This document shows, in pieces, positions 1 through 64,000 of a stretch of DNA of 64,000 nt. Location of the stretch: assembly GCF_018128245.1 (NCBI RefSeq), contig NZ_CP072378.1, forward strand, positions 1,922,001 through 1,986,000. Reading direction: 5' to 3'. A program made the translations under genes and the position numbers. How positions within the stretch are numbered: position 1 is the stretch's first letter; each line of letters starts with the position of its first letter. Source of the DNA: Leptotrichia sp. oral taxon 221. Its GTDB lineage: Bacteria; Fusobacteriota; Fusobacteriia; Fusobacteriales; Leptotrichiaceae. The notes under the pieces are model-generated. The model was not told the origin of the DNA. It saw only the letters and a list, made by a program, of their open reading frames with translations, and ran no database searches.

Positions 1-34
1 TTTTATCGAATTTTTTTATTTCTGTTAATTTCAA

Positions 35-397
35 TTATACAAATAATTTTGATAATTCTTCCATAAATTCAATATCCGTAAATGGTTTTGATAAAAAGGC
101 TTTTGCACCAGCTTCTTTTCCCATTTTCTGATAATTTGGAAACATCATCATTGTACTACAAAGCATAACTTTCGCATTTTTATCGTATTCTGTTATTATT
201 TGAGTCGCTTTTAATCCGTGAACTTTTGGCATATTAACATCCATAGTCACAATATCTGGGTTGTGCATTTTGTATATTGTTACCGCTTCCAATCCATCAC
301 CAGCTTCATACACTTTGTATCCTTGTTCTTCTAGTATTTCTTTTATTTCTGCTCTAATAAAAGGAGCATCATCCACAACTAATGCTACTTTTCCCAT
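35..397 (-). CDS. Stand-alone response-regulator receiver (CheY-like)
   Basis: A 120-residue single REC domain with no output domain. The acidic pair D9/D10, the phospho-acceptor D53 (in TMDVNMP), S81/T82 and K104 (in SKPF) are all in place, so it should accept phosphate from a histidine kinase. The usual output is protein-protein interaction, but no kinase, chemotaxis or motility gene is nearby, so partner and role are unknown. The ATG is preceded by GGAGG with good spacing. The stretch after T82 (STMMMFPNYQKM) is methionine-rich and unlike classic CheY. The next gene upstream is a thioredoxin-like protein ending in its own terminator, so this is probably a separate unit. The family is certain, the function is not. 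Confidence 0.9.
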   Translation of the reverse strand: MGKVALVVDDAPFIRAEIKEILEEQGYKVYEAGDGLEAVTIYKMHNPDIVTMDVNMPKVHGLKATQIITEYDKNAKVMLCSTMMMFPNYQKMGKEAGAKAFLSKPFTDIEFMEELSKLFV

Positions 398-469
398 AAT
401 AATTCCTCCATATTTATTAATTTTAATATTTATTGACCTAATTCTAGTTGAAAAAATAATATTTTTATA

Positions 470-501
470 AAATAAAAATTGGACTTAATCAAAAATCCAA
501 T
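470..501 (-). terminator. Rho-independent terminator after the thioredoxin-like gene
   Basis: ATTGGA (478-483) and TCCAAT (496-501) form a stem just past the stop of the gene at 515. On the minus strand it is followed by a TTTTTATTTT tract. A possible promoter for the receiver gene (TTGATT, 17 nt, TATAAA) overlaps the same bases. Confidence 0.6.
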
Positions 502-514
502 ATTTATTATTATA

Positions 515-982
515 TTACAGAACCGATAAATAATCTACTAATTCTTTTTCAATTTCAGTATTGTATTTTCCTGTTCTAAAGTTATATTTTATATCTTCAA
601 ATTTTTCTGGTTCTTCTTCCATCATTTTTTTTACTACTTTTGGAAATTCTGACAAGAAAATTTCATCTGTATCATCTGTGTATCTTATCAATGTAGGAAT
701 TCTTTCTATATTTCCATATTTTAAATCTTTTGCATCCTCTTTTGTTTTATATTTAATTTTAATATTCGGATTCAATTCAGCAAATTTTTGCATAAACGCA
801 ATTATTGCACGACAATCTGGACAGTAAACTTGCGCTACTGCTATAATTCTAATTTCATTATGTATAGTTTTAATTTTCTTTAAAGTTTCGTCTGAAAAAG
901 TAATTTTTTCCATTATTCTCAATTGTTTTCTTTCATACTCCTCATTTTGGTCATACTTTAAATAATCATTAAATGTTGACAT
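515..982 (-). CDS. Thioredoxin-family protein
   Basis: A 155-residue protein with a CPDC active-site motif at residues 54-57 following a hydrophobic beta strand (IIAVAQVY), then a cis-proline region (RIPTLIRYTD), as in thioredoxin folds. The first 40 residues are charged and there is no signal peptide, so it is probably cytoplasmic. It resembles the thioredoxin-like proteins common in Firmicutes and Fusobacteria and is expected to carry out thiol-disulfide exchange on unknown partners. GAGGTG precedes the ATG. A terminator follows, so it is likely monocistronic. Confidence 0.85.
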   Translation of the reverse strand: MSTFNDYLKYDQNEEYERKQLRIMEKITFSDETLKKIKTIHNEIRIIAVAQVYCPDCRAIIAFMQKFAELNPNIKIKYKTKEDAKDLKYGNIERIPTLIRYTDDTDEIFLSEFPKVVKKMMEEEPEKFEDIKYNFRTGKYNTEIEKELVDYLSVL

Positions 983-1091
983 ATTTCTATCACCTCTTTT
1001 TAATTTTTTATCTTTTTGATAATTCGATATAGATACATTATAAACTAAAATATCAAAAAAATAAAGTCCTTTATCGCATTTTTAGCTACTT

Positions 1092-1754
1092 CTAGAGTTT
1101 TTCTAAGCCTATAATAATTTTTGAATTTTTTTTCTCACCTTTTTTTCCGTAAATAATTACCAAATCCTTCTTTTTGTATTGATTAATCTCAATCTCCAAA
1201 ATATTCAACTTATTTTGATAAATATATGAAAAAATATCATTCAACCTATCATTTGGCACTATAACAAAAAATTCTCCTCCATTTTTCAATAACCTTTTTA
1301 TCTCCAAAGTTAATTCTTCTAAATTCAATGTAATTTCATACTTACTAATTTTTTCTTCTTCAGTGTTAGGCATTTTCCCAGAATTTGTTTTCATGTAAGG
1401 CGGATTAGAAAAAATATAATCATATTCTCCTTCAAGTTCCTTCACGTCTGAAAAAATCGGAATAATTTTATCCGTCAACTCATTATTTTTAATATTTTTC
1501 TCAAGATATCTAAAAATTTTTTCTTGAATTTCCACAGCATCAATCTGAGAAATATTTTCCAAATCAGACAGCAATATTGAAATTATTCCTTGTCCAGCAC
1601 CGATTTCTAATGCTTTTTTCACATTTTCTCTTTTTTTCAAAAATATCTTTTTAATGAATTTTGCTAATAATAAAGCATCATTTGTAATCTTTAACCCTTC
1701 ATCTTCAATTACAATTTCTTTATTCACACTCTCTAATTTTTCGATATAAGCCAT
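1092..1754 (-). CDS. tRNA1(Val) adenine-37 N6-methyltransferase family (TrmN6/YabB)
   Basis: A Rossmann-fold SAM methyltransferase with motif I (LEIGAGQGIISILL) and the catalytic NPPY motif (IFSNPPYMK) typical of N6-adenine methyltransferases. Family members methylate A37 of tRNA1(Val). The start is set at 1754 (MAYIEKLESV, 220 aa): GGAG lies 6 nt upstream, whereas a more upstream ATG at 1805 would run back into the PSP1 gene. It lies 11 nt after the PSP1-domain gene, the same neighbourhood as yaaT-yabA-yabB in Bacillus. Which tRNA is modified here is inferred from the family. Confidence 0.85.
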   Translation of the reverse strand: MAYIEKLESVNKEIVIEDEGLKITNDALLLAKFIKKIFLKKRENVKKALEIGAGQGIISILLSDLENISQIDAVEIQEKIFRYLEKNIKNNELTDKIIPIFSDVKELEGEYDYIFSNPPYMKTNSGKMPNTEEEKISKYEITLNLEELTLEIKRLLKNGGEFFVIVPNDRLNDIFSYIYQNKLNILEIEINQYKKKDLVIIYGKKGEKKNSKIIIGLEKL

Positions 1755-1765
1755 CTTTCTCCTAT

Positions 1766-2281
1766 TTACCAGTAAATCTCTCTTCCATATTTTCCAAATG
1801 CACACAAAATTCTACCTTCATCATTTGATTTTATTTGATAAAATTCCACTCTCTTTTTAAAAGTTTTATTCACTTCTTTTACCAATTCCCTAAAGTCCAA
1901 ACGATTTTCAGCAGTAAAATAAAATATCAATTTACTTTCATCAAAAGTATACTCACCTATAACTAAATTCATTTCAGGTAAAATTCTTTTCACGATTTTT
2001 TTACACTTAAAATAAGCTTCATCCGCTTTTTTATCTAAATCCTTCAATTTTTCAACTTCTGAATCGCTTAATTTCCTTTTAACCTCTCTTATTTTAACTT
2101 CATCTCTGTCTTCGTTATCCTCTTCAAGTTTTTTATCTGTCGTCCCCAAAACAATACCAATCTGCTCTCCCCTTATTGTATCTACTATTACATAGTCTCC
2201 CTTTTTGTAGTTTTTTTCATCATTTATCAAAAAAGGATAAACTTTTTTTGTTTTTCTAAATTTAATATTCATTATTTTCAT
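1766..2281 (-). CDS. PSP1-domain protein (YaaT/RicT-related), short form
   Basis: Residues 1-160 match the PSP1 family: an N-terminal RFRKTKKVYPF strand, GDYVIVDTIRGEQIGIV, a charged coil, and the RVEFYQI strand. In RicT/YaaT (about 270 aa) this is followed by a cysteine-rich tail (GxCGRxLCC) that binds Fe-S clusters. Here the protein ends soon after RILCAFGKYG at 171 residues with one cysteine in that position, so it cannot form the same cluster. In Bacillus the family supports RNase Y/RNA processing; whether that holds here is open. The start may be the first ATG (2281) or the one at 2272. It is probably co-transcribed with the methyltransferase gene. Confidence 0.75.
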   Translation of the reverse strand: MKIMNIKFRKTKKVYPFLINDEKNYKKGDYVIVDTIRGEQIGIVLGTTDKKLEEDNEDRDEVKIREVKRKLSDSEVEKLKDLDKKADEAYFKCKKIVKRILPEMNLVIGEYTFDESKLIFYFTAENRLDFRELVKEVNKTFKKRVEFYQIKSNDEGRILCAFGKYGREIYW

Positions 2282-2334
2282 AATTCTCAGAAATTTTTAA
2301 ATTTCGTAACCTGCTACTAAAAATGTGTTAAATT

Positions 2335-2357
2335 ATTATCAACACACTAGAATGTTG
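2335..2357 (-). terminator. Inverted repeat between the IS607 element and the PSP1 gene
   Basis: TGTGTT and AACACA flank an AT loop and, on the minus strand, are followed by TTTTTAG. It could terminate transcription leaving the IS607 element or the lemA operon before the PSP1 gene. Weak, on sequence appearance only. Confidence 0.35.
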
Positions 2358-2368
2358 CTGATTCAACG

Positions 2369-2379
2369 AACATACTTTT
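2369..2379 (+). repeat. Right-end direct repeat of the IS607 element
   Basis: AACATACTTTT, identical and in the same orientation as 4294-4304. It marks the 3' side of tnpB and is consistent with short direct repeats at serine-recombinase crossover sites. Confidence 0.55.
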
Positions 2380-2394
2380 GATAAAATATCTACT

Positions 2395-2511
2395 TGTATT
2401 TGTTTTTGCTCTCCACAGCCGTGAATTCCCGACTAGCCATCGGTACATATAATATATTCTGTTTCGCTAAATCGTAGCATTCTCCTTCTTTTTTTATTTA
2501 GAATATATTAT
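2395..2511 (-). ncRNA. Candidate omega RNA at the 3' end of the IS607 tnpB
   Basis: TnpB proteins use an RNA made from the end of tnpB and the element's right end. The non-coding stretch after the tnpB stop contains a clear stem (CCGA/TCGG at 2429-2443) next to GGGAATTCACGG, more GC-rich than the surrounding DNA. It has the expected position and density of structure; the 5' boundary inside tnpB and the 3' guide start cannot be fixed by eye. Confidence 0.45.
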
Positions 2512-3696
2512 TTATGTCAATATTGTATATTGTGTAGAATTTCTCAAATTAAGACTTGCGTTGTAGTCTCTATTTATTTCAATTCCACAACAGCTACATT
2601 TATAAATTCTATCTTTTAATTTAAAATCTTGTTTTTTGTTTCCACAGTTACTACATAACTTAGAACTCGGATAAAATGTGCTTACAATTCTTAATTCAAT
2701 ATTTTTTTCTTTGCATTTATTCAAAAGTTTTGTTCTAAATTCATAAAATTTTTGTTGTGAAATTGCCTTTGACAAATGCCTATTTTTCATCATATTAGAA
2801 ACTTTCAAATCTTCTATTGTTATACATTTTAACTTGGTTTTTGTTAACATATTAACAACTTTATTAATATAATCATTTCTAATACAATTTAATTTAAAAA
2901 ACAATTTAGCTATCACTAATTTTTGTTTTTGAAAATTTTTACATTCATAAAGATTTTTTTCCATTTTTTTGCAAGACAAATATTTCCTTGATTTTTTTCT
3001 TTGCTCTCTTTTTAGTTTTTTTTCAATTTTTCTAACTTTAAAAGTTTTATTAATATTCTTAAAAACTTGTCCATCAGAACAAATTGCAAAATCTTTTATT
3101 CCTAAATCAATTCCTATTCCTTCTTTAGTTTGTAAATTTTTCTGAATTGAATTTTTCTCAATTTCTTTTTTCATTTCTAAAATAAGCGATAAAAAATAAC
3201 GATTTCCTTCTTTTGAAATTGTAGCACTTTTTATATTTGTATTTTTAGGAATATATCCATATTCTTTTAATCTTACAAATTTTAAAGTAGGAATTTTTAT
3301 TTTGTGCCTATAAAATTCAAAATCAGTTTTATTATTTTTAAAAAAATAGCATTTTTGATTATTATGACTTTTCTTTTTAAATTTTGGAAAGCTCGATATT
3401 TTGTTAAAAAATCTTTTAAATGCTTTTTCACTATTCATTATAGCTTGTTTATTAGATTTTGATGAAACATCTTTTATCCAAGATTTATCAGGATTTTCTT
3501 TTATAAAAATATTATTTATATATTTTGAAAATTCAAATCCTGTAACAAATCTTTTTTCTTTTTCGTAAATTTCTTTGTTATATGCTATGTAAAAATTATA
3601 TAAAAATCTTCCTGTCCCAATAGTTCTGTTAATTTTTTCAATCTGTTCAGCTGTAGGTTTAATTTCAATTTTTATTCCTTTATAATTCTTCATCAT
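2512..3696 (-). CDS. tnpB: TnpB, RNA-guided nuclease of the IS607 element
   Basis: A 394-residue OrfB/TnpB protein. The RuvC triad is intact: D197 (GIDLGIKD), E295 (ITIEDLK) and D377 (NRDYNAS). The zinc finger is C348-x2-C351 with C367-x2-C370. TnpB proteins are omega-RNA-guided DNA nucleases that cut the donor or target site and help retain the element; they are ancestral to Cas12. The start codon lies inside the end of tnpA (17-nt overlap), so translation is likely coupled. Length is typical and there is no sign of decay. Confidence 0.93.
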   Translation of the reverse strand: MMKNYKGIKIEIKPTAEQIEKINRTIGTGRFLYNFYIAYNKEIYEKEKRFVTGFEFSKYINNIFIKENPDKSWIKDVSSKSNKQAIMNSEKAFKRFFNKISSFPKFKKKSHNNQKCYFFKNNKTDFEFYRHKIKIPTLKFVRLKEYGYIPKNTNIKSATISKEGNRYFLSLILEMKKEIEKNSIQKNLQTKEGIGIDLGIKDFAICSDGQVFKNINKTFKVRKIEKKLKREQRKKSRKYLSCKKMEKNLYECKNFQKQKLVIAKLFFKLNCIRNDYINKVVNMLTKTKLKCITIEDLKVSNMMKNRHLSKAISQQKFYEFRTKLLNKCKEKNIELRIVSTFYPSSKLCSNCGNKKQDFKLKDRIYKCSCCGIEINRDYNASLNLRNSTQYTILT

Positions 3697-4282
3697 TTTT
3701 TATCTTTTTTTTATATTTTTTAAGTCCATCTATTCTATAAGAAAAGATTTGAATAATTGAAATTAAGTCTTCTACAAGTTCTTGCTTTGGTGATAAAGTT
3801 TGATTATTTACTACAATAATTTCACTTCCTTTTGATTTTAAAAAATTATCAAACCAACTGTAACCAAATCTAACAAATCTATCTTTATAAGAAATTAATA
3901 TTTTTTGTTTTTTTTCAGAATATAAAATGGAATTAAATCCTTTCCTGTTGTAATCTAACCCACTTCCAATATCTGTTATAATGCTCGAAATAATATAGCC
4001 TTTAGCATTAGCATATGTTTTTAGAAATTCTACTTGATTTTTTAGATCATCTTTTTGATTTTGGTTAGAAACACGAGCATATATAATTACATCGTTTACT
4101 TGATTTTCAGCATTTTCTTGTTGAATACCCATAATATTATAATAATCTTCTTCTGTATAATATCTTCTATTTGTTGGGGTTCTACGTGCTTTTAATATGC
4201 CTTCTCTATCCCATCTTTGCAACGTATTTACAGTTCTCCCTATCATTTTACCAAATTCATTTGGCTTATATATTTTATTCAT
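3680..4282 (-). CDS. tnpA: TnpA, IS607-type serine recombinase
   Basis: A 200-residue protein with an N-terminal MerR-like helix-turn-helix (residues 4-52, KPNEFGKMIGRTVNTLQRWD) followed by a resolvase-type catalytic domain. R70 and S72 in YARVSNQNQKDDL are the expected active-site residues and a second arginine motif (KDRFVRFG) follows. It moves the element by site-specific recombination with little target specificity. The left end of the element, with the ATATTGATA motif repeated twice, lies directly upstream of the ATG. Confidence 0.92.
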   Translation of the reverse strand: MNKIYKPNEFGKMIGRTVNTLQRWDREGILKARRTPTNRRYYTEEDYYNIMGIQQENAENQVNDVIIYARVSNQNQKDDLKNQVEFLKTYANAKGYIISSIITDIGSGLDYNRKGFNSILYSEKKQKILISYKDRFVRFGYSWFDNFLKSKGSEIIVVNNQTLSPKQELVEDLISIIQIFSYRIDGLKKYKKKIKNDEEL

Positions 4283-4293
4283 ATCAATATAAT

Positions 4294-4304
4294 AACATAC
4301 TTTT
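4294..4304 (+). repeat. Left-end direct repeat of the IS607 element
   Basis: AACATACTTTT, identical to 2369-2379. It lies 12 nt upstream of tnpA and marks the left end of the element. Confidence 0.55.
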
Positions 4305-4367
4305 AAATATTTATCAATATATTTTTAAAAACTGTTTTTATCTCCTTCATTTTCCAAAAATTTTTTA

Positions 4368-4919
4368 TTAAAATTTCACTTTAATTTCTTCTCTTGCCAT
4401 CTCATTTGCTTTAAACAACTCAATATTTTTGTAATTAAACATTCCTGCAAACAAATTTCCTGGAAACATTTGTATAGCTTGATTATACTCTGTTACTGTA
4501 TCATTGTAAAACTGTCTAGCAAATCTGATTTTATCTTCTATTTCCATAAGTTGAGTTTGTAACTTTTCAAAACTCGTATTTGCTTTTAATTCAGGATAAG
4601 CTTCAGATATAGCAAAAAATTTCCCTAAAAGTTCATTTAATTGATTGTTTGCTTCCATTTTTTCTTCTGTTGTACTCGCTGACATATATTTAGTTTTCGC
4701 ATTTGAAATACCTTCAAGAGTATCTTTTTCATGTTTAGCATAACCTTTTACCGTCTCAACCAAATTTGGAACAAGACTAAATCTATTTTGCATTTGTACG
4801 TCAATTTGACTCCAAGAATTTTTTACTCTATTATCTAAAATTACAAATTTATTTTTGTAAATTATCGCCAATATAGCTAAAATTACAATAATTCCTAGTA
4901 TTATTCCTATTATTAACAT
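4368..4919 (-). CDS. lemA: LemA family protein
   Basis: A 183-residue protein with one N-terminal membrane segment (about residues 2-22) and the LemA signature: NRVKNSWSQIDVQMQNRFSLVPNLVETV, then FARQFYNDTVTEYNQAIQMFPGN near the C-terminus. The family is a membrane-anchored helical bundle of unknown function. It lies immediately downstream of a DUF2207 gene, a very common pairing (lemA with a glycine-rich-tailed membrane protein). The IS607 element begins about 65 nt after its stop. Confidence 0.93.
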   Translation of the reverse strand: MLIIGIILGIIVILAILAIIYKNKFVILDNRVKNSWSQIDVQMQNRFSLVPNLVETVKGYAKHEKDTLEGISNAKTKYMSASTTEEKMEANNQLNELLGKFFAISEAYPELKANTSFEKLQTQLMEIEDKIRFARQFYNDTVTEYNQAIQMFPGNLFAGMFNYKNIELFKANEMAREEIKVKF

Positions 4920-4964
4920 TTTATCCTCCTAATTCTTTACAGAATTTATAAAAAACTATGTAAG

Positions 4965-6779
4965 CTAGAAAGCTCCTCCACCACCGTGTGAACCTCCTCC
5001 ACCTGATGAACCTGAACTAAATCCTCCACCTCTTCCAGATGAACTAGAAGATCTGCTAGCAGCCACAGCACGACTTGCTTTTTCGTTTGTTTTAGTAACA
5101 AAATTTTCCAAATTATCAAATGAACTATGAAATTCTCTATTAAATACAGGAGAATACACAAAACCATTCGCTCCATCAACATTTTTAACTAATCCTGTAT
5201 CAAGTGCTTTTTTATACGCCTTTACTACTTTTTTAGACACACCCAATGCTATCGCATATACAAAGTATTGCTCCCAAAGATACACTGATGTTATTTTTGC
5301 CTCTTCCAACTGAGAATAATCTGATAAAAAATTTTTAAATGCCTTCCATTTTTTTCTAGCGTCAATCAATTCTCTTTTTGGAATTCTAACTACACCAATC
5401 ACACTAATCAAAATTACTTTTAAAATTACTGCAATTAAAATTAAATATGGATTTCCTTCATTACTTATTAATAAAGATAATCTCGAACTTGACATAAAAA
5501 AAATTATCGAAAATAAAATAAAGAACATCAAAGTAACACTTCCAAAAGTTTCATAGTTTAATTTTTTTTGATTTATTTCATTTTGAATCATTGATTTCCA
5601 ATTTTCAAATTTTTTAGCAACTTTTAAAGGAACTTTATGAAAAAATCCAAAACTTTTTAAATCTACAGACTTTCCATCTCCAAGATCATTTATATAAATT
5701 TCCACCAATAATTTCTCTTGCGGACTCAATTTTTCTATATCTCCAGTTAAAGTTATTACAGTCCTTTCATTATCATTATTAAGAGTTAAAACTTTTTTTC
5801 TAATCAAATCAACAATAGTTGCTAAAATTGCATTTTTATAAATATTTTTTGTCATAAATCCAGCAACAATCGCAGGTGAAAAATCATTAGGCAATTCTCT
5901 CAAATATTTTCCAACTATTTCTTTTGATTTATTTTTTCTTCTAAATATCCCACAAATATACAATATCATAAATCCCCAAATAGAAACTAATCCACCAAAT
6001 AGAAAATTTGATTTTTTAAAAAGTTTATTTTTAGTTTGTTGTCTTTTTCTCTCATTATTAGCAGAATCTGCTAATCTTTTTTCCATATTCAATAATTCTT
6101 GTTTCTCATTCAAATGGATTATCTTAGACTTATCATACTCTGAAAAAATTTCAGGTTCCATTAAAATATGTGCTTCTAAAAAATTTCCTGGAGTATAGTC
6201 ATTCAATTTATAAATAACCGTATTCCCTACTTTATCAACTTCCCCTGTAAGCGGTCCATGTCCAAAAACCAAAATTTTTGAATTATCATAATTTTTATCC
6301 ACAGGAATTGTAATTTCAACAGTCACATGACCTATTCTTTTCTGCCAATCTTGCCCAACCATTTTTCTATTCAATTGAGCTACATCATTATAAACTTTTA
6401 TAGCTTCTGATAATTCATAAGAAAATTTAAAAATTCTAGTATTATTTTTATTTTTTGAATAAAGTTTCAATCGATACACTCCATCATTTTCCGTAACCTC
6501 AAAATTCGAAGCATTCACTTCTTTAAATTTATTTTCTGGATAATTTATATCATTTTCAAAAACTTTTAAAGACTTTACGCCACCATATCCTTTTGCATCA
6601 ATATCAAAATATACTCCATTTATATCGCCTATTTTATAAGTCACAGCCTCATTTACAAGCATCGAACCATCTTTTCTCAAAACCGCTCTTACATCTAAAT
6701 TTTTAATGCTGTAATTCGCCGAAAAACTTACAATTGAAATAACAAAAAATAAAAAAATTCTCAATATATATTTTTTCAT
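4965..6779 (-). CDS. DUF2207 family membrane protein with Gly/Ser-rich tail
   Basis: A 604-residue protein. It has a signal peptide or signal anchor (residues 1-21), an extracytoplasmic beta-rich DUF2207 domain (about 22-225), a membrane segment near 262-280, a cytoplasmic part, two further membrane segments around 415-470, and a C-terminal tail made almost only of Gly, Ser and His (GGGSHGGGGAF). This tail is typical of the family. Partner of LemA by position (45 nt apart). Function is unknown; a cell-envelope role is inferred from topology. Ends in a low-complexity region, so alternate-frame ORFs there are artefacts. Confidence 0.9.
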   Translation of the reverse strand: MKKYILRIFLFFVISIVSFSANYSIKNLDVRAVLRKDGSMLVNEAVTYKIGDINGVYFDIDAKGYGGVKSLKVFENDINYPENKFKEVNASNFEVTENDGVYRLKLYSKNKNNTRIFKFSYELSEAIKVYNDVAQLNRKMVGQDWQKRIGHVTVEITIPVDKNYDNSKILVFGHGPLTGEVDKVGNTVIYKLNDYTPGNFLEAHILMEPEIFSEYDKSKIIHLNEKQELLNMEKRLADSANNERKRQQTKNKLFKKSNFLFGGLVSIWGFMILYICGIFRRKNKSKEIVGKYLRELPNDFSPAIVAGFMTKNIYKNAILATIVDLIRKKVLTLNNDNERTVITLTGDIEKLSPQEKLLVEIYINDLGDGKSVDLKSFGFFHKVPLKVAKKFENWKSMIQNEINQKKLNYETFGSVTLMFFILFSIIFFMSSSRLSLLISNEGNPYLILIAVILKVILISVIGVVRIPKRELIDARKKWKAFKNFLSDYSQLEEAKITSVYLWEQYFVYAIALGVSKKVVKAYKKALDTGLVKNVDGANGFVYSPVFNREFHSSFDNLENFVTKTNEKASRAVAASRSSSSSGRGGGFSSGSSGGGGSHGGGGAF

Positions 6780-6862
6780 AAATCACCATCTACTTTCAAA
6801 ACCTATGAACAAATTCACATCACTCAATTTCTAGAAACAAAATAATTTATATACTACAAAAT

Positions 6863-7546
6863 TCACAATAATCCCCCTTCTAAAAAACTAAAATATCCCT
6901 TCTCACTTATAATTAAATGATCCAATAATCGAATTTCTATTCTCTCAAAAGTATCCTTTAATTTCTGTGTTAAAGTAATATCTGATTGGGATGGTTTTAA
7001 TGATCCCGACGGATGATTGTGAACAATTATCACTGATTTTGCATTGTAATCTAATATTTTTTTTACTAATTCCCGAATATAAACTGTGCTTCTATCCAAA
7101 GTGCCTTTAAATAGTTCCTCCTCCTTCAAAAGCTCATTTTGCGTATTTAAAAACAAAACTTTAAATACTTCTATATCCCTTTTTAGTAACGAATACTCTA
7201 AATAATTCAATAGTTGTACATTACTTGATATCGTTATTTTTTCATTATGAATTTTTTTATACAATTCCTTTTCCAAAATTTGAAATATCACTTTAAAAAA
7301 TACTACAGTTCTATCTGTCACAAAACTGTTTTTCTTCAATTCATCTTCAGGTTGCTTCAATAAAGTATACAAATCTCCATATTTCCCCAATAATTCCTTC
7401 GCAATACCTTTGCAATCCTTACGCACAACTACATATGTTAAAAGTAATTCCAAAATCTCATAATCATGAAATCCTGCAATCCCCGACATAAGAAACCTTT
7501 TCCTCAAACGTTCCCTATGTCCAAATTTTTCATTTTTCCCCCTCAT
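6863..7546 (-). CDS. radC: RadC family JAB1/MPN-domain protein
   Basis: 227 residues: an N-terminal helix-hairpin-helix-like part (residues 1-100) and a C-terminal JAMM metalloprotease-like domain with the conserved HNHPSGSLKPSQSD signature, including HxH and the distal Asp. Named DNA repair protein RadC, but the biochemical function of the family is unsettled. The protein has the usual length (about 225). Start chosen at the ATG with GGGGG-rich upstream sequence. It is followed by the tRNA-Arg gene region only after the alpha operon on the same strand upstream. Confidence 0.92.
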   Translation of the reverse strand: MRGKNEKFGHRERLRKRFLMSGIAGFHDYEILELLLTYVVVRKDCKGIAKELLGKYGDLYTLLKQPEDELKKNSFVTDRTVVFFKVIFQILEKELYKKIHNEKITISSNVQLLNYLEYSLLKRDIEVFKVLFLNTQNELLKEEELFKGTLDRSTVYIRELVKKILDYNAKSVIIVHNHPSGSLKPSQSDITLTQKLKDTFERIEIRLLDHLIISEKGYFSFLEGGLL

Positions 7547-7591
7547 TTTTCCCCCAAGTCATTATAAAATAATTTTTTCTTTTAAAAAAAA

Positions 7592-7668
7592 TGGCGCACC
7601 TGTGAGGAATCGAACCCCAAGCCTTCTGATCCGAAGTCAGACGCTCTATCCAGTTGAGCTACAGATGC
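7592..7668 (-). tRNA. tRNA-Arg (anticodon TCG)
   Basis: The minus strand folds into a full cloverleaf: acceptor 5' GCATCTG pairs with CAGGTGC, the anticodon stem TCTGA/TCAGA encloses the loop CTTCGGA, giving anticodon TCG (reads CGA), and GGTTCGATTCC forms the T arm. The CCA end is encoded (TGG at 7592-7594 on the plus strand). It lies between the alpha-operon terminator and radC. Confidence 0.96.
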
Positions 7669-7697
7669 AAATTAATTATTTTATATTAAACTTTTAA

Positions 7698-7762
7698 AGA
7701 AAAAACGGAGCTATCCATAAGCAAATTACAAATATTCGAATTTCAACTTATGGAAAAACTCC
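7698..7762 (-). terminator. Terminator of the alpha ribosomal operon
   Basis: On the minus strand GGAG...CCATAAG pairs with CTTATGG...CTCC, forming a long imperfect stem (7707-7762) followed by GTTTTTTCTTT. It lies 29 nt after the rplQ stop and before the tRNA. Confidence 0.8.
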
Positions 7763-7790
7763 AAAATATAAATTTAGTAATTTAAAATTA

Positions 7791-8165
7791 TTATACTAAT
7801 TCGATAATAGCTAATTCAGCTGAATCTCCTCTTCTTACTGCTGTTTTAATGATTCTTGTGTATCCACCATTTCTTTCAGCGTATTTAGGTGCTATATCAT
7901 TAAAGATTTTAACAACTGCTTCTTCATTTCTTAAGAAAGCGAATGCTTGTCTTCTTAAATGTACTCTTCTTGCAGCATCAGTTGAAGCATTATATTTTTT
8001 CCCTAAAGTTATTGCTTTTTCAGCGAATTTTCTTAATTCTTTAGCTCTAGTAAGCGTAGTTTCGATTCTTTCAGCTTTTACTAAAGAAATTGTCATATTT
8101 TTAAGCATAGCTAATCTATGATCAGTTCTTCTACCTAACTTTCTATATGATTTATTATGGTTCAT
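7791..8165 (-). CDS. rplQ: 50S ribosomal protein L17
   Basis: 124 residues matching bacterial L17 from [17 protein letters not shown] through the C-terminal [24 protein letters not shown]. It binds 23S rRNA near the exit tunnel region. Last gene of the alpha operon, 31 nt after rpoA, with a GGAGGG-type ribosome-binding site and a terminator downstream. Standard length. Confidence 0.98.
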
Positions 8166-8196
8166 CTATTCCTTCCCTCCTTGATACAAAATTATA

Positions 8197-9165
8197 TTAT
8201 TCTCCGGCTTCTTCGCTTAAATCGTAGCCTAATTCTTTCATTTTATCAATGATTTCATTTAGAGATTTTCTCCCTAAATTTTTAATTTTTAATAATTCAA
8301 CATATGACATTGAAGTTAAATCAGAAATTGTATTAATATTTGCTTTTTTCAAACAATTATATGATCTTACTGTGAAATCTAATTCTTCAATCTTCATATC
8401 TTCAATATTATTTTCTACTTCAGTATTAGTTTCTGTAGTTTCGTCTTCACTACCTCTAAATTTATTCATACTATTTCCAATATTAGTAAATGGTTTAATA
8501 TGAGCTGTCAATAAATCTACTGCATATGATAATGCATCATGAATTTCAATACTACCATCTGTAGTTACTTCTAATTCTAATTTATCATAATTTGTAACTC
8601 TTCCTACCATTGTATCTTCAACAGTATAATTAACTTTTCTAATAGGTGTATATATAGCATCTACTGCTAAATACCCTATTGGCCATCCTTCAGTGTCAAT
8701 TTCATCAGAAACTACAAATCCTTCACCAGAATCTACTAAAAATTCCATATCAACTTCTCTATCGGTAGTAACCGTAGCAATAACTTGGTCTGGATTTATA
8801 ATTTTCACTCCAGGCTCTGTTTTAATATCAGCTGCCGTTATAACTTTAGGTCCTTTAACAGAAAGTGTCATTTTTTTCTCACCTGGCTCATCTGCTTCTA
8901 CTACTATTTCTTTTACATTTAAAATAATATCAGTTACAGCTTCTTTTACACCTTCCATTGTAGAAAATTCATTTAAAACACCTTCTATTTTGATTCCTTT
9001 TATGGCAGAACCTGGTATTGATGATAATAATATTCTTCTTAAAGCATTTCCAATAGTGTTACCATAACCTCTGTATAAAGGTTCTAGTATATATTTAGCT
9101 GAATAATCGCTTTCTTTTTCTTCTGTTAATTTAACATCTTTAGCTATTTTTTCAATTTTTAACAA
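8197..9165 (-). CDS. rpoA: RNA polymerase alpha subunit
   Basis: 322 residues. The N-terminal dimerisation domain shows EPLYRGYGNTIGNALRRILLSSIPG (residues about 28-52); a linker rich in E/T/N (about 235-255) leads to the C-terminal DNA-binding domain (LDFTVRSYNCLKKANI, LKIKNLGRKSLNEI). It nucleates RNA polymerase assembly and contacts UP elements and activators. Sits between rpsD and rplQ as in most bacteria. Confidence 0.98.
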   Translation of the reverse strand: MLKIEKIAKDVKLTEEKESDYSAKYILEPLYRGYGNTIGNALRRILLSSIPGSAIKGIKIEGVLNEFSTMEGVKEAVTDIILNVKEIVVEADEPGEKKMTLSVKGPKVITAADIKTEPGVKIINPDQVIATVTTDREVDMEFLVDSGEGFVVSDEIDTEGWPIGYLAVDAIYTPIRKVNYTVEDTMVGRVTNYDKLELEVTTDGSIEIHDALSYAVDLLTAHIKPFTNIGNSMNKFRGSEDETTETNTEVENNIEDMKIEELDFTVRSYNCLKKANINTISDLTSMSYVELLKIKNLGRKSLNEIIDKMKELGYDLSEEAGE

Positions 9166-9195
9166 GCTAATTCATCTCCTTGGATTAAAATATTA

Positions 9196-9783
9196 TTATC
9201 TAGAATAGAACTCGATAATCATCGCTTCGTCGATTTCAAAATCAACAGCATCTCTTCCTGGATTTTCTAAAACTTTACCAGTTAAAGTTCCTTCTTCTAA
9301 AGATAACCATCCTGGAACTGTTTTTTGTCCAACAGATTCTTTAATTACAGATAATTCTTTTGAATTTTCTTTAACAGTAATTACATCACCTTGTTTTACT
9401 CTGTATGAAGCGATGTCTACTCTTTTTCCATTAATTAAAATATGTCCATGACTAACTATTTGTCTAGCTTGTCTTCTAGTTGAACCGAATCCTAATCTAT
9501 AGATTACGTTATCTAATCTTCTTTCTAAGTATTGAAGTAATAATACCCCTGTTACTCCTTCTTTTCTTGTTGCTTCTTCATATAATTTATGGAATTGTTT
9601 TTCTTGTACTCCATAAACAAATCTTGCTCTTTGTTTTTCTCTTAACTGTGTTCCATATTCAGTTAATTTTCTATTTGCATTTGGTCTAATATTTCTATTT
9701 GATTTTTTGTTTACTCCTAAAACACTAGGATCTAAACCAAGATTTCTACATCTTTTTAAAACCGGCTGTCTATCTCTTGCCAT
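9196..9783 (-). CDS. rpsD: 30S ribosomal protein S4, zinc-free form
   Basis: 195 residues with the S4 RNA-binding fold (LERRLDNVIYRLGFGSTRRQARQIVSHGHILINGKRVDI, about 90-130). The N-terminal region (MARDRQPVLKRCRNLGLDP) has only one cysteine, so this is the C-minus version without the four-Cys zinc site. It is a primary assembly protein that, in several bacteria, represses its own operon by binding mRNA. Confidence 0.98.
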   Translation of the reverse strand: MARDRQPVLKRCRNLGLDPSVLGVNKKSNRNIRPNANRKLTEYGTQLREKQRARFVYGVQEKQFHKLYEEATRKEGVTGVLLLQYLERRLDNVIYRLGFGSTRRQARQIVSHGHILINGKRVDIASYRVKQGDVITVKENSKELSVIKESVGQKTVPGWLSLEEGTLTGKVLENPGRDAVDFEIDEAMIIEFYSR

Positions 9784-9811
9784 TTATCTATTTCCTCCTT
9801 AGTTTATAAAA

Positions 9812-10201
9812 TTACGGTCTTCTCTTTTTAGGCGGTCTAGCACCATTGTGAGGTACTGGAGTAATGTCAACTATTCTAGTTACTTCTAATCCAGTCGCTT
9901 GGATTGATCTTATAGAAGCTTCTCTTCCTGATCCTGGTCCTTTAATTTTAACTTCGATTTGTTTCATTCCGTTTTCGATTGCAACTTGTGCTGCTTGTTC
10001 AGCTGCTATTTGAGCTGCAAATGGAGTTCCTTTTTTAGTTCCTTTGAACCCTGAAGTTCCTCCTGATTTCCAAATTACTACTTTTCCTTCTGCATCTGTA
10101 ATAGTTACAACAGTATTATTGAAAGTAGAGTGTATATATGCTATTCCATTAGGAATGTTTTTTAATTTTTTCTTTTTTGAAACTGCTGGTTTTTTAGCCA
10201 C
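9812..10201 (-). CDS. rpsK: 30S ribosomal protein S11
   Basis: 129 residues. Contains the S11 core [30 protein letters not shown] and the C-terminal [18 protein letters not shown]. It lies in the 30S platform next to the mRNA exit. 28 nt upstream of rpsD in the alpha operon, with a GGAGG ribosome-binding site. Confidence 0.98.
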
Positions 10202-10224
10202 TTATGGTTTCCTCCTTAACTTAA

Positions 10225-10590
10225 TTATTTTTTCTTAGCAACTGCCATTTTAACTGGCCCTTTTCTTGTTCTTGCATTTGTTTTAGTTTTTTGTCCTCTT
10301 ACAGGTAATCCATTTCTATGTCTTAATCCTCTGTAACTCTTAATGTCAAGTAATCTTTTTATATTAAGTCTAATTTCTTTTCTTAATTCTCCTTCAACTT
10401 TATATTCTTCTACAAAGTTTCTGATTTGTGCTACTTGTTCTTCAGTTAAATCTTTAACTCTGATGTTTTTATCAACACCTGCTTTTTCTAAAATTTTGTT
10501 TGAAGTACTTTTCCCGATTCCAAAGATATAAGTTAATGAAATTTCAACTCTTTTATTTCTTGGAATATCAACTCCTGCTATTCTAGCCAA
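10225..10590 (-). CDS. rpsM: 30S ribosomal protein S13
   Basis: 121 residues beginning [26 protein letters not shown] and ending in the basic [27 protein letters not shown] tail that reaches the P-site tRNA. First S-protein gene of the alpha operon. Unlike its neighbours, which are 20-30 nt apart, it is preceded by a 180-nt untranslated leader. Confidence 0.98.
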
Positions 10591-10769
10591 ATTCGTTCCT
10601 CCTCATTTTTTTGATATTTTTAAATCTTCTTCAATATGCCCTTACATAAGTTTTATAAGGAATAAGCTCTACAGCCAAACATACTTTTACAATTTTTACC
10701 TTCAATATCTTTTATAATATAAGTATATCTAATAAAAATCTTTATAGTTTGTTTATTTGTCAATCTTAA
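10591..10769 (-). promoter_or_regulatory. 180-nt untranslated leader between rpmJ and rpsM
   Basis: This gap is much longer than any other in the operon. On the minus strand it contains a CCTTA...TAAGG stem-loop (in CCTTATAAAACTTATGTAAGG) preceded by GGCTGTAGAGC, then the GAGGAGG ribosome-binding site. In other bacteria S4 represses the alpha operon at the rpsM leader, so an autoregulatory RNA here is a reasonable inference. A TTGACA occurs near 10756-10761 but without a -10 at proper distance. Confidence 0.4.
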
Positions 10770-10883
10770 TTATCCTTGTATTTGCTTATGTTTAGGGTTT
10801 TCGCATATTACTCTTACTTTCCCGTGACGTTTAACGATTTTACATTTGTCACAAATAGGTTTTACTGAAGCTTTTACTTTCAC
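10770..10883 (-). CDS. rpmJ: 50S ribosomal protein L36
   Basis: A 37-residue protein, [20 protein letters not shown] then [17 protein letters not shown]. It has the zinc-ribbon ligands CxxC...C...H of the zinc-binding L36 form. The start codon is GTG at 10883, with AAGGAGGG 6 nt upstream; no in-frame ATG exists. Located between infA and rpsM as in most bacteria. Confidence 0.95.
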
Positions 10884-10909
10884 TAAAAACCCTCCTTTCA
10901 AATACTAGT

Positions 10910-11128
10910 TTATTTTTTTCTGTAAACTATTCTACCTCTTGATAAATCATACGGTGAAACTTCTACCGTTACTTTATCACCAGGTAAAATTTTGATGTAA
11001 TTCATTCTCATTTTTCCTGAGATATGTCCTAACACTTCGTGACCATTTTCCAATCTTACTTGGAACATAGCGTTTGGTAAGGCTTCTAAAATTTCACCTT
11101 CCAACTCTAAAACATCTTGTTTTGCCAT
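10910..11128 (-). CDS. infA: Translation initiation factor IF-1
   Basis: 72 residues from [20 protein letters not shown], a single S1-like OB fold that binds the 30S A site. A GAGGTG ribosome-binding site lies 6 nt before this ATG; the upstream ATG at 11152 would add eight residues not found in the family and lies only just after the -10 box, so 11128 is preferred. First gene of the alpha operon here, with its own promoter. Confidence 0.96.
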
Positions 11129-11151
11129 AAAAATCACCTCAGATCCTTTCA

Positions 11152-11180
11152 ATTATAACAAAATTTTTAAAAAATGTCTA
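11152..11180 (-). promoter_or_regulatory. Promoter of the infA (alpha) operon
   Basis: TAGACA (11175-11180), a 17-nt spacer and TATAAT (11152-11157), with an extended TGT before the -10. It would give a 5' leader of under 20 nt carrying the infA ribosome-binding site. Expected for an operon cut off from adk-map. Confidence 0.75.
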
Positions 11181-11378
11181 GTTTTTTTGAACATTTCATC
11201 TTTTCAAATTGCTAAAAATTTTTTTAACTTCATTTGAAAAGTTTTTATTTTAAAAATTATGGTAAAATTAAATTCATAAAATCTAATTTTATCCATGTTT
11301 TTTAATTATACGATATTTTTGGGGATTTGTCTACTTAAAAATATTAAAAAACTTATATTTTTTGCTAAATTTGTAAAA

Positions 11379-12107
11379 TTATTTTTCTCCTGTCACTACA
11401 ACTGGCATCGAATTATTAGCATCAAATTTTGACTTATCAAATCCACCATAAATTTTTATATTTTTAAATCCTACTTTTTCAAAATAGTCTTTTAGCTCAT
11501 CAAATGAGATGTTTAGAAGTATTTCTTCGTTTTCTATTTCGTTATCGAGTATTGTTTTGAAAATGATGTTATTTTCTTCATTTAGATAATAGGCCCTCTC
11601 AAATTTTACATTTTCATTTTCAATTAATGGAAGATTTCCAAGAAAATTATTTTCATTTTTATTTTTTATAAATTTTACGAAATTTATAATTTGAATTATT
11701 ATTTTCCCACCAATATTTAATTGTTTGTAGGATTTTTCTAGAAATTCGTAGATTTCTTTTTTGTCGTTTAAATGTGGCAATGCATTTCCTATATTTATTA
11801 TTGTGTCAAATTTTGAGAATTTATCAATATTTAGCATATTTTCATTTAAAATTTTAATTCCCTTTTCAGATGCTTTTTTTATAAGTCTTTCATTTAAATC
11901 AATTGAAGTCAAATCCATACCTTTTTCACTCAAATATTTTGTCACTTTTCCTGTTCCTGCTCCAACATCTAATATTTTTTTACCTTTTACTTCTTCATCC
12001 AAAAATTTTTTCTGCATTGGTGACAATGGAAAAATATAGTCGTATTTATCTGCAATTGTATCATTAAACTTTTTCATACTTTTTTCATTTTCGATTTTTT
12101 TTAACAT
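11379..12107 (-). CDS. Class I SAM-dependent methyltransferase
   Basis: 242 residues with the motif I loop ILDVGAGTGKVTKYLSEKG (about 47-65), the acidic LTSIDLNERLI strand end, and FDTIINIGNALPHLN. These are the Methyltransf_11/25 type fold for small-molecule or protein substrates; the substrate cannot be told. It is a single gene, convergent with nothing and divergent from the MATE exporter gene. An AGGAGCTG ribosome-binding site precedes the ATG. Confidence 0.8.
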   Translation of the reverse strand: MLKKIENEKSMKKFNDTIADKYDYIFPLSPMQKKFLDEEVKGKKILDVGAGTGKVTKYLSEKGMDLTSIDLNERLIKKASEKGIKILNENMLNIDKFSKFDTIINIGNALPHLNDKKEIYEFLEKSYKQLNIGGKIIIQIINFVKFIKNKNENNFLGNLPLIENENVKFERAYYLNEENNIIFKTILDNEIENEEILLNISFDELKDYFEKVGFKNIKIYGGFDKSKFDANNSMPVVVTGEK

Positions 12108-12182
12108 AAACTCAGCTCCTTTTTAATTTTATTTTTTCAAATATATTATACTTTTTTTATTGATAAAAATGCAATATTTCTC

Positions 12183-12212
12183 TTTACAAAGTAAAAAAAA
12201 ATTTGCTATAAT
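12183..12212 (+). promoter_or_regulatory. Promoter of the MATE exporter gene
   Basis: TTTACA (12183-12188), an 18-nt spacer and TATAAT (12207-12212) with an extended -10 (TGCTATAAT). It is oriented towards the MATE gene about 100 nt downstream. Confidence 0.65.
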
Positions 12213-12223
12213 GTTTAGAAGTG

Positions 12224-12267
12224 AATAATACAGCCGTATTTTTATAACAATGACGTGCAGTATTATT
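12224..12267 (+). promoter_or_regulatory. Leader inverted repeat upstream of the MATE gene
   Basis: AATAATAC (12224-12231) and GTATTATT (12260-12267) are a perfect 8-bp inverted repeat; GC/GC and GT/AC pairs further in lengthen it imperfectly. A T-rich run follows before the ribosome-binding site. It lies within the predicted transcript and could be an attenuator or a repressor site. Confidence 0.45.
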
Positions 12268-12312
12268 TTTATTTTTTTAAAAATAAATAATTTATAGAAA
12301 GGAAAATTTTTA

Positions 12313-13695
12313 ATGACTTTAACGAAAAGAAAAAGACCAGAAAACAAAATGGGGACTATGCCCATTAATAAACTTATAATTAATATGTCACTGCCTCTTA
12401 TAACTTCGATGTTTGTACAGGCTTTTTATAATATTGTAGATAGCCTTTTTGTGGCTAGAATTAACGAGGATGCTCTTACTGCCGTTTCAATGTCGTTTCC
12501 TGCTCAAAATCTTATGATTTCAGCTGGAGTTGGTGTTGGAGTTGGGATAACTGCTTTGATTGCTCGATATTTAGGAGCTCATGATGAAAAAGGGATAACT
12601 CGTGTTGTACATAATGGGATTTTCTTAGGGATTTTAAATTCTATTTTGTTTGCACTTTTTGGAATATTTTTGGCAAAATTTTATTTTGAATTTCAAAAAG
12701 CTTCAGGAATTATTGAAACATACGGAATCCAATATTTGAGTATTTGTTCTATTTTTGCGTTTTCAATTATTATGGAAATTACTTTTGAGAGAATGCTTAT
12801 TGCGTCGGGGAAAACGATTTATACGATGATTACTCAAAGTACAGGAGCTATCATAAATATTATTTTTGATCCGATTTTTATCTTTGGACTTTTTGGATTT
12901 CCAAAAATGGGAATTGTTGGAGCGGCTGTAGCTACAATTTTTGGACAAACTGTAGCAATGTTTATGGCTTTATATTTTAATGTTGTAAAAAATCATGAAG
13001 TTCGTATTTCTATTAAGAAATTTGCAGTGGATTTTAAAACAATTGTTAATATTTATGAAATTGGATTTCCATCAATAGTTATGCAATCTGCAGCATCATT
13101 TATGATATTCCAGCTAAATAATCTTTTAGCTTCGTTTTCTACGACGGCAACAGCGGTTTTAGGAGTGTATTTTAAATTACAAAGTTTTGTTATCTTACCA
13201 GTTTTTGGATTGAATAATTCAGTTATTTCCATTGTTTCATACAACTACGGTGCTGGGAAAATAAAAAGACTTTTGAAAACTGTGAAAGTTGCAAATATTT
13301 ATGCATTTAGTATTATGCTTGCTGGATTTGTGCTTTGCCAGATTTTGCCAGTTCAAATTTTGAAAATATTTGATGCGTCAGACAATATGCTTGCGATTGG
13401 AGTTCCTGCACTTAGAATAATAAGTTTTTCATTCCTTATCGCACCTTTTTCAATTGTTTCGAGCGGGACTTTCCAATCTTTAGGTAAAGGTACATTTAGT
13501 CTTATTATTTCACTAATTCGTCAATTAATTGTAATTCTTCCACTTTCATATTTACTTTCTAGAGTAATGGGAATGAAAGGTGTTTGGATTGCTTTTCCGA
13601 TAGCAGAAATTGTTGCTGGAATTTTAACAACTATTTATCTAAGAAAACTTTATAAAAATGAGATAATGAAGAGAAATATTAAACGTCATAGATAA
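12313..13695 (+). CDS. MATE family multidrug/Na+ (or H+) antiporter
   Basis: 460 residues with 12 hydrophobic segments and MATE signatures: NMSLPLITSMFVQAFYNIVDSLFVAR near the N-terminus and GVGVGITALIARYLGAHDEKG after helix 2, then a second MatE repeat from about residue 240. It exports cationic drugs or metabolites in exchange for Na+ or H+. GAAAGGAAAATTTTTA precedes the ATG. One of only three intact genes on the plus strand. It breaks the usual adk-map-infA order. Confidence 0.92.
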   Translation: MTLTKRKRPENKMGTMPINKLIINMSLPLITSMFVQAFYNIVDSLFVARINEDALTAVSMSFPAQNLMISAGVGVGVGITALIARYLGAHDEKGITRVVHNGIFLGILNSILFALFGIFLAKFYFEFQKASGIIETYGIQYLSICSIFAFSIIMEITFERMLIASGKTIYTMITQSTGAIINIIFDPIFIFGLFGFPKMGIVGAAVATIFGQTVAMFMALYFNVVKNHEVRISIKKFAVDFKTIVNIYEIGFPSIVMQSAASFMIFQLNNLLASFSTTATAVLGVYFKLQSFVILPVFGLNNSVISIVSYNYGAGKIKRLLKTVKVANIYAFSIMLAGFVLCQILPVQILKIFDASDNMLAIGVPALRIISFSFLIAPFSIVSSGTFQSLGKGTFSLIISLIRQLIVILPLSYLLSRVMGMKGVWIAFPIAEIVAGILTTIYLRKLYKNEIMKRNIKRHR

Positions 13696-13720
13696 AATTA
13701 GAAAAATAAATTTATAGAAT

Positions 13721-13769
13721 AAAAAACGGTCTTTTAAGGATATAATATCTCCCATAGAGACCGTTTTTT
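13721..13769. terminator. Bidirectional terminator between MATE and DUF1304 genes
   Basis: AAAAAACGGTCT (13721-13732) and AGACCGTTTTTT (13758-13769) form a perfect 12-bp stem with A and T runs on the outside. It serves the plus-strand MATE gene and the convergent DUF1304 gene. Confidence 0.9.
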
Positions 13770-13853
13770 TTTATTAAAATATCTAACTTTTAAAATAAAA
13801 AGCTATCTCAATACTTCTAAATAATCACGTCATACATACTCATAAATTCATTT

Positions 13854-14234
13854 CTACAAAATTATATACATCCCTGTAGATATTAGTGCTAGAAGTGCTG
13901 GAATTCCTTGAATGTAAAATATTTTCTTATTAGATGTTATAGAACCATAAATTGCAGCACAAAGAACACAAGTCAAAAAGAAAAATGATAACTGATATCT
14001 AAAAATACCTGTTTCTGTCAAACTCCACAACAGTCCTACTGCAAGAAAAGCATTATACAAACCTTGATTTGAAAATAAATTTTTAACACGTTCATCTTTT
14101 AGAAATTCTGAATCTAATCCAAAAGCTTTTTGAGCAGTTTCACTTTCATTGAAAAACATTTCTAATACAAAAATATAAATATGTTCCAATGCTATGAATA
14201 ACGTTAAAAGTGCTGATAATATTAATAACAACAT
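13854..14234 (-). CDS. DUF1304 family membrane protein
   Basis: 126 residues with four hydrophobic helices: LLLILSALLTLFIALEHIYIFVLEMFF, then NQGLYNAFLAVGLLW, LSFFFLTCVLCAAIYGSI and IQGIPALLALISTGMYI. The EHIYIFVLEMF and NQGLYNxFLAxGL motifs are diagnostic of DUF1304. Function is unknown. AAAGGAGG precedes the ATG. Isolated between two terminators, so it should have its own promoter in the 50 nt upstream. Confidence 0.88.
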   Translation of the reverse strand: MLLLILSALLTLFIALEHIYIFVLEMFFNESETAQKAFGLDSEFLKDERVKNLFSNQGLYNAFLAVGLLWSLTETGIFRYQLSFFFLTCVLCAAIYGSITSNKKIFYIQGIPALLALISTGMYIIL

Positions 14235-14285
14235 TTTTCCTCCTTTCTTTGCAAAAGCAAAATTTTTAATTTTTTCTAGTGATAT

Positions 14286-14327
14286 GAAAAAACTGTCTAA
14301 AAATAGCTCTATTTTTAAACAGTTTTC
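14286..14327 (-). terminator. Terminator of the adk-map operon
   Basis: On the minus strand a long hairpin AAAACTGTTTAAAAATAG/CTATTTTTAGACAGTTTT with a three-base loop is followed by Ts. It lies about 70 nt past the map stop and separates map from DUF1304. Confidence 0.8.
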
Positions 14328-14398
14328 ATTATTTTTAGTTTTAGTTTTAATTTAATAAATTTATCAAAAAATTTTTTAATTTTAAATTCTAAAATAAT

Positions 14399-15172
14399 TT
14401 AGTCATTTACACTTAAAATAACTGGCTTCCCATCAATAATGGCGATACTATGTTCGTATTGTGCTGATCTTTTTCCATCTTTTGTTACGGCTGTCCACAT
14501 ATCTGGCAAGATTTTTACTCTGTAAGTTCCTACATTTACCATTGGTTCGATTGTGATTACCATTCCATCTTCAATTTTTGCACCAGTTCCAGCTCTTCCG
14601 TAATTTGGTACCATTGGGTCTTCGTGCATTTCTTTTCCACAACCGTGTCCAGCAAAGTCTCTTACTAAAGAAAATCCATATTTTTCAACGTATTCTTGAA
14701 TTGCAGCTCCGATGTCTCCTATTCTGTTTCCAGCTCTTGATGCTTCGATTCCAATTTCTCTTGCTTTTTCAGTTACTTCCATCAATTTTTTAGAAGTTTC
14801 GTCAATTTCACCTACAGCATAAGTTATTGCTGCATCTCCAAAATATCCATCTAAAACAGTAACTGTATCAATTGTCAAAATATCCCCTTCTTTTAAAATT
14901 TGTTTTTTGCTAGGAATTCCGTGTACAACAACTTCGTTTACAGAAATACAAGTTGCTGCTGGATATGGTGGGTAAGGTCTTCCAATGTCATATCCTTTTG
15001 TTCCTGGAATTGCACCTTTACTTCTTATAAAATCTTCTGATATTTGATCCAATTCGTAAGTGCTAATTCCTGCTTTTATGTATTTAGGCAATACTTCTTC
15101 AAATAATTGTGCAATAATGTGATTTGCAGCTTTTATTTTTTTTATTTCATCTAATGTTTTGTAAATTATCAT
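14399..15172 (-). CDS. map: Methionine aminopeptidase type I
   Basis: 257 residues. The metal ligands are visible in context: DTVTVLDGYFGDAAITY (two Asp), FAGHGCGKEMHEDP (His), TIEPMV (Glu) and YEHSIAI (Glu). It removes the initiator Met from nascent proteins. There is no N-terminal zinc-finger extension, so it is the short type Ia form. 15 nt after adk, as in the ancestral secY-adk-map-infA order. Confidence 0.97.
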   Translation of the reverse strand: MIIYKTLDEIKKIKAANHIIAQLFEEVLPKYIKAGISTYELDQISEDFIRSKGAIPGTKGYDIGRPYPPYPAATCISVNEVVVHGIPSKKQILKEGDILTIDTVTVLDGYFGDAAITYAVGEIDETSKKLMEVTEKAREIGIEASRAGNRIGDIGAAIQEYVEKYGFSLVRDFAGHGCGKEMHEDPMVPNYGRAGTGAKIEDGMVITIEPMVNVGTYRVKILPDMWTAVTKDGKRSAQYEHSIAIIDGKPVILSVND

Positions 15173-15187
15173 TTTAATACTTCTTTC

Positions 15188-15817
15188 CTATTTTTCTAAA
15201 ATTTCAATAATGTCTTTTGTAATATTTTCTAATCCTTGTGCACCGTCTACTTCATAAACTTTATTTTGTTTTTTATAGAAATCTAACACAGGTGCTGTTT
15301 GTTCGTTATAAACTGCCAATCTTTTTTTAACAGTTTCTTCGTTGTCATCTGCTCTTTGTTCTAAATCTTCTAATTTTTCATCTACTGGCGGATTATATTT
15401 AATGTGATAAATTTTTCCAGTCACTTTTGATACTCTTCTTCCAGTAATTCTTTCAATAATTTCATCATCGCTTACTTCTAAAGCAATTACTTTATCAATT
15501 TCTTTTCCAATTTTTTTCATAATTTTGTCTAATTCTTCTGCTTGTGCAACAGTTCTTGGAAATCCATCTAAAATGAATCCTTTTTCGCAATCAGCTTCTT
15601 GCAATCTAGCTTCTACTAATCCATTTACGATTTCATCAGAAACCAATTGACCTTGATCCATTAACTTTTTAGCTTCCAATCCAAGTGGAGTTTTATTTGC
15701 AATCGCACCTCTTAAAATGTCCCCTGTTGAAATTTGAGGAATTTCATATTTTTTGATTAATTCTTTCGCTTGAGTTCCTTTTCCTGCTCCTGGAGCACCA
15801 AATAATATTATATTCAT
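15188..15817 (-). CDS. adk: Adenylate kinase
   Basis: 209 residues with the P-loop GAPGAGKGTQAKEL (7-20), the NMP-binding STGDILR, DGFPRT, and the LID region GRRVSKVTGKIYHIKYNPP. The LID lacks the four zinc-binding cysteines of many Gram-positive enzymes. It interconverts 2 ADP and ATP+AMP. The strong AAAGGAG lies 34 nt upstream of the ATG, beyond a hairpin; only a weak GAAAG is close, which is unusual. Confidence 0.97.
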   Translation of the reverse strand: MNIILFGAPGAGKGTQAKELIKKYEIPQISTGDILRGAIANKTPLGLEAKKLMDQGQLVSDEIVNGLVEARLQEADCEKGFILDGFPRTVAQAEELDKIMKKIGKEIDKVIALEVSDDEIIERITGRRVSKVTGKIYHIKYNPPVDEKLEDLEQRADDNEETVKKRLAVYNEQTAPVLDFYKKQNKVYEVDGAQGLENITKDIIEILEK

Positions 15818-15827
15818 TATCTTTCAT

Positions 15828-15851
15828 AGTATGTTTGGTCGAAAACATACT
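15828..15851 (-). promoter_or_regulatory. Hairpin in the adk leader between Shine-Dalgarno and start
   Basis: AGTATGTTT (15828-15836) and AAACATACT (15843-15851) are a perfect 9-bp inverted repeat with a 6-nt loop. AAAGGAG (15852-15858) abuts it on the 5' side of the mRNA and the ATG is 10 nt past it on the 3' side, so folding would bring the two together. Confidence 0.6.
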
Positions 15852-15999
15852 CTCCTTTCTTTAATTTCTATTTTTAATAATTTTACCATATTTTTTAGTA
15901 AATTTGAATTGCATTTTTCTTGATATTTAGATTACTAGACTTAAACTTTGCTTTTTATACAAAATTTAGTACCTCATCTCTAAATTATAGTTTTTTGGA

Positions 16000-16289
16000 T
16001 TATTTTGTAATATCCTTTTTTATAAACTTGTGATAAATTGTATCTACAACCACTGCAATCGCATTATCTCCTGAAACATTAGCTGCTGTTCCAAAACTAT
16101 CTTGAGTTATATACAAAGCAATAAGTAACGTTCCTAATGGTCCTGCTGAATTAATTCCAACCATTCCTAAAAATGGTAATGCTGACATTATTGCTCCTCC
16201 TGGGGCTCCTGGGGCTGCTACCATTGCGACTCCTAGAGTCATTATGAATGGAACAATGATTGCTAAACTATGTGACATATTATTCATCA
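16000..16289 (-). pseudogene. C-terminal part of a split dicarboxylate/amino acid:cation symporter
   Basis: Encodes NNMSHSLAIIVPFIMTLGVA and then APGAPGGAIMSALPFLGMVG, the last membrane part of a DAACS (SstT/GltP/DctA-type) carrier, ending with a normal stop at 16000. It is separated from its N-terminal part (17663-18578) by a 1373-bp TnpB element. Joining base 17663 to 16289 restores a continuous 401-codon frame (TAVLMMNNMSHSLAI). On its own this piece lacks the substrate-binding NMDG-type region and cannot transport. Confidence 0.85.
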
Positions 16290-16402
16290 GTGAACTACTC
16301 CCGCTTGTAGAAGCGGGAGCTTCTTGGGAAGTATCTGCTTTTGTTAGCCAAATATATTTACCAAGCTCTTCGGGTAGTTCCTACCCTGTCTTCTTTTATT
16401 TT
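16290..16402 (-). ncRNA. Candidate omega RNA at the right end of the tnpB element
   Basis: The stretch after the tnpB stop has two clear hairpins: GGGTAG/CTACCC (16372-16386) and CTCCCGCTT/AAGCGGGAG (16298-16319). In this family the omega RNA ends at the right end and the adjacent host bases act as guide. That guide would start TGATGAATAATATGTCAC (16289 downwards). The 5' end probably lies within tnpB. Confidence 0.5.
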
Positions 16403-17500
16403 TTAATATTTCAACATTGCTTTTCCAATGTTTTTTATATTCAATGCCGCATTATAATCCCTATCAATTTCAATTCCACAGCACTCACATTTATAACTTC
16501 TTTCTGATAATTTCAGTTCATCTTTAACATTTCCACATCTACTACAAGTTTTCGATGACGGAAACCACTTATCTATCTTCAAAAATTGTTTCCCTAAAAA
16601 CATCAGTTTATACTCAAGCATTCTCAAAAACATTCCCCATCCATTATCTCCTACACTTTTCCCAAAATTTAATGCCTGGCTCATCCCTTTCATATTCAAA
16701 TCCTCAACAACCACAGCATTATATTCTTCAGACAATTTTTTCGACAATTTATGTAGAAAATCTCTTCGACAATTCTTGATATACTCATGCAATTTTGATA
16801 TTTTCGCTTTTTGATTATACCAATTTTTAGAAAATTTTACTTTCCTTGATAAGGATTTTTGTAATTTTTTTAATTTTTTCTCCAACATCTTAAAATATCT
16901 TGGATAATCAGCCCTTTGGTTTTCAGAGCTGACAAATAATTCAGACATTGAAAAATCAAGTCCAATTATTTTATTGCTACTTGGCATTTTTTGAATTTCT
17001 TTTTCAAATTCCGTCAAAATAGAAACATAATAATTTCCATTGCTGTTTGTCAATGTTGCCGACTTTATCTTGTAATCCTTCGGTATTTCTCTATGATATT
17101 TTAATTTTATTCTTTTCAATTTTGGCAAAACCAAATATTTGTTTTCCTCAATTCTTATCGAATTATTCACACAATTTGTCGTGTAACTTTTAACACTTTT
17201 CTTTTTAGATTTGAACTTTGGAAACTTTGCTCTCTTTTGAAAAAAATTCGTAAACGATCGTCTCACATTCAATTGAGCATTTGAAAGTGCCAAACTGTCC
17301 ACTTCTTTTAAAAATTGGTTTTCACTTTTCAAACTGGCAGGTGTAATTATTTTATTTTTTCCAGTTTCTTCATAAATTTTATTAGCAATATATAAAATCG
17401 TATTGTAAACAAAACGGACACATCCAAAAGTCTTATTTATCAATAATTCCTGCTCCTTATTTGGATAAATTCTGTATTTGAATGCTAAATTATATTTCAT
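16403..17500 (-). CDS. tnpB: TnpB, RNA-guided nuclease of the IS200/IS605-type element
   Basis: 365 residues. RuvC residues are intact: D182 (IIGLDFSMSE), E266 (VVVEDLNMKG) and D348 (DRDYNAALN). The zinc finger is C319-x2-C322 and C338-x2-C341. An AAGGAGGTG ribosome-binding site is well placed before the ATG. It differs clearly from the IS607 TnpB in this window, so the two elements arrived separately. Expected to cut DNA matching its guide next to a TTTTAA-like motif. Confidence 0.93.
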   Translation of the reverse strand: MKYNLAFKYRIYPNKEQELLINKTFGCVRFVYNTILYIANKIYEETGKNKIITPASLKSENQFLKEVDSLALSNAQLNVRRSFTNFFQKRAKFPKFKSKKKSVKSYTTNCVNNSIRIEENKYLVLPKLKRIKLKYHREIPKDYKIKSATLTNSNGNYYVSILTEFEKEIQKMPSSNKIIGLDFSMSELFVSSENQRADYPRYFKMLEKKLKKLQKSLSRKVKFSKNWYNQKAKISKLHEYIKNCRRDFLHKLSKKLSEEYNAVVVEDLNMKGMSQALNFGKSVGDNGWGMFLRMLEYKLMFLGKQFLKIDKWFPSSKTCSRCGNVKDELKLSERSYKCECCGIEIDRDYNAALNIKNIGKAMLKY

Positions 17501-17621
17501 AAATTACACCTCCTTTTGATTTTGAATATCATTTTTAATTATTTCTCTTCGATATTTTATACAAAAATTGTATCATAGGCATATCCTTTTTTCAATTTTT
17601 TTTACAAAAAAAGCAATTCAT

Positions 17622-17643
17622 CTCCCACTTATAGAAGTCGGAG
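17622..17643 (+). repeat. Left-end hairpin of the tnpB element
   Basis: CTCCCACTT and AAGTCGGAG pair with one mismatch around ATAG. The mirror structure CTCCCGCTT/AAGCGGGAG at 16298-16319 marks the right end. Such hairpins are the TnpA recognition sites in IS200/IS605 elements. Confidence 0.75.
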
Positions 17644-17651
17644 ACTTCTTG

Positions 17652-18578
17652 CTATCTTTTTGTTAAAACGGCGGTAACACAGCTTGTTATTGTGATAATA
17701 CTTCCTGCCATATGAATTGTTGCACAAAGTGGTACGACAAAATCTCTTATTTGCTCTGAAACACCATTATTTCTTGCACATTCCACATTTACAGGAATTG
17801 TTGCGGCTGATGATTGTGTTCCTAAAGCTGTGATATAGCCAGGAATTTGATTTTTCAATAATTTTATTGGATTTTTCTTTCCAATCGCACCTGCTCCTAC
17901 AAAAAGCGCTATTAAATATGCAATATGCAACAATAATACACAAATAAAAACTTTAATAAATATTGACATTACCGTGAAAACACTTCCACTATGAGCCATA
18001 TTCGCAAAAGTTCCAAAAATGTAAAGTGGCAAAATTGGAATAATTGATGTTGACAAAACTTTTACTATTATTTCTGAAAAATCAGAGAATAATTGATAAA
18101 TTGTTTCACCTTTTTGATATCCTGTTGTTCGTAACCAGCTTATTGCTAGTCCCATTATGAACGAAAATACAACGGCTGAAGTTACATCTAATAACGGTGG
18201 CAAACTTATTTCAAAAAAAGGTTTTAGCATGTTTTCTTCTGGATTTCCAATTTTTATTAAAACACTTCCGTCAATGATGTGTGGAAAGACTGTCGATGCC
18301 ATTATGTAGGCAAGTGATCCAGCGACAACTGTTGAAGTGTATGCAATAAGTGTTGTGATTCCTAACAATTTCCCTGCACCTTGTGTTAAATCTGCAATTC
18401 CAATTACTACAAATCCAATAATCATTAACGGTATAATGAATGTTAAATATTTACTAAACAGTCCTGAAAAAGTTACTGCTATCCTAATAATCGGTTCTGG
18501 CAAAACTAATCCTGCTCCAATACCAAGAACTATCGCAATCAAAAGCCTCGATACCAATCCTATTTTAAATTTTTTCAT
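17652..18578 (-). pseudogene. N-terminal part of a split dicarboxylate/amino acid:cation symporter
   Basis: Starts at 18578 (MKKFKIGLVSRLLIAIVLGI; GGGAG 7 nt upstream), not at the longer 18650. It encodes seven or so membrane helices and the family hairpin GYITALGTQSSAATIPV, then MAGSIITITSCVTAVL, where the tnpB element interrupts it. The frame now runs four codons into the element and stops at 17652 (309 aa). The normal protein would be a Na+- or H+-driven carrier for serine, glutamate or C4-dicarboxylates. The last helix is missing, so transport is unlikely unless the element is excised. Confidence 0.88.
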
Positions 18579-18630
18579 TTTTTCTCCCTTCAAATTATTT
18601 TTATTAATTTTAAAATTTTTTCTTAAATAA

Positions 18631-18640
18631 ATTATATCAT
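18631..18640 (-). promoter_or_regulatory. Extended -10 promoter of the symporter gene
   Basis: TGATATAAT (TATAAT at 18631-18636 on the minus strand), 50 nt before the ATG. No good -35 is seen, as often with extended -10 promoters. Confidence 0.5.
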
Positions 18641-18693
18641 AAAATCTCAATATTTTATCCTAAAACTTATATGAGTTTTTTTTGAAAAAAATT

Positions 18694-18726
18694 TAAAAAA
18701 CAGGATGATAAAATTACCACCCTGTT
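18694..18726 (-). terminator. Terminator after the phospho-beta-glucosidase gene
   Basis: AACAGG (18699-18704) and CCTGTT (18721-18726) with an imperfect inner stem, followed on the minus strand by TTTTTT. It starts 13 nt past the stop of the glycosidase gene. Confidence 0.75.
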
Positions 18727-18738
18727 ATTCAAAAAACA

Positions 18739-20190
<1,452 letters not shown>

Positions 20191-20275
20191 TTATTTTAAT
20201 TCTAACCTTTTTTATTTTAAATCATTTTTAATAAAATATCAAAATTTTTTGAATTTTACTTTTAAAACTACCTAA

Positions 20276-20422
20276 TTACTTAACAATTGTAATTAATTCA
20301 TCTCCAAATTCAACATTTTTCTTTTTCATTTCAAGTACGTCTAAATATTCTGTCAATACATATCCAGCTTTCTTAATTTCATCAATGTCAATTTCTAACA
20401 TTAAACACGAAAAAATAATCAT
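20276..20422 (-). pseudogene. Remnant of a beta-glucoside PTS permease (EIIA C-terminus)
   Basis: A 48-codon frame not in a functional gene: LEIDIDEIKKAGY...TEYLDVLEMKKKNVEFG and DELITIVK. This matches my recollection of the end of the IIA domain of BglP-type EIIBCA proteins, with the short conserved TPVIVTN segment between AGY and YLDV apparently deleted. The reading frame stays open upstream for some codons (VTVRQAKPWLIN) but shows no further homology. It lies directly upstream of the phospho-beta-glucosidase, where bglP normally is. A decayed gene is the simplest reading. The rest of the 20191-20594 gap holds only this remnant and the manA promoter. Confidence 0.6.
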
Positions 20423-20527
20423 ATTTATTAACCAAGGTTTTGCCTGCCTAACAGTAACAATCCATTTATAAGAAAGTTATACTATTTTTTCAAATTTATC
20501 AATAACCCAAAATTTAAATATCCCTAC

Positions 20528-20556
20528 TTGTCTTTTTACTGCTAAAATGATATTAT
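20528..20556 (+). promoter_or_regulatory. Promoter of the manA-patB operon
   Basis: TTGTCT (20528-20533), a 17-nt spacer and TATTAT (20551-20556). It faces manA, whose ATG is 39 nt downstream of the -10. Confidence 0.5.
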
Positions 20557-20594
20557 TTACTTAACAATTTTAAAAAAAGTTAAGGAGAATAATT

Positions 20595-21569
20595 ATGTTG
20601 TATCCAATGCGTTTTAAAAAAGTTTTTATTGAAAAAGTTTGGGGCGGTCGTGCGTTTGAGGAAAAATTAAATATGCAATTGCCTAAAGATAAAAATATCG
20701 GAGAATCTTGGGAAGTTTCAGCACATCCAAATGGAATGGGAATTGTTGAAAATGGGCCTCTTGCGGGAAAAACTTTACAAGAAATTTATTCCGAATACAA
20801 AGATAAATTAGTTGGTGAAAAACCTTACCAAAATTACAAAGATAGATTTCCATTATTGATAAAATATTTAGATGTTAATGATCGACTTTCTATTCAAGTT
20901 CATCCTAGTGATGAAGTTGCGTTAAAAAAACATAATGAATTAGGAAAGAGTGAATCTTGGTTTATTATGGAAGCTAGTGATGATGCTACTTTGATTATGG
21001 GTATGAAAGAAGGCGTTACGAAAGAGGAATTTTTGAGAAAAACAAAAGAAAATAATTTTGAGGGATTATTTAATGAAATTACTGTGAAAAAGGGCGATTT
21101 AATTGATATTGTGCCTGGAATGGTTCATGCTTCTTTGAAGGGAAGTGTAATTTTTGCTGAAATTCAGGAAAATTCTGATATAACTTATAGAATTTATGAT
21201 TTTGATAGAATTCAAAATGGTAAAAAAAGAGAATTGCATTTGGATGATGCCGCAGAAGTTATTGATTTTAATCAAAAACCTATAATTACTCATACAAATT
21301 TCGTTGGTAATGAAACTAGAAAAACGATTATTAGGAAAAAATATTATTCGATTGATAGAATTAAAGTTTCTGGAAATTTTGATGATGTTTGTCATGAGAG
21401 TATGATTATTTACTCTATTTTAGAGGGGAAAGGTACTATTTCTCATAAAAATGAAAATGGGGAAATTATTTCGCTTGAAATTCAAAAGGGAGAAAGTTTG
21501 TTAGTGCCTGTAAATATTGAGGTTAAATTGAATGGAGAATTGGAGATTTTGAGAACTATTATTGAATAA
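20595..21569 (+). CDS. manA: Mannose-6-phosphate isomerase, class I
   Basis: 324 residues, the short Bacillus-type form. The zinc ligands are in QVHPSDE (Gln, His), KSESWFI (Glu) and PGMVHA (His), and EIQENSDITYRIYDFDR is the conserved strand of the second cupin half. It interconverts mannose-6-P and fructose-6-P, feeding mannose into glycolysis or making precursors for mannosylation. AAGGAG lies 8 nt before the ATG. First gene of a plus-strand pair with the lyase gene 30 nt downstream. Confidence 0.93.
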   Translation: MLYPMRFKKVFIEKVWGGRAFEEKLNMQLPKDKNIGESWEVSAHPNGMGIVENGPLAGKTLQEIYSEYKDKLVGEKPYQNYKDRFPLLIKYLDVNDRLSIQVHPSDEVALKKHNELGKSESWFIMEASDDATLIMGMKEGVTKEEFLRKTKENNFEGLFNEITVKKGDLIDIVPGMVHASLKGSVIFAEIQENSDITYRIYDFDRIQNGKKRELHLDDAAEVIDFNQKPIITHTNFVGNETRKTIIRKKYYSIDRIKVSGNFDDVCHESMIIYSILEGKGTISHKNENGEIISLEIQKGESLLVPVNIEVKLNGELEILRTIIE

Positions 21570-21599
21570 AACTCTACAAAAAATGAAAGGTGTGATATT

Positions 21600-22808
21600 A
21601 TGAAATACAACTTTGATGAAATTATTGATAGAAAAAATAATCATTCTGTTAAATATAATGAATTGGCTAGATTTGGATTTGAGCATAGGAAAGAGCCTGA
21701 AGACTTCATTCCTTTGTGGATTGCGGATATGGATTTTAAAACTGCTCAACCCATTATTGATGCACTTGAAAAAAAGGCTCAGCACGGAATTTTTGGGTAT
21801 GTTTATCGTCCTGATGAATATTTTGAATCTTTTATTAACTGGCAAAAGAAAAGATTTGGATGGGAGCCTAGAAAAGAGCTTTTGAGCTTTAGTATTGGTG
21901 TTGTGCCCACGCTTGGATCGTTGATAAAATTATTTTCTAAAGAAGGGGATACTATTTTGATTCAGCCCCCTGTTTATTCGGAATTTTACGATATTAGTAC
22001 TGACAACAAAAGAATTATTTTAGAAAATAAATTTAAAGAAAAAAATGGAGTTTTCACTGTTGATTTGGAAGATTTGGAAGAAAAATTGAAGCAACATCCA
22101 AAATTATTTATCTTTTGTAATCCGCATAATCCTTTGGGACATGTTTGGAGTCGTGAAGAATTGAAAGCGATTGGAAATTTGTGTATAAAATATAATGTAC
22201 CTGTTATTTCTGATGAAATTCACGCTGATTTGACTCTTTGGGGAAACCAACATATTCCAATGGCAAGTGTTTCAGAGGAAATTAGACAAAATACGATAAC
22301 TTGTACTGCTACTGGGAAAGCCTTTAATTTAGCTGGTTTACAATCTGCAACAATTGTATTCAATAATATCGAAAATAAAACGAGATTTGATAGATTTTGG
22401 AAAGATTTGGAAGTTCACAGAAATAATCCTTTTAATTTGGTTGCAACTATTGCTGCTTATACAGAAGGTGAAGATTATTTAATTCAATTAATCGACTATT
22501 TGGAAAAAAATATTCTTTTCTTAAATGATTTTATGAAAAAAAATATTCCGTTAATTAAGCCTAATGTTCCACAAGCTACTTACTTAGTTTGGCTAGATTG
22601 CCGTGAATTGATGGAAAAATATAATTTGAATCAAGATGAATTGGAAAAATTTATTTATCAAAAGGCAAAAATAGGATTAAATTCTTGTCGTGCATTTAAT
22701 CATGGTTCGAATGGATTTATGCGTATTAACACTGCTTGTCCGAGAAGTGTATTGGAAAGAGCGTTAAAACAATTGGAAACAGCTTGTAATGAGTTAGAAA
22801 GTAAATAA
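21600..22808 (+). CDS. MalY/PatB-type PLP C-S lyase (aminotransferase class I fold)
   Basis: 402 residues. LWIADMDFKTAQPIIDAL is the PatB/MalY signature, followed by CNPHNPLGHVW, SDEIHADL and the PLP-binding lysine in CTATGKAFNLAGL. Members cleave cystathionine or cysteine (beta-lyase), releasing homocysteine or H2S, and MalY also regulates transcription. In an oral-type anaerobe this could contribute to sulfide formation. AAAGGTG precedes the ATG. Link to manA is by operon position only. Confidence 0.88.
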   Translation: MKYNFDEIIDRKNNHSVKYNELARFGFEHRKEPEDFIPLWIADMDFKTAQPIIDALEKKAQHGIFGYVYRPDEYFESFINWQKKRFGWEPRKELLSFSIGVVPTLGSLIKLFSKEGDTILIQPPVYSEFYDISTDNKRIILENKFKEKNGVFTVDLEDLEEKLKQHPKLFIFCNPHNPLGHVWSREELKAIGNLCIKYNVPVISDEIHADLTLWGNQHIPMASVSEEIRQNTITCTATGKAFNLAGLQSATIVFNNIENKTRFDRFWKDLEVHRNNPFNLVATIAAYTEGEDYLIQLIDYLEKNILFLNDFMKKNIPLIKPNVPQATYLVWLDCRELMEKYNLNQDELEKFIYQKAKIGLNSCRAFNHGSNGFMRINTACPRSVLERALKQLETACNELESK

Positions 22809-22839
22809 TCTCAAAATAATTTTTATTATAAAGTAAATT

Positions 22840-23106
22840 GAGAGTGTCCAGAATTTTGTGTAAACTAATAGATAAATCTAGTAAATTCAGTACTTTGCTA
22901 TTCTATTTACGACAAAAATTTTACACTCTCTATAAATTTAGAAGATTTTTAAAAATTAAAAATTTATTGAGAGTGTCATTTTCAGGACACTCTCTTTTAA
23001 TTTCGTTGTCAATTTCCTTTTTAGCCATAATAAAAACCTCCAAATGATATATAGTTTTTTTACTACATATTATTTAGAGGTTTACACAAAAATTTTTACA
23101 TATCTC
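22840..23106 (-). mobile_element. Decayed IS remnant (IS256-like ends), MITE-like
   Basis: A gene-free 320-bp gap is filled by this element. Its left end (AATTTTGTGTAAAC, to 22865) matches the inverted right end (GTTTACACAAAAATTTTT, from 23080). GAGAGTGT occurs four times: 22840 and 22969 direct, and inverted ending at 22930 and 22994. Inside is a 32-codon frame (22930-23028, MAKKEIDNEIKRECPENDTL) with a GGAGG ribosome-binding site, resembling a transposase start cut short. Family assignment rests on the look of the ends. Confidence 0.5.
22969..22994 (+). terminator. Hairpin able to terminate manA-patB
   Basis: GAGAGTGTC (22969-22977) and GACACTCTC (22986-22994) form a perfect 9-bp stem with an 8-nt loop, followed by TTTTAATTT. 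It lies within the IS remnant, about 160 nt past the lyase stop. Confidence 0.55.
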
Positions 23107-23129
23107 TACAATTTCTTTAAAAAAATTTC

Positions 23130-23774
23130 TTAAAATAAATCATTTGATAAATTGAATGACATTATTTTCATTAGATCTTTATTCTTTTTAAAATCCATTT
23201 GCGGAACCCATTCTCCATCAACTTTTTCAAAATAAATTTTCATATTTTCTTGAGTGTATTTTAAATCTTTTCTATCTAAAATTTTACTAAACTCTTTAAC
23301 TGTCGTATCCATAATATTCCCAAAAACATCTTTTAGTTTTGTATTTTTATCTAAATTTCCAAATTTTGATTCAAAAGACTTTTCAATTTCACCACTATAG
23401 GAATTAAAATCAGGCATTTTCACAAATACTTCCACAATACCTTCATTCCCTTTTTGAGTAACTTTTGTTATATTATAACTCATTTTATCATATGCTTTCT
23501 TGTAAAAATTTTTCAAATCACTATTTTGATCTAATTGTAATAATGCTGGTGACATCTCTTTAACAAAACCTCTTAACTCCTTCGGCATTTCATTTATTGC
23601 TTCATCAATATCACTCTGAGTTAACTTATCTGTATCGTCTATTCCTTTTTCTGATTTTAAATCTTGCATAAATCTATCGAAACTAGCTCTAATCTCATTT
23701 TCTGCACTACTCTTTTTAGCCGAAAAACTTAACATCGCAACCATTAGAAATAGTGAAACTACAATTTTTTTCAT
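23130..23774 (-). CDS. Secreted/periplasmic protein of unknown function
   Basis: 214 residues from MKKIVVSLFLMVAMLSFSAK, a clear signal peptide with no lipobox cysteine. The mature part is acidic and helical, then carries NEGIVEVFVKMPDF and EKVDGEWVPQMDFKKNKD, the pattern of small DUF4878/NTF2-like secreted proteins, though I cannot assign a family. AAAGGAG precedes the ATG at 23774; the longer start at 23810 would overlap the preceding gene. Follows the two glycosyltransferases and may share their transcript. Confidence 0.75.
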   Translation of the reverse strand: MKKIVVSLFLMVAMLSFSAKKSSAENEIRASFDRFMQDLKSEKGIDDTDKLTQSDIDEAINEMPKELRGFVKEMSPALLQLDQNSDLKNFYKKAYDKMSYNITKVTQKGNEGIVEVFVKMPDFNSYSGEIEKSFESKFGNLDKNTKLKDVFGNIMDTTVKEFSKILDRKDLKYTQENMKIYFEKVDGEWVPQMDFKKNKDLMKIMSFNLSNDLF

Positions 23775-23799
23775 AAATTTTCTCCTTTTTATTCTATAT

Positions 23800-24822
23800 T
23801 TATTTTCCAAAATTTTCTAACACATATTCATAATATTCTTTATATTTCTTACCAATTTCTGTCAAATCTCTTTCTTTTGCAAGTTCATACGCATTTTTCA
23901 CGATTTCATCTAAATTTTCCACTTCACCATTAACAACTTTTCTCAATTTTTCTATAAATCCTGTATTATTCTTAGCTTTAAAACAGTTAACTCCATCTTT
24001 TAGCCATTTATTATAAACAGGAATATCTCTGACAACTATTGGCAATTGAGCAGACAACGCTTCCAACACAACAATCCCTTCATTCTCCTCATATGTCATA
24101 AACAAAAAGGCTTTTGCAGCACTAAATGCTCCAATCAACATATCTTTCTCAACATATCCAGGAAAAATCATATTTTTAGGCGGATTTTCAATTATATGCT
24201 GAATTTTTTTCGGCAACATCGATTTTATACTCGACGAACCAAACCACATAAATTGATAATCTTTCCTTTTTTCTGCAAGTTTCATAAAATCTTGGATACC
24301 TTTTCTCTCAAACGGCAATCCTGCTGTAATCACCAACGGCTTATCAATCTTATATTCTTCCAAAAATTTATTTTTCAATTCTTCATTTTTACAAAAATTC
24401 TTCGTATCGACACCATTTGAAATTACCCGTATTTCCTTATCTTTTCTCAAATACTTCGTTTTAATTAAATTTTTTGTATACTCGCTCGGAGAAATCAAAT
24501 AATCTGCACTATTGTATAATATTTTTGTCCAAAATTTTATAATCGGTGCAATTTGATTACTAAATTTCACACTTCCTCTAAAATCTTCGTAAGTTGTATG
24601 CGTGTGGTAAATTACTGGTATCCCTCTTTTTTTCGCTTGTCGCAACACTTGAAAAGATTTTAATCCAATCGTATTTATATGCGCTAAATCATAATCATCT
24701 TTTTCATCCAAAGTAAATTCAACATTATTTGCTCCAAGGGCTTCTTTTTGATGATTTAGGGCTTGCCCAACGCCGGATTTGCTGAATAAATTTTTCCCCT
24801 CTGAAAATAGTAAAACTTTCAT
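23800..24822 (-). CDS. GT4 glycosyltransferase, probable second-step glycolipid synthase
   Basis: 340 residues with the GT-B fold: VISNGVDTKNF, ITAGLPFERKGIQDFMKLAE and the donor-site EENEGIVVLEALSAQLPIV (E-x7-E). It resembles streptococcal CpoA-type enzymes that add a second hexose to monoglucosyl-diacylglycerol. The companion upstream gene resembles the first-step enzyme, so the pair probably makes diglycosyl-diacylglycerol at the inner membrane face. GAGGAG lies 10 nt before the ATG at 24822, which overlaps the upstream frame by 98 nt. Sugar identity is inferred. Confidence 0.8.
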   Translation of the reverse strand: MKVLLFSEGKNLFSKSGVGQALNHQKEALGANNVEFTLDEKDDYDLAHINTIGLKSFQVLRQAKKRGIPVIYHTHTTYEDFRGSVKFSNQIAPIIKFWTKILYNSADYLISPSEYTKNLIKTKYLRKDKEIRVISNGVDTKNFCKNEELKNKFLEEYKIDKPLVITAGLPFERKGIQDFMKLAEKRKDYQFMWFGSSSIKSMLPKKIQHIIENPPKNMIFPGYVEKDMLIGAFSAAKAFLFMTYEENEGIVVLEALSAQLPIVVRDIPVYNKWLKDGVNCFKAKNNTGFIEKLRKVVNGEVENLDEIVKNAYELAKERDLTEIGKKYKEYYEYVLENFGK

Positions 24823-25987
24823 CTACATCATACTCCTCTATCGTTTTTTTATATACTGCTTCCACCCTTTCACCAAATTTTTCAGATGTATAATCTTGTG
24901 AAACTTTAAAAGCATTTTTTATTATTTTATCTTTAAATTCTTTATCTTCTTTCAATTTTTTTAAATTAGCAATAAATTCTTCCTCATTTTTATAAACAAG
25001 TCCTGCTTCATTTTTTACTAATAAGTCTTCCAAATTCAAATCATATCTCGCATTAACAGGCACTTCTGCCGCCATCGCCTCAACAAAAGTCAATCCTTGT
25101 GTTTCAGAAATACTCGCATTCAAAAATACATCTCCAATTTGATAGTAAATCGGAACATTCTCGTGCGGAACCTCTCCAACAAAAATCACTCTATCCAAAA
25201 TTCCCAAACTTTCAGCCTGTTCCTTCAATTTATCCCCAATATCTCCAAAACTTTTCCCAACAATCATAAATTTATAATTAGGATCATCAATTTTTGCAAA
25301 CATCTCAATCAATAAATCAATACTTTTTTCTTCAGCCACTCTTCCAATGTAAACACACAAAAAGTCAGTGTCTTTTATTTTATAATTTTCCTTGATAAAC
25401 TCTCTATCTTCATCTGTATAATTTTCTCGATAAAATTTCTTAATATCAAGTCCCGTTGGAATGACATTCATTTCCTTTTCAACATCATACGAATACAAAA
25501 TATCTTCAACTTTTCTTGTTGGAACAATCAAAGCGTTACATTTATCACAATAAAATTTACTTATCGCAGCTGCAATTTTTTTTGCTTGAGCTACCATATG
25601 TCCTCTAAAAATGTAGTGTGTATAGTATTCATACAACGTGTGATAAGTGTGAACCAATGGTATATGCAATTTTGTTGCCACAAATCTCGAAAAAGTTCCA
25701 ACTCCCCATTCCGTCTGCGAATGAATGATATCCAACTCCAATTTTTTTATCTTCTTAACAATTTTCGGCGAATACATCAATCCCAATCTATACTGTGGTG
25801 CCGGCTTAAACTCCACGCTTGGAATTCTCAACACATTTGGCTCGACAGTCGGTGCATCTGGATCAGTTGTCGTTATGATATAAACCTTATGTCCTCTTTT
25901 TCTCAGCTGTTGCTCTAAAGTTGTAATCGAGCTAACAACTCCATTTACTTGCGGTCTATACGTATCAGTAAATATCCCAACTCTCAT
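24725..25987 (-). CDS. GT4 glycosyltransferase, probable 1,2-diacylglycerol 3-glucosyltransferase
   Basis: 420 residues starting MRVGIFTDTYRPQVNGVVSSI. Other landmarks are HTYHTLYEYYTHYI, VIPTGLDIKKF, YIGRVAEEKSIDLLIEMF and ISETQGLTFVEAMAAEVPV. These match first-step glucosyl-diacylglycerol synthases. The last 32 residues are basic (QQIRRWASPKSSKRSPWSK) and read through the start of the next gene in another frame. A run of seven A (T7 at 24844-24850 on the plus strand) lies just before; losing or gaining one base would end the protein before that overlap. Confidence 0.82.
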   Translation of the reverse strand: MRVGIFTDTYRPQVNGVVSSITTLEQQLRKRGHKVYIITTTDPDAPTVEPNVLRIPSVEFKPAPQYRLGLMYSPKIVKKIKKLELDIIHSQTEWGVGTFSRFVATKLHIPLVHTYHTLYEYYTHYIFRGHMVAQAKKIAAAISKFYCDKCNALIVPTRKVEDILYSYDVEKEMNVIPTGLDIKKFYRENYTDEDREFIKENYKIKDTDFLCVYIGRVAEEKSIDLLIEMFAKIDDPNYKFMIVGKSFGDIGDKLKEQAESLGILDRVIFVGEVPHENVPIYYQIGDVFLNASISETQGLTFVEAMAAEVPVNARYDLNLEDLLVKNEAGLVYKNEEEFIANLKKLKEDKEFKDKIIKNAFKVSQDYTSEKFGERVEAVYKKTIEEYDVDESFTIFRGEKFIQQIRRWASPKSSKRSPWSK

Positions 25988-25990
25988 ATC

Positions 25991-26869
25991 TCACTCTCCT
26001 TCTGGCAATTCTAAAAAGAATTTCCCAATTTTTCCCATTCTATAATCTTTTAAAAGTCTTCTGGAAATAATTTCATAATTATGTTCATCTTGTTTTGTCA
26101 CTCCCAGTCTCTTTTCTAAAATTTCTAAAATTTTGTGATCTTCCAATTTATAAATTTCTTCTTTCGTCACAGTTTCACTCAAAGTATACGATTTTATCAA
26201 ATTCTCTAATTTTTCCAACTCTTTCAATCTATCAATAAATTTCAATGCTACTTGCTCCAATGGTAACACATTATCTTTAATCGATCCAGTTATCGACAAA
26301 TTAAACGCCACTTTTTCATCCTCAAATTTAGGCCATAAAACTCCTGGGGTATCTAATAATTCTAGCTTATCGTCTATTTTTATCCACTGTTTCCCCTTCG
26401 TAAATCCTGGCGTATTTCCTACTCTCGCTTTATTTTTATTCACAAATTTATTAATAAATTTCGATTTTCCAACATTTGGAATCCCAACAATCATCGCTCT
26501 TACAGAAGTTTTTCTCAAACCTTTTTTCTTAACTTTCTCCAATTTTTCGTTATAAATTCTATCTGTTATTTTTCTCAATTCATTAAAATTCGTCCCTTTT
26601 TCCACGCTCAAAGCTACAAAATAATCTGAAATATGATTTTCCAAGAAATAACTTTCCCATTTTTTCAACTCTTTTGCATCAATTAAATCAATCTTATTCA
26701 GAATCACAATTTTCTGTTTTCCATTCGCTAACTTTGAAATATCAGGATTTTTACTTGATAACGGTATTCTCGCATCCAGAATTTCTATTACGATATCTAT
26801 TATTTTTAAATTTTCTACAATTAGTTCCTTAGTTTTTTTCATATGGCCTGGATACCAGTTTATATTCAT
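25991..26869 (-). CDS. ylqF: Ribosome biogenesis GTPase YlqF/RbgA
   Basis: 292 residues, a circularly permuted GTPase: NKIDLID (G4) comes first, then VSVEKG-like G5, then G1 GIPNVGKSKF and G3 DTPGVLWP. N-terminal WYPGHMKKTKELI is the family hallmark. RbgA drives late 50S subunit assembly. It starts directly upstream of the first glycosyltransferase (3-nt gap to its start), so the genes may be co-transcribed. Confidence 0.93.
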   Translation of the reverse strand: MNINWYPGHMKKTKELIVENLKIIDIVIEILDARIPLSSKNPDISKLANGKQKIVILNKIDLIDAKELKKWESYFLENHISDYFVALSVEKGTNFNELRKITDRIYNEKLEKVKKKGLRKTSVRAMIVGIPNVGKSKFINKFVNKNKARVGNTPGFTKGKQWIKIDDKLELLDTPGVLWPKFEDEKVAFNLSITGSIKDNVLPLEQVALKFIDRLKELEKLENLIKSYTLSETVTKEEIYKLEDHKILEILEKRLGVTKQDEHNYEIISRRLLKDYRMGKIGKFFLELPEGE

Positions 26870-26952
26870 AATTTTCTCTCTTTCAATAAAATTTCTTCTA
26901 GTTTTTATTATTACAAAAAATAATAAAAAATGCTTTTAAAATAAGATTTCCA

Positions 26953-27615
26953 CTAATCTTTTGCTCTAATAAACAAAACAATTTCCCCTTTTATAGGTTT
27001 TTCTTCAAGTCTTTCAATTATTTCTGAAACATCGCCTCGTATAATTTCTTCGTACACTTTTGTAAGTTCACGAGTAATTACAACGTATCTTTCACCTAAA
27101 TATTCTCGTATGTCTTTCAATGTTTTCAAAATTCGATTTGGTGATTCAAGAATTACGATTGTTCTTTCTTCCTCTTTTAGTTTATTAAACAAAGTTTGTC
27201 TTCCTTTTTTCTTTGGCAAAAATCCTTCATATGCCATTCTTCTCATATCCAATCCTGATACACTTGCACCTGTAACTATCGAAGAAGCCCCAGGAATTCC
27301 AACAACCTTAATTCCTTCTTTCAAGACTTCATTTACAAGCTCATATCCAGGATCTGATATACAAGGCGTTCCCGCATCAGTTACCAACGCAATTTGCTTT
27401 TCATCCTTCAACAAATTAACAATATTCTGAATTTGATGAAGTTTATTATGCTCGTGATACTGGTACACAATTTTATCAATCTCATAAAATTTCAATAATT
27501 TTTTTGTAACACGAGTATCTTCTGCAAAAATGTAATCGACCTCTTTCAACGTTCTCAAGGCCCTAAACGTTATATCCTCTAAATTTCCTATTGGCGTACC
27601 AACAACATAAAACAT
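26953..27615 (-). CDS. rsmI: 16S rRNA (cytidine-1402 2'-O)-methyltransferase
   Basis: 220 residues from MFYVVGTPIGNLEDITFRAL; GGGAG lies 5 nt upstream of 27615, which is preferred over 27627. Tetrapyrrole-methylase fold with AEDTRVTKKLL, ALVTDAGTPCISDPG and GIPGASSIVTGASVSGL. It methylates C1402 in the 30S decoding centre. It is shorter than the usual 280 residues and lacks the C-terminal helical extension. Stands 85 nt upstream of ylqF. Confidence 0.93.
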   Translation of the reverse strand: MFYVVGTPIGNLEDITFRALRTLKEVDYIFAEDTRVTKKLLKFYEIDKIVYQYHEHNKLHQIQNIVNLLKDEKQIALVTDAGTPCISDPGYELVNEVLKEGIKVVGIPGASSIVTGASVSGLDMRRMAYEGFLPKKKGRQTLFNKLKEEERTIVILESPNRILKTLKDIREYLGERYVVITRELTKVYEEIIRGDVSEIIERLEEKPIKGEIVLFIRAKD

Positions 27616-27643
27616 AATTTCTCCCATTTTCTAATTTATTCTT

Positions 27644-27693
27644 TAAAAAAAAACTGTCTTGAACCAAAAAAATTCTTTCTTAAATTCAAGACA
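27644..27693 (-). terminator. Terminator after the S41 protease gene
   Basis: TGTCTTGAA (27655-27663) pairs with TTCAAGACA (27685-27693); on the minus strand it ends in nine Ts. It lies 18 nt beyond the protease stop. Confidence 0.85.
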
Positions 27694-27710
27694 ATTTATC
27701 CAATTAATTA

Positions 27711-29057
27711 CTATTTTATACCTAATTTTTTATTCATTTCTTGGATAGCTCTTTTCATTTGAACATCTCCAGCTGCAATAATTTTTTTAGCTTCTTCTGC
27801 ACCTTTATCTTTTATTAAGATATCTTCAATCTCTTTTTGTCTATTTTTTATAGCTTGTTCACTATCATTTGCATAACCTTTTAATGTCAATAATTCTTCC
27901 ATATCCACTTTTATATCAGGCGCAATACCTTTTCCATGAATATAGTTCCCTTTCGGTGTGAAATATTGAGCAATAGTTAATTTTATAGCATCATTTGTTC
28001 TCAATGGTATAACTTGTTGAACAATTCCTTTACCAAATGTATTTTCTCCAATAATAGTCGCTCTCTTATAATCTTTTAATGCACCTGTAACAATTTCAGA
28101 AGCTGAAGCACTTCCTTCATTTGTCAATACTATTAATGGGAAATCTCCTAAATACGGTAAAGTTCTGTTATAATCTTTTCTTCTTCCATCTTTATATTTC
28201 AAATAAACAATCAAATTATCTTTTACAAATAATGAAGTAATATCTTGAGCTTCTTGTAACGAACCACCTGGATTAGATCTTAAATCAAAAATCAACCCTC
28301 TCATTCCTTTTGCTTTTAAATCTTTTATAGCTTTTTCAACTTCTGTCCCAACATTATTTCCAAATCTCAAAAGACTCACATAACCAATTTTATTTTCAAG
28401 CATTTTGCTTTCAACCATTTCAAGTTTAATTTTAGCTCTTGTCATAGTAACTTTGAAAGGTTCTTTTCTACCTTCTCTTACAACTTCTACTTCTACTTTT
28501 GTATTTTCCTTACCTTTTAATAATTTTACAGTTTCAGTAGCTGTCAATGGCAATATATCTTTTCCATCAACTTTGGTAATTTTATCTTTTATTCTCATAC
28601 CAACTTTTTCAGCTGGACTTCCAATAAATGGTGATGCAACTTCTAATGGCTCTCCTTTTTTCTTACTTACACTCATTCCAACACCGACATATTCTCCATC
28701 CATATCTTCAGCAAAATCTTTCAAATCTTCTGTTGATAAATATTCAGAATAAGGATCATCTAATTTTCTAACAACACCTTCTACAGCTCCTTTATACAAC
28801 TCTTCTTTACTTGGTGTTGCAACGTTTTCTGCTGTTTTTTCACCTTTATCATTTTTATTTGTTTTCGTTCCAACAAAATTAGTTTCAATAATATTAATTA
28901 CATCTACTATTCTATTCAATTCTATTGAATCTTTTGAATATCCTGCGCTCACATTTTTATCATTTACAGCTGATTTTATTACAGTTGTTGCTGCAAATAA
29001 TGGTGCTCCTGCTAAGATAACTCCCAATACCGCTTGAAGCAATTTACTTTTTTTCAT
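27711..29057 (-). CDS. ctpA: C-terminal processing peptidase, S41 family
   Basis: 448 residues: signal peptide (MKKSKLLQAVLGVILAGAPLFA), N-terminal helical part, PDZ domain (about 110-190, EYVGVGMSVSKK...GKENTKVEVEV), then the protease core with DLRSNPGGS, catalytic Ser in NEGSASASEIV and Lys in FGKGIVQ. It trims periplasmic or outer-membrane substrates. GGAGG precedes the ATG. Immediately followed by a strong terminator; upstream is tlyA, 36 nt away. Confidence 0.93.
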   Translation of the reverse strand: MKKSKLLQAVLGVILAGAPLFAATTVIKSAVNDKNVSAGYSKDSIELNRIVDVINIIETNFVGTKTNKNDKGEKTAENVATPSKEELYKGAVEGVVRKLDDPYSEYLSTEDLKDFAEDMDGEYVGVGMSVSKKKGEPLEVASPFIGSPAEKVGMRIKDKITKVDGKDILPLTATETVKLLKGKENTKVEVEVVREGRKEPFKVTMTRAKIKLEMVESKMLENKIGYVSLLRFGNNVGTEVEKAIKDLKAKGMRGLIFDLRSNPGGSLQEAQDITSLFVKDNLIVYLKYKDGRRKDYNRTLPYLGDFPLIVLTNEGSASASEIVTGALKDYKRATIIGENTFGKGIVQQVIPLRTNDAIKLTIAQYFTPKGNYIHGKGIAPDIKVDMEELLTLKGYANDSEQAIKNRQKEIEDILIKDKGAEEAKKIIAAGDVQMKRAIQEMNKKLGIK

Positions 29058-29093
29058 CGTTTCCTCCTTATTTTACGACTCTTTTTCTTAAAA

Positions 29094-29837
29094 TTAACAT
29101 TTTTTGTTTGTTACTAACATTAAAAATTCGCTATTTCCTTTCGCTCCCTTTATTGGCGAATCTTTAACGCCTACTAATTCGTAACCACATTCTTTTGAAA
29201 AAGCAATAATTTTTTTAATAGCCTCATCGTGATATTCTTCTTCTTGAACAACACCATTTCGTCCTATTTTCTCTCTACCCACTTCAAATTGTGGTTTTAC
29301 TAGCATTACAGCTTTTCCATTTTCTTTTAAAAATTTCTCAAAATAAGGAATAACTTTTGTTAAAGAAATAAAAGATACGTCAATTACAATATAGTCAACT
29401 TTATTGTTTTCAATATTTTCTGGTGTTAAGTCCTTTATATGAGTCTCTTCTATCGAAACAACTCTGTCATCATTTCTCAATTTCCAATCCAACTGATTTG
29501 TCCCAACATCGACACTATAAACTCTTTTTGCACCATTTTGCAAGGCACAATCTGTAAATCCACCTGTAGAAGCTCCAATATCCAAAACTAATTTATCATT
29601 AAAGTCTAATTCCCACTCTTTAATGGCTTTCTCCAACTTTAATCCACCACGGCTCACATACCTTAATTTGTTTTTTATTCTTATATTTAATTTTTCATCA
29701 TCTTTAAAGTTTGTCCCTGCTTTTGTAACTGCTTGTTCGTTCACAATTACATTTCCGACCATGATTTCTCGTTTAGCCTTTTCTCTAGTTTCAAACAATC
29801 CTCTTTCTACAAGTATTAAATCTAACCTTTTTTTCAT
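29094..29837 (-). CDS. tlyA: TlyA family rRNA 2'-O-methyltransferase / hemolysin-like
   Basis: 247 residues: an S4 RNA-binding domain (KRLDLILVERGLFETREKAKREIM, residues 1-60) and an FtsJ-like methyltransferase with LVLDIGASTGGFTDCAL and VDVGTNQLDWKLR. In mycobacteria TlyA methylates 16S C1409 and 23S C1920. The ATG at 29837, behind GAGGAAATT, is preferred to the TTG two codons upstream. The haemolysin name is historical. Confidence 0.92.
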   Translation of the reverse strand: MKKRLDLILVERGLFETREKAKREIMVGNVIVNEQAVTKAGTNFKDDEKLNIRIKNKLRYVSRGGLKLEKAIKEWELDFNDKLVLDIGASTGGFTDCALQNGAKRVYSVDVGTNQLDWKLRNDDRVVSIEETHIKDLTPENIENNKVDYIVIDVSFISLTKVIPYFEKFLKENGKAVMLVKPQFEVGREKIGRNGVVQEEEYHDEAIKKIIAFSKECGYELVGVKDSPIKGAKGNSEFLMLVTNKKC

Positions 29838-30018
29838 ACTCAAATTTCCTCTATCTATAATTTAAAAATCTCTTATTATTTCAATTTCTTCTATTCAAAA
29901 TTTATTTATTTGAAATTCTTGAAAGAAGAAAAAAGATTCTCACTTATTTATTAAGAAATATATCCTTTATGATAAATCATATATCTTATATTTCTATTTA
30001 TTTTTTATTATTTAATTT

Positions 30019-30480
30019 TTATCCTAAAATATATCCTTTAAATAGTAACCCAATAATTATACCTAAAATACTTCCTACTAAAACTTCAATTGGAGTGTGT
30101 CCTAAAAATTCCTTAAATTGTTCGTTTATTATTTCTATTCCATCTCTTCTTTCAATACTTTCAATAAGCATATTCAACGCCTTAGCGTGTTTCCCAGCTT
30201 GTCTTCTAACACCAGTTGCATCATAAAGTACAATTGAAGCAAAAACCATCGAAATCGCAAATTCTATAGAACTTGCTCCTTTTAGTATAAATACTCCTGT
30301 TACTAGCGACACTACTGTTGAGGCATGTGAACTAGGCATTCCTCCTGTTTCTAGAAGCCTAATCCACTGTATCTTTTTCCCTCGAAAAAGGGGAGAGAAA
30401 ACTTTATAGAATTGTGCTGCAAAACAAGAAATTAAAGCTACATCAAGTAATCTATTTCCAAAGACAATTCCACCACTCAT
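30019..30480 (-). CDS. DUF212 (divergent PAP2) family membrane protein, YuiD-like
   Basis: 153 residues with four or five membrane helices. The diagnostic segment is GGMPSSHASTVVSLVTG followed by YDATGVRRQAGKHAKALN and the C-terminal HTPIEVLVGSILGIIIG. Related to PAP2 phosphatases, with a SSHAS motif, but the substrate is unknown. Its ATG overlaps the stop of the yhbY gene by one base, indicating coupled translation. Confidence 0.92.
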   Translation of the reverse strand: MSGGIVFGNRLLDVALISCFAAQFYKVFSPLFRGKKIQWIRLLETGGMPSSHASTVVSLVTGVFILKGASSIEFAISMVFASIVLYDATGVRRQAGKHAKALNMLIESIERRDGIEIINEQFKEFLGHTPIEVLVGSILGIIIGLLFKGYILG

Positions 30481-30812
30481 TATTTTCCTCTCTTTTTCTT
30501 TTTAAATTCATTAAACTCTGGTGTTATTTTAGCATCCTTCGCTTTACTTGGCTTAAATAAAATCAAAATCTTACCGATACTATCCACAAAAACTGATTGA
30601 GTTTTATTAGCAATTTCTGTCCCCAATTCTCTTTCCACTTCAACTGTAGAATTTTGTAAAATTTTTACTTTTATTAATTCCCTTTTATTTATAACATCAG
30701 AAATACTTTTTAATACATTTTCATCTATTCCATCTTTTCCAATTCTCACAATTGGATCTAAATTATGTGCCAATTTTTTCAAAAAAGCTCTTTCTTTACT
30801 TGAAAGTTGCAT
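30480..30812 (-). CDS. yhbY: YhbY family RNA-binding protein (CRM domain)
   Basis: 110 residues; LSSKERAFLKKLAHNLDPIVRIGKDGIDENVL and the GxxG-like loop are the CRM domain that associates with pre-50S particles. C-terminal tail is very basic (FKKKKRGK). 3 nt after RNase J and overlapping the DUF212 gene, a tight three-gene block. Confidence 0.93.
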   Translation of the reverse strand: MQLSSKERAFLKKLAHNLDPIVRIGKDGIDENVLKSISDVINKRELIKVKILQNSTVEVERELGTEIANKTQSVFVDSIGKILILFKPSKAKDAKITPEFNEFKKKKRGK

Positions 30813-30815
30813 TTA

Positions 30816-32702
30816 TTAAACCTCCATAATTATTGGAAGAATTATTGGTTCTCTATCTGTTTTCTTATTTAAAAATTCTCCCACTTTTATTTTTAATTTT
30901 TGTTTTACTTTACCAATTTCTTTTATTTCTTGACTTTCCATGTTTTCTAATTCTAATTTTATCAATTCTTTAGTTTCAGCCAATAAACTTTCTGCATCTT
31001 TATTGTATACAAATCCTCTAGTTACTAGCTCAACTTGTCTACTAAATTTACCAGTTTTATATTGAGAAACCGAAATTATTACTATTCCATCATCTGCTAA
31101 ATTTTGTCTATCTTTCAATACTGCATTACCAATATCTCCAATTCCAAATCCATCAATTAAAGTTGCTCCACTTGGTACTCTTCCAACCGATCTAAATTTT
31201 GAGTTTGTCAACTCTAATTTCATTCCATTTTCTGCTAATAAAATATTGTTTGAAGGTATTCCAACTGCTTCAGCTAATTCTTTATGTTTTTTAAGCATCA
31301 TATATTCCCCATGAACTGGCATAAAGAATTTTGGTTTTACAAGATTTAACATTAATTTTTGTTCTTCTTGGCATCCATGTCCAGAAACGTGGATTCCTAC
31401 TACTTTTTCAAAAACGACATTTGCATTTCTCTTCATCAATTGATTAATATTTTTATAAGCCGCTTTTTCATTTCCAGGAATTGGTGTAGCTGAAATCACA
31501 ACTGTATCCCCTTCTCTCAACGAAATATGTTTATGTGAACCATTCGCTATTCTCGACAATGCTGCAAGTGGCTCCCCTTGAGTTCCTGTACAAATAATTA
31601 ACACTTGGTTTGCTGGTAATGATTCAACACGATTTATATCAACCATAATTCCTCTAGGAATTTTTAAATATCCTAAATTTGAACAAATTTCAAATATTTT
31701 TACCATACTTCTTCCATCAATCGCAATTTTTCTACCATGTTTTTCTGCGATATTAATAATTTGCTGTAATCTGTGTACATGCGAAGCAAATGCCGCTAAA
31801 ATAATTCTTCCTTTTGCTTTAGAAAACTCTTCTTTCAAACTTTCTCCAACTGTTCTTTCTGATGGTGTAAATCCTGGTATCAATGCATTCGTACTATCTG
31901 ATAACAATAAATCTACTCCTTCTTCTCCCAATTGTGCCAATCTTCCAAAATCAAATCCTTCTCCATCAATCGGTGTTAAATCCACTTTGAAATCTCCCGA
32001 ATGTAAAATCGTTCCAGCTGGAGTTTTTATACAAATTGCATAACAATCTGCAATACTATGTGTTACACTTATAAATTCAACTGTAAAATATTTTGAAATT
32101 TTCAAAATACTTCTTCCTTTTATAATTTTTTCTTTTGGTAATTTTGCATCTTTTCTCTCAAATTTAGCTTTTGCCAATTCTAGCGTCAATCTACCACCAT
32201 ACATAGGAATATCTTCTGAACCTAATTTTTGATACAAATAAGGTATCGCTCCAATATGATCCTCATGCCCATGCGTCAACAATAACGCCTTAATTTTATC
32301 TCTATTACTTTCCAAATAAGCAAAATCTGGAATAATCACATCTATCCCCAAATGCTCATCTTCTGGGAATGTTAATCCTGCATCCACAATAACTATCTCA
32401 TCTTTATATTGAAACGCAGTCATATTTTTCCCAATTTCTTCTATCCCACCAAGTGGAATAATATACATTTTATCATCTTTCTTTCTCGCATCAAACTTCT
32501 CGTTCCTATTATTATTGTGATGTTTCGTCTTTTTATTCAGTAAATATTTAGAATTTACTGTATCACCTAAATGTTCGTCATTATTCATTCTTTTCCTTTT
32601 CGCAGCTGCCTTAACTCTATTTACTTTGGCAGAATTTTTAGAAAAATTTCTTTTAAAAGGACTTTCTGATTTTTCTGCCCCTTTTTTCTTTTCATCTGAC
32701 AT
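30816..32702 (-). CDS. rnj: Ribonuclease J
   Basis: 628 residues. A charged N-terminal extension of about 75 residues (KKKGAEKSES...KTKHHNNNRNEKF) precedes the metallo-beta-lactamase/beta-CASP core with LLTHGHEDHIGAIPYL, LLSDSTNAL and PVHGEYMMLKKH. RNase J is a 5'-3' exo- and endonuclease for mRNA decay and rRNA maturation. The N-terminal tail is longer than in the usual 555-residue enzymes. A GGAGGAG ribosome-binding site precedes the ATG. Confidence 0.95.
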   Translation of the reverse strand: MSDEKKKGAEKSESPFKRNFSKNSAKVNRVKAAAKRKRMNNDEHLGDTVNSKYLLNKKTKHHNNNRNEKFDARKKDDKMYIIPLGGIEEIGKNMTAFQYKDEIVIVDAGLTFPEDEHLGIDVIIPDFAYLESNRDKIKALLLTHGHEDHIGAIPYLYQKLGSEDIPMYGGRLTLELAKAKFERKDAKLPKEKIIKGRSILKISKYFTVEFISVTHSIADCYAICIKTPAGTILHSGDFKVDLTPIDGEGFDFGRLAQLGEEGVDLLLSDSTNALIPGFTPSERTVGESLKEEFSKAKGRIILAAFASHVHRLQQIINIAEKHGRKIAIDGRSMVKIFEICSNLGYLKIPRGIMVDINRVESLPANQVLIICTGTQGEPLAALSRIANGSHKHISLREGDTVVISATPIPGNEKAAYKNINQLMKRNANVVFEKVVGIHVSGHGCQEEQKLMLNLVKPKFFMPVHGEYMMLKKHKELAEAVGIPSNNILLAENGMKLELTNSKFRSVGRVPSGATLIDGFGIGDIGNAVLKDRQNLADDGIVIISVSQYKTGKFSRQVELVTRGFVYNKDAESLLAETKELIKLELENMESQEIKEIGKVKQKLKIKVGEFLNKKTDREPIILPIIMEV

Positions 32703-32775
32703 TATTTAGCTCCTCCTTCTTTTCTCTTATTTTAAATTATCTATTTCTACAAAAATCTAAATTTTTCAATTAATT

Positions 32776-34758
32776 TTAATTTTTCGCTACTACTTTTTTA
32801 TTTTTATCATCTTTTTTATCATTATTTTTTCCATCTTTACCGTCTTTTTTACTTCCATCGTCATTAACATTTTTTTTCAACACATATTTTTCTCTATATT
32901 TCAAGATAAATTTTCTTGCCATTTCTCCAGAAGCTACTCCTCCGTAACCTCCTCCTTCTACTAATGAAACGAATACAATTTGAGGATTATCTGATGGGAA
33001 AAATCCTGCGATCCATGAGTGGTTATCGCTAAACCCTGTATTTTGTGCTGTACCTGTTTTAGCTGAAACTGGATATCCATCTATTCTCAACAATTTAGCT
33101 GTTCCACCATATCCAACAACTGGTAATCTCAAAGCATCTTTTACTAATTTCAATGTTTTTGCACTAATATTCAATTTTTTAGCAACTTGTGGTTTATTTT
33201 CTTCCACTTTTCCATTGTAACTTACAAATCTGTCTACAACAGTCGGTTTCATTTTTACACCGTTATTAGCTATTGTTTGATAAACACTCGCAATTTGCAT
33301 AGGCGTTGCTAAAACGTAACCTTGTCCAATCGACATATTAATCAAATCTCCAGGCAACCAAGTTTGATCTTTTGCCTTTTTAAATCTTTTCTTTTTCCAT
33401 TCAGGACTTGGCAATGTTCCTGCTAATTCCCCAGGAATATCTACACCTGTTTTTTCACCAATTCCAAATTCTTTAGCATATTTTATAATATTTTGAATTT
33501 TTACTTTTTGAGAAAATACGTAATAGTAAGTATTTACTGATTCTTCTATTGATTTAGCAAAATTTGTTATACCATGTCCGTATTTATGTGAATCTCTAAA
33601 AATAACTTTCCCATATTTATATTGTCCTGTTGAATTTACTGTCGCATAAGGTGACACTCCAGATTCTAATATAGCACTTCCTGTTACTGCTTTAAATGTT
33701 GATCCTGGAGGGTATAATCCTGCAATTCCTTTATTTACAAGTGGTTTCGATGAAGATTTTGCCAAAGCATTCCAATCGCTATCAGAAATTCTAGAACTCA
33801 ATAAATTCAAGTCAATTTCTGGACTACTTACAAATGTAATAATTTTCCCAGTTTTAGCTTCCATTGCGATAAAAGCTCCACTTTTCCCAGAAAAAGCATC
33901 TGTCATATATTTTTGTAAATCTAAATCAATTGATAAATAAACGTTTTTCCCTGCTGTACTTTCTGTCGAATTTACTTGTCTTACAGTGTTTCCTTTCGCG
34001 TCAACTTCGACATTTTCCATTCCGTCTTGACCTTTCATTTCTTTATCATAACTTTTTTCGACACCTTTTTTCCCAATCAAATCGTTGTTTTGATAACCTT
34101 CATCCTTAAGATCTTTATATTCTTTCTCGTTAATCGGTTTTACATACCCAATTACATTAGAAGCAATATTATTTTCAGGATAAAATCTCTTATTATATTC
34201 AACAATATCAATTCTATCAGTGTTATTCAATTTTTCAATCGCTTTCAACGCAACATTTTTATCCAAATCTTCTATAACCAATATTTTTTTATCAGTACCA
34301 ACTCTTTGTTGTTTAAAAAATCTATCTAAAAGATAATCTGGAGTGTATCCCGTAACTGCACTTATTTTTTTAACATCCATTATCGTATCATATAATTTTT
34401 CAGCCACAGGTTTTCTTTCAGTCGACAATCTTTCAGAAATTTGTTGCTCATTCATATTTTTAAGCTGATTCAAAATTTCCATATCTTTTGGTGTCAATGG
34501 TTTCGTATCTGTATGAATCAATTGATAACCAGTAATATTTTTTGCTAATAATTTTCCTTCTCTATCAAAAATTTGTCCTCTTGTCGCCTTTACAATATTT
34601 GTTCTAATTCTATTTTGTAAAGCTCTCTCCTCGTACACCGCCGCATTCAAGACTTGTAATGTGAATAGTTTTGAAACTAAAATTAAAAAAGCTATACCCA
34701 CTACGGCAATAAATGCAATATATCGGGGATTTTTCTCCTCTTTATCTAATTCTCTCAT
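32776..34758 (-). CDS. mrdA: Penicillin-binding protein 2 (peptidoglycan transpeptidase)
   Basis: 660 residues: one N-terminal membrane segment (about 15-36), PBP dimerisation domain (RGQIFDREGKLLAKN onward), transpeptidase with SxxK in GSTFK, SxN in SVNTY and KTG in SAKTGTAQN. The Lys/Asp-rich C-terminal tail (KKDGKDGKNNDKKDDKN) is low complexity. It cross-links peptidoglycan in the elongasome. No rodA is adjacent. Confidence 0.94.
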   Translation of the reverse strand: MRELDKEEKNPRYIAFIAVVGIAFLILVSKLFTLQVLNAAVYEERALQNRIRTNIVKATRGQIFDREGKLLAKNITGYQLIHTDTKPLTPKDMEILNQLKNMNEQQISERLSTERKPVAEKLYDTIMDVKKISAVTGYTPDYLLDRFFKQQRVGTDKKILVIEDLDKNVALKAIEKLNNTDRIDIVEYNKRFYPENNIASNVIGYVKPINEKEYKDLKDEGYQNNDLIGKKGVEKSYDKEMKGQDGMENVEVDAKGNTVRQVNSTESTAGKNVYLSIDLDLQKYMTDAFSGKSGAFIAMEAKTGKIITFVSSPEIDLNLLSSRISDSDWNALAKSSSKPLVNKGIAGLYPPGSTFKAVTGSAILESGVSPYATVNSTGQYKYGKVIFRDSHKYGHGITNFAKSIEESVNTYYYVFSQKVKIQNIIKYAKEFGIGEKTGVDIPGELAGTLPSPEWKKKRFKKAKDQTWLPGDLINMSIGQGYVLATPMQIASVYQTIANNGVKMKPTVVDRFVSYNGKVEENKPQVAKKLNISAKTLKLVKDALRLPVVGYGGTAKLLRIDGYPVSAKTGTAQNTGFSDNHSWIAGFFPSDNPQIVFVSLVEGGGYGGVASGEMARKFILKYREKYVLKKNVNDDGSKKDGKDGKNNDKKDDKNKKVVAKN

Positions 34759-34788
34759 TTCCGTCCTCTTCCTTAAAAATTACATTTC

Positions 34789-35136
34789 TTAAAATTCTTC
34801 GTCGTCGTGGTTATTTACACCTTCATAAAAGCTATCTAATTGATAGTATTCTCTAGCATCTTTACTAAAAATACTAATGATAATGTCTCCTGAATCGATT
34901 AAAACCCAGTTACATTCATCTAATCCTTTCACATTTCTTATATTTTCCAAACTTTTTTTAATATCAGTAGCTATTGCCTCAATATTTCTAGACGAACTAC
35001 CTGTACACACAATCGAATAATCGAAAAATGGCGATTTTCCTCTCATATCGTAAACTTTAATGTCTTGTCCTTTTTTGTCTTCAATAATATCAATAATTGA
35101 AGATACTTCTTTTCCATAATTTGTTGTTAAACTCAT
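34789..35136 (-). CDS. rsfS: Ribosome silencing factor RsfS
   Basis: 115 residues. IIDIIEDKKGQDIKVYDMRGKSPFFDYSIVCTGSSSRNIEAIA is the conserved Iojap/RsfS core, and CNWVLIDSGDIIISIFSKDAREYYQLD follows. It binds L14 and keeps subunits apart when nutrients are short. 30 nt upstream of the PBP2 gene. Confidence 0.95.
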   Translation of the reverse strand: MSLTTNYGKEVSSIIDIIEDKKGQDIKVYDMRGKSPFFDYSIVCTGSSSRNIEAIATDIKKSLENIRNVKGLDECNWVLIDSGDIIISIFSKDAREYYQLDSFYEGVNNHDDEEF

Positions 35137-35230
35137 TCTCTCACTTTTCCTTTCTTAATATTTTATACATAATTTTTTATTTGTGAATTTTATCTCTATT
35201 GCTTAATAAAAAGCATTTTTACTTACTTAT

Positions 35231-35944
35231 TTATAAAAAGCTATTCGCAATCACTCCTCCTAATACAATAGCCGCTGTTTCTGCTCTCAAAATTCTTTTT
35301 CCTAAACTCACTTCCACAGCTCCTACTTCCTTTAAAAATTCAACTTCTGATTCAGTAATTCCACCTTCAGGTCCAATCACATACAATATTTTCTTACAAT
35401 TTTCATTTATCAAATTAACAACTGATTTCGCTTCATCGCTATTTTCATAAGCAAAAATCACTTTCTCATATTTTTCGTAATCAATTTCTTTCAATTTTTT
35501 TACAGGCGATATTTTTGTAAATTTTACTCCTCGACATTGCTTTAATGTTTCCCTTACAATCGTATCCCATTTGTCTTTTTTCTCATTAATTTTTACGACA
35601 ACTCTTTCTGTTTGTAACGGAATTATTTCATTTATTCCAATTTCAGTTAGTTTTTGTATTGCCAAATTCATTTTATCATTTTTCAAAATTCCCAACGCAA
35701 TATCAATCTCAACTCCTAGAGAATACTCATCTTCCTTCTCTTCCAATATTTCTAGCAAAACTTCTTTTTTAGAAATATCTAAAATTTTTGTCAAATATTC
35801 TCTTTCTCCATCGACAACTCTTAATTCATCGCCAACTTTAAGCCTAAAAACATTTTGTATATGATTACAATCTGATTTATCATTTATTAAAATCTCATTT
35901 TTGCTTATATTATCTTTTTCCGCTATAACCGTTAACAATCTCAA
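35231..35944 (-). CDS. rsmE: 16S rRNA (uracil-1498 N3)-methyltransferase
   Basis: 237 residues, SPOUT fold: KMNLAIQKLTEIGINEIIPLQTERVVVK in the middle and the SAM-binding knot YVIGPEGGITESEV...VSLGKRILRAETA near the end. It methylates U1498 of 16S rRNA. In line with ruvB (44 nt) and rsfS on the same strand. Confidence 0.95.
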   Translation of the reverse strand: MRLLTVIAEKDNISKNEILINDKSDCNHIQNVFRLKVGDELRVVDGEREYLTKILDISKKEVLLEILEEKEDEYSLGVEIDIALGILKNDKMNLAIQKLTEIGINEIIPLQTERVVVKINEKKDKWDTIVRETLKQCRGVKFTKISPVKKLKEIDYEKYEKVIFAYENSDEAKSVVNLINENCKKILYVIGPEGGITESEVEFLKEVGAVEVSLGKRILRAETAAIVLGGVIANSFL

Positions 35945-35988
35945 CCTACCTTATTTACTCATTTTACAACTTTATTTTTCTAAAATTT

Positions 35989-36990
35989 CTATTCTAATAT
36001 TTTTTCCAATCCTAAATGATTATAACCTAATTCTGTAACAACTCTTCCACGTGGTGTTCTTTTTATAAACCCAATTTTCACTAAATAAGGCTCATAAACC
36101 TCTTCCACTGTCCTTCTATCTTCACCTAACAGCAATGACAACGTTTCAATTCCCACAGGACCTCCGTTATAAACACTTACTATTGATTTCAAAATTTTTC
36201 TATCTAATTCATCTAATCCTTTTTCATCGACTGCCAAAAGACTTAATATCCCATCAACACTCTTTTTATCTAGAATTCCCACACCTTCAACCAATGCAAA
36301 ATCCCTAGCTCTCTTCAAAAGTCTATTCGCAATTCTCGGTGTTCCTCTACTTCTTTTCGCAATCTCTGTTATTCCTTCTTCATCATACGAAATATCCAAA
36401 ATATTCGCTCCACGACGAATAATTTCCTTCAATTCTTCAATTTTGTAATATTCCATTTTATGCGTCACACCAAATCTATCTCTTAATGGCGTACTCAACT
36501 GTCCTGCCTTAGTTGTCGCACCAATCAAAGTAAATTTCGGCAATTCAATACGAATGCTTCTAGCTGATGGACCTTTCCCAATCAAAATATCCAATTCTCC
36601 ATCTTCCATCGCTGGATACAAAATTTCTTCCACAGAAGTATTTAATCGATGAATCTCATCTATAAATAGAATATCATTTTCTTCCAAAGATGTCAAAATA
36701 GCCGCTAAATCTCCTGATTTTTCCAACACTGGACCAGTCGTTATTTTCAAATTAGCTCCCATTTCTGTTGCAATAACCCCTGCCAACGTCGTTTTCCCAA
36801 GTCCTGGAGGTCCATATAGCAAAATATGATCCATCGAATCATTTCTCATCTTTGCAGCCTTTATAAAAATATTCATTTTTTCTTTTAAATTTTCTTGCCC
36901 AATATAATCACTAAACGTCTTTGGACGCAAATTTTTTTGAATATTGTCCTCTTTTAACTCTGCTGACTCCAATATTCTATCTTCATTCAT
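35989..36990 (-). CDS. ruvB: Holliday junction branch-migration ATPase RuvB
   Basis: 333 residues. Walker [12 protein letters not shown], Walker B FIDEIHRL, the sensor GATTKAG, and the arginine finger in TPLRDRFG are present, followed by the winged-helix C-terminal part ([26 protein letters not shown]). Full length. ruvA is not next to it. Drives branch migration in homologous recombination. Confidence 0.97.
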
Positions 36991-37092
36991 TTTTACACCT
37001 CATTTTTTATATAACACCTAAAATCTAAACCTAAAAATTTATATTAATTTCTCAATTTCCAGATTGATTTACCTTTTATCAATTCATTTTTC

Positions 37093-37728
37093 CTATATTT
37101 GTTTCAATAACACCATAAACAAAAATTGGAACACTGCTATTAATCCACCTAAAACTCCACCGATTATTTCTATATGTTTTAACTCATTTTTCGATATTGA
37201 AAGAATAATTTTCTCGATTTCTTCCAAAGAAAAATTCTTCATTTTTTCCAAAATAATTTCTTTAAAATCAATTTTTTCCTTACCAATTTTTATCATTTCA
37301 CTCAAAATTTCATCTTTGTTTTCCAATATCATATTTTTAAAATATTTTTTTATTTTATCAACCATAGAATCGTTAATAATCATCTTCAATAATGGATTTT
37401 TTTCCAAAATACTTTTTTTCAATTTTTCTTCAACCAATTTATCTAGTACTTTCTCAATCATTCCATCATCAAATTCAACTTCTTTCAACTTATTCTCAAT
37501 ATCGTCTACAGAAATTAATTCTTTTTCAACAACATCTGCAATATTTTCAGAAATCTCATCTCTTCTTTTTGGAATTAAACCTTGTATTTTAAAAAAGAAA
37601 AAATTCATTTCTTTGTAAGGTCTAAATAATAATTTTATTGCTAAATAATTAGTAAACCAACCTATCAATGTCCCAACTGCTACCATCATTAAAAATTGTA
37701 ATATCAAATGTTTCAATCTTCCCTCCAA
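37093..37728 (-). CDS. DUF445 family membrane protein (YheB-like)
   Basis: 211 residues with two terminal membrane segments (LILQFLMMVAVGTLIGWFTNYLAIKLLF and the last 20 residues, GGLIAVFQFLFMVLLKQI) and a long charged helical middle. GWFTNYLAIKLLFRPYKE is the DUF445 hallmark. The helical region may project into the cytoplasm. Function unknown. It is about half the length of typical 380-residue members. Confidence 0.88.
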   Translation of the reverse strand: MEGRLKHLILQFLMMVAVGTLIGWFTNYLAIKLLFRPYKEMNFFFFKIQGLIPKRRDEISENIADVVEKELISVDDIENKLKEVEFDDGMIEKVLDKLVEEKLKKSILEKNPLLKMIINDSMVDKIKKYFKNMILENKDEILSEMIKIGKEKIDFKEIILEKMKNFSLEEIEKIILSISKNELKHIEIIGGVLGGLIAVFQFLFMVLLKQI

Positions 37729-37833
37729 TTATCCTCGTCACTTATCAAAGTTTTCTGATAAATTCATAAATATTCATTATATGGTATCATATTTGACCAT
37801 TTTTTTCAATCTAAATATTTGTTTTTACATTTG

Positions 37834-37874
37834 AAAAAAGGTCAGATTTTGCCCTTATTAATCTAACCTTTTTT
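37834..37874. terminator. Terminator of the flavodoxin gene
   Basis: GGTCAGATT (37840-37848) and AATCTAACC (37860-37868), with A6 and T6 runs outside, form a stem with one mismatch. It follows the flavodoxin stop by about 10 nt and could act in both directions. Confidence 0.8.
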
Positions 37875-37880
37875 ATATTT

Positions 37881-38303
37881 TTATTTTACAATTTCAATTC
37901 CATAATTTTTACATTTTTCGATTTTTTCATCATCATCTGGAGTCAAATGAACTATGCAACCTTCGCCAACTACTTCAATATTTTCGTTTTTCAATTCTTC
38001 AATCCACATATTTATCCATTCACCAAATCCCCAGTCATACGATCCGAAAACACCTATTTTCTTTCCAACTAATTTGTCTTTTACTCTTTCGATATACTCA
38101 ACTATTTCTGGCGCCACTTCTTCTGATCCTGTTGATGGTGATCCAAGTGCAACAAAATCTGCTTCTGCTAAAGATTCTTCTGCTGCTTCAACTTGACTTT
38201 TCACTACTTCTACTCCAGCACTTTCTGCACCTTCTCCAATTAAATCAGCCATTTGTTCTGTATTCCCTGATCCACTATAATAAATAATACTTAATTTTGC
38301 CAA
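37881..38303 (-). CDS. Flavodoxin
   Basis: 140 residues: SIIYYSGSGNTEQMADLIGEGA is the FMN phosphate loop, then ALGSPSTGSEEVAPEI and FGSYDWGFGEWINMWIEEL for the isoalloxazine loops. It is a low-potential electron carrier of anaerobic metabolism. Acidic, no signal peptide. Sits between ackA and its terminator; ackA is 83 nt upstream. Confidence 0.95.
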   Translation of the reverse strand: MAKLSIIYYSGSGNTEQMADLIGEGAESAGVEVVKSQVEAAEESLAEADFVALGSPSTGSEEVAPEIVEYIERVKDKLVGKKIGVFGSYDWGFGEWINMWIEELKNENIEVVGEGCIVHLTPDDDEKIEKCKNYGIEIVK

Positions 38304-38385
38304 TTTTCGTCCTTTCCTTGAATTTGAATAACCTAAATTTTAATTTTTTTCAAATCCAATTTTTTCTTTTAAATTTTAAAATAAA

Positions 38386-39582
38386 TTATTTTGTTAATCT
38401 ATAAGTATCTCTTGCAATTACCAATTCTTCTGCTGTCTCAATTTTATAAACTTTAACTTTAGAATCTTTTGTCGTAATTTCAACATTTCCTGGCAACCAT
38501 TCTCCAGCTTTTTCATCATCTAATTTGATTCCTAAAAATGTTAAATCATTACAAATATCTCTTCTTACATAAAATGCATTTTCTCCGATTCCACCTGTGA
38601 AGGCAATAGCATCTATACCATTCATAGCTGCTACATACGCTCCAATGTAAGATTTTATTTTGTAACAGAACATATCATATGCTAATATTGCTCTTTCATT
38701 TCCTTTTTCCATTTCAGACGCTAAATCTCTAAAATCAGAACTTGGTCCAAAAATTCCTTTAATTCCTGATTGTTTGTTCATTCTCGTATCGATTCCCTTT
38801 AAATCAAGTCCTCTTTTTTCCATTACATAAAATGCTGCGGCTGGATCAACATCTCCCGTTCTAGTTCCCATCATAACTCCTGCCAACGGTGTTAATCCCA
38901 TTGAAGTATCTACAACTTTACCATTTTGCACAGCCGAAATACTCGCTCCATTTCCTAAATGACAAACAATTATTTTTGAATCTTCTTTTCCTAACATTTC
39001 CCTTGCAACTTCACTTACATATTTGTGAGAAGTACCGTGGAATCCGTATTTTCTAACTTTCAATTCAGTGTAATCTTCATACGGTAACGCATACATAAAT
39101 GCTTTTGGCTCCATTGTTTGATGGAATGCAGTATCGAATACAGCAACATTCTTTTTACCTGGTAACAATTCACGCATAACTTTTATTCCCATAACATTTG
39201 CTGGATTGTGAAGTGGTGCCAATGCTGATAATTCCTCTAAATTTTTCAAAACTTCATCGTTTACCAAAACAGAATCGTCATAATATTCTCCACCATGAAC
39301 CACTCTATGTCCAATCGCATCAATTTCATCAACATTTCTTATAACTCCATTTTCAGGATCTTGCAATTGTTTCAACACAACATCAATCGCAATTTTATGA
39401 TTTTCCATAGGTTCAGGTCTATCTTTTACAACAACACCTTTCACCAAATTTTTGTAAGTGAAAATCGGATTTGAAATTCCAATTCTTTCACACAACCCTT
39501 TTGCAATTGATTTTTCATTTGTCATATCTATTAACTCAAATTTTAAAGATGAACTTCCACTGTTTATAACTAATACTTTCAT
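38386..39582 (-). CDS. ackA: Acetate kinase
   Basis: 398 residues with VLVINSGSSSLKFELID at the N-terminus and GHRVVHGGE, FDTAFHQTM, GTSHKYVS, CHLGNGASI and FTGGIGENA. It makes ATP from acetyl phosphate. 78 nt after pta, forming the classical acetyl-CoA to acetate pathway. Confidence 0.97.
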   Translation of the reverse strand: MKVLVINSGSSSLKFELIDMTNEKSIAKGLCERIGISNPIFTYKNLVKGVVVKDRPEPMENHKIAIDVVLKQLQDPENGVIRNVDEIDAIGHRVVHGGEYYDDSVLVNDEVLKNLEELSALAPLHNPANVMGIKVMRELLPGKKNVAVFDTAFHQTMEPKAFMYALPYEDYTELKVRKYGFHGTSHKYVSEVAREMLGKEDSKIIVCHLGNGASISAVQNGKVVDTSMGLTPLAGVMMGTRTGDVDPAAAFYVMEKRGLDLKGIDTRMNKQSGIKGIFGPSSDFRDLASEMEKGNERAILAYDMFCYKIKSYIGAYVAAMNGIDAIAFTGGIGENAFYVRRDICNDLTFLGIKLDDEKAGEWLPGNVEITTKDSKVKVYKIETAEELVIARDTYRLTK

Positions 39583-39660
39583 ATTTTCTCTCCTTATGCT
39601 ACTTTTTTAGAATTTTTTTACATTTTCAAAAAATTATTACAAGCTCCTCAAAATATATTC

Positions 39661-40683
39661 TTATTGTTCTGATTCAACCGCTGTTATCGCTACAACTTCT
39701 ACGATATCGTCCACATTACATCCTCTTGACAAATCATGCACTGGACTTGCCAATCCTTGAATTAATGGTCCCAATGCTTTAGCTTTTGCCAATCTTTGTG
39801 TTAATTTGTATCCAATGTTTCCTGCATTTAAGTCAGGGAAAATTAATACATTTGCATGTCCAGCCACTTTTGAATTAGGTGCTTTTGAAGCTGCAACTTC
39901 TGGAACTATTGCTGCATCCAATTGTAATTCTCCATCAAATTCAAAATCAATATCTCTTTCTCTCAAGATTTCCATTGCTTCTCTAACTTTTGTAACTGAC
40001 TCTCCATCAGCACTTCCCATTGTCGAGTACGACAAGAACGCAACTTTTGGCTCTTTAATTCCTGCTGTAAATCTTGCTTTTTCTGCTGCCGACACTGCAA
40101 TATCTGCCAATTGTAACGCTGTAGGATTAGGAATAACTCCCGCATCTGAATAAACAAATACTCCATTATCTCCAAATTCAGTTGCATTCGTAATCATTAT
40201 AAATGAACTCGAAACCGTTTTCAATCCTGGTTTTGGTCCAATAACTAAAATTGCAGCTCTCAACACATGTGCTGTTGGTGAATTTGATCCAGCAACCATT
40301 CCATCAACTCTTCCTTGTCTAACTAACATCGCTCCAAAAAATCTTGGATCTGACAACAAGATAGCTTTTGCTGTTTCAAATGTCATACCTTTTTTCTCTC
40401 TTCTTTTTCTCAATTGTTCTGCCATTTCATCTATTGTCTTACAATTATTCGGATCATAGAAAATAGCTCCTTCCAATGAAACACCTAATTCTGCAGCTTT
40501 TGCCTTCAATTCTTCTTCATTTCCAACTAAAGCAATTTTAGCTACACCTTCTGCCATAGCCTTTTCTGCCGCTCTTAACACTCTTTCATCTTCAGTTTCA
40601 GGTAAAATTATAGTTTTTTCTAATTTTTTTGCTCTCTCTTTCAATTGTTCTAACAAGCTACTTACCACACAATTCAACTCCAT
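39661..40683 (-). CDS. pta: Phosphate acetyltransferase
   Basis: 340 residues. TIILPETEDERVLRAAEKAM and the catalytic-domain segments MVAGSNSPTAHVLRAA and PDLNAGNIGYKLTQRLA are those of the short Pta form. It converts acetyl-CoA to acetyl phosphate for ackA. The 5' end is uncertain: no good ribosome-binding site lies before the ATG at 40683, but GGAG precedes a GTG at 40668 (VVSSLLEQL), which may be the real start. Confidence 0.95.
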   Translation of the reverse strand: MELNCVVSSLLEQLKERAKKLEKTIILPETEDERVLRAAEKAMAEGVAKIALVGNEEELKAKAAELGVSLEGAIFYDPNNCKTIDEMAEQLRKRREKKGMTFETAKAILLSDPRFFGAMLVRQGRVDGMVAGSNSPTAHVLRAAILVIGPKPGLKTVSSSFIMITNATEFGDNGVFVYSDAGVIPNPTALQLADIAVSAAEKARFTAGIKEPKVAFLSYSTMGSADGESVTKVREAMEILRERDIDFEFDGELQLDAAIVPEVAASKAPNSKVAGHANVLIFPDLNAGNIGYKLTQRLAKAKALGPLIQGLASPVHDLSRGCNVDDIVEVVAITAVESEQ

Positions 40684-40725
40684 TCTGTTTTAGTTTTATT
40701 TATTAATTATAATATGCAAAAATTA

Positions 40726-41859
40726 TTAATCTTCAAACATCGCTTCAACGAATTCCTTCGTATCAAATGTTCTCAAATCCTCAATTCCTTCTCCAACCCC
40801 AATAAACTTAATTGGTTTCTCAAGTTCCGCAGTTATTGGGAAAATTATTCCACCTTTAGCAGTCCCATCAAATTTTGTCAAAATAATTCCAGTCAAATCA
40901 ACAATTTCATTAAAAATTCTCGCTTGTTCAAGTCCATTTTGCCCTGTCGTACTATCAATTACAAGCAATGTCTCAAATTCATCTTGTCCAGATTGCTGTC
41001 TAATTATTTTATTAATTTTTTCTAATTCCTTCATCAAATCACGCTTATTATGCAATCTTCCGGCCGTATCCAAAATTACAACATCATAATTTTTGTTTCT
41101 AGCTGTACTCACTGCATCAAAAATAACTGCTGCTGGGTCACTTCCATGAGCTTGTTTTATAACTTCAACACCAACTCTGTTTCCCCATTCTTCAACTTGC
41201 TCAATCGCCGCAGCCCTAAAAGTATCTCCAGCTCCAATAATTACCTTCTTACCTTCATCCTTCAATTTTTTCGCAATTTTTCCAATCGAAGTCGTTTTCC
41301 CAACACCATTAACTCCAACAACCAAAATAATATTCAACTGCCCATCTTTCAGCTTCAATTCAGTATTTTCCTTATTGTTATTAATCAATTTCTCTTTTAG
41401 CAATTCTTTCAACTCTTCATAAACTGCTTCCGAAGTTTTCAATCTTTTTTTAGCAACCGATTTTTCAAGCTCCTCAACAAGCTTTATCGTCATATTCATC
41501 CCAATATCTGATTGAATCAACAATTCCTCCAACTCTTCATACAAATCGTCGTCTATCGTCTTCCCAAGCAACATCTCTTTCAATTTTCCAAAAAATCCCT
41601 TTTTCGGTGTCGCCAATCTATCTTTCAAAGGTTTCAATTTCGGTTTTTCCTTCGTTTTTTCTATCTTTTTATCTACTTTTTCTAAAGAACTATCAATATC
41701 CTTTACGATTTCCTCACTAATTTTTGAAACCTCTTTTTTTATTTCCTCTTCAATTTGTGCCTTTTTTTCTTCTAATTCTTCTGCTACTTCCAGCTCTTTC
41801 TCAAACTCATCTTCTTTCTTCTTTTTCCTACCAAATTTAAATAAATTTTTTAAAGCCAT
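40726..41859 (-). CDS. ftsY: Signal recognition particle receptor FtsY
   Basis: 377 residues: acidic/basic charged N-terminal A domain (1-75, many E/K), N domain, and G domain with GVNGVGKTTSIGKIA, DTAGRLHNKRDLM and TKFDGTAKGG. It docks SRP-ribosome complexes at the membrane. It directly adjoins tsaB: the ATG overlaps its stop by one base. A phosphotransacetylase gene follows. Confidence 0.96.
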   Translation of the reverse strand: MALKNLFKFGRKKKKEDEFEKELEVAEELEEKKAQIEEEIKKEVSKISEEIVKDIDSSLEKVDKKIEKTKEKPKLKPLKDRLATPKKGFFGKLKEMLLGKTIDDDLYEELEELLIQSDIGMNMTIKLVEELEKSVAKKRLKTSEAVYEELKELLKEKLINNNKENTELKLKDGQLNIILVVGVNGVGKTTSIGKIAKKLKDEGKKVIIGAGDTFRAAAIEQVEEWGNRVGVEVIKQAHGSDPAAVIFDAVSTARNKNYDVVILDTAGRLHNKRDLMKELEKINKIIRQQSGQDEFETLLVIDSTTGQNGLEQARIFNEIVDLTGIILTKFDGTAKGGIIFPITAELEKPIKFIGVGEGIEDLRTFDTKEFVEAMFED

Positions 41860-42587
41860 TATTTTTTATCCCTTTCTGCCTGTGATTTTTCCAGATAATC
41901 TGGTTTTAAGTCAATAATATTTGTTTCCTTCAATTTTTCGTTAAAAAACATTTCTGTAAATGTTGTCGTACTAATTTTCAAAGAATTATCCTCAAAAATC
42001 TTCACTTTATCTGCTATTTTCTCAATAATTTTTCCCTTATAATTTAAAACTGCATCCCCAACTAAATAATTTTCCTTATTTTTAGAATTATTAATTTCCT
42101 CAATAATATTATCCAATTTTTTTACTTCATAATCTTTAATCTGTTTCAATTCAAATTCATTCTCTAAATTTTTCTGAACTTGATAAACTGCTGCATAAAC
42201 TTTTTCTTTTCGTGAATCAATCAACGAATAAATTTTCACATTTTCAATATCATTTTTTACGCCTTTCAATTGATAAAAAGCCTGATATGCCAACGCATCC
42301 AACTCATTCACTTCAAAAAATCTCACATTTTTATTAAAAAATAAACCTTTCACGACTGCAATTGCTATTCTCACACCTGTAAATGATCCTGGCCCTATCG
42401 AAACAAGCACATTTTCCACTTCATCAAGCGTCGTTCCTGTCCACTCAAACAATCTATCAAGTTGCTCCAAAATCTTAGTCGAATGAGTTTTTGCAACCTC
42501 AACCTTCACTTCTCCTAAATACTTTCCATTTTTATGCAACGAAAGTCCTGCCAATTTAGTCGTTGTCGTTATCGCAAATGTCAACAT
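41859..42587 (-). CDS. tsaB: tRNA threonylcarbamoyladenosine biosynthesis protein TsaB
   Basis: 242 residues from MLTFAITTTTKLAGLSLHKNG, an ASKHA-fold protein with HSTKILEQLDRLFEW and VSIGPGSFTGVRIAI. It supports TsaD in making t6A37 on tRNA. GGAGAG lies close upstream of 42587, which is chosen instead of 42602. The start overlaps the end of tsaE by 32 nt, so the two are likely coupled. Confidence 0.93.
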   Translation of the reverse strand: MLTFAITTTTKLAGLSLHKNGKYLGEVKVEVAKTHSTKILEQLDRLFEWTGTTLDEVENVLVSIGPGSFTGVRIAIAVVKGLFFNKNVRFFEVNELDALAYQAFYQLKGVKNDIENVKIYSLIDSRKEKVYAAVYQVQKNLENEFELKQIKDYEVKKLDNIIEEINNSKNKENYLVGDAVLNYKGKIIEKIADKVKIFEDNSLKISTTTFTEMFFNEKLKETNIIDLKPDYLEKSQAERDKK

Positions 42588-43023
42588 ATTTTTTCTCTCC
42601 ATCTTCTATTTGATAAACTGATACCTCTCGAGTATTTTCTCCATTATGATTAATTTCCACATAAATCGTGTCCTCTGGCATCTCGTCAATTATATTATTC
42701 GCCCATTCTACAATTACCACGCTATTTTCCTCACCGATATAATCTTCAAATCCAATTTCGTAAATTTCTTCAGAATTAATAATCCGATACGCATCAAAAT
42801 GGTAAACCGTAACATCTCCACTCTGATACTCAATAACATAAGTAAAAGTTGGACTTTTTATATTTTCATTTATATTATATTCTTTACAAATCTTTTTCGT
42901 AAAAGTCGTTTTCCCAGCTCCCAAATCTCCAATAAGCCCAAGACAACCACCTTTTCTCAATTTCCTAGCCATTTTTACTGCTAGTTCATCTATTTCCTCA
43001 AAATTCAATACTTTCCTATTCAT
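42556..43023 (-). CDS. tsaE: tRNA threonylcarbamoyladenosine ATPase TsaE
   Basis: 155 residues with P-loop GDLGAGKTTFTKKI, FDAYRI and VIVEWANNI motifs of TsaE (YjeE). It hydrolyses ATP to reset the TsaB-TsaD complex. First gene of tsaE-tsaB-ftsY; 52 nt from the stop of the heptose gene, with AGGGGAGAG before the ATG. Confidence 0.94.
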   Translation of the reverse strand: MNRKVLNFEEIDELAVKMARKLRKGGCLGLIGDLGAGKTTFTKKICKEYNINENIKSPTFTYVIEYQSGDVTVYHFDAYRIINSEEIYEIGFEDYIGEENSVVIVEWANNIIDEMPEDTIYVEINHNGENTREVSVYQIEDGEKKYVDICDNDND

Positions 43024-43075
43024 CTCTCCCCTTTTCTATAAAAATTTATTATTCACACACTTATTTATATGACGC

Positions 43076-43561
43076 CTACTTATACGCTTCCAATATTCTA
43101 TTTATAATCTCCGTTGTCGAAATATTGTCCACAAATGACAAAATCTTCACTTCTCCACCATTTTTCTCAACAATTTTCGTCTCTGGCAAATCCTCTTTCT
43201 TATAATCTCCACCCTTCACATGAATATCAGGTTTCAATAAATCAAGCACTTTCTCAGGCGTCTTCTCATTAAAAATAACTGTATAATCTACAAACTTCGT
43301 ACCCAATAGCATTTTTGCTCTATTTTCCTCACTATTTATCGGTCGCTTATCTCCTTTATTTACCTTCACAGAAGCATCACTGTTAACCGCCACAACCAAT
43401 ACATCTCCCAGCGATTTCGCCTCTTCAAGATAAGTCAAATGCCCAATATGCAAAATATCAAACACTCCATTTGTAAAAACAACCTTTTTCCCCTCTTTCT
43501 TAAACAATTCTATTTTCTCTTTCATCTCTTCCTGCGTTAATAAATTATCTTTAAAACTCAT
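43076..43561 (-). CDS. rfaE2: D-glycero-beta-D-manno-heptose-1-phosphate adenylyltransferase
   Basis: 161 residues, nucleotidyltransferase fold with VVFTNGVFDILHIGHLTYLEEAKSLGD and HVKGGDY and the C-terminal STTEIINRIL. It forms ADP-heptose for LPS core. Only the adenylyltransferase half is present; the kinase half of E. coli HldE must be encoded elsewhere. TTGGAG lies 6 nt before the ATG at 43561, which replaces a spurious start at 43693. Supports a Gram-negative LPS envelope. Confidence 0.92.
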   Translation of the reverse strand: MSFKDNLLTQEEMKEKIELFKKEGKKVVFTNGVFDILHIGHLTYLEEAKSLGDVLVVAVNSDASVKVNKGDKRPINSEENRAKMLLGTKFVDYTVIFNEKTPEKVLDLLKPDIHVKGGDYKKEDLPETKIVEKNGGEVKILSFVDNISTTEIINRILEAYK

Positions 43562-43654
43562 TCTATCTCCAATCTTTACTTCTTGCCACCAAATAGTAAC
43601 AAAAAAGACTTTACTCGCATTTTTACTAAATCTTTCTAAAAATAATCGCACTAA

Positions 43655-43663
43655 ATTATAACA
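43655..43663 (-). promoter_or_regulatory. Extended -10 promoter of the heptose adenylyltransferase gene
   Basis: TGTTATAAT on the minus strand (TATAAT at 43655-43660), directly after the T run of the ompA terminator. The spacing to any good -35 is poor. Confidence 0.45.
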
Positions 43664-43673
43664 CATTTTTTGT

Positions 43674-43709
43674 AAAAAAAAAAGAACCGTCAAAAGACGA
43701 TTCCTTTTT
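43674..43709 (-). terminator. Terminator of the ompA gene
   Basis: On the minus strand GGAATCGTC (43696-43704) pairs with GACGGTTC (43684-43691) around AAAA, and a run of ten Ts follows. It lies 16 nt past the ompA stop. Confidence 0.85.
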
Positions 43710-43725
43710 ATTTATTTTATTCTTA

Positions 43726-44832
43726 CTATCTGTTGATGAATTTAACATTGTTAAAGTCAACGTTTTGGAAGAATAATTCAACTCTTCTGTTGTTGTATCT
43801 TCCTTGAACAGTTTCGTTAGTATCAACTGGGTTAGTTTCTCCTTGTCCAGTGATTGTTCCGTAAGAAATTGTATTTTTCAATCCGTATTCTTTCAATAAT
43901 CTAGCTACGTTTTGAGCTCTTGCTACTGATAATTTTTGGTTATAAGCAGCTGCTCCAGTTGAATCTGTATGTCCAACGAAGTCGATTGATCCACCGTCAG
44001 CGAATTGGTTAATAATTCCTGCGATTGTTCTCAAATCTGATGCTTCAGCTTCATTAGGTACTCTTCCATCAACTTTAAATCCTCTAATTACACATTTTCT
44101 TTCATTAGCAGCACAGCTAAATGGTAATTGAACTGTATTTCTTGTATCAATATCAGGTTTTACTTCTGGTTTTGGTTCTGGTGCTGGTGCTGGTGCAGGC
44201 ACAACAACTGTTTTTTCTATAATTTTAGGTGATCTGTCATTTTTCAATTGACCGAATCTATATCCTACTCTTACTCCTGCTGAATCAATGTGATTTCTTG
44301 TTCTAAGATCAGTAGTTGTATCTTTCAATTTAACATCTGATCTTTCATAAATAGCTTCTAATGAAACTGGTCCAAATTCTGTACCAACTCCTGCTGCAGT
44401 GTATAATCCACCTTTAGCTTTAATTCCTGCATCTTTTGCAACATTGCTTTCTTTAGCAAAGTTGTATCCTGCTCTACCTAATAAGTATAAAGCATCATTT
44501 CCATTTTTAGTAGTAATTAAGTTAAATTTACCTACTGCATAAACTGGAACAGTTCTTAAAACTTTTGTTTTAGTTTCTTTATCTTTTAATTTAGATGAGT
44601 TGTTTGAGAATTTGTATTCTGATCCAACTCCCCATTCAAATTCACCTTGGTTATCGAAAAGATATTCAACACCTGCTGTAGGTCCTTTTACTAATTTTTC
44701 TCCTTTATTTCCAGAAATTCCTATTCCTGATTTAAATTCTCTGTAATAGTCATATCCACCTTTAACTTGCACTTCTGATGCAACAGCATTTAATGCTAAT
44801 AAGGCAGTTCCTAAAATAACTAACTTTTTCAT
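43726..44832 (-). CDS. OmpA family outer membrane protein
   Basis: 368 residues: signal peptide (MKKLVILGTALLALNAVASE), an N-terminal beta-barrel of alternating hydrophobic strands (about 21-210) ending in VGYRFG, a Pro/Ala/Glu linker (PAPAPAPEPKPEVKP) and an OmpA-like peptidoglycan-binding domain with VDFVGHTDSTGAAAYNQKLS-type motif and NRRVELFF. CAANERKCVIRGF at the start of the last domain holds two cysteines. It anchors the outer membrane to the wall. Strong promoter and terminator suggest high expression. Confidence 0.95.
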   Translation of the reverse strand: MKKLVILGTALLALNAVASEVQVKGGYDYYREFKSGIGISGNKGEKLVKGPTAGVEYLFDNQGEFEWGVGSEYKFSNNSSKLKDKETKTKVLRTVPVYAVGKFNLITTKNGNDALYLLGRAGYNFAKESNVAKDAGIKAKGGLYTAAGVGTEFGPVSLEAIYERSDVKLKDTTTDLRTRNHIDSAGVRVGYRFGQLKNDRSPKIIEKTVVVPAPAPAPEPKPEVKPDIDTRNTVQLPFSCAANERKCVIRGFKVDGRVPNEAEASDLRTIAGIINQFADGGSIDFVGHTDSTGAAAYNQKLSVARAQNVARLLKEYGLKNTISYGTITGQGETNPVDTNETVQGRYNNRRVELFFQNVDFNNVKFINR

Positions 44833-44898
44833 AATTTCCTCCTTAAAATTCTTCTAAAATAAAACAATTTCTTGAATTTTCCCTAACTTTCCACTAAG

Positions 44899-44927
44899 AT
44901 TATACTACATTTTAAGACTAAAATCAA
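44899..44927 (-). promoter_or_regulatory. Promoter of the ompA gene
   Basis: TTGATT (44922-44927), exactly 17 nt, TATAAT (44899-44904), about 60 nt upstream of the ATG. The best-matching standard promoter in the window. Confidence 0.8.
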
Positions 44928-45033
44928 CACTTTTTTTTATTTTTCTGCTAATTTATTTCATAACCTTCGTTAAAAAAGCGGTATTTCTTGACTTTTTAGT
45001 CATTTTCTATTTTTAAATTTTTTTCGAAAAATA

Positions 45034-47064
45034 TTAAATATTTATCATTTTATCAATAGAATTTTCTAATTTTTTCAATGTAGAAATTCTATTATTTTTA
45101 ATTTTTTTATCTTCAACATTAATTATAACGTTATCGAAATAGTTATTAATTACATTTGCATTATTCAATAAAACTTGAATGTAATTTGCAAATTCTTCAT
45201 TTTCAAGAAATTCCAATTCATTTCCTAATTCAAATATTGCTTTTTCCTCGTCTTTTTCAAATAAGTTTTCTGAAATTTCAGTTTCACCTTTGGTATCTTT
45301 AACTATATTTTTTACCCTTTTCAATAAGTTAATTAATGTTTCGAAATTTTCTGTTTTTGATAATTCCAATAACACTGATAATCTGTCATTTAATTTTACG
45401 ATATTGTTTTCAAGATTAATTTCATATGAAATCAAGTCTTTACTATATTTTTCACCTAAAACATTTGATAATCTTTGTTTAAACAATTCTACCACATTTT
45501 CCACAACATCTTTATCCAACACTTTTTTGTCAGCTGCAAAAATTTCGTAAGCCTTTTCGACTAATTTTTCGTAATTTAACTCTAATTTAGAATCCAATGC
45601 TACTTGAATGATTCCTTGAACTGCTCTTCTCAACGCATAAGGATCTTTTGAACTTGTTGGTTTTAAACCTACTGAATAACAACCTACTACAGTGTCGATT
45701 TTATCAGCAATTCCAGCTAATGCTCCTTCAATAGTTGTCGGCAAAATATCGTTTTGGTATCTTGGCAAATAATGTTCAAAAATTCCAAGTGCTACTTCTC
45801 TATCTTCACCTTGTTTTTCAGCATAAACTGATCCCATAAATCCTTGTAATTTTGTAAATTCTTTTTCTGCAATTACATTCGAAACCAAGTCTGCTTTTGA
45901 AAGTTCCACTGTTCTTAAGATATTTTTCTTTTTCGCTCCATATCCCAATTCATCTGTCAAATATTCAGCGATTTTTTTACTTCTTTGCATTTTTTCGTAA
46001 ATTGTTCCCATATCTTTTTGGAATGTAACTTCTTTTAATTTTTCCACATTATCGGCAAATTTACCTTTTAAATCTTCGTCAAAGAAGAATTTTGCATCAG
46101 CAAGTCTTGGCTCGATAACTTTTTCATTACCTTTTTTCACAACTTCCGAATACTCAGGTGCATTTCTAATTACAATAAATTTATTTGTCAATCTTCCATT
46201 TGCATCTTTCACTGGAAAATATCTTTGGTGTGTTTCCATAGTTATCGTAATAATATCTTCTGGAAGGTCCAAATAATCAGGATTGAACTCACCTTTTATC
46301 GCAAAAGGATATTCCACCAAATTCACAACTTCTTCCAATAAATAATTATTGATAATTGCAACATCACCATCATTTTCACAATTTTCTTTTATACTTTTCA
46401 AAATTTCTGCTTTTCTATCAGCTTTTCTAGCAATTACACTATTTTCTCTCAATTTTGAAACATATTCGTCAGGATTTGAAATTTCAACATCTTGTGGTGC
46501 AAAATATCTCATTCCACGAGTTTTGTTTCCACCTTTTAATCCTTCAAACTCAAAAGGCAATACTTCTGTTCCAAGCAAAGTCACAAACCATTTTATCGGT
46601 CTTGCAAATCTAAATGTTCTATCTGACCATTTCATTGATTTTTCAAACTCGATTTTTTTAATAACATTCGACAATATTTCTGGCAACACTTCTTTTGTAG
46701 GTTTTCCAGCAATAAATTTTTCAATTGAAATATATTTCCCTTTTTCATTTTCGATAATTTTTACATCATCAGGTGTCGCTCCTTGTGATTTTATAAATCC
46801 TTCTCCAGCTTTTGTCAATGCTCCATCTTTATAAGCGATTTCCACTGAAGGTCCAACACTTTTTTTATCCAAATCCGCTTGTTTTTCAGCAATATCTTTA
46901 ACAATAATCGCCACTCTTCTAGGCGTACTAAAAGACTCTATTTCTGAAAACGCAATTCTTTCTTCTTTTAACTCTTTTTCCGCAATTTTTTTCAAATTAC
47001 TTTCAGCCTCGTCTACATATCTCGAAGGCAATTCTTCTAATCCTATTTCAAAAAGAAAATTCAA
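45034..47064 (-). CDS. glyS: Glycyl-tRNA synthetase beta subunit
   Basis: 676 residues: NFLFEIGLEELPSRYV, FSTPRRVAIIVKDI and a C-terminal DALR-like anticodon-binding domain after about 560. The beta chain carries the tRNA recognition part of the alpha2beta2 enzyme. It is normally next to glyQ; here about 2 kb holding two other genes separates them. A terminator is not obvious at its end. GAAAGGAGTG precedes the ATG. Confidence 0.97.
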   Translation of the reverse strand: MNFLFEIGLEELPSRYVDEAESNLKKIAEKELKEERIAFSEIESFSTPRRVAIIVKDIAEKQADLDKKSVGPSVEIAYKDGALTKAGEGFIKSQGATPDDVKIIENEKGKYISIEKFIAGKPTKEVLPEILSNVIKKIEFEKSMKWSDRTFRFARPIKWFVTLLGTEVLPFEFEGLKGGNKTRGMRYFAPQDVEISNPDEYVSKLRENSVIARKADRKAEILKSIKENCENDGDVAIINNYLLEEVVNLVEYPFAIKGEFNPDYLDLPEDIITITMETHQRYFPVKDANGRLTNKFIVIRNAPEYSEVVKKGNEKVIEPRLADAKFFFDEDLKGKFADNVEKLKEVTFQKDMGTIYEKMQRSKKIAEYLTDELGYGAKKKNILRTVELSKADLVSNVIAEKEFTKLQGFMGSVYAEKQGEDREVALGIFEHYLPRYQNDILPTTIEGALAGIADKIDTVVGCYSVGLKPTSSKDPYALRRAVQGIIQVALDSKLELNYEKLVEKAYEIFAADKKVLDKDVVENVVELFKQRLSNVLGEKYSKDLISYEINLENNIVKLNDRLSVLLELSKTENFETLINLLKRVKNIVKDTKGETEISENLFEKDEEKAIFELGNELEFLENEEFANYIQVLLNNANVINNYFDNVIINVEDKKIKNNRISTLKKLENSIDKMINI

Positions 47065-47152
47065 TTTTTTTCACTCCTTTCGGTATTTACACTCTTCTTT
47101 TTTTATTTTTTATAAATTTTCGCCCAAAAAGAAGTAAAAAAGACTTTATTTT

Positions 47153-47761
47153 TTATTTTAATTTCTCATATTTTCTTATAAATTTTTCCTCAAATTCCTC
47201 TTTTGAGTAGGTGTGTACATTTTTAAAACAATAATTTTTAAATTTTTCAAGTCCAAAACAAATGATTTCATCTTTACCAAAAGTATTTTCTCCAACTGAT
47301 AAACTGCTTCCCTGATTTATAAAATAATTTCCAATCTCTGAAATGGAATTCTTTTCATTTGGTAAATTTTTTTCTTCATTATAGACTAAAATATAATTTG
47401 TAATTTCTTTTAAAGTATTTAAAGATTTTTCTTCAATATCTCCTAAAACAAACATACTATTAAGAATCTTTAACTCTATATCCTTTAATTTTTTTATATC
47501 AATTCTATTAGACTTATCAAGTAATTTCCCATTTTTAAATTCAATAAAAGTATATCTTCTATCGCTATGTAAAAATAAAACATCATTTGTTTTTAGCTGA
47601 ATTCTCAAATTATTATTTCTAGTGTACTTATCTCCTCCAACACTATCAAAATTAATTACTTTAATTTGACTTTCTGTCATATATTCTTCATTGTTATCAT
47701 CTTTTGAAGTTTGCTTTAATGTAGAAGTATTGTATATTTTCAAATTAATTTTTTTACTCAT
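47153..47761 (-). CDS. Small partner of the ATPase; possible PD-(D/E)XK-like effector
   Basis: 202 residues, no family recognised. The strand-turn VLFLHSDRRYTFIEFKNGKL (61-80) contains D67, E74 and K76; the E-x-K pattern in IEFKNGK resembles PD-(D/E)XK nuclease cores. It is followed by helices, then YILVYNEEKN (about 124-132) and a conserved-looking tail FKNYCFKNVHTYSKEEFEEKF. The ATG lies inside the last codons of the ATPase gene (8-nt overlap), so both are made together. Placed between glyQ and glyS. A nuclease or toxin role is inference from the motif and context only. Confidence 0.75.
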   Translation of the reverse strand: MSKKINLKIYNTSTLKQTSKDDNNEEYMTESQIKVINFDSVGGDKYTRNNNLRIQLKTNDVLFLHSDRRYTFIEFKNGKLLDKSNRIDIKKLKDIELKILNSMFVLGDIEEKSLNTLKEITNYILVYNEEKNLPNEKNSISEIGNYFINQGSSLSVGENTFGKDEIICFGLEKFKNYCFKNVHTYSKEEFEEKFIRKYEKLK

Positions 47762-49010
47762 CTAAATCACTGCTATATCTAATATTTTCTAAATCCTGAA
47801 TCGGTCTTGCTAATTTTCTATAAATTTCTCTTGTATTTCCTGTTACATCTTTTATAATACTACTATTTCCTTCATTTTCAGCCACATAATATTTACATTT
47901 ATCATCAATTTTATGTCGTTCCGAAAAAACTTCAATTGCATTTAAAAAATATGGACTATGTGTTGTCAATAAAATATGCATTCCAAACTCTCTTTGCAAT
48001 AAAACTATCAATTCAGCAAATTTTAGTTGCCATTCTGGATGTAAATGAATTTCTGGCTCATCAAGAATTATTGTTCCATTTTCTTCCAAAGTTCCATTTT
48101 GCAATAACATTTTTATAATTGCAAAAGTTTTAAGCCCTGTAGATAAATTTTTTAAGTCAATATCTTCACCATTTTTTCTGTAAACAAATTTAGAATTTTT
48201 ATTTTCCAAAATTTCTCCACTCAAAACACTGTTTAATTTTTGGTAAATATTATTCAATTTTTTCTTCACTTTTATTTCAGAAATAACACTATTTTCGTTT
48301 TCTGAAAAAACATTGGTTGCTAAATGTGTCTGGTGATTCTCACCCTCGAAATCATAACTATCCAAAATAAATGGATTGTCAATATACATTGTTTCTTTAT
48401 TTATTAAAAAATAATTTTGAACATCTGAAATTTCATTATTTTCAATTTTTAAATCTATTTCTTTATCTTTTATTTTAAGACTTATTTCTCCAATATTCAT
48501 TTTTTCTTTAGAAAAAACGGCATTAATTTGATTATGAAATTCTTTATTCATAATTCGTGAAACAATAACTTTTATGATTTCTTTGTCTGAAATTTTTAAA
48601 GTTTCATTTATTTTTTGAACAAAATTTGAAATATTTTCAATTTTTAGATCTTTTTTATAATTATTAATTATAATTTTTATCTCATCTTCTGAATAATTTT
48701 TATTATTTTTTAAAAGTTCAATAGCAATTTTTTCCCTCGTACTGTTAAAAATTTCAAAAAAAGAATTATAATCCATTGAAAGATTTTTATAAACATTTTC
48801 TTTTATGATTTCATCTATAATTTTTTCTAACTCAGAAACTTTTTCATTATAAACTTTCTCATCAATTTCATAAAATCCATTAAAAACACTCCACAAAACT
48901 TTCCCAACCGTACTTTTCCCAGTATCATTTTCACCAGTGATAACCGTTATTCCATCAATTACAACTTCAGCATTTTTTAATTTCCCGATATTGTTTATTG
49001 TTAGTTTCAT
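47754..49010 (-). CDS. AAA/ABC-type ATPase (AAA15/OLD-like), candidate defence sensor
   Basis: 418 residues from MKLTINNIGKLKNAEVVIDG. Walker A GENDTGKS (26-33), a long lysine/isoleucine-rich coil-like insert (about 45-200), signature-like LSTGLKTFAII, Walker B TIILDEPEIHLHP (about 313-325), and the H-loop LLTTHSPYFLNA (about 347-358). These mark SMC/ABC-type P-loop ATPases such as OLD, PtuA and RloA families. No TOPRIM domain follows, unlike class 1 OLD. AAGGAG before 49010 selects this start over 49031. It is coupled to the following small gene. Confidence 0.85.
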   Translation of the reverse strand: MKLTINNIGKLKNAEVVIDGITVITGENDTGKSTVGKVLWSVFNGFYEIDEKVYNEKVSELEKIIDEIIKENVYKNLSMDYNSFFEIFNSTREKIAIELLKNNKNYSEDEIKIIINNYKKDLKIENISNFVQKINETLKISDKEIIKVIVSRIMNKEFHNQINAVFSKEKMNIGEISLKIKDKEIDLKIENNEISDVQNYFLINKETMYIDNPFILDSYDFEGENHQTHLATNVFSENENSVISEIKVKKKLNNIYQKLNSVLSGEILENKNSKFVYRKNGEDIDLKNLSTGLKTFAIIKMLLQNGTLEENGTIILDEPEIHLHPEWQLKFAELIVLLQREFGMHILLTTHSPYFLNAIEVFSERHKIDDKCKYYVAENEGNSSIIKDVTGNTREIYRKLARPIQDLENIRYSSDLDE

Positions 49011-49061
49011 CGCACACTCCTTCCTTCTCAAAATCTTTTGAAAAGCCCCCTTTTATATTTC

Positions 49062-49931
49062 TTATTTTTTCAACAATGGATATCCCAATTCTTTTCTTGT
49101 CGCCACAAATTGTTCGGCACATTTTTTAGCTAAATCTCTTACTCTTAAGATGTAAGACATTCTTTCTGTTGTACTGATTGCACCTCTTGCGTCAAGATTG
49201 TTAAATGTGTGTGAACATTTTAGCACATAATCGTAAGCTGGTAATACCAAGTTATGATTCAAGCAATTTAATGCTTCTTTTTCATACATATCGAATAATT
49301 GGAAGTGCATTGGCACATCGGCTACTTCAAAGCTGTATTTCGACATTTCGTACTCGAATTGGAATCTTCTTTCTCCGTATTTTACACCTTTTGTCCACTC
49401 TAAATCTTTTACATCATCTTTATTTTGTAAATAAAGTGCGATTCTTTCAAGTCCATAAGTTAATTCTGATGGAACAATTTCAACTTCTAATCCTCCAACT
49501 TGTTGGAAATAAGTAAATTGAGTTACTTCCATTCCATCTAACCATACTTCCCATCCAAGTCCCCATGCTCCTAATGTAGGACTTTCCCAGTTATCCTCTA
49601 CAAATCTTATATCATGCTCTTTCGGATCAATTCCTAGTGCAACCAAACTTTCTAAATATAATTCTTGTATATTTTCTGGCGATGGTTTCATTATTACTTG
49701 AAATTGGTGATGTTGATAAACTCTATTTGGATTTTCTCCATATCTTCCATCTTTTGGTCTTCTCGATGGCTCAACATACGCAATATTCCAAGGTTCTGGT
49801 CCTAATGACATCAAAAATGTATCAGGGTTAAAAGTCCCCGCTCCAGTTTCCACATCATAAGGATTCCCAATTACACAACCTTTTTCTCCCCAAAATTTTT
49901 GAAGAGTTAATATAATTTCCTGAAAAGTCAT
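49062..49931 (-). CDS. glyQ: Glycyl-tRNA synthetase alpha subunit
   Basis: 289 residues: [21 protein letters not shown] and then the class II core with [27 protein letters not shown] and [20 protein letters not shown]. Holds the catalytic site of the alpha2beta2 enzyme. The ATG overlaps the stop of the upstream membrane-protein gene by four bases (ATGA). The downstream genes are the ATPase cassette (51-nt gap) and then glyS. Confidence 0.98.
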
Positions 49932-50626
49932 TTATCTCTATCCTTTCTCTTTTTTATTAATTTTATTTTCAAAATCACTGCTACTAAAGTCAATAATACT
50001 ATAGTTGTATATTTAATAGTATTAAACGTTGTTATATTTATTTTATTTGATAAATAATTATCCTCTATAAATTTATAATATGGTGATAATTTCTTTTTTT
50101 CTCCATATTGTCGTATAACTTTAAATGGATATTTCAAATCAAGGTTTTTTATTTTTAATTTTTCTTTTAATTGTTCTTCTGTTAAATTAAATATTTCTTC
50201 TTTTGAATTGATGATAAAATATCCTGATTTTTTATCTATTTTTTTTCTTTCTTTTTCAGTTAATTCATCATATCCCGCCAAATAAAAAATATCACTTGGA
50301 AGCTCTTCAATTTTATTAATATAGCCAATCCAATTATTTTTTTCTTTTTTTAAACCTTCTAAATAACCGACATTCGTTAAATAATAAGCAGTATGTTCAA
50401 AATCTTCTATTTCTACCAAATATCCATTTTTTAATTTTAAAACTGTATTTTCTTTAACAGGAAACCAAACAAAGAAAAATAAGAGCACAAAAATTAGTAT
50501 TCCAATATTTATTTTAAATGTTGTTCTTAGTTTATTTTTTGAAATTATTATGCTTATAATCAAAATAATCACTACTATAATTAGAACAAAAAATAACAAT
50601 ACTAAGATTAGCCCTCCAAACATCAA
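49928..50626 (-). CDS. Membrane protein of unknown function
   Basis: 232 residues: two N-terminal hydrophobic helices (about 1-27 and 35-53, [21 protein letters not shown] and [17 protein letters not shown]), a soluble region (about 54-200) with [18 protein letters not shown], and a C-terminal helix ([14 protein letters not shown]) followed by a basic end. No family recognised. It sits between lspA and glyQ with a 4-nt overlap with glyQ, so it is expressed with aminoacylation and lipoprotein genes, but no functional link is evident. Confidence 0.7.
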
Positions 50627-51097
50627 TTATTCACCACTCTTTTTCTCTCTACACTTTCTCACTAAATAATCAATAACAATAATATAAATCCCAATATGAA
50701 CATACATATCTGCAACATTGAACACAAAATTCCAAATTCCACGAAAATCTATCATATCAATTACAAAATTTCTAAAAACTCTGTCAATCATATTTCCTAA
50801 TGCTCCAGCTGCAACGATTGAAATACCAATTTTTGTCCATTTTGTATAATTTTTAAAATTTTTAATTTCTGTCGCAACGATATAACCAATCAAAATTAAA
50901 CTTCCTATCGTAAAAAGATTTATTTTCCCTTGAAATAATCCAAAAATTCCTCCGTGATTTTCAACATAAGTTAAATTAAAAAAATTTTTGATTATTGGGA
51001 TAGAAAATCCTATTTGTCCATGTGCTGCTTGATACATGGCTTGTTTTGTGATTTGATCAATCGCTGCTAACACTACTAAAATCACTACGTATAACAT
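50627..51097 (-). CDS. lspA: Lipoprotein signal peptidase
   Basis: 156 residues, four membrane helices. The catalytic aspartates are in GNMIDRVF and NVADMYVHIG; FVIDMIDF is the conserved segment between them. It cleaves prolipoproteins after diacylglyceryl transfer. Three nt after ileS, the ileS-lspA order common to many bacteria. Confidence 0.96.
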   Translation of the reverse strand: MLYVVILVVLAAIDQITKQAMYQAAHGQIGFSIPIIKNFFNLTYVENHGGIFGLFQGKINLFTIGSLILIGYIVATEIKNFKNYTKWTKIGISIVAAGALGNMIDRVFRNFVIDMIDFRGIWNFVFNVADMYVHIGIYIIVIDYLVRKCREKKSGE

Positions 51098-51100
51098 CTA

Positions 51101-53896
51101 TTACCCTTCCAGCTCAGCAAGAACTTTAGCACATCTTGGGTCTACATCTGGATATCTTTCATCTTTTCCAACTTCTTCGCTGTATTTCCAACATCTTTCA
51201 CATTTTTTACCTAATGCTTTTGTTACACCGATTGAAACTCCTTCGATTTCACTTTTTTCTAATTCATCGTCTACAAATTTAGTTTGTGACACGATAAATA
51301 AATCAGAAACTTCATCTTCTGTGTAATCTTTTAAGAATGAATAATCATCGTTTGTGATGTTTAAAAGAACTCTTGCATCAAGCGAATGTCCGATTAATCC
51401 TTCTTGTCTTTGTGCTTCGATTTTTTTGTTTACTTCTTTTCTTAAATGAGCGATTTTTTCCCATTTTTTCGCTAATTCTTCATTTTTGTAAGCTGGATTT
51501 GGATCAATCCAAGATGCCAAATGTACACTTTCTTCATCTTTCAATGACGCAGGAATTCTTTCCCAAATTTCTTCAGCTGTAAATGACAATACTGGCGAAA
51601 TTATTCTTACTAACACTTTCAACACTTCTGTTAATACAGTTTGAGCACTTCTTCTTTCAAGCGATTTAGGTCCTTCACAGTAAAGTCTATCTTTTACGAT
51701 ATCCAAGTAGAATGAAGACATTTCGATTGAACAGAAGTATGTAATTTCTTGGAATAGGTTGTAAAATTCGTATTTGTCGTAGTACTCAGTTGTTTTTTCT
51801 TTCAATTCTTCCAATTTATGCATTGCCCATTTATCAATTTCAAACATATCGTTATAGTCAACTTTTTCAGTCGCATAATCGAAATCATTTAAGTTACCCA
51901 TTAGGAATCTAGCTGTATTTCTAATTCTTCTATACGCATCTGACATTTGTTGTAAAATGTTTTCAGAAATTCTTACATCTTCCCTGTAATCTACTGATGA
52001 TACCCAAAGTCTTAAAATATCTGCTCCATATTTTTCAATAATATCTTTTGGAACAATTGTATTTCCAAGCGATTTAGACATTTTTCTACCTTGTCCATCC
52101 ATTACAAATCCATGAGTTAAAACTCTTTTGTATGGTGCATCTTTTGTACTTGCGATTGAAGTTAATAATGAAGATTGGAACCATCCTCTATGTTGGTCAC
52201 TTCCTTCTAAATACAAATCAGCTGGTCTTGGCAAGTTTCTTGGTACTAAAACTCCTCTGTGAGAAACTCCTGAATCAAACCAAACATCCATGATACTTCT
52301 TTCTTTTCTAATTTCTATATCTTTTAAGTTTAATTTTTCCAATAATTCTTCACCGATAATTTCTTTAGCTTCATATTTCCACCAAATATCAGTTCCTTCT
52401 TTTTTCACTAATTCGATAACTCTATCCATAATTTCAGAATCGTAAATCACTTCATTTGTTTCTTTGTTATAGAATAATGGAATTGGTACTCCCCAAACTC
52501 TTTGTCTTGAAATTGTCCAATCTGGTCTTGTTTCAATCATCGCATTAATTCTATTTTTACCCCATTCAGGCACGAATTCTACTTTTTTCAACGCATCTAA
52601 CGCATTTTGTCTGATGTCGCTTTCATCTACGCTAATGAACCATTGTTCAGTCGCTCTAAAAATAACTGGTTTTTTACTTCTCCAATCATGTGGATAAGAG
52701 TGAACGAAAGTTGTGTGATACAACATATGTCCGCTTTCAGTTAAGTCTTCAACAATCGCTTTACTTGCTTTTGCATAGAACATTCCTTCATATTTTCCAG
52801 CTTCTTTAGTCATATGCCCTTTATCATCTACTGGCGACAAAATTCCAATGTTATATTTCAATGAATAATTATAGTCATCTGCCCCATGTCCCGGTGCTGT
52901 ATGAACTGCTCCTGTACCTGCATCTATTGTTACATAATCAGCATTCATTACTAACCCTTTTCTATCTAAGAACGGATGTTGATAATGAGTGTATTCCAAT
53001 TCTGTCCCTTTAAATTCTTTTAATAATTCATACGACAAGTCCAATGTTTTAAATACATCTTCAGCCAAGTCTTTTGCAACTACAAGATTACCTTTTTCAG
53101 TTTTATACAATCCGTAATCAAATTCAGGATGTAAGAATACTCCCAAGTTTGCTGGCAATGTCCAAGGTGTTGTTGTCCAAATTAAAATACTTGCTTCATC
53201 CACACCTAATTTATCAGTCAAATCTTTTTCCCCTTCAAATTTTACATAAATTGAATGAGAAGTTACATCTTTATACTCAATTTCTGCTTCTGCAAGTGCA
53301 GTTTCAGTAGTTGGCGACCAGTATACTGGTTTTAACCCTTTATAAATATATCCATTTTCATAAATTTCTTTAAATACTTTTAATTGTTCTGCTTCAAATT
53401 CTGGTTTTAATGTGATATAAGGATTATCCCAATCTCCTAAAACTCCAAGTCTTACAAACTCTTTCTTTTGTTTTTCTACCCATTTCAAAGCATATTTTTT
53501 ACATTCTTGTCTAATTTGAAGAGGAGTCATTGCTTTTGCTTTTTCTCCCAATTCTTCCATGATTTTCCATTCGATTGGAAGTCCGTGAGTATCCCAACCT
53601 GGAATATATGGAGCATTATACCCTCTCAATCTTTTATACTTCAAAATTATATCTTTTAACACTTTATTCATCGCATGTCCAATATGAATATCTCCATTTG
53701 CATACGGTGGTCCATCGTGTAAAATAAAGAACGGATGACCTTCTTTTAATGATTTTTCATAAATGCTAGATTTTGTCCAATCTCTTAAAGTCAATGGTTC
53801 TTTTTGTGCTAAATTAGCTTTCATTTTAAAACTTGTTTTTGGCAAATTCAGTGTTTTTGCATAATCTACCTTCTCAACATTTTGATTTTCTGACAT
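51101..53896 (-). CDS. ileS: Isoleucyl-tRNA synthetase
   Basis: 931 residues, class I: HIGH motif as [16 protein letters not shown] as [10 protein letters not shown], an editing domain with TTPWTLPAN and [23 protein letters not shown], and a C-terminal zinc ribbon [12 protein letters not shown]...DPRCAKV. It charges tRNA-Ile and edits Val. First gene of the ileS-lspA-glyQ-glyS transcript. No T-box core was seen in the leader. It has a GGAGG ribosome-binding site. Confidence 0.98.
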
Positions 53897-54022
53897 TATT
53901 TCCTCCTATATTAATTGATACCTCTCTTAATTCAATCTAAATCATTCAAAATTTCAAATTTATTCATTTTTTAGCTCAATTTAAAAAGGTTCATTTTATT
54001 ATCTTTTCTACATTATTTTTTT

Positions 54023-54031
54023 ATTATATCA
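54023..54031 (-). promoter_or_regulatory. Extended -10 promoter of the ileS operon
   Basis: TGATATAAT on the minus strand (TATAAT at 54023-54028) with a weak -35 (TTTAAA) 17 nt upstream. It gives a leader of about 120 nt before ileS. Confidence 0.55.
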
Positions 54032-54085
54032 CGATTTTACTGTTTTTTAAATACGCTATTATTCTTTTTGTCGTTATAAAATAAT

Positions 54086-54129
54086 AAGGAGATACTAGAA
54101 CCTTTCTCTTCAATTCTAATATTCTCCTT
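54086..54129 (-). terminator. Terminator after the lactate permease gene
   Basis: AAGGAGATACTAGAA (54086-54100) pairs with TTCTAATATTCTCCTT (54114-54129) with a small internal mismatch. It lies about 50 nt past the lctP stop; the T run is stronger on the plus strand. Confidence 0.6.
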
Positions 54130-54177
54130 TTTTTAATATTTATTCAATCTCAAAATTTATAAATTAAATAAAGTTGA

Positions 54178-55737
54178 TTATCCAAGCATTCCTGCTCCGA
54201 TGAATGTTAAAATACCTAAAATAGCTGCATAAGCTATCGAATATTTAACAGTAAATTTAAGCATATCTCCTTCTTTACCCATTAATCCAACTGTTGAAGC
54301 GGCAATTGCGATATTTTGTGGAGAAATCATTTTTCCTCCTGTTGCTCCACCTGTACCAGCGGCAATATATAATGCTTTCAATGCATCATGCGATCCTGCT
54401 ATATTTACTTGAACTCCACCAAATAATAAGTTAGATGCCAAGTCACTTCCTGTTACGAATGTACCAATAGTTCCTAAGAATGGCGAAATAACTGGGAATA
54501 ATTTTCCTGTTGCAGCAAATCCTTTTGCTATACTTTCAATCATTCCACTATGTTTCATTACTACTGACAATGCTACAATTCCCATAATTACTACAACTGA
54601 AGGCAATTTACTTAAAATTGTTTCTTTTAAAGTTTCAGCCATAACTTTTGGTTTTACTCCTTGAATAAATCCTGCAATTACTGTTGCAACAAATAATGGT
54701 GCAGCTGGTGCTAAAATCCATTTGAATATTACACTTGGATTTCCTTTATCTTTAAACCAAGTTGCTTCATGTCCTAAAGCAAAATTGAATTGAGTAGTTG
54801 TTGGTTCTAAAGCTTTATGAACAGCTTCTACAACTGGACTTGTTCCAATAATTAAGATTATCATTAAAATATATGGAACCCAAGCCATAAATGCATCTTT
54901 TCCAGTAATAGCTTGACCTTTATTAGATTTTGCACTTTCATCTTCTTTAATAAAGATTTTAGTAGCAACTATCATTAAGATCATTGCAAATAAACTTGAT
55001 AAAATTGTTGGTAATTCTGCACCCATTGCTTTTGCAATAAATGGTTGTGTTAAGTAACCAATGATTGAAGCAATAACTACTGGTAAAATTCCTCTTCCAA
55101 ATGCTGCGTTTTTTCCACCATCAATTTCTTTATTAGCCATTATTACTAAGATAAATGGTATAATACATGTTAATAATAATAATAATAATGATGTGTAAAA
55201 TGCTGTTTCTCCTGCATTCAAATGAAAGTTTGAAATCATTGTTGTTACAGGTAATCCAACTGTCCCAAACGCTGTTGGTGTTGAATTTGCAATTAAACAA
55301 ATTAAAGCGGCATTCAAAGGATTAAATCCTAATGAAACCATGATTGCTGCTGGAATAGCAACTGCTGTTCCATATCCTGCAATACCTTCTATAAATCCAC
55401 CAAATCCCCAAGCTAATACTAACGCTTGAGCTCTTTTATCTGTCGAGATACTTCCTAACATTGATTTGATTGTTTCGATTTTACCAGTTTTTACTGATAA
55501 ATCATAAGCAAATAATGCAGCAAATACTACGAAACCAATAGGCATCCATGCTGTCGCAAATCCTTCAATAATTGAAGCAATAACTCCTTGAACTGGCATT
55601 CTCCATCCCGGCATAACAAAATTTAAAATAATTGCCACTACTAAACTGGCATACGCACTAAACATTGCTGATTTCTTTAAGAATGTCAACAATATCAAAA
55701 ATACAACTATTGGCACTAATCCAACTAAAAATTCCAT
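54178..55737 (-). CDS. lctP: L-lactate permease
   Basis: 519 residues with about 12-14 membrane helices. WGFGGFIEGIAGYGTAVAIPAAIMVSLGF and IANSTPTAFGTVGLPV are LctP/LldP signatures, and GTGGATGGKMISPQNIAIA occurs near the C-terminus. It moves L-lactate with protons; in a fermenter it probably exports lactate. Flanked by terminators, so it is monocistronic. Confidence 0.95.
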   Translation of the reverse strand: MEFLVGLVPIVVFLILLTFLKKSAMFSAYASLVVAIILNFVMPGWRMPVQGVIASIIEGFATAWMPIGFVVFAALFAYDLSVKTGKIETIKSMLGSISTDKRAQALVLAWGFGGFIEGIAGYGTAVAIPAAIMVSLGFNPLNAALICLIANSTPTAFGTVGLPVTTMISNFHLNAGETAFYTSLLLLLLTCIIPFILVIMANKEIDGGKNAAFGRGILPVVIASIIGYLTQPFIAKAMGAELPTILSSLFAMILMIVATKIFIKEDESAKSNKGQAITGKDAFMAWVPYILMIILIIGTSPVVEAVHKALEPTTTQFNFALGHEATWFKDKGNPSVIFKWILAPAAPLFVATVIAGFIQGVKPKVMAETLKETILSKLPSVVVIMGIVALSVVMKHSGMIESIAKGFAATGKLFPVISPFLGTIGTFVTGSDLASNLLFGGVQVNIAGSHDALKALYIAAGTGGATGGKMISPQNIAIAASTVGLMGKEGDMLKFTVKYSIAYAAILGILTFIGAGMLG

Positions 55738-55887
55738 TCCTGAACCTTCCTTCTTTCTTTATATTTTTTTAATAAACTAACACTTTGTACCGTTATATAT
55801 TATCAAATTTTTTTAAAAAGTACAAATATTTTTTTCAAAAATTACCATTTTTATGATATTTTTCATATTTTTATACTTTCTAATTTT

Positions 55888-58056
55888 TTATAACCCTTTT
55901 CTTGTAAGCCCAACTCTTCCTCTAACCTTATCTAACGAAAGAATTTTAACTTTTATAATTTGCCCAACTGATAACTCTTTTGTAGGATCAGCTACAAACT
56001 TATCTGATATTTCAGAGACATGAATTAAGGCATCACTTTTTAGCCCTATATCCACAAAAGCCCCAAATTTAGCAACATTTCTAACTGTTCCTTCTAAAAC
56101 CATTCCTTCTTGCAAATCGTCCATATTTAAAATATCCGATCTCAATAATGGTTTTTCAAACTCATCTCTTGGGTCTCTTCTATCTTTTAGCAACGCTTCG
56201 TAAACATCTTTTGCAGTTTGTGGTCCAAAATCATTTTCTTTTATAATTTTGTCCAAATCCACTGTTTTCAATTTCTGTCTAACTTCATCCAAATTAGATT
56301 TTAAATCGTCAACCTTACAATTTGCTTCCTTCAAAATAGTTTCAGCGATATGATACGATTCTGGATGGATTATCGTATTATCCAAAGGATTTTTACTATT
56401 AGGCACTACAACGAATCCTGCCATTTGTTCAAACGCCTTCGTTCCAAGCCCTTTTACCTTTTTCAATTCTTTTCTATCCTTAAAATCTCCATTTTCATGT
56501 CTATAGTCTACAAGATTTTTTGCTACATTTTTCTTAATTCCTGAAACAAAACTAAGTAATGCCCAAGAAGCTGTATTAATATTGACTCCAACATTATTTA
56601 CAACATGCTCAATCGTTTGTTCCAATGTTTCATTCAATTTTTTTTGATTTACATCATGCTGATACATTCCAACTCCAATTGATTTTGGATCAATTTTTAC
56701 AAGCTCAGCCATCGGATCTTGAATTCTTCTAGCAATCGAAATCGCTCCTCTCGCCGTTACATCCAAATCAGGAAACTCCTCAATTGCAATTTTTGAAGCT
56801 GAATAAACTGAAGCTCCTGCTTCACTTACAATCAAGTATGACACAGGTTTTGACGCCTCTTTTATGACATTTGCCACAAAACTTTCAGTTTCACGAGAAG
56901 CTGTCCCATTCCCAATTGCAATAATATCAACATCGTATTTTTTTATGTAATCCAATATTTTTTTCTTTGCCATTTCAAGCTGCTTTGGATTATGCACTCC
57001 TTCAACCAAGAAAAGTACATCATTCACTTCATAAAATCCATCTTTATTGATAACAACCATTTTACAACCTGTTCTATACCCTGGATCTAATCCCATCAAA
57101 GTTTTTTTACTTAATGGCGGCTGTAATAACAATTTTTCAAGATTTTCAGAAAAAATATTAATTGCTTCTTCTTCTGCTTTTTCCGTGTATATGTTTCTCA
57201 CTTCATTCTTAATCGATGGATAAGCTAATCTATCTAGCGAATCTTTAATAATCTCTTTATAGAATTCCACCAAATTTTTGTTCCCAAACAAAGTTTTCAA
57301 AATGAAATTAACTACAAAATTCTCAGTTTTATCATCAATTTCAATATCTACTTTCAAGATTTTCTCTTTTTCTCCTCTGTTAATCGCTAAAATCCTGTTC
57401 GATGCTGATTTTGAAATGGGTTCTGAATATTCGTAATAGTCTTGATAAACTCCATTTTCATCATTTTCTTTGTTTTTCTCAACAACTTTTGAAGTCAAAA
57501 TTCCAAATTTTGAAATTTTTTCTCTCAAAAATTCTCTAATTTTCACATTTTCTGAAATGTCTTGTGCAATTATTAAATGCACACCTTCAATTGCCTTTTC
57601 AACCGTGTCAACTTCTTCATTCAAATACTTTTTAGCCTCTTCCTGAAGTGCTTCCATTGTTGTTTTTGGCAATAACGCAAATGTCGATAAAGGCTCCAAT
57701 CCTTGCTCCTTCGCTACATCCGCTTTCGTTTTTTTCTTTTTCTTATATGGAAGGTACAAATCTTCTACTTCCTGTAATTTCTTTGCACTTTCGATACTCT
57801 TTTTCAGCTCATCAGTCAATTTTCCTTGCTCTTCAATCAACCTCAAAACTTCTTCTTTTCTCTTTTCCAAATTTCTGTAATAAGTTACTTTTTCTATTAC
57901 ATCTCTAATCTGTTCCTCATCCAAATTACCTGTAACTTCTTTTCTATAACGTGCAATAAATGGTACTGTTGCGCCTTCATCAAAAAGTTTCACAGTATTC
58001 TCGATTTGCGTCAGCTTAAATTGTAGCTCATCTGCCACACTACTTAAAATCTCCAC
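55888..58056 (-). CDS. tex: Tex family transcription accessory protein
   Basis: 722 residues: N-terminal helical domain (VADELQFKLTQIENTVKLFDEGATVPFIARYRKE), YqgF-like fold (GLDPGYRTGCKMVVI), helix-hairpin-helix (VGVNINTASWALLSFVSGI...NLVDYRHENG) and a C-terminal S1 domain (LQEGMVLEGTVRNVAKFGAFVDIGL). Tex binds nucleic acid and RNA polymerase and affects transcription and stress tolerance. Full length. Confidence 0.96.
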   Translation of the reverse strand: MEILSSVADELQFKLTQIENTVKLFDEGATVPFIARYRKEVTGNLDEEQIRDVIEKVTYYRNLEKRKEEVLRLIEEQGKLTDELKKSIESAKKLQEVEDLYLPYKKKKKTKADVAKEQGLEPLSTFALLPKTTMEALQEEAKKYLNEEVDTVEKAIEGVHLIIAQDISENVKIREFLREKISKFGILTSKVVEKNKENDENGVYQDYYEYSEPISKSASNRILAINRGEKEKILKVDIEIDDKTENFVVNFILKTLFGNKNLVEFYKEIIKDSLDRLAYPSIKNEVRNIYTEKAEEEAINIFSENLEKLLLQPPLSKKTLMGLDPGYRTGCKMVVINKDGFYEVNDVLFLVEGVHNPKQLEMAKKKILDYIKKYDVDIIAIGNGTASRETESFVANVIKEASKPVSYLIVSEAGASVYSASKIAIEEFPDLDVTARGAISIARRIQDPMAELVKIDPKSIGVGMYQHDVNQKKLNETLEQTIEHVVNNVGVNINTASWALLSFVSGIKKNVAKNLVDYRHENGDFKDRKELKKVKGLGTKAFEQMAGFVVVPNSKNPLDNTIIHPESYHIAETILKEANCKVDDLKSNLDEVRQKLKTVDLDKIIKENDFGPQTAKDVYEALLKDRRDPRDEFEKPLLRSDILNMDDLQEGMVLEGTVRNVAKFGAFVDIGLKSDALIHVSEISDKFVADPTKELSVGQIIKVKILSLDKVRGRVGLTRKGL

Positions 58057-58250
58057 CTTTTTCCTCCGCTTGCAGATTTAAATTATACTCAATTAATCTA
58101 AAAATTTTCAATAACTAATGGTTAGTGAGTGATATTTTTAATTTAATTGACTACATTTTATAATTTTAATAACACACAACTATTATTTTACCACAAATTA
58201 TTGAAAATGACTAGTTTTTCTAAATAATTTTTTTAATTTTCTTTGAAATT

Positions 58251-59432
58251 CTATTTTTTCTTGCTAAACTCTTTCTCAAACGAACTCAAATCCATATTTT
58301 TCAACACTCTCTCAAGTAAAAGTGGCAATTTTTCAGGATTACAAGCAAAACATGGAATTCCAAGTGAAGCGATTTTTCCAGACATTTGTGAATCATAATA
58401 AGGTTTTCCATCTCCAGATATTGCTAAAAGACAAACTACTATTACTCCCGAATCTTTCATTTCTTGTAATCTTCTTAGCATTTCACCACGATTCCCACCT
58501 TCAATTAAATCAGAAATTAGAAAAAATATTGTTTTTTTCGGATTTTCGATATATTTTGTACAATATTTAATTGATTTATTGATATTTGTTCCACCACCTA
58601 GCTGAAATCCGTATAGTAAATCAACTGGATCATCTGATTTTTCTGTCAAATCTACAATTTCAGTATCAAAAGCTACCACACGTGTTTTCAGTGAAGCGAT
58701 ACTCGCTAAAATACACGCCATCACTGAAGAATAAATTACAGATTCTCCCATCGATCCACTTTGGTCAATATCCAAAATGACTGTAAATTTACTTGTGGGG
58801 TTAATGCTTGCTCGCTCGAAAAAATAATAATGCTCTGGAACAATTTTTTTTAATTCCCTGTTGTAATTTTTTATCCCTCTTCGTATCGTTGTTTTAAAAT
58901 CCAAAGATGACGCAGATGGAATTGGCGAGTGTTGTTTCTTGTTAAGTGCTGCTCTAACTGCTCTTCTAATATCACTTTCCAACAATTTATTAATTTCCTC
59001 TACAATTTTTTTTATGAAATTTCTAACACTTTCTTTACTTTTTTGTGGGATTTGCTCTTTCAAAAGCATAATTGTTGAAGCAAGATTTATATTAGGCTCT
59101 ACTTGATCCAATATTTCAGGCTCAAAAAGCAATTGTTTTAATCCACATCTTTCCATCGCATCCGTCTGAATAATTTTCACCAATTCTTTATCAAACAAAG
59201 TTCTAACATCTCCGAGCCATCTACTAATTTGCGGATTAGACGGACCTCGCCCAGCAGAATCTCCACCCATAAATTGTCCTGTTGGATTATAAATCGCATC
59301 CAACGCCTTATCCATCAACCAATCTTCCTCTGTAAAACTTGGAATAGCTTCTGAATCCATAGACGAAAATTCTTCTTCTGTATCTTTTCCAAGAATTAAT
59401 CGCCAACGTTTTATATCTTCTTTATAGTCCAT
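58251..59432 (-). CDS. VWA domain protein of a MoxR-VWA system
   Basis: 393 residues. The C-terminal half is a von Willebrand A domain with MIDAS motif DIDQSGSMGES, threonine in GFQLGGGTNI and Asp in FLISDLIEGG. The N-terminal half is helical and acidic (MDYKEDIKRWRLILGKD). It binds metal-dependent ligands and is typically paired with a MoxR ATPase, here three genes upstream in the same string: HEAT protein, MoxR, DUF5682, VWA. GGAGG precedes the ATG. Complete. Confidence 0.88.
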   Translation of the reverse strand: MDYKEDIKRWRLILGKDTEEEFSSMDSEAIPSFTEEDWLMDKALDAIYNPTGQFMGGDSAGRGPSNPQISRWLGDVRTLFDKELVKIIQTDAMERCGLKQLLFEPEILDQVEPNINLASTIMLLKEQIPQKSKESVRNFIKKIVEEINKLLESDIRRAVRAALNKKQHSPIPSASSLDFKTTIRRGIKNYNRELKKIVPEHYYFFERASINPTSKFTVILDIDQSGSMGESVIYSSVMACILASIASLKTRVVAFDTEIVDLTEKSDDPVDLLYGFQLGGGTNINKSIKYCTKYIENPKKTIFFLISDLIEGGNRGEMLRRLQEMKDSGVIVVCLLAISGDGKPYYDSQMSGKIASLGIPCFACNPEKLPLLLERVLKNMDLSSFEKEFSKKK

Positions 59433-59511
59433 TTTTTCGCACCTCCTTAATATCTTATTTTTTTATCAATTACCTTATTTTTCAATTTTTCTTTCAAAAA
59501 ATTATTTTCAA

Positions 59512-61791
59512 TCAAATATCATCAAAATCAAATTCTTCTAATCCTGCAATTATTTCTTTCTCATTTTCTCCCAGATCATCATTTATTACAGCACTTACAT
59601 CATTTTTATTCAAGCCCCATATTTCTGCGATATTTTCGGCAATATCATGCTTTTCATTTGAAGTAAAGTCAGCAAAAGCTCTTCTTAAAAATAATAATGC
59701 TCTTTTAAATTCTTCCTCGTCTAAGTTTGAAATATAGTTTTGGAGTTTTTCCCAAAGTCCAAGTCTTGCAATTAAGGTGTAATGATTTTTCATCGATAGA
59801 CCTTCAAACCAAGTTGCCCCTAAATCTGCGGGAACTCCTTTTGATAATCTTTTTTCGACTTCTTTTCCAAGTACTTCATTATCAATTTTTCCAGCTTCTA
59901 GTAATATAGCCATTGCAAGTCCTGAAATTTTTGTATTTAAATCGTCTCTTTTTGAAATTTCTAAAAGAAGTGAATACCATCTTTCTCTATCTAAAAAATC
60001 ATGATTTTCAACTACAGTATGCATTATTATTATACTTTTAGCTAGTTCTACTGCTGCATTATTGTCGCAAAAAGACTCGCTTGGCAATATTAAGCAAACT
60101 CTTAAAAAGAGTTGCTCAAGAATAGGAATCAGAACTTTTGTATCTAATTTTCTGATATCGCCATAACGAAGCATTAGTGATAAAGTCGACATCGTCTTGG
60201 CTATTTCGTCGATAGGGACGTCACCTGTTATAAAATTTTGTAATGCTTGAAACGCTTTTTCTAGTGCTTTTGGCATTCCGCAATAAAAGGCATCTTTCAC
60301 TATTTCTGCCATTTCTGACAGTGTTTTTGCACCTTCTATTCTTTGCATCAATTCAAAAGCTGTTGCAAATTCAATTGTATCTCCTTTTAAGATCGTTTCC
60401 ACAATTTCAATTTCTGTTTCTGGTTTCCATTGTAACATCCATTCTTCTGCCCAAGTTGTATTTTCTTGGCGATTCCCAATAAGTTTTGCAAACGAAATAT
60501 TCAAAACTCTCAATTTATGAAAAAAGAATGAACGCTCCAAGTCCATAAATGCTAATTTTTCTGATTGAACCCTTAATTTTTCCCTCAAATCTAATTTTAT
60601 TTCTGTCGCTGTTAATGAACGATATTTTTCAAGTTTCAATTCCTTCAATAAATTATAAAAATCTGACTGTATTGACGTTTGAATAGCTTCCTTTGGAATA
60701 CTTCCTATTTTTTTCCCAACTTCAACATTCGCCATTGCTAAAACTAGTTCTGAGTAGCTTCCGTGTGCCATACAAGTAATCGCTGCATCCTTTATATCCT
60801 TCAACGTCGGTATTTTCCCATCGTGCAAATTTGCCAATGAAGTTGCTAGATGGACTGCCTCTATAATTTGAGCTGACGATACCATATTTCCATTTTCCCT
60901 TTGATATTCTGCAATTTTACTTAAATACATATATGTCGCAAAAAGTGGGTCTCCTTTTTCTAAACCATTCCACAAAAATTCATAATACCCTGGTGCCTTA
61001 TTTCCAGCTCCATAATTTGAATAAGTCGACAGTTTATAGTAAGAATAAGGCATTAACGTTTTTTTAGATTCTAATTTTGGTAATTTTTTGATTTCCTTTT
61101 CAGTCAAAATCAATTTGCCACTTTCTATTCCTTCAACATGAAAAGCCCCAACAACCATAGCAATTTCATCTATTTTGTAGCCTTCTTTACACACATCAGA
61201 AACGACTTTACACATGTACGACTCTCTAATAATATTTTTCGCATCAGACACCGTATTTGATAAAGTCAACTCCCTCAAATGTTTCCCATAATCTTTCGCT
61301 CCACTACGATATGCCTTATAATCAGAAGCCTGTTCCACTACTCTTTCCCAAAAGACTTCATCATCTGAATCTTCCGAATATTCATTAATTTTTCTATAAA
61401 TGTAGGCATTCAAATTTTCCTCTGGATTCTCATCTAAATTTTTCTTTACACTTTCTATACCTAAAAAAATTGAAGATGGCAAATCGCAAAATCTGCACTC
61501 TACTCCATTTTCCTTTGCCCATAAAATAGCTTGATATTCTGGAGAAAACTCTGCAAATGGATATACTATTGTCTGAATAGGCGCTTCTAAAGTGTAAGCC
61601 ATTATAGCAATAGGCGGAATAATATTTTTTCCAGTAATTTCGCTAATAAGGTCATTAAAATCAGAAGGCCCTTCTATCAAAACGATTTTTGGCTGTATTT
61701 CATCTAAATAATTTTTCAAATAATGTGCTCCAGCTGGTGAAAAATGCCTAACTCCGAATATATTCGGTTTCCCTTCATTTTGTTTTTTCAT
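59512..61791 (-). CDS. DUF5682 family protein
   Basis: 759 residues. The N-terminal region NIFGVRHFSPAGAHYLKNYL, KIVLIEGPSDF, AIMAYTLE and YPFAEFSPEYQAILWAKENG is characteristic of DUF5682. EGPSD plus the HVEG-like VVGAFHVEGIESG further on recall TraB/ChaN-like folds. The remainder is mainly helical. No reaction is known for the family; it is found in gene clusters with MoxR and VWA proteins, as here. 15 nt after the MoxR gene. Confidence 0.85.
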   Translation of the reverse strand: MKKQNEGKPNIFGVRHFSPAGAHYLKNYLDEIQPKIVLIEGPSDFNDLISEITGKNIIPPIAIMAYTLEAPIQTIVYPFAEFSPEYQAILWAKENGVECRFCDLPSSIFLGIESVKKNLDENPEENLNAYIYRKINEYSEDSDDEVFWERVVEQASDYKAYRSGAKDYGKHLRELTLSNTVSDAKNIIRESYMCKVVSDVCKEGYKIDEIAMVVGAFHVEGIESGKLILTEKEIKKLPKLESKKTLMPYSYYKLSTYSNYGAGNKAPGYYEFLWNGLEKGDPLFATYMYLSKIAEYQRENGNMVSSAQIIEAVHLATSLANLHDGKIPTLKDIKDAAITCMAHGSYSELVLAMANVEVGKKIGSIPKEAIQTSIQSDFYNLLKELKLEKYRSLTATEIKLDLREKLRVQSEKLAFMDLERSFFFHKLRVLNISFAKLIGNRQENTTWAEEWMLQWKPETEIEIVETILKGDTIEFATAFELMQRIEGAKTLSEMAEIVKDAFYCGMPKALEKAFQALQNFITGDVPIDEIAKTMSTLSLMLRYGDIRKLDTKVLIPILEQLFLRVCLILPSESFCDNNAAVELAKSIIIMHTVVENHDFLDRERWYSLLLEISKRDDLNTKISGLAMAILLEAGKIDNEVLGKEVEKRLSKGVPADLGATWFEGLSMKNHYTLIARLGLWEKLQNYISNLDEEEFKRALLFLRRAFADFTSNEKHDIAENIAEIWGLNKNDVSAVINDDLGENEKEIIAGLEEFDFDDI

Positions 61792-61805
61792 TTATTCCAC
61801 CGCCT

Positions 61806-62906
61806 TTATTTAGTAGCTTTGTTAAGTGCCTTACATTCTTTATAAAGATCCAGCCATTCTGAACCTCGTTTTTTCATAATATTTTCCAAATATTCTTCCC
61901 AAATTTGCCCATCTTTACTATCTTCTTTTACTACAGCTCCCTGCAATCCTGCCGCCAAGTCATAATCTGATATCTCTCCATCCCCAAAACTTCCAGCCAA
62001 CGCCATACTATTCGCTAAAAGTGAAATAGCTTCTGCAGTCGATAACACATTTGCAGTCGGCTTTATCTTTTGTCTTCCATCTAACGTAACACCTTGACGC
62101 AATTCTCTAAATACCGTACAAACTTTTTCAATAACTTCCTCTTCAGGCAATTTCGCATTTAAATCCAAATTTCCTGCAAGTTGCGTAACTCTACTTCTAA
62201 CAATATCTATCTCTGCTTCAAGTGTATTCGGACTTGGTAACACCACAATATTAAAACGTCTCTTTAACGCTGCCGACATTTCATTAACTCCCTTATCACG
62301 AGTATTCGCAGTTGCAATAATAGAGAACCCTTTTTTAGCTGGAATTTCTACATTCAATTCAGGTACACTCATTCTTTTTTCTGACAACAAAGAAATCAAC
62401 GCATCTTGCACTTCTGACACACAACGAGAAATTTCTTCTACTCTAGCAATCGCCCCATCTTCCATCGCTTTATAAATCGGACTTGGTATCAATGCATCTT
62501 TTGTAGGCCCTTCTGCAATCAACATCGCATAATTCCAAGAATATCTAATCTGCTCTTCAGTCGTTCCCGCTGTTCCTTGAATAACTCGTGTCGAATCTCC
62601 ATTTATCGCCGCCGTCAAATGCTCTGACAACCAAGATTTCGCAGTCCCTGGCTCCCCAATCAGCAACAATGCCCTATCCGTAACCAAAGTCGAAATTGCA
62701 ATCTCAACCAATCTTTTATTTCCAATATATTTAGGCGTTATCACTTTTCTTCCAGCTTTCCCTCCACAAATATATGTCAACACTGATTTAGGTGACATTT
62801 TCCATCCAGTAGGTATTGGATTTTTTTCCGCCTTAATTAACGCATCAATTTCATCTTGAAACATCTGTTCTGCTGTTAATCTTTGTAATTCTTCTTTTTT
62901 AGCCAT
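61806..62906 (-). CDS. MoxR-type AAA+ ATPase
   Basis: 366 residues: Walker A GEPGTAKSW (residues about 87-95), Walker B-like ARVEEISRC, and the sensor-1 ATANTRDKGVNEM region with the arginine-finger AALKRRFN. MoxR ATPases act as chaperones remodelling a partner through a VWA protein; the VWA protein here is encoded two genes downstream. Followed by DUF5682 after 15 nt. Confidence 0.9.
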   Translation of the reverse strand: MAKKEELQRLTAEQMFQDEIDALIKAEKNPIPTGWKMSPKSVLTYICGGKAGRKVITPKYIGNKRLVEIAISTLVTDRALLLIGEPGTAKSWLSEHLTAAINGDSTRVIQGTAGTTEEQIRYSWNYAMLIAEGPTKDALIPSPIYKAMEDGAIARVEEISRCVSEVQDALISLLSEKRMSVPELNVEIPAKKGFSIIATANTRDKGVNEMSAALKRRFNIVVLPSPNTLEAEIDIVRSRVTQLAGNLDLNAKLPEEEVIEKVCTVFRELRQGVTLDGRQKIKPTANVLSTAEAISLLANSMALAGSFGDGEISDYDLAAGLQGAVVKEDSKDGQIWEEYLENIMKKRGSEWLDLYKECKALNKATK

Positions 62907-62952
62907 TTTTTACAACTCCTTCACTCTCATTCCACTATTGAATTTTTCGCTT

Positions 62953-64000
62953 TTAATTTTTTAAAATTTTTTCAATCTCATATTCATTATATCGATACAA
63001 TTTTTTATATAATTTCACCATCTTATCTGTAAGTTTATTTTTAGTACACGAACATAATATTGAAATTTCTCTTTGAACATTATATTTTTCCTTTTTGTCA
63101 GACAAATCCCTATTTTTCAATCCTTCAACATATTCCTCAACATAATTTTCCAAATAATTCTTAACCCATTGCTGCTCTGTTCCCGCCATATATTCCATAT
63201 TTTCAAACGGTTTTTTTCTAAAAAATTTATCCCACTCTTTTTTGACTCTCTCATCATCCATATACGCAAGACTTTCAAAAACTTTATTCTTCAATTTCCC
63301 ACGTTCTTTTTTCATTAAATCTAAAAGATAATCAACGTTATCCTGATCATATACCAAAGCTCCAATTGCAACTTCTTTCACTTCTTTTCCACCATTTTCA
63401 ACACAATATTTATAAAATTCATTTTCATCACCTTTACAAATATCCTCGATAATTTCCAATCGGGCAATCATTTCCTTTTTACCTTGAGGATTAAATCCTT
63501 CTTTCAATAGCGGAACTATCTCTTTCCCCTGTTTCTTTAACATTTTAATCATTAAATCTATAATTCCAGAATAACTATCATTAAGTCCGTTTATCATAAA
63601 TTTCTTCACTCTAAAATCATTCACTATTTCAGGATTATCCCATCGCAATGTCGAATCAATAACTCTAAAACGGCCACCACCAGTTCCTTTAAATGCAGCA
63701 ATTAATTCGCTCAACTCACTGTAATGAAGTTCTTGATAAAAATTTTCTTTTCCAGCAGTCGTTTCTATTTTTTGCAAATTACCACCAGTATAAGTTGTCG
63801 CTTGGGTACAAAGCACCGCATCAAGCAAAGCCAACAAATCTAAGAATAAATCACATTTATCTTCCTCATCGCCTTCAATCAATTTTTGCCCCATTTCATA
63901 AATTTGCTTAAATACTTTGGCAGCCGAAGCATACCCCTTCATTTGATCAATAGCTCTTTGCAAACGAAAATCATCTTTCACCAAATTTATCCCAACAATC
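62953..64000 (-). CDS. HEAT-like repeat protein, incomplete at the window edge
   Basis: The frame is open to the right edge (codons before 63984 read IVGINLVKDDF), so the true start lies outside this window and the visible 349 codons are the C-terminal part. It has long charged helices with HEAT/ARM-like spacing (FEALAYMDDERVKKEWDKF, KEVAIGALVYDQDNVDYLLDLM) and an ending IEKILKN. Likely a scaffold of the following MoxR-DUF5682-VWA genes; a TTG at 63984 is not needed as start. Family not assigned. Confidence 0.75.
   Translation of the reverse strand, partial: IVGINLVKDDFRLQRAIDQMKGYASAAKVFKQIYEMGQKLIEGDEEDKCDLFLDLLALLDAVLCTQATTYTGGNLQKIETTAGKENFYQELHYSELSELIAAFKGTGGGRFRVIDSTLRWDNPEIVNDFRVKKFMINGLNDSYSGIIDLMIKMLKKQGKEIVPLLKEGFNPQGKKEMIARLEIIEDICKGDENEFYKYCVENGGKEVKEVAIGALVYDQDNVDYLLDLMKKERGKLKNKVFESLAYMDDERVKKEWDKFFRKKPFENMEYMAGTEQQWVKNYLENYVEEYVEGLKNRDLSDKKEKYNVQREISILCSCTKNKLTDKMVKLYKKLYRYNEYEIEKILKN

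Follow-up and report, generated by a model that had tools for sequence, protein, structure and literature searches.

Why are glyQ and glyS, the genes for the two subunits of glycyl-tRNA synthetase, separated in Leptotrichia sp. oral taxon 221 by a pair of overlapping genes, what might that pair do, and how did it come to lie there? We addressed these questions in a 64,000-nucleotide stretch of DNA (the window) from a host genome of 2,076,334 bases in 2 contigs. By the list of open reading frames, the frames, their strand, the 8-nt overlap and the glyQ and glyS flanks are all as the original prediction for this locus had described them. In reading direction, the locus comprises:

49062..49931, minus strand: glyQ, encoding the alpha subunit of glycyl-tRNA synthetase, which bounds the slot on the left as read (open reading frame; matched in all 33 family genomes).
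47754..49010, minus strand: OLD/ABC-type ATPase of 418 aa, gene 1 of the pair (AAA_21, AAA_15, PADLOC and phrog matches).
48909..48935, minus strand: Walker A of the ATPase, residues 26-34, with K32 (motif table and conservation).
48396..48875, minus strand: variable middle region of the ATPase, residues 46-205, the proposed sensor (allele identity; local replacement at codons 61-105).
48129..48149, minus strand: ABC-signature-like motif NLSTGLK of the ATPase, residues 288-294 (motif table and conservation).
48036..48062, minus strand: Walker B of the ATPase and following residues, DEPEIHLHP, 317-325 (motif table and conservation).
47958..47960, minus strand: H-loop histidine H351 of the ATPase (motif table and conservation).
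47754..47761, minus strand: 8-nt overlap of the ATPase and small-protein reading frames (open reading frames).
47153..47761, minus strand: small protein of 202 aa, proposed PD-(D/E)XK-like nuclease effector (no Pfam or PADLOC match at E≤1; invariant residues).
47582..47584, minus strand: D60 of the small protein (conservation).
47534..47542, minus strand: E74-F75-K76 of the small protein (translation and conservation).
45034..47064, minus strand: glyS, encoding the beta subunit of glycyl-tRNA synthetase, which bounds the slot on the right as read (open reading frame; matched in all 33 family genomes).

The ATPase is read from an ATG at 49010, with an alternative TTG possible 21 nt upstream (49031). 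The start of glyS (47064) is TTG in the window's own genome and in G029, G031, G002, G024 and G021, and ATG in the remaining 8 of 14 genomes. Promoter-like sites around the locus showed no excess (19 against 20.7 expected), the single terminator-like site (0.2 expected) is located within glyQ, and an Rfam search of window positions 42000-56000 gave no match; the pair is probably transcribed with the glyQS operon. No integrase was seen within or adjoining the cassette, no clear duplication was found at its borders, and no phage genes were seen around the pair, which is chromosomal. In 600-nt bins, GC content is 20-25% across the three cassette bins and 25-33% in the glyS and glyQ bins, and it is likewise 20% in the gene upstream of glyQ (49928-50626). 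That gene, on the minus strand between lspA and glyQ, encodes a 232-aa protein with hydrophobic ends and is also variable: its DNA identity is 99% to G032, where lspA stands at 76% and glyQ at 83%, and 46-70% to the other alignable relatives, and the G032 copy appears as two overlapping matches, as if frameshifted. Judged by these identities, it may be a second exchanged gene near glyQ.

The original prediction had stated that glyQ and glyS are almost always adjacent, and had proposed examining their junction in related genomes. When distances were taken from match ends in 33 genomes of the family, which qualifies the first statement, the two genes proved to lie 11-146 nt apart in 22 and 1.9-3.2 kb apart in 9; in G006 the distance is 674 nt without any intervening open reading frame of at least 50 aa, and in G019 the genes lie on different contigs, with other open reading frames after glyQ. 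These G019 frames (L166:1311-3790) continue to the contig end, one of them of 278 aa and lipase-like by eye, and are possibly a third kind of slot cargo. In the slot survey of 14 genomes (the window's own and 13 of genus g3) the junction proved variable, containing the pair in 8, 22-148 nt in 5 and another gene set in G021. The G021 slot (L043:4903-8065) holds 3.2 kb of other genes, among them an Eco57I-type methylase (PF07669, 1.6e-24), a short further frame, a GmrSD_N/DUF262 protein (PADLOC NsnA 3.5e-55, PD-T4-2_A 3.9e-29) and a HEPN protein (PF18737, 2.9e-29; no PADLOC match). The junction contents across the 33 genomes thus indicate a slot that accepts different cargo, its closed state being the commoner. 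As a separate observation, G026 carries, after an apparent MutS2 end (named by eye), another ATPase (406 aa), which shares an overlap with a 155-aa protein whose cysteine pattern is HNH-like; by eye this looks Septu-like (L034:991-2662).

The position of the pair could be taken to mean that it serves glycyl-tRNA synthetase, or translation, in a housekeeping role and merely happens to be encoded in the operon, as its recurrence inside glyQ-glyS in 8 of 14 genomes would suggest. However, the pair is absent from G002, whose glyQ and glyS are 94% and 89% identical in DNA to those of the window, and from most genomes of the family, and it lies away from glyQS in G046, in Clostridia, in prophages and on plasmids. 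We regard this housekeeping reading as nearly refuted already and give it hardly any credence.

Horizontal acquisition, which the original prediction had favored, is supported by the patchy presence of the pair and by identity shifts at the cassette edges. Between the window and G011, the cassette is 95% identical in DNA, whereas glyQ is 84% and glyS 77% identical and the short stretches flanking the cassette reach 68% and 63%. Compared with G024, the first ~850 nt of the ATPase gene show 42-82% identity, the remaining cassette and the stretch before glyS 92-100%, glyQ 86% and glyS 77%. On these comparisons, we conclude that the cassette has moved horizontally, and recombination through the flanks would be the simplest route of entry into glyQ-glyS.

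The matches of the ATPase to AAA_21 (8.5e-19) and AAA_15 (1.4e-17) are both past the Pfam cut-off, and it matches the PADLOC models HEC-02A (1.3e-23), PD-T4-4_A (2.4e-22), AriA (1.5e-20), NsnB (3.8e-20) and PtuA (5.3e-20), phrog_14430 (4.8e-44, residues 1-409) and solved structures of PtuA/AriA-type proteins. The Walker A lysine K32, the signature-like motif N288-K294, Walker B D317/E318 and H351 are all in place, and K32, N288, G292, K294, D317, E318 and H351 are kept in 25 of 25 ATPase/small-protein pairs, so that the motifs predicted to be intact are conserved as well; a TOPRIM match in Pfam is lacking. Conservation is nevertheless unevenly spread along the protein. Mean pairwise identity among eight Leptotrichia alleles is 82% over residues 1-45, 41% over 46-205, 46% over 206-280, 86% over 281-360 and 65% over 361-418. 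Relative to G031, codons 61-105 differ at pN 0.213 and pS 0.307, as against pN 0.007 and pS 0.035 over codons 106-418, a contrast that looks like local replacement. Two relatives, L059 and L060, encode ATPases of ~300 aa that are without most of residues 46-149 and 52-149, respectively, and each adjoins an open small gene, making this a natural short form. Allele comparison indicates that this middle region varies and that strains have exchanged it.

The small protein had been described as belonging to no recognized family, and it has no Pfam family at E≤1 and no PADLOC match at E≤1. Its profile gave no matches in the PDB at E≤10; the single sequence gave only matches at E 0.8-0.95, to one unrelated protein. 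A Pfam scan of 21 members of the small-protein family touched seven families, none convincing, among them PF15518 (viral L-protein N terminus), touched by 5 of the 21 with a best E of 0.022, a mere hint. By conservation, S19, D39, D60, E74, F75, K76, G78 and K98 are invariant in 25 of 25 pairs. D60, then E74-x-K76, then K98 follow one another as they should in a PD-(D/E)XK fold, and at the level of motifs the small protein carries a PD-(D/E)XK-like pattern. Of the catalytic core originally proposed, D67/E74/K76, the E74 and K76 residues stand, whereas D67 is not conserved and is rejected as a catalytic residue, the acidic partner being D60.

The two proteins also vary in concert. To G024, the C-terminal extension of the ATPase (residues 361-418) is 97% identical and the small protein 96%, and to G017, G032 and G028 the corresponding values are 39-53% and 39-45%. 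This joint variation agrees with the C-terminal extension holding the nuclease; we infer that the extension docks the small protein and that the middle region is a separately evolving sensor.

The small protein is encoded in 9 of 149 genomes around that of the window (its own included), and the small-protein profile matches in 7 of 391 genomes of the Roseburia inulinivorans class (Clostridia), among which are the seed genome itself, a fragment and a match that is doubtful. The ATPase profile identified 73 loci in viral contigs; 46 of these (L088, L094-L138) match only part of the ATPase and were left out, and the partner was examined at the other 27. An intact small gene directly follows the ATPase in 24 of the 27 and a broken remnant in 3, which supplies the conserved pairing that the original prediction had proposed to look for, though the 27 are not independent cases, since several are near-identical prophages and a single contig supplies both L067 and L052. 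Two plasmids also carry the pair, a mobilizable one of 5.9 kb from K. pneumoniae and one from Acinetobacter, and in one viral contig a relative adjoins a serine recombinase. L056 (MT835532.1), labelled 'Bacteriophage sp.', encodes, next to the pair, a MobL relaxase as well as a ParB-like protein and may therefore represent a conjugative element, not a phage. An E. coli version occurs in 8 of 5426 genomes and, in the one of the eight whose surroundings were inspected, sits between the P2-type gpA (replication) and portal genes; by tblastn, both of these genes were found at 15 of 28 viral loci (L066-L093). The P2 gpA-portal locus is described as a defence hotspot in published work (PMC9122126; PMC9519451). 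Viral-contig scans with two single small proteins found no relative, tblastn of small proteins against phages and of the window's small protein against plasmids found none, and tblastn of the L074 small protein against plasmids returned 2 records. The hotspot and mobile surroundings of these relatives, together with the defence-type set in the same slot of G021, agree with the defence context that had been proposed, as far as gene neighborhoods can indicate. Nor is the pair always at glyQ-glyS with no mobile or defence context, the outcome named beforehand as speaking against that proposal.

Could the pair nonetheless be a self-maintaining addiction module, in which the ATPase does no more than neutralize the small protein and phage defence plays no part? 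An overlapping gene pair of a small putative nuclease with a larger partner, often on mobile elements, has the look of a toxin-antitoxin system. However, the slot is empty in 5 of 14 genomes, and orphan remnants of the small gene without the ATPase exist (L065, with one stop). Moreover, for WonAB of the V. cholerae WASA-1 prophage, reported as a tested abortive-infection system of an OLD-ABC ATPase and a PD-(D/E)xK nuclease, WonB toxicity is described as requiring WonA, which excludes a simple toxin-antitoxin reading there (PMC12137116). We consider an addiction pair highly improbable for the locus in the window.

Collectively, the comparisons indicate that the pair is real, moves horizontally and is of a defence type already known, and we think it likely that it is a WonAB-type abortive-infection system, a mode of action that we propose because of the anatomy. 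The OLD-type ABC ATPase would be expected to dimerize around ATP, its variable middle (about residues 46-205) would sense an infection signal, and its C-terminal extension would hold the small protein, predicted to be a metal-dependent nuclease of PD-(D/E)XK fold with D60, E74, K76 and perhaps D39 and K98 in its active site. Upon infection, the ATPase would switch the small protein on and growth of the infected cell would stop, most likely through cutting of RNA needed for translation; for WonB, rRNA or tRNA is named as a target by way of suggestion (PMC12137116).

The RNA target is the least certain step, and its main rival keeps the architecture of the defence pair but gives the nuclease a DNA substrate, phage or host, so that the pair would restrict or kill by DNA damage. 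PD-(D/E)XK-like motifs such as those of the small protein are common in DNA restriction enzymes, and Septu PtuA and OLD proteins, which the window ATPase matches, either have DNA nucleases as partners or are such nucleases themselves. The sequence features of the window, however, do not tell DNA from RNA cleavage, and in WonAB, the nearest tested system, activity is reported to leave genomic DNA intact while translation stops (PMC12137116). We judge DNA cleavage unlikely, with a weight well above that of an addiction pair. A more far-reaching version of the RNA-targeting, WonAB-type reading would join location, expression and target: glyQ-glyS would be a compact Leptotrichia defence slot in which a WonAB-like system diversifies, the ATPase half that senses being swapped while the nuclease-docking half stays constant, its expression would ride on the glycyl-tRNA synthetase operon, and its nuclease might attack the translation apparatus (e.g. 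tRNA). This combined proposal is speculative, and we hold it to be doubtful, somewhat more so than DNA cleavage.

What is new here is that the pair lies within glyQS, that the slot can hold other cargo and that the ATPase has undergone internal exchanges, and among the listed titles and abstracts on Leptotrichia phage defence, WonAB and OLD-ABC we found no description of the pair in Leptotrichia. A recently tested ATPase-plus-nuclease defence class can now be placed in Leptotrichia-type bacteria, and an essential two-gene operon serves as a slot for exchangeable cargo. What the WonAB ATPase senses is still being worked out, according to a review (PMC12409358), and natural alleles that share the nuclease and differ in the ATPase middle (the window and G024) offer a probe of what such ATPases sense; the natural ATPases without most of the middle (L059 and L060) make the same question approachable.

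As to known systems, the original prediction took Septu (PtuAB), PARIS (AriAB) and Gabija (GajAB) as its models, each of which likewise couples an OLD/ABC-type ATPase to an effector. Their partner domains were not found: we reject Septu for lack of an HNH match in Pfam and PARIS for lack of DUF4435/TOPRIM, in both cases for the window's small protein and 21 family members, and Gabija for a 418-aa ATPase without a TOPRIM match and a partner without a UvrD/helicase match in Pfam. The PADLOC candidate HEC-02 supplies the best PADLOC model for the ATPase (HEC-02A, 1.3e-23), but HEC-02B also matches the ATPase (4.3e-20) and not the small protein. Better comparisons are PD-T4-4 and WonAB. PD-T4-4 (Vassallo et al., PMC9519451) is listed in a table of PMC10952713 as an ATPase with a PD-(D/E)XK nuclease. 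The window ATPase matches PD-T4-4_A (2.4e-22), but many other ATPase models match it too, and the PD-T4-4_B model, at 190 positions, is near the small protein in size. Unlike the A protein, PD-T4-4_B has no match to the small protein (E≤1) or to four relatives (E≤0.01), and membership in PD-T4-4 fails on the B protein by PADLOC. Run against the window's own genome, the PD-T4-4_B model gave no match, a negative that carries no weight because the control likewise matched nowhere; its 13 weak matches in 391 Clostridia-class genomes (E 0.0135-0.0994), several with stops, were rejected as noise.

For WonAB, the published account reports that defence depends on both genes, on the ATPase residues and on K71 of WonB, that infection by ICP1 is abortive and does not end in lysis, that modelling predicts WonB to be held by the C-terminal extension of WonA, and that homologues are mainly Gram-negative and present in 0.43% of genomes (PMC12137116). 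Its authors see a relation between WonAB and operons that Krishnan et al. describe as 'OLD-ABC ATPase + novel REase' (PMC12137116), an assignment repeated in a later review (PMC12409358), and according to a 2026 survey, pairs of an OLD-ABC ATPase and a PD-(D/E)XK enzyme occur near BREX systems (PMC12839542). Our comparison covers this published description, gene order and motif classes; a published wonA primer had 0 matches in viral contigs. Unlike WonAB, the window pair is on the chromosome between glyQ and glyS, and no phage genes were seen nearby. Like WonAB, it is a two-gene operon with the ATPase gene first and with relatives in prophages. WonA K34, E300 and H333 have their counterparts in K32, E318 and H351 of the window ATPase, with an E-H spacing of 33 residues in both, and the essential WonB K71, in a PD-(D/E)xK-like motif, corresponds by motif position to K76. 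The gene order (in the window and in 24 of 27 viral relatives), the ABC-ATPase motifs (Walker A, signature, Walker B and H-loop) and, as a motif only, PD-(D/E)xK are thus all found here, and together they suggest that the window pair works like WonAB; although not filed as WonAB itself, it probably belongs to the same broad class.
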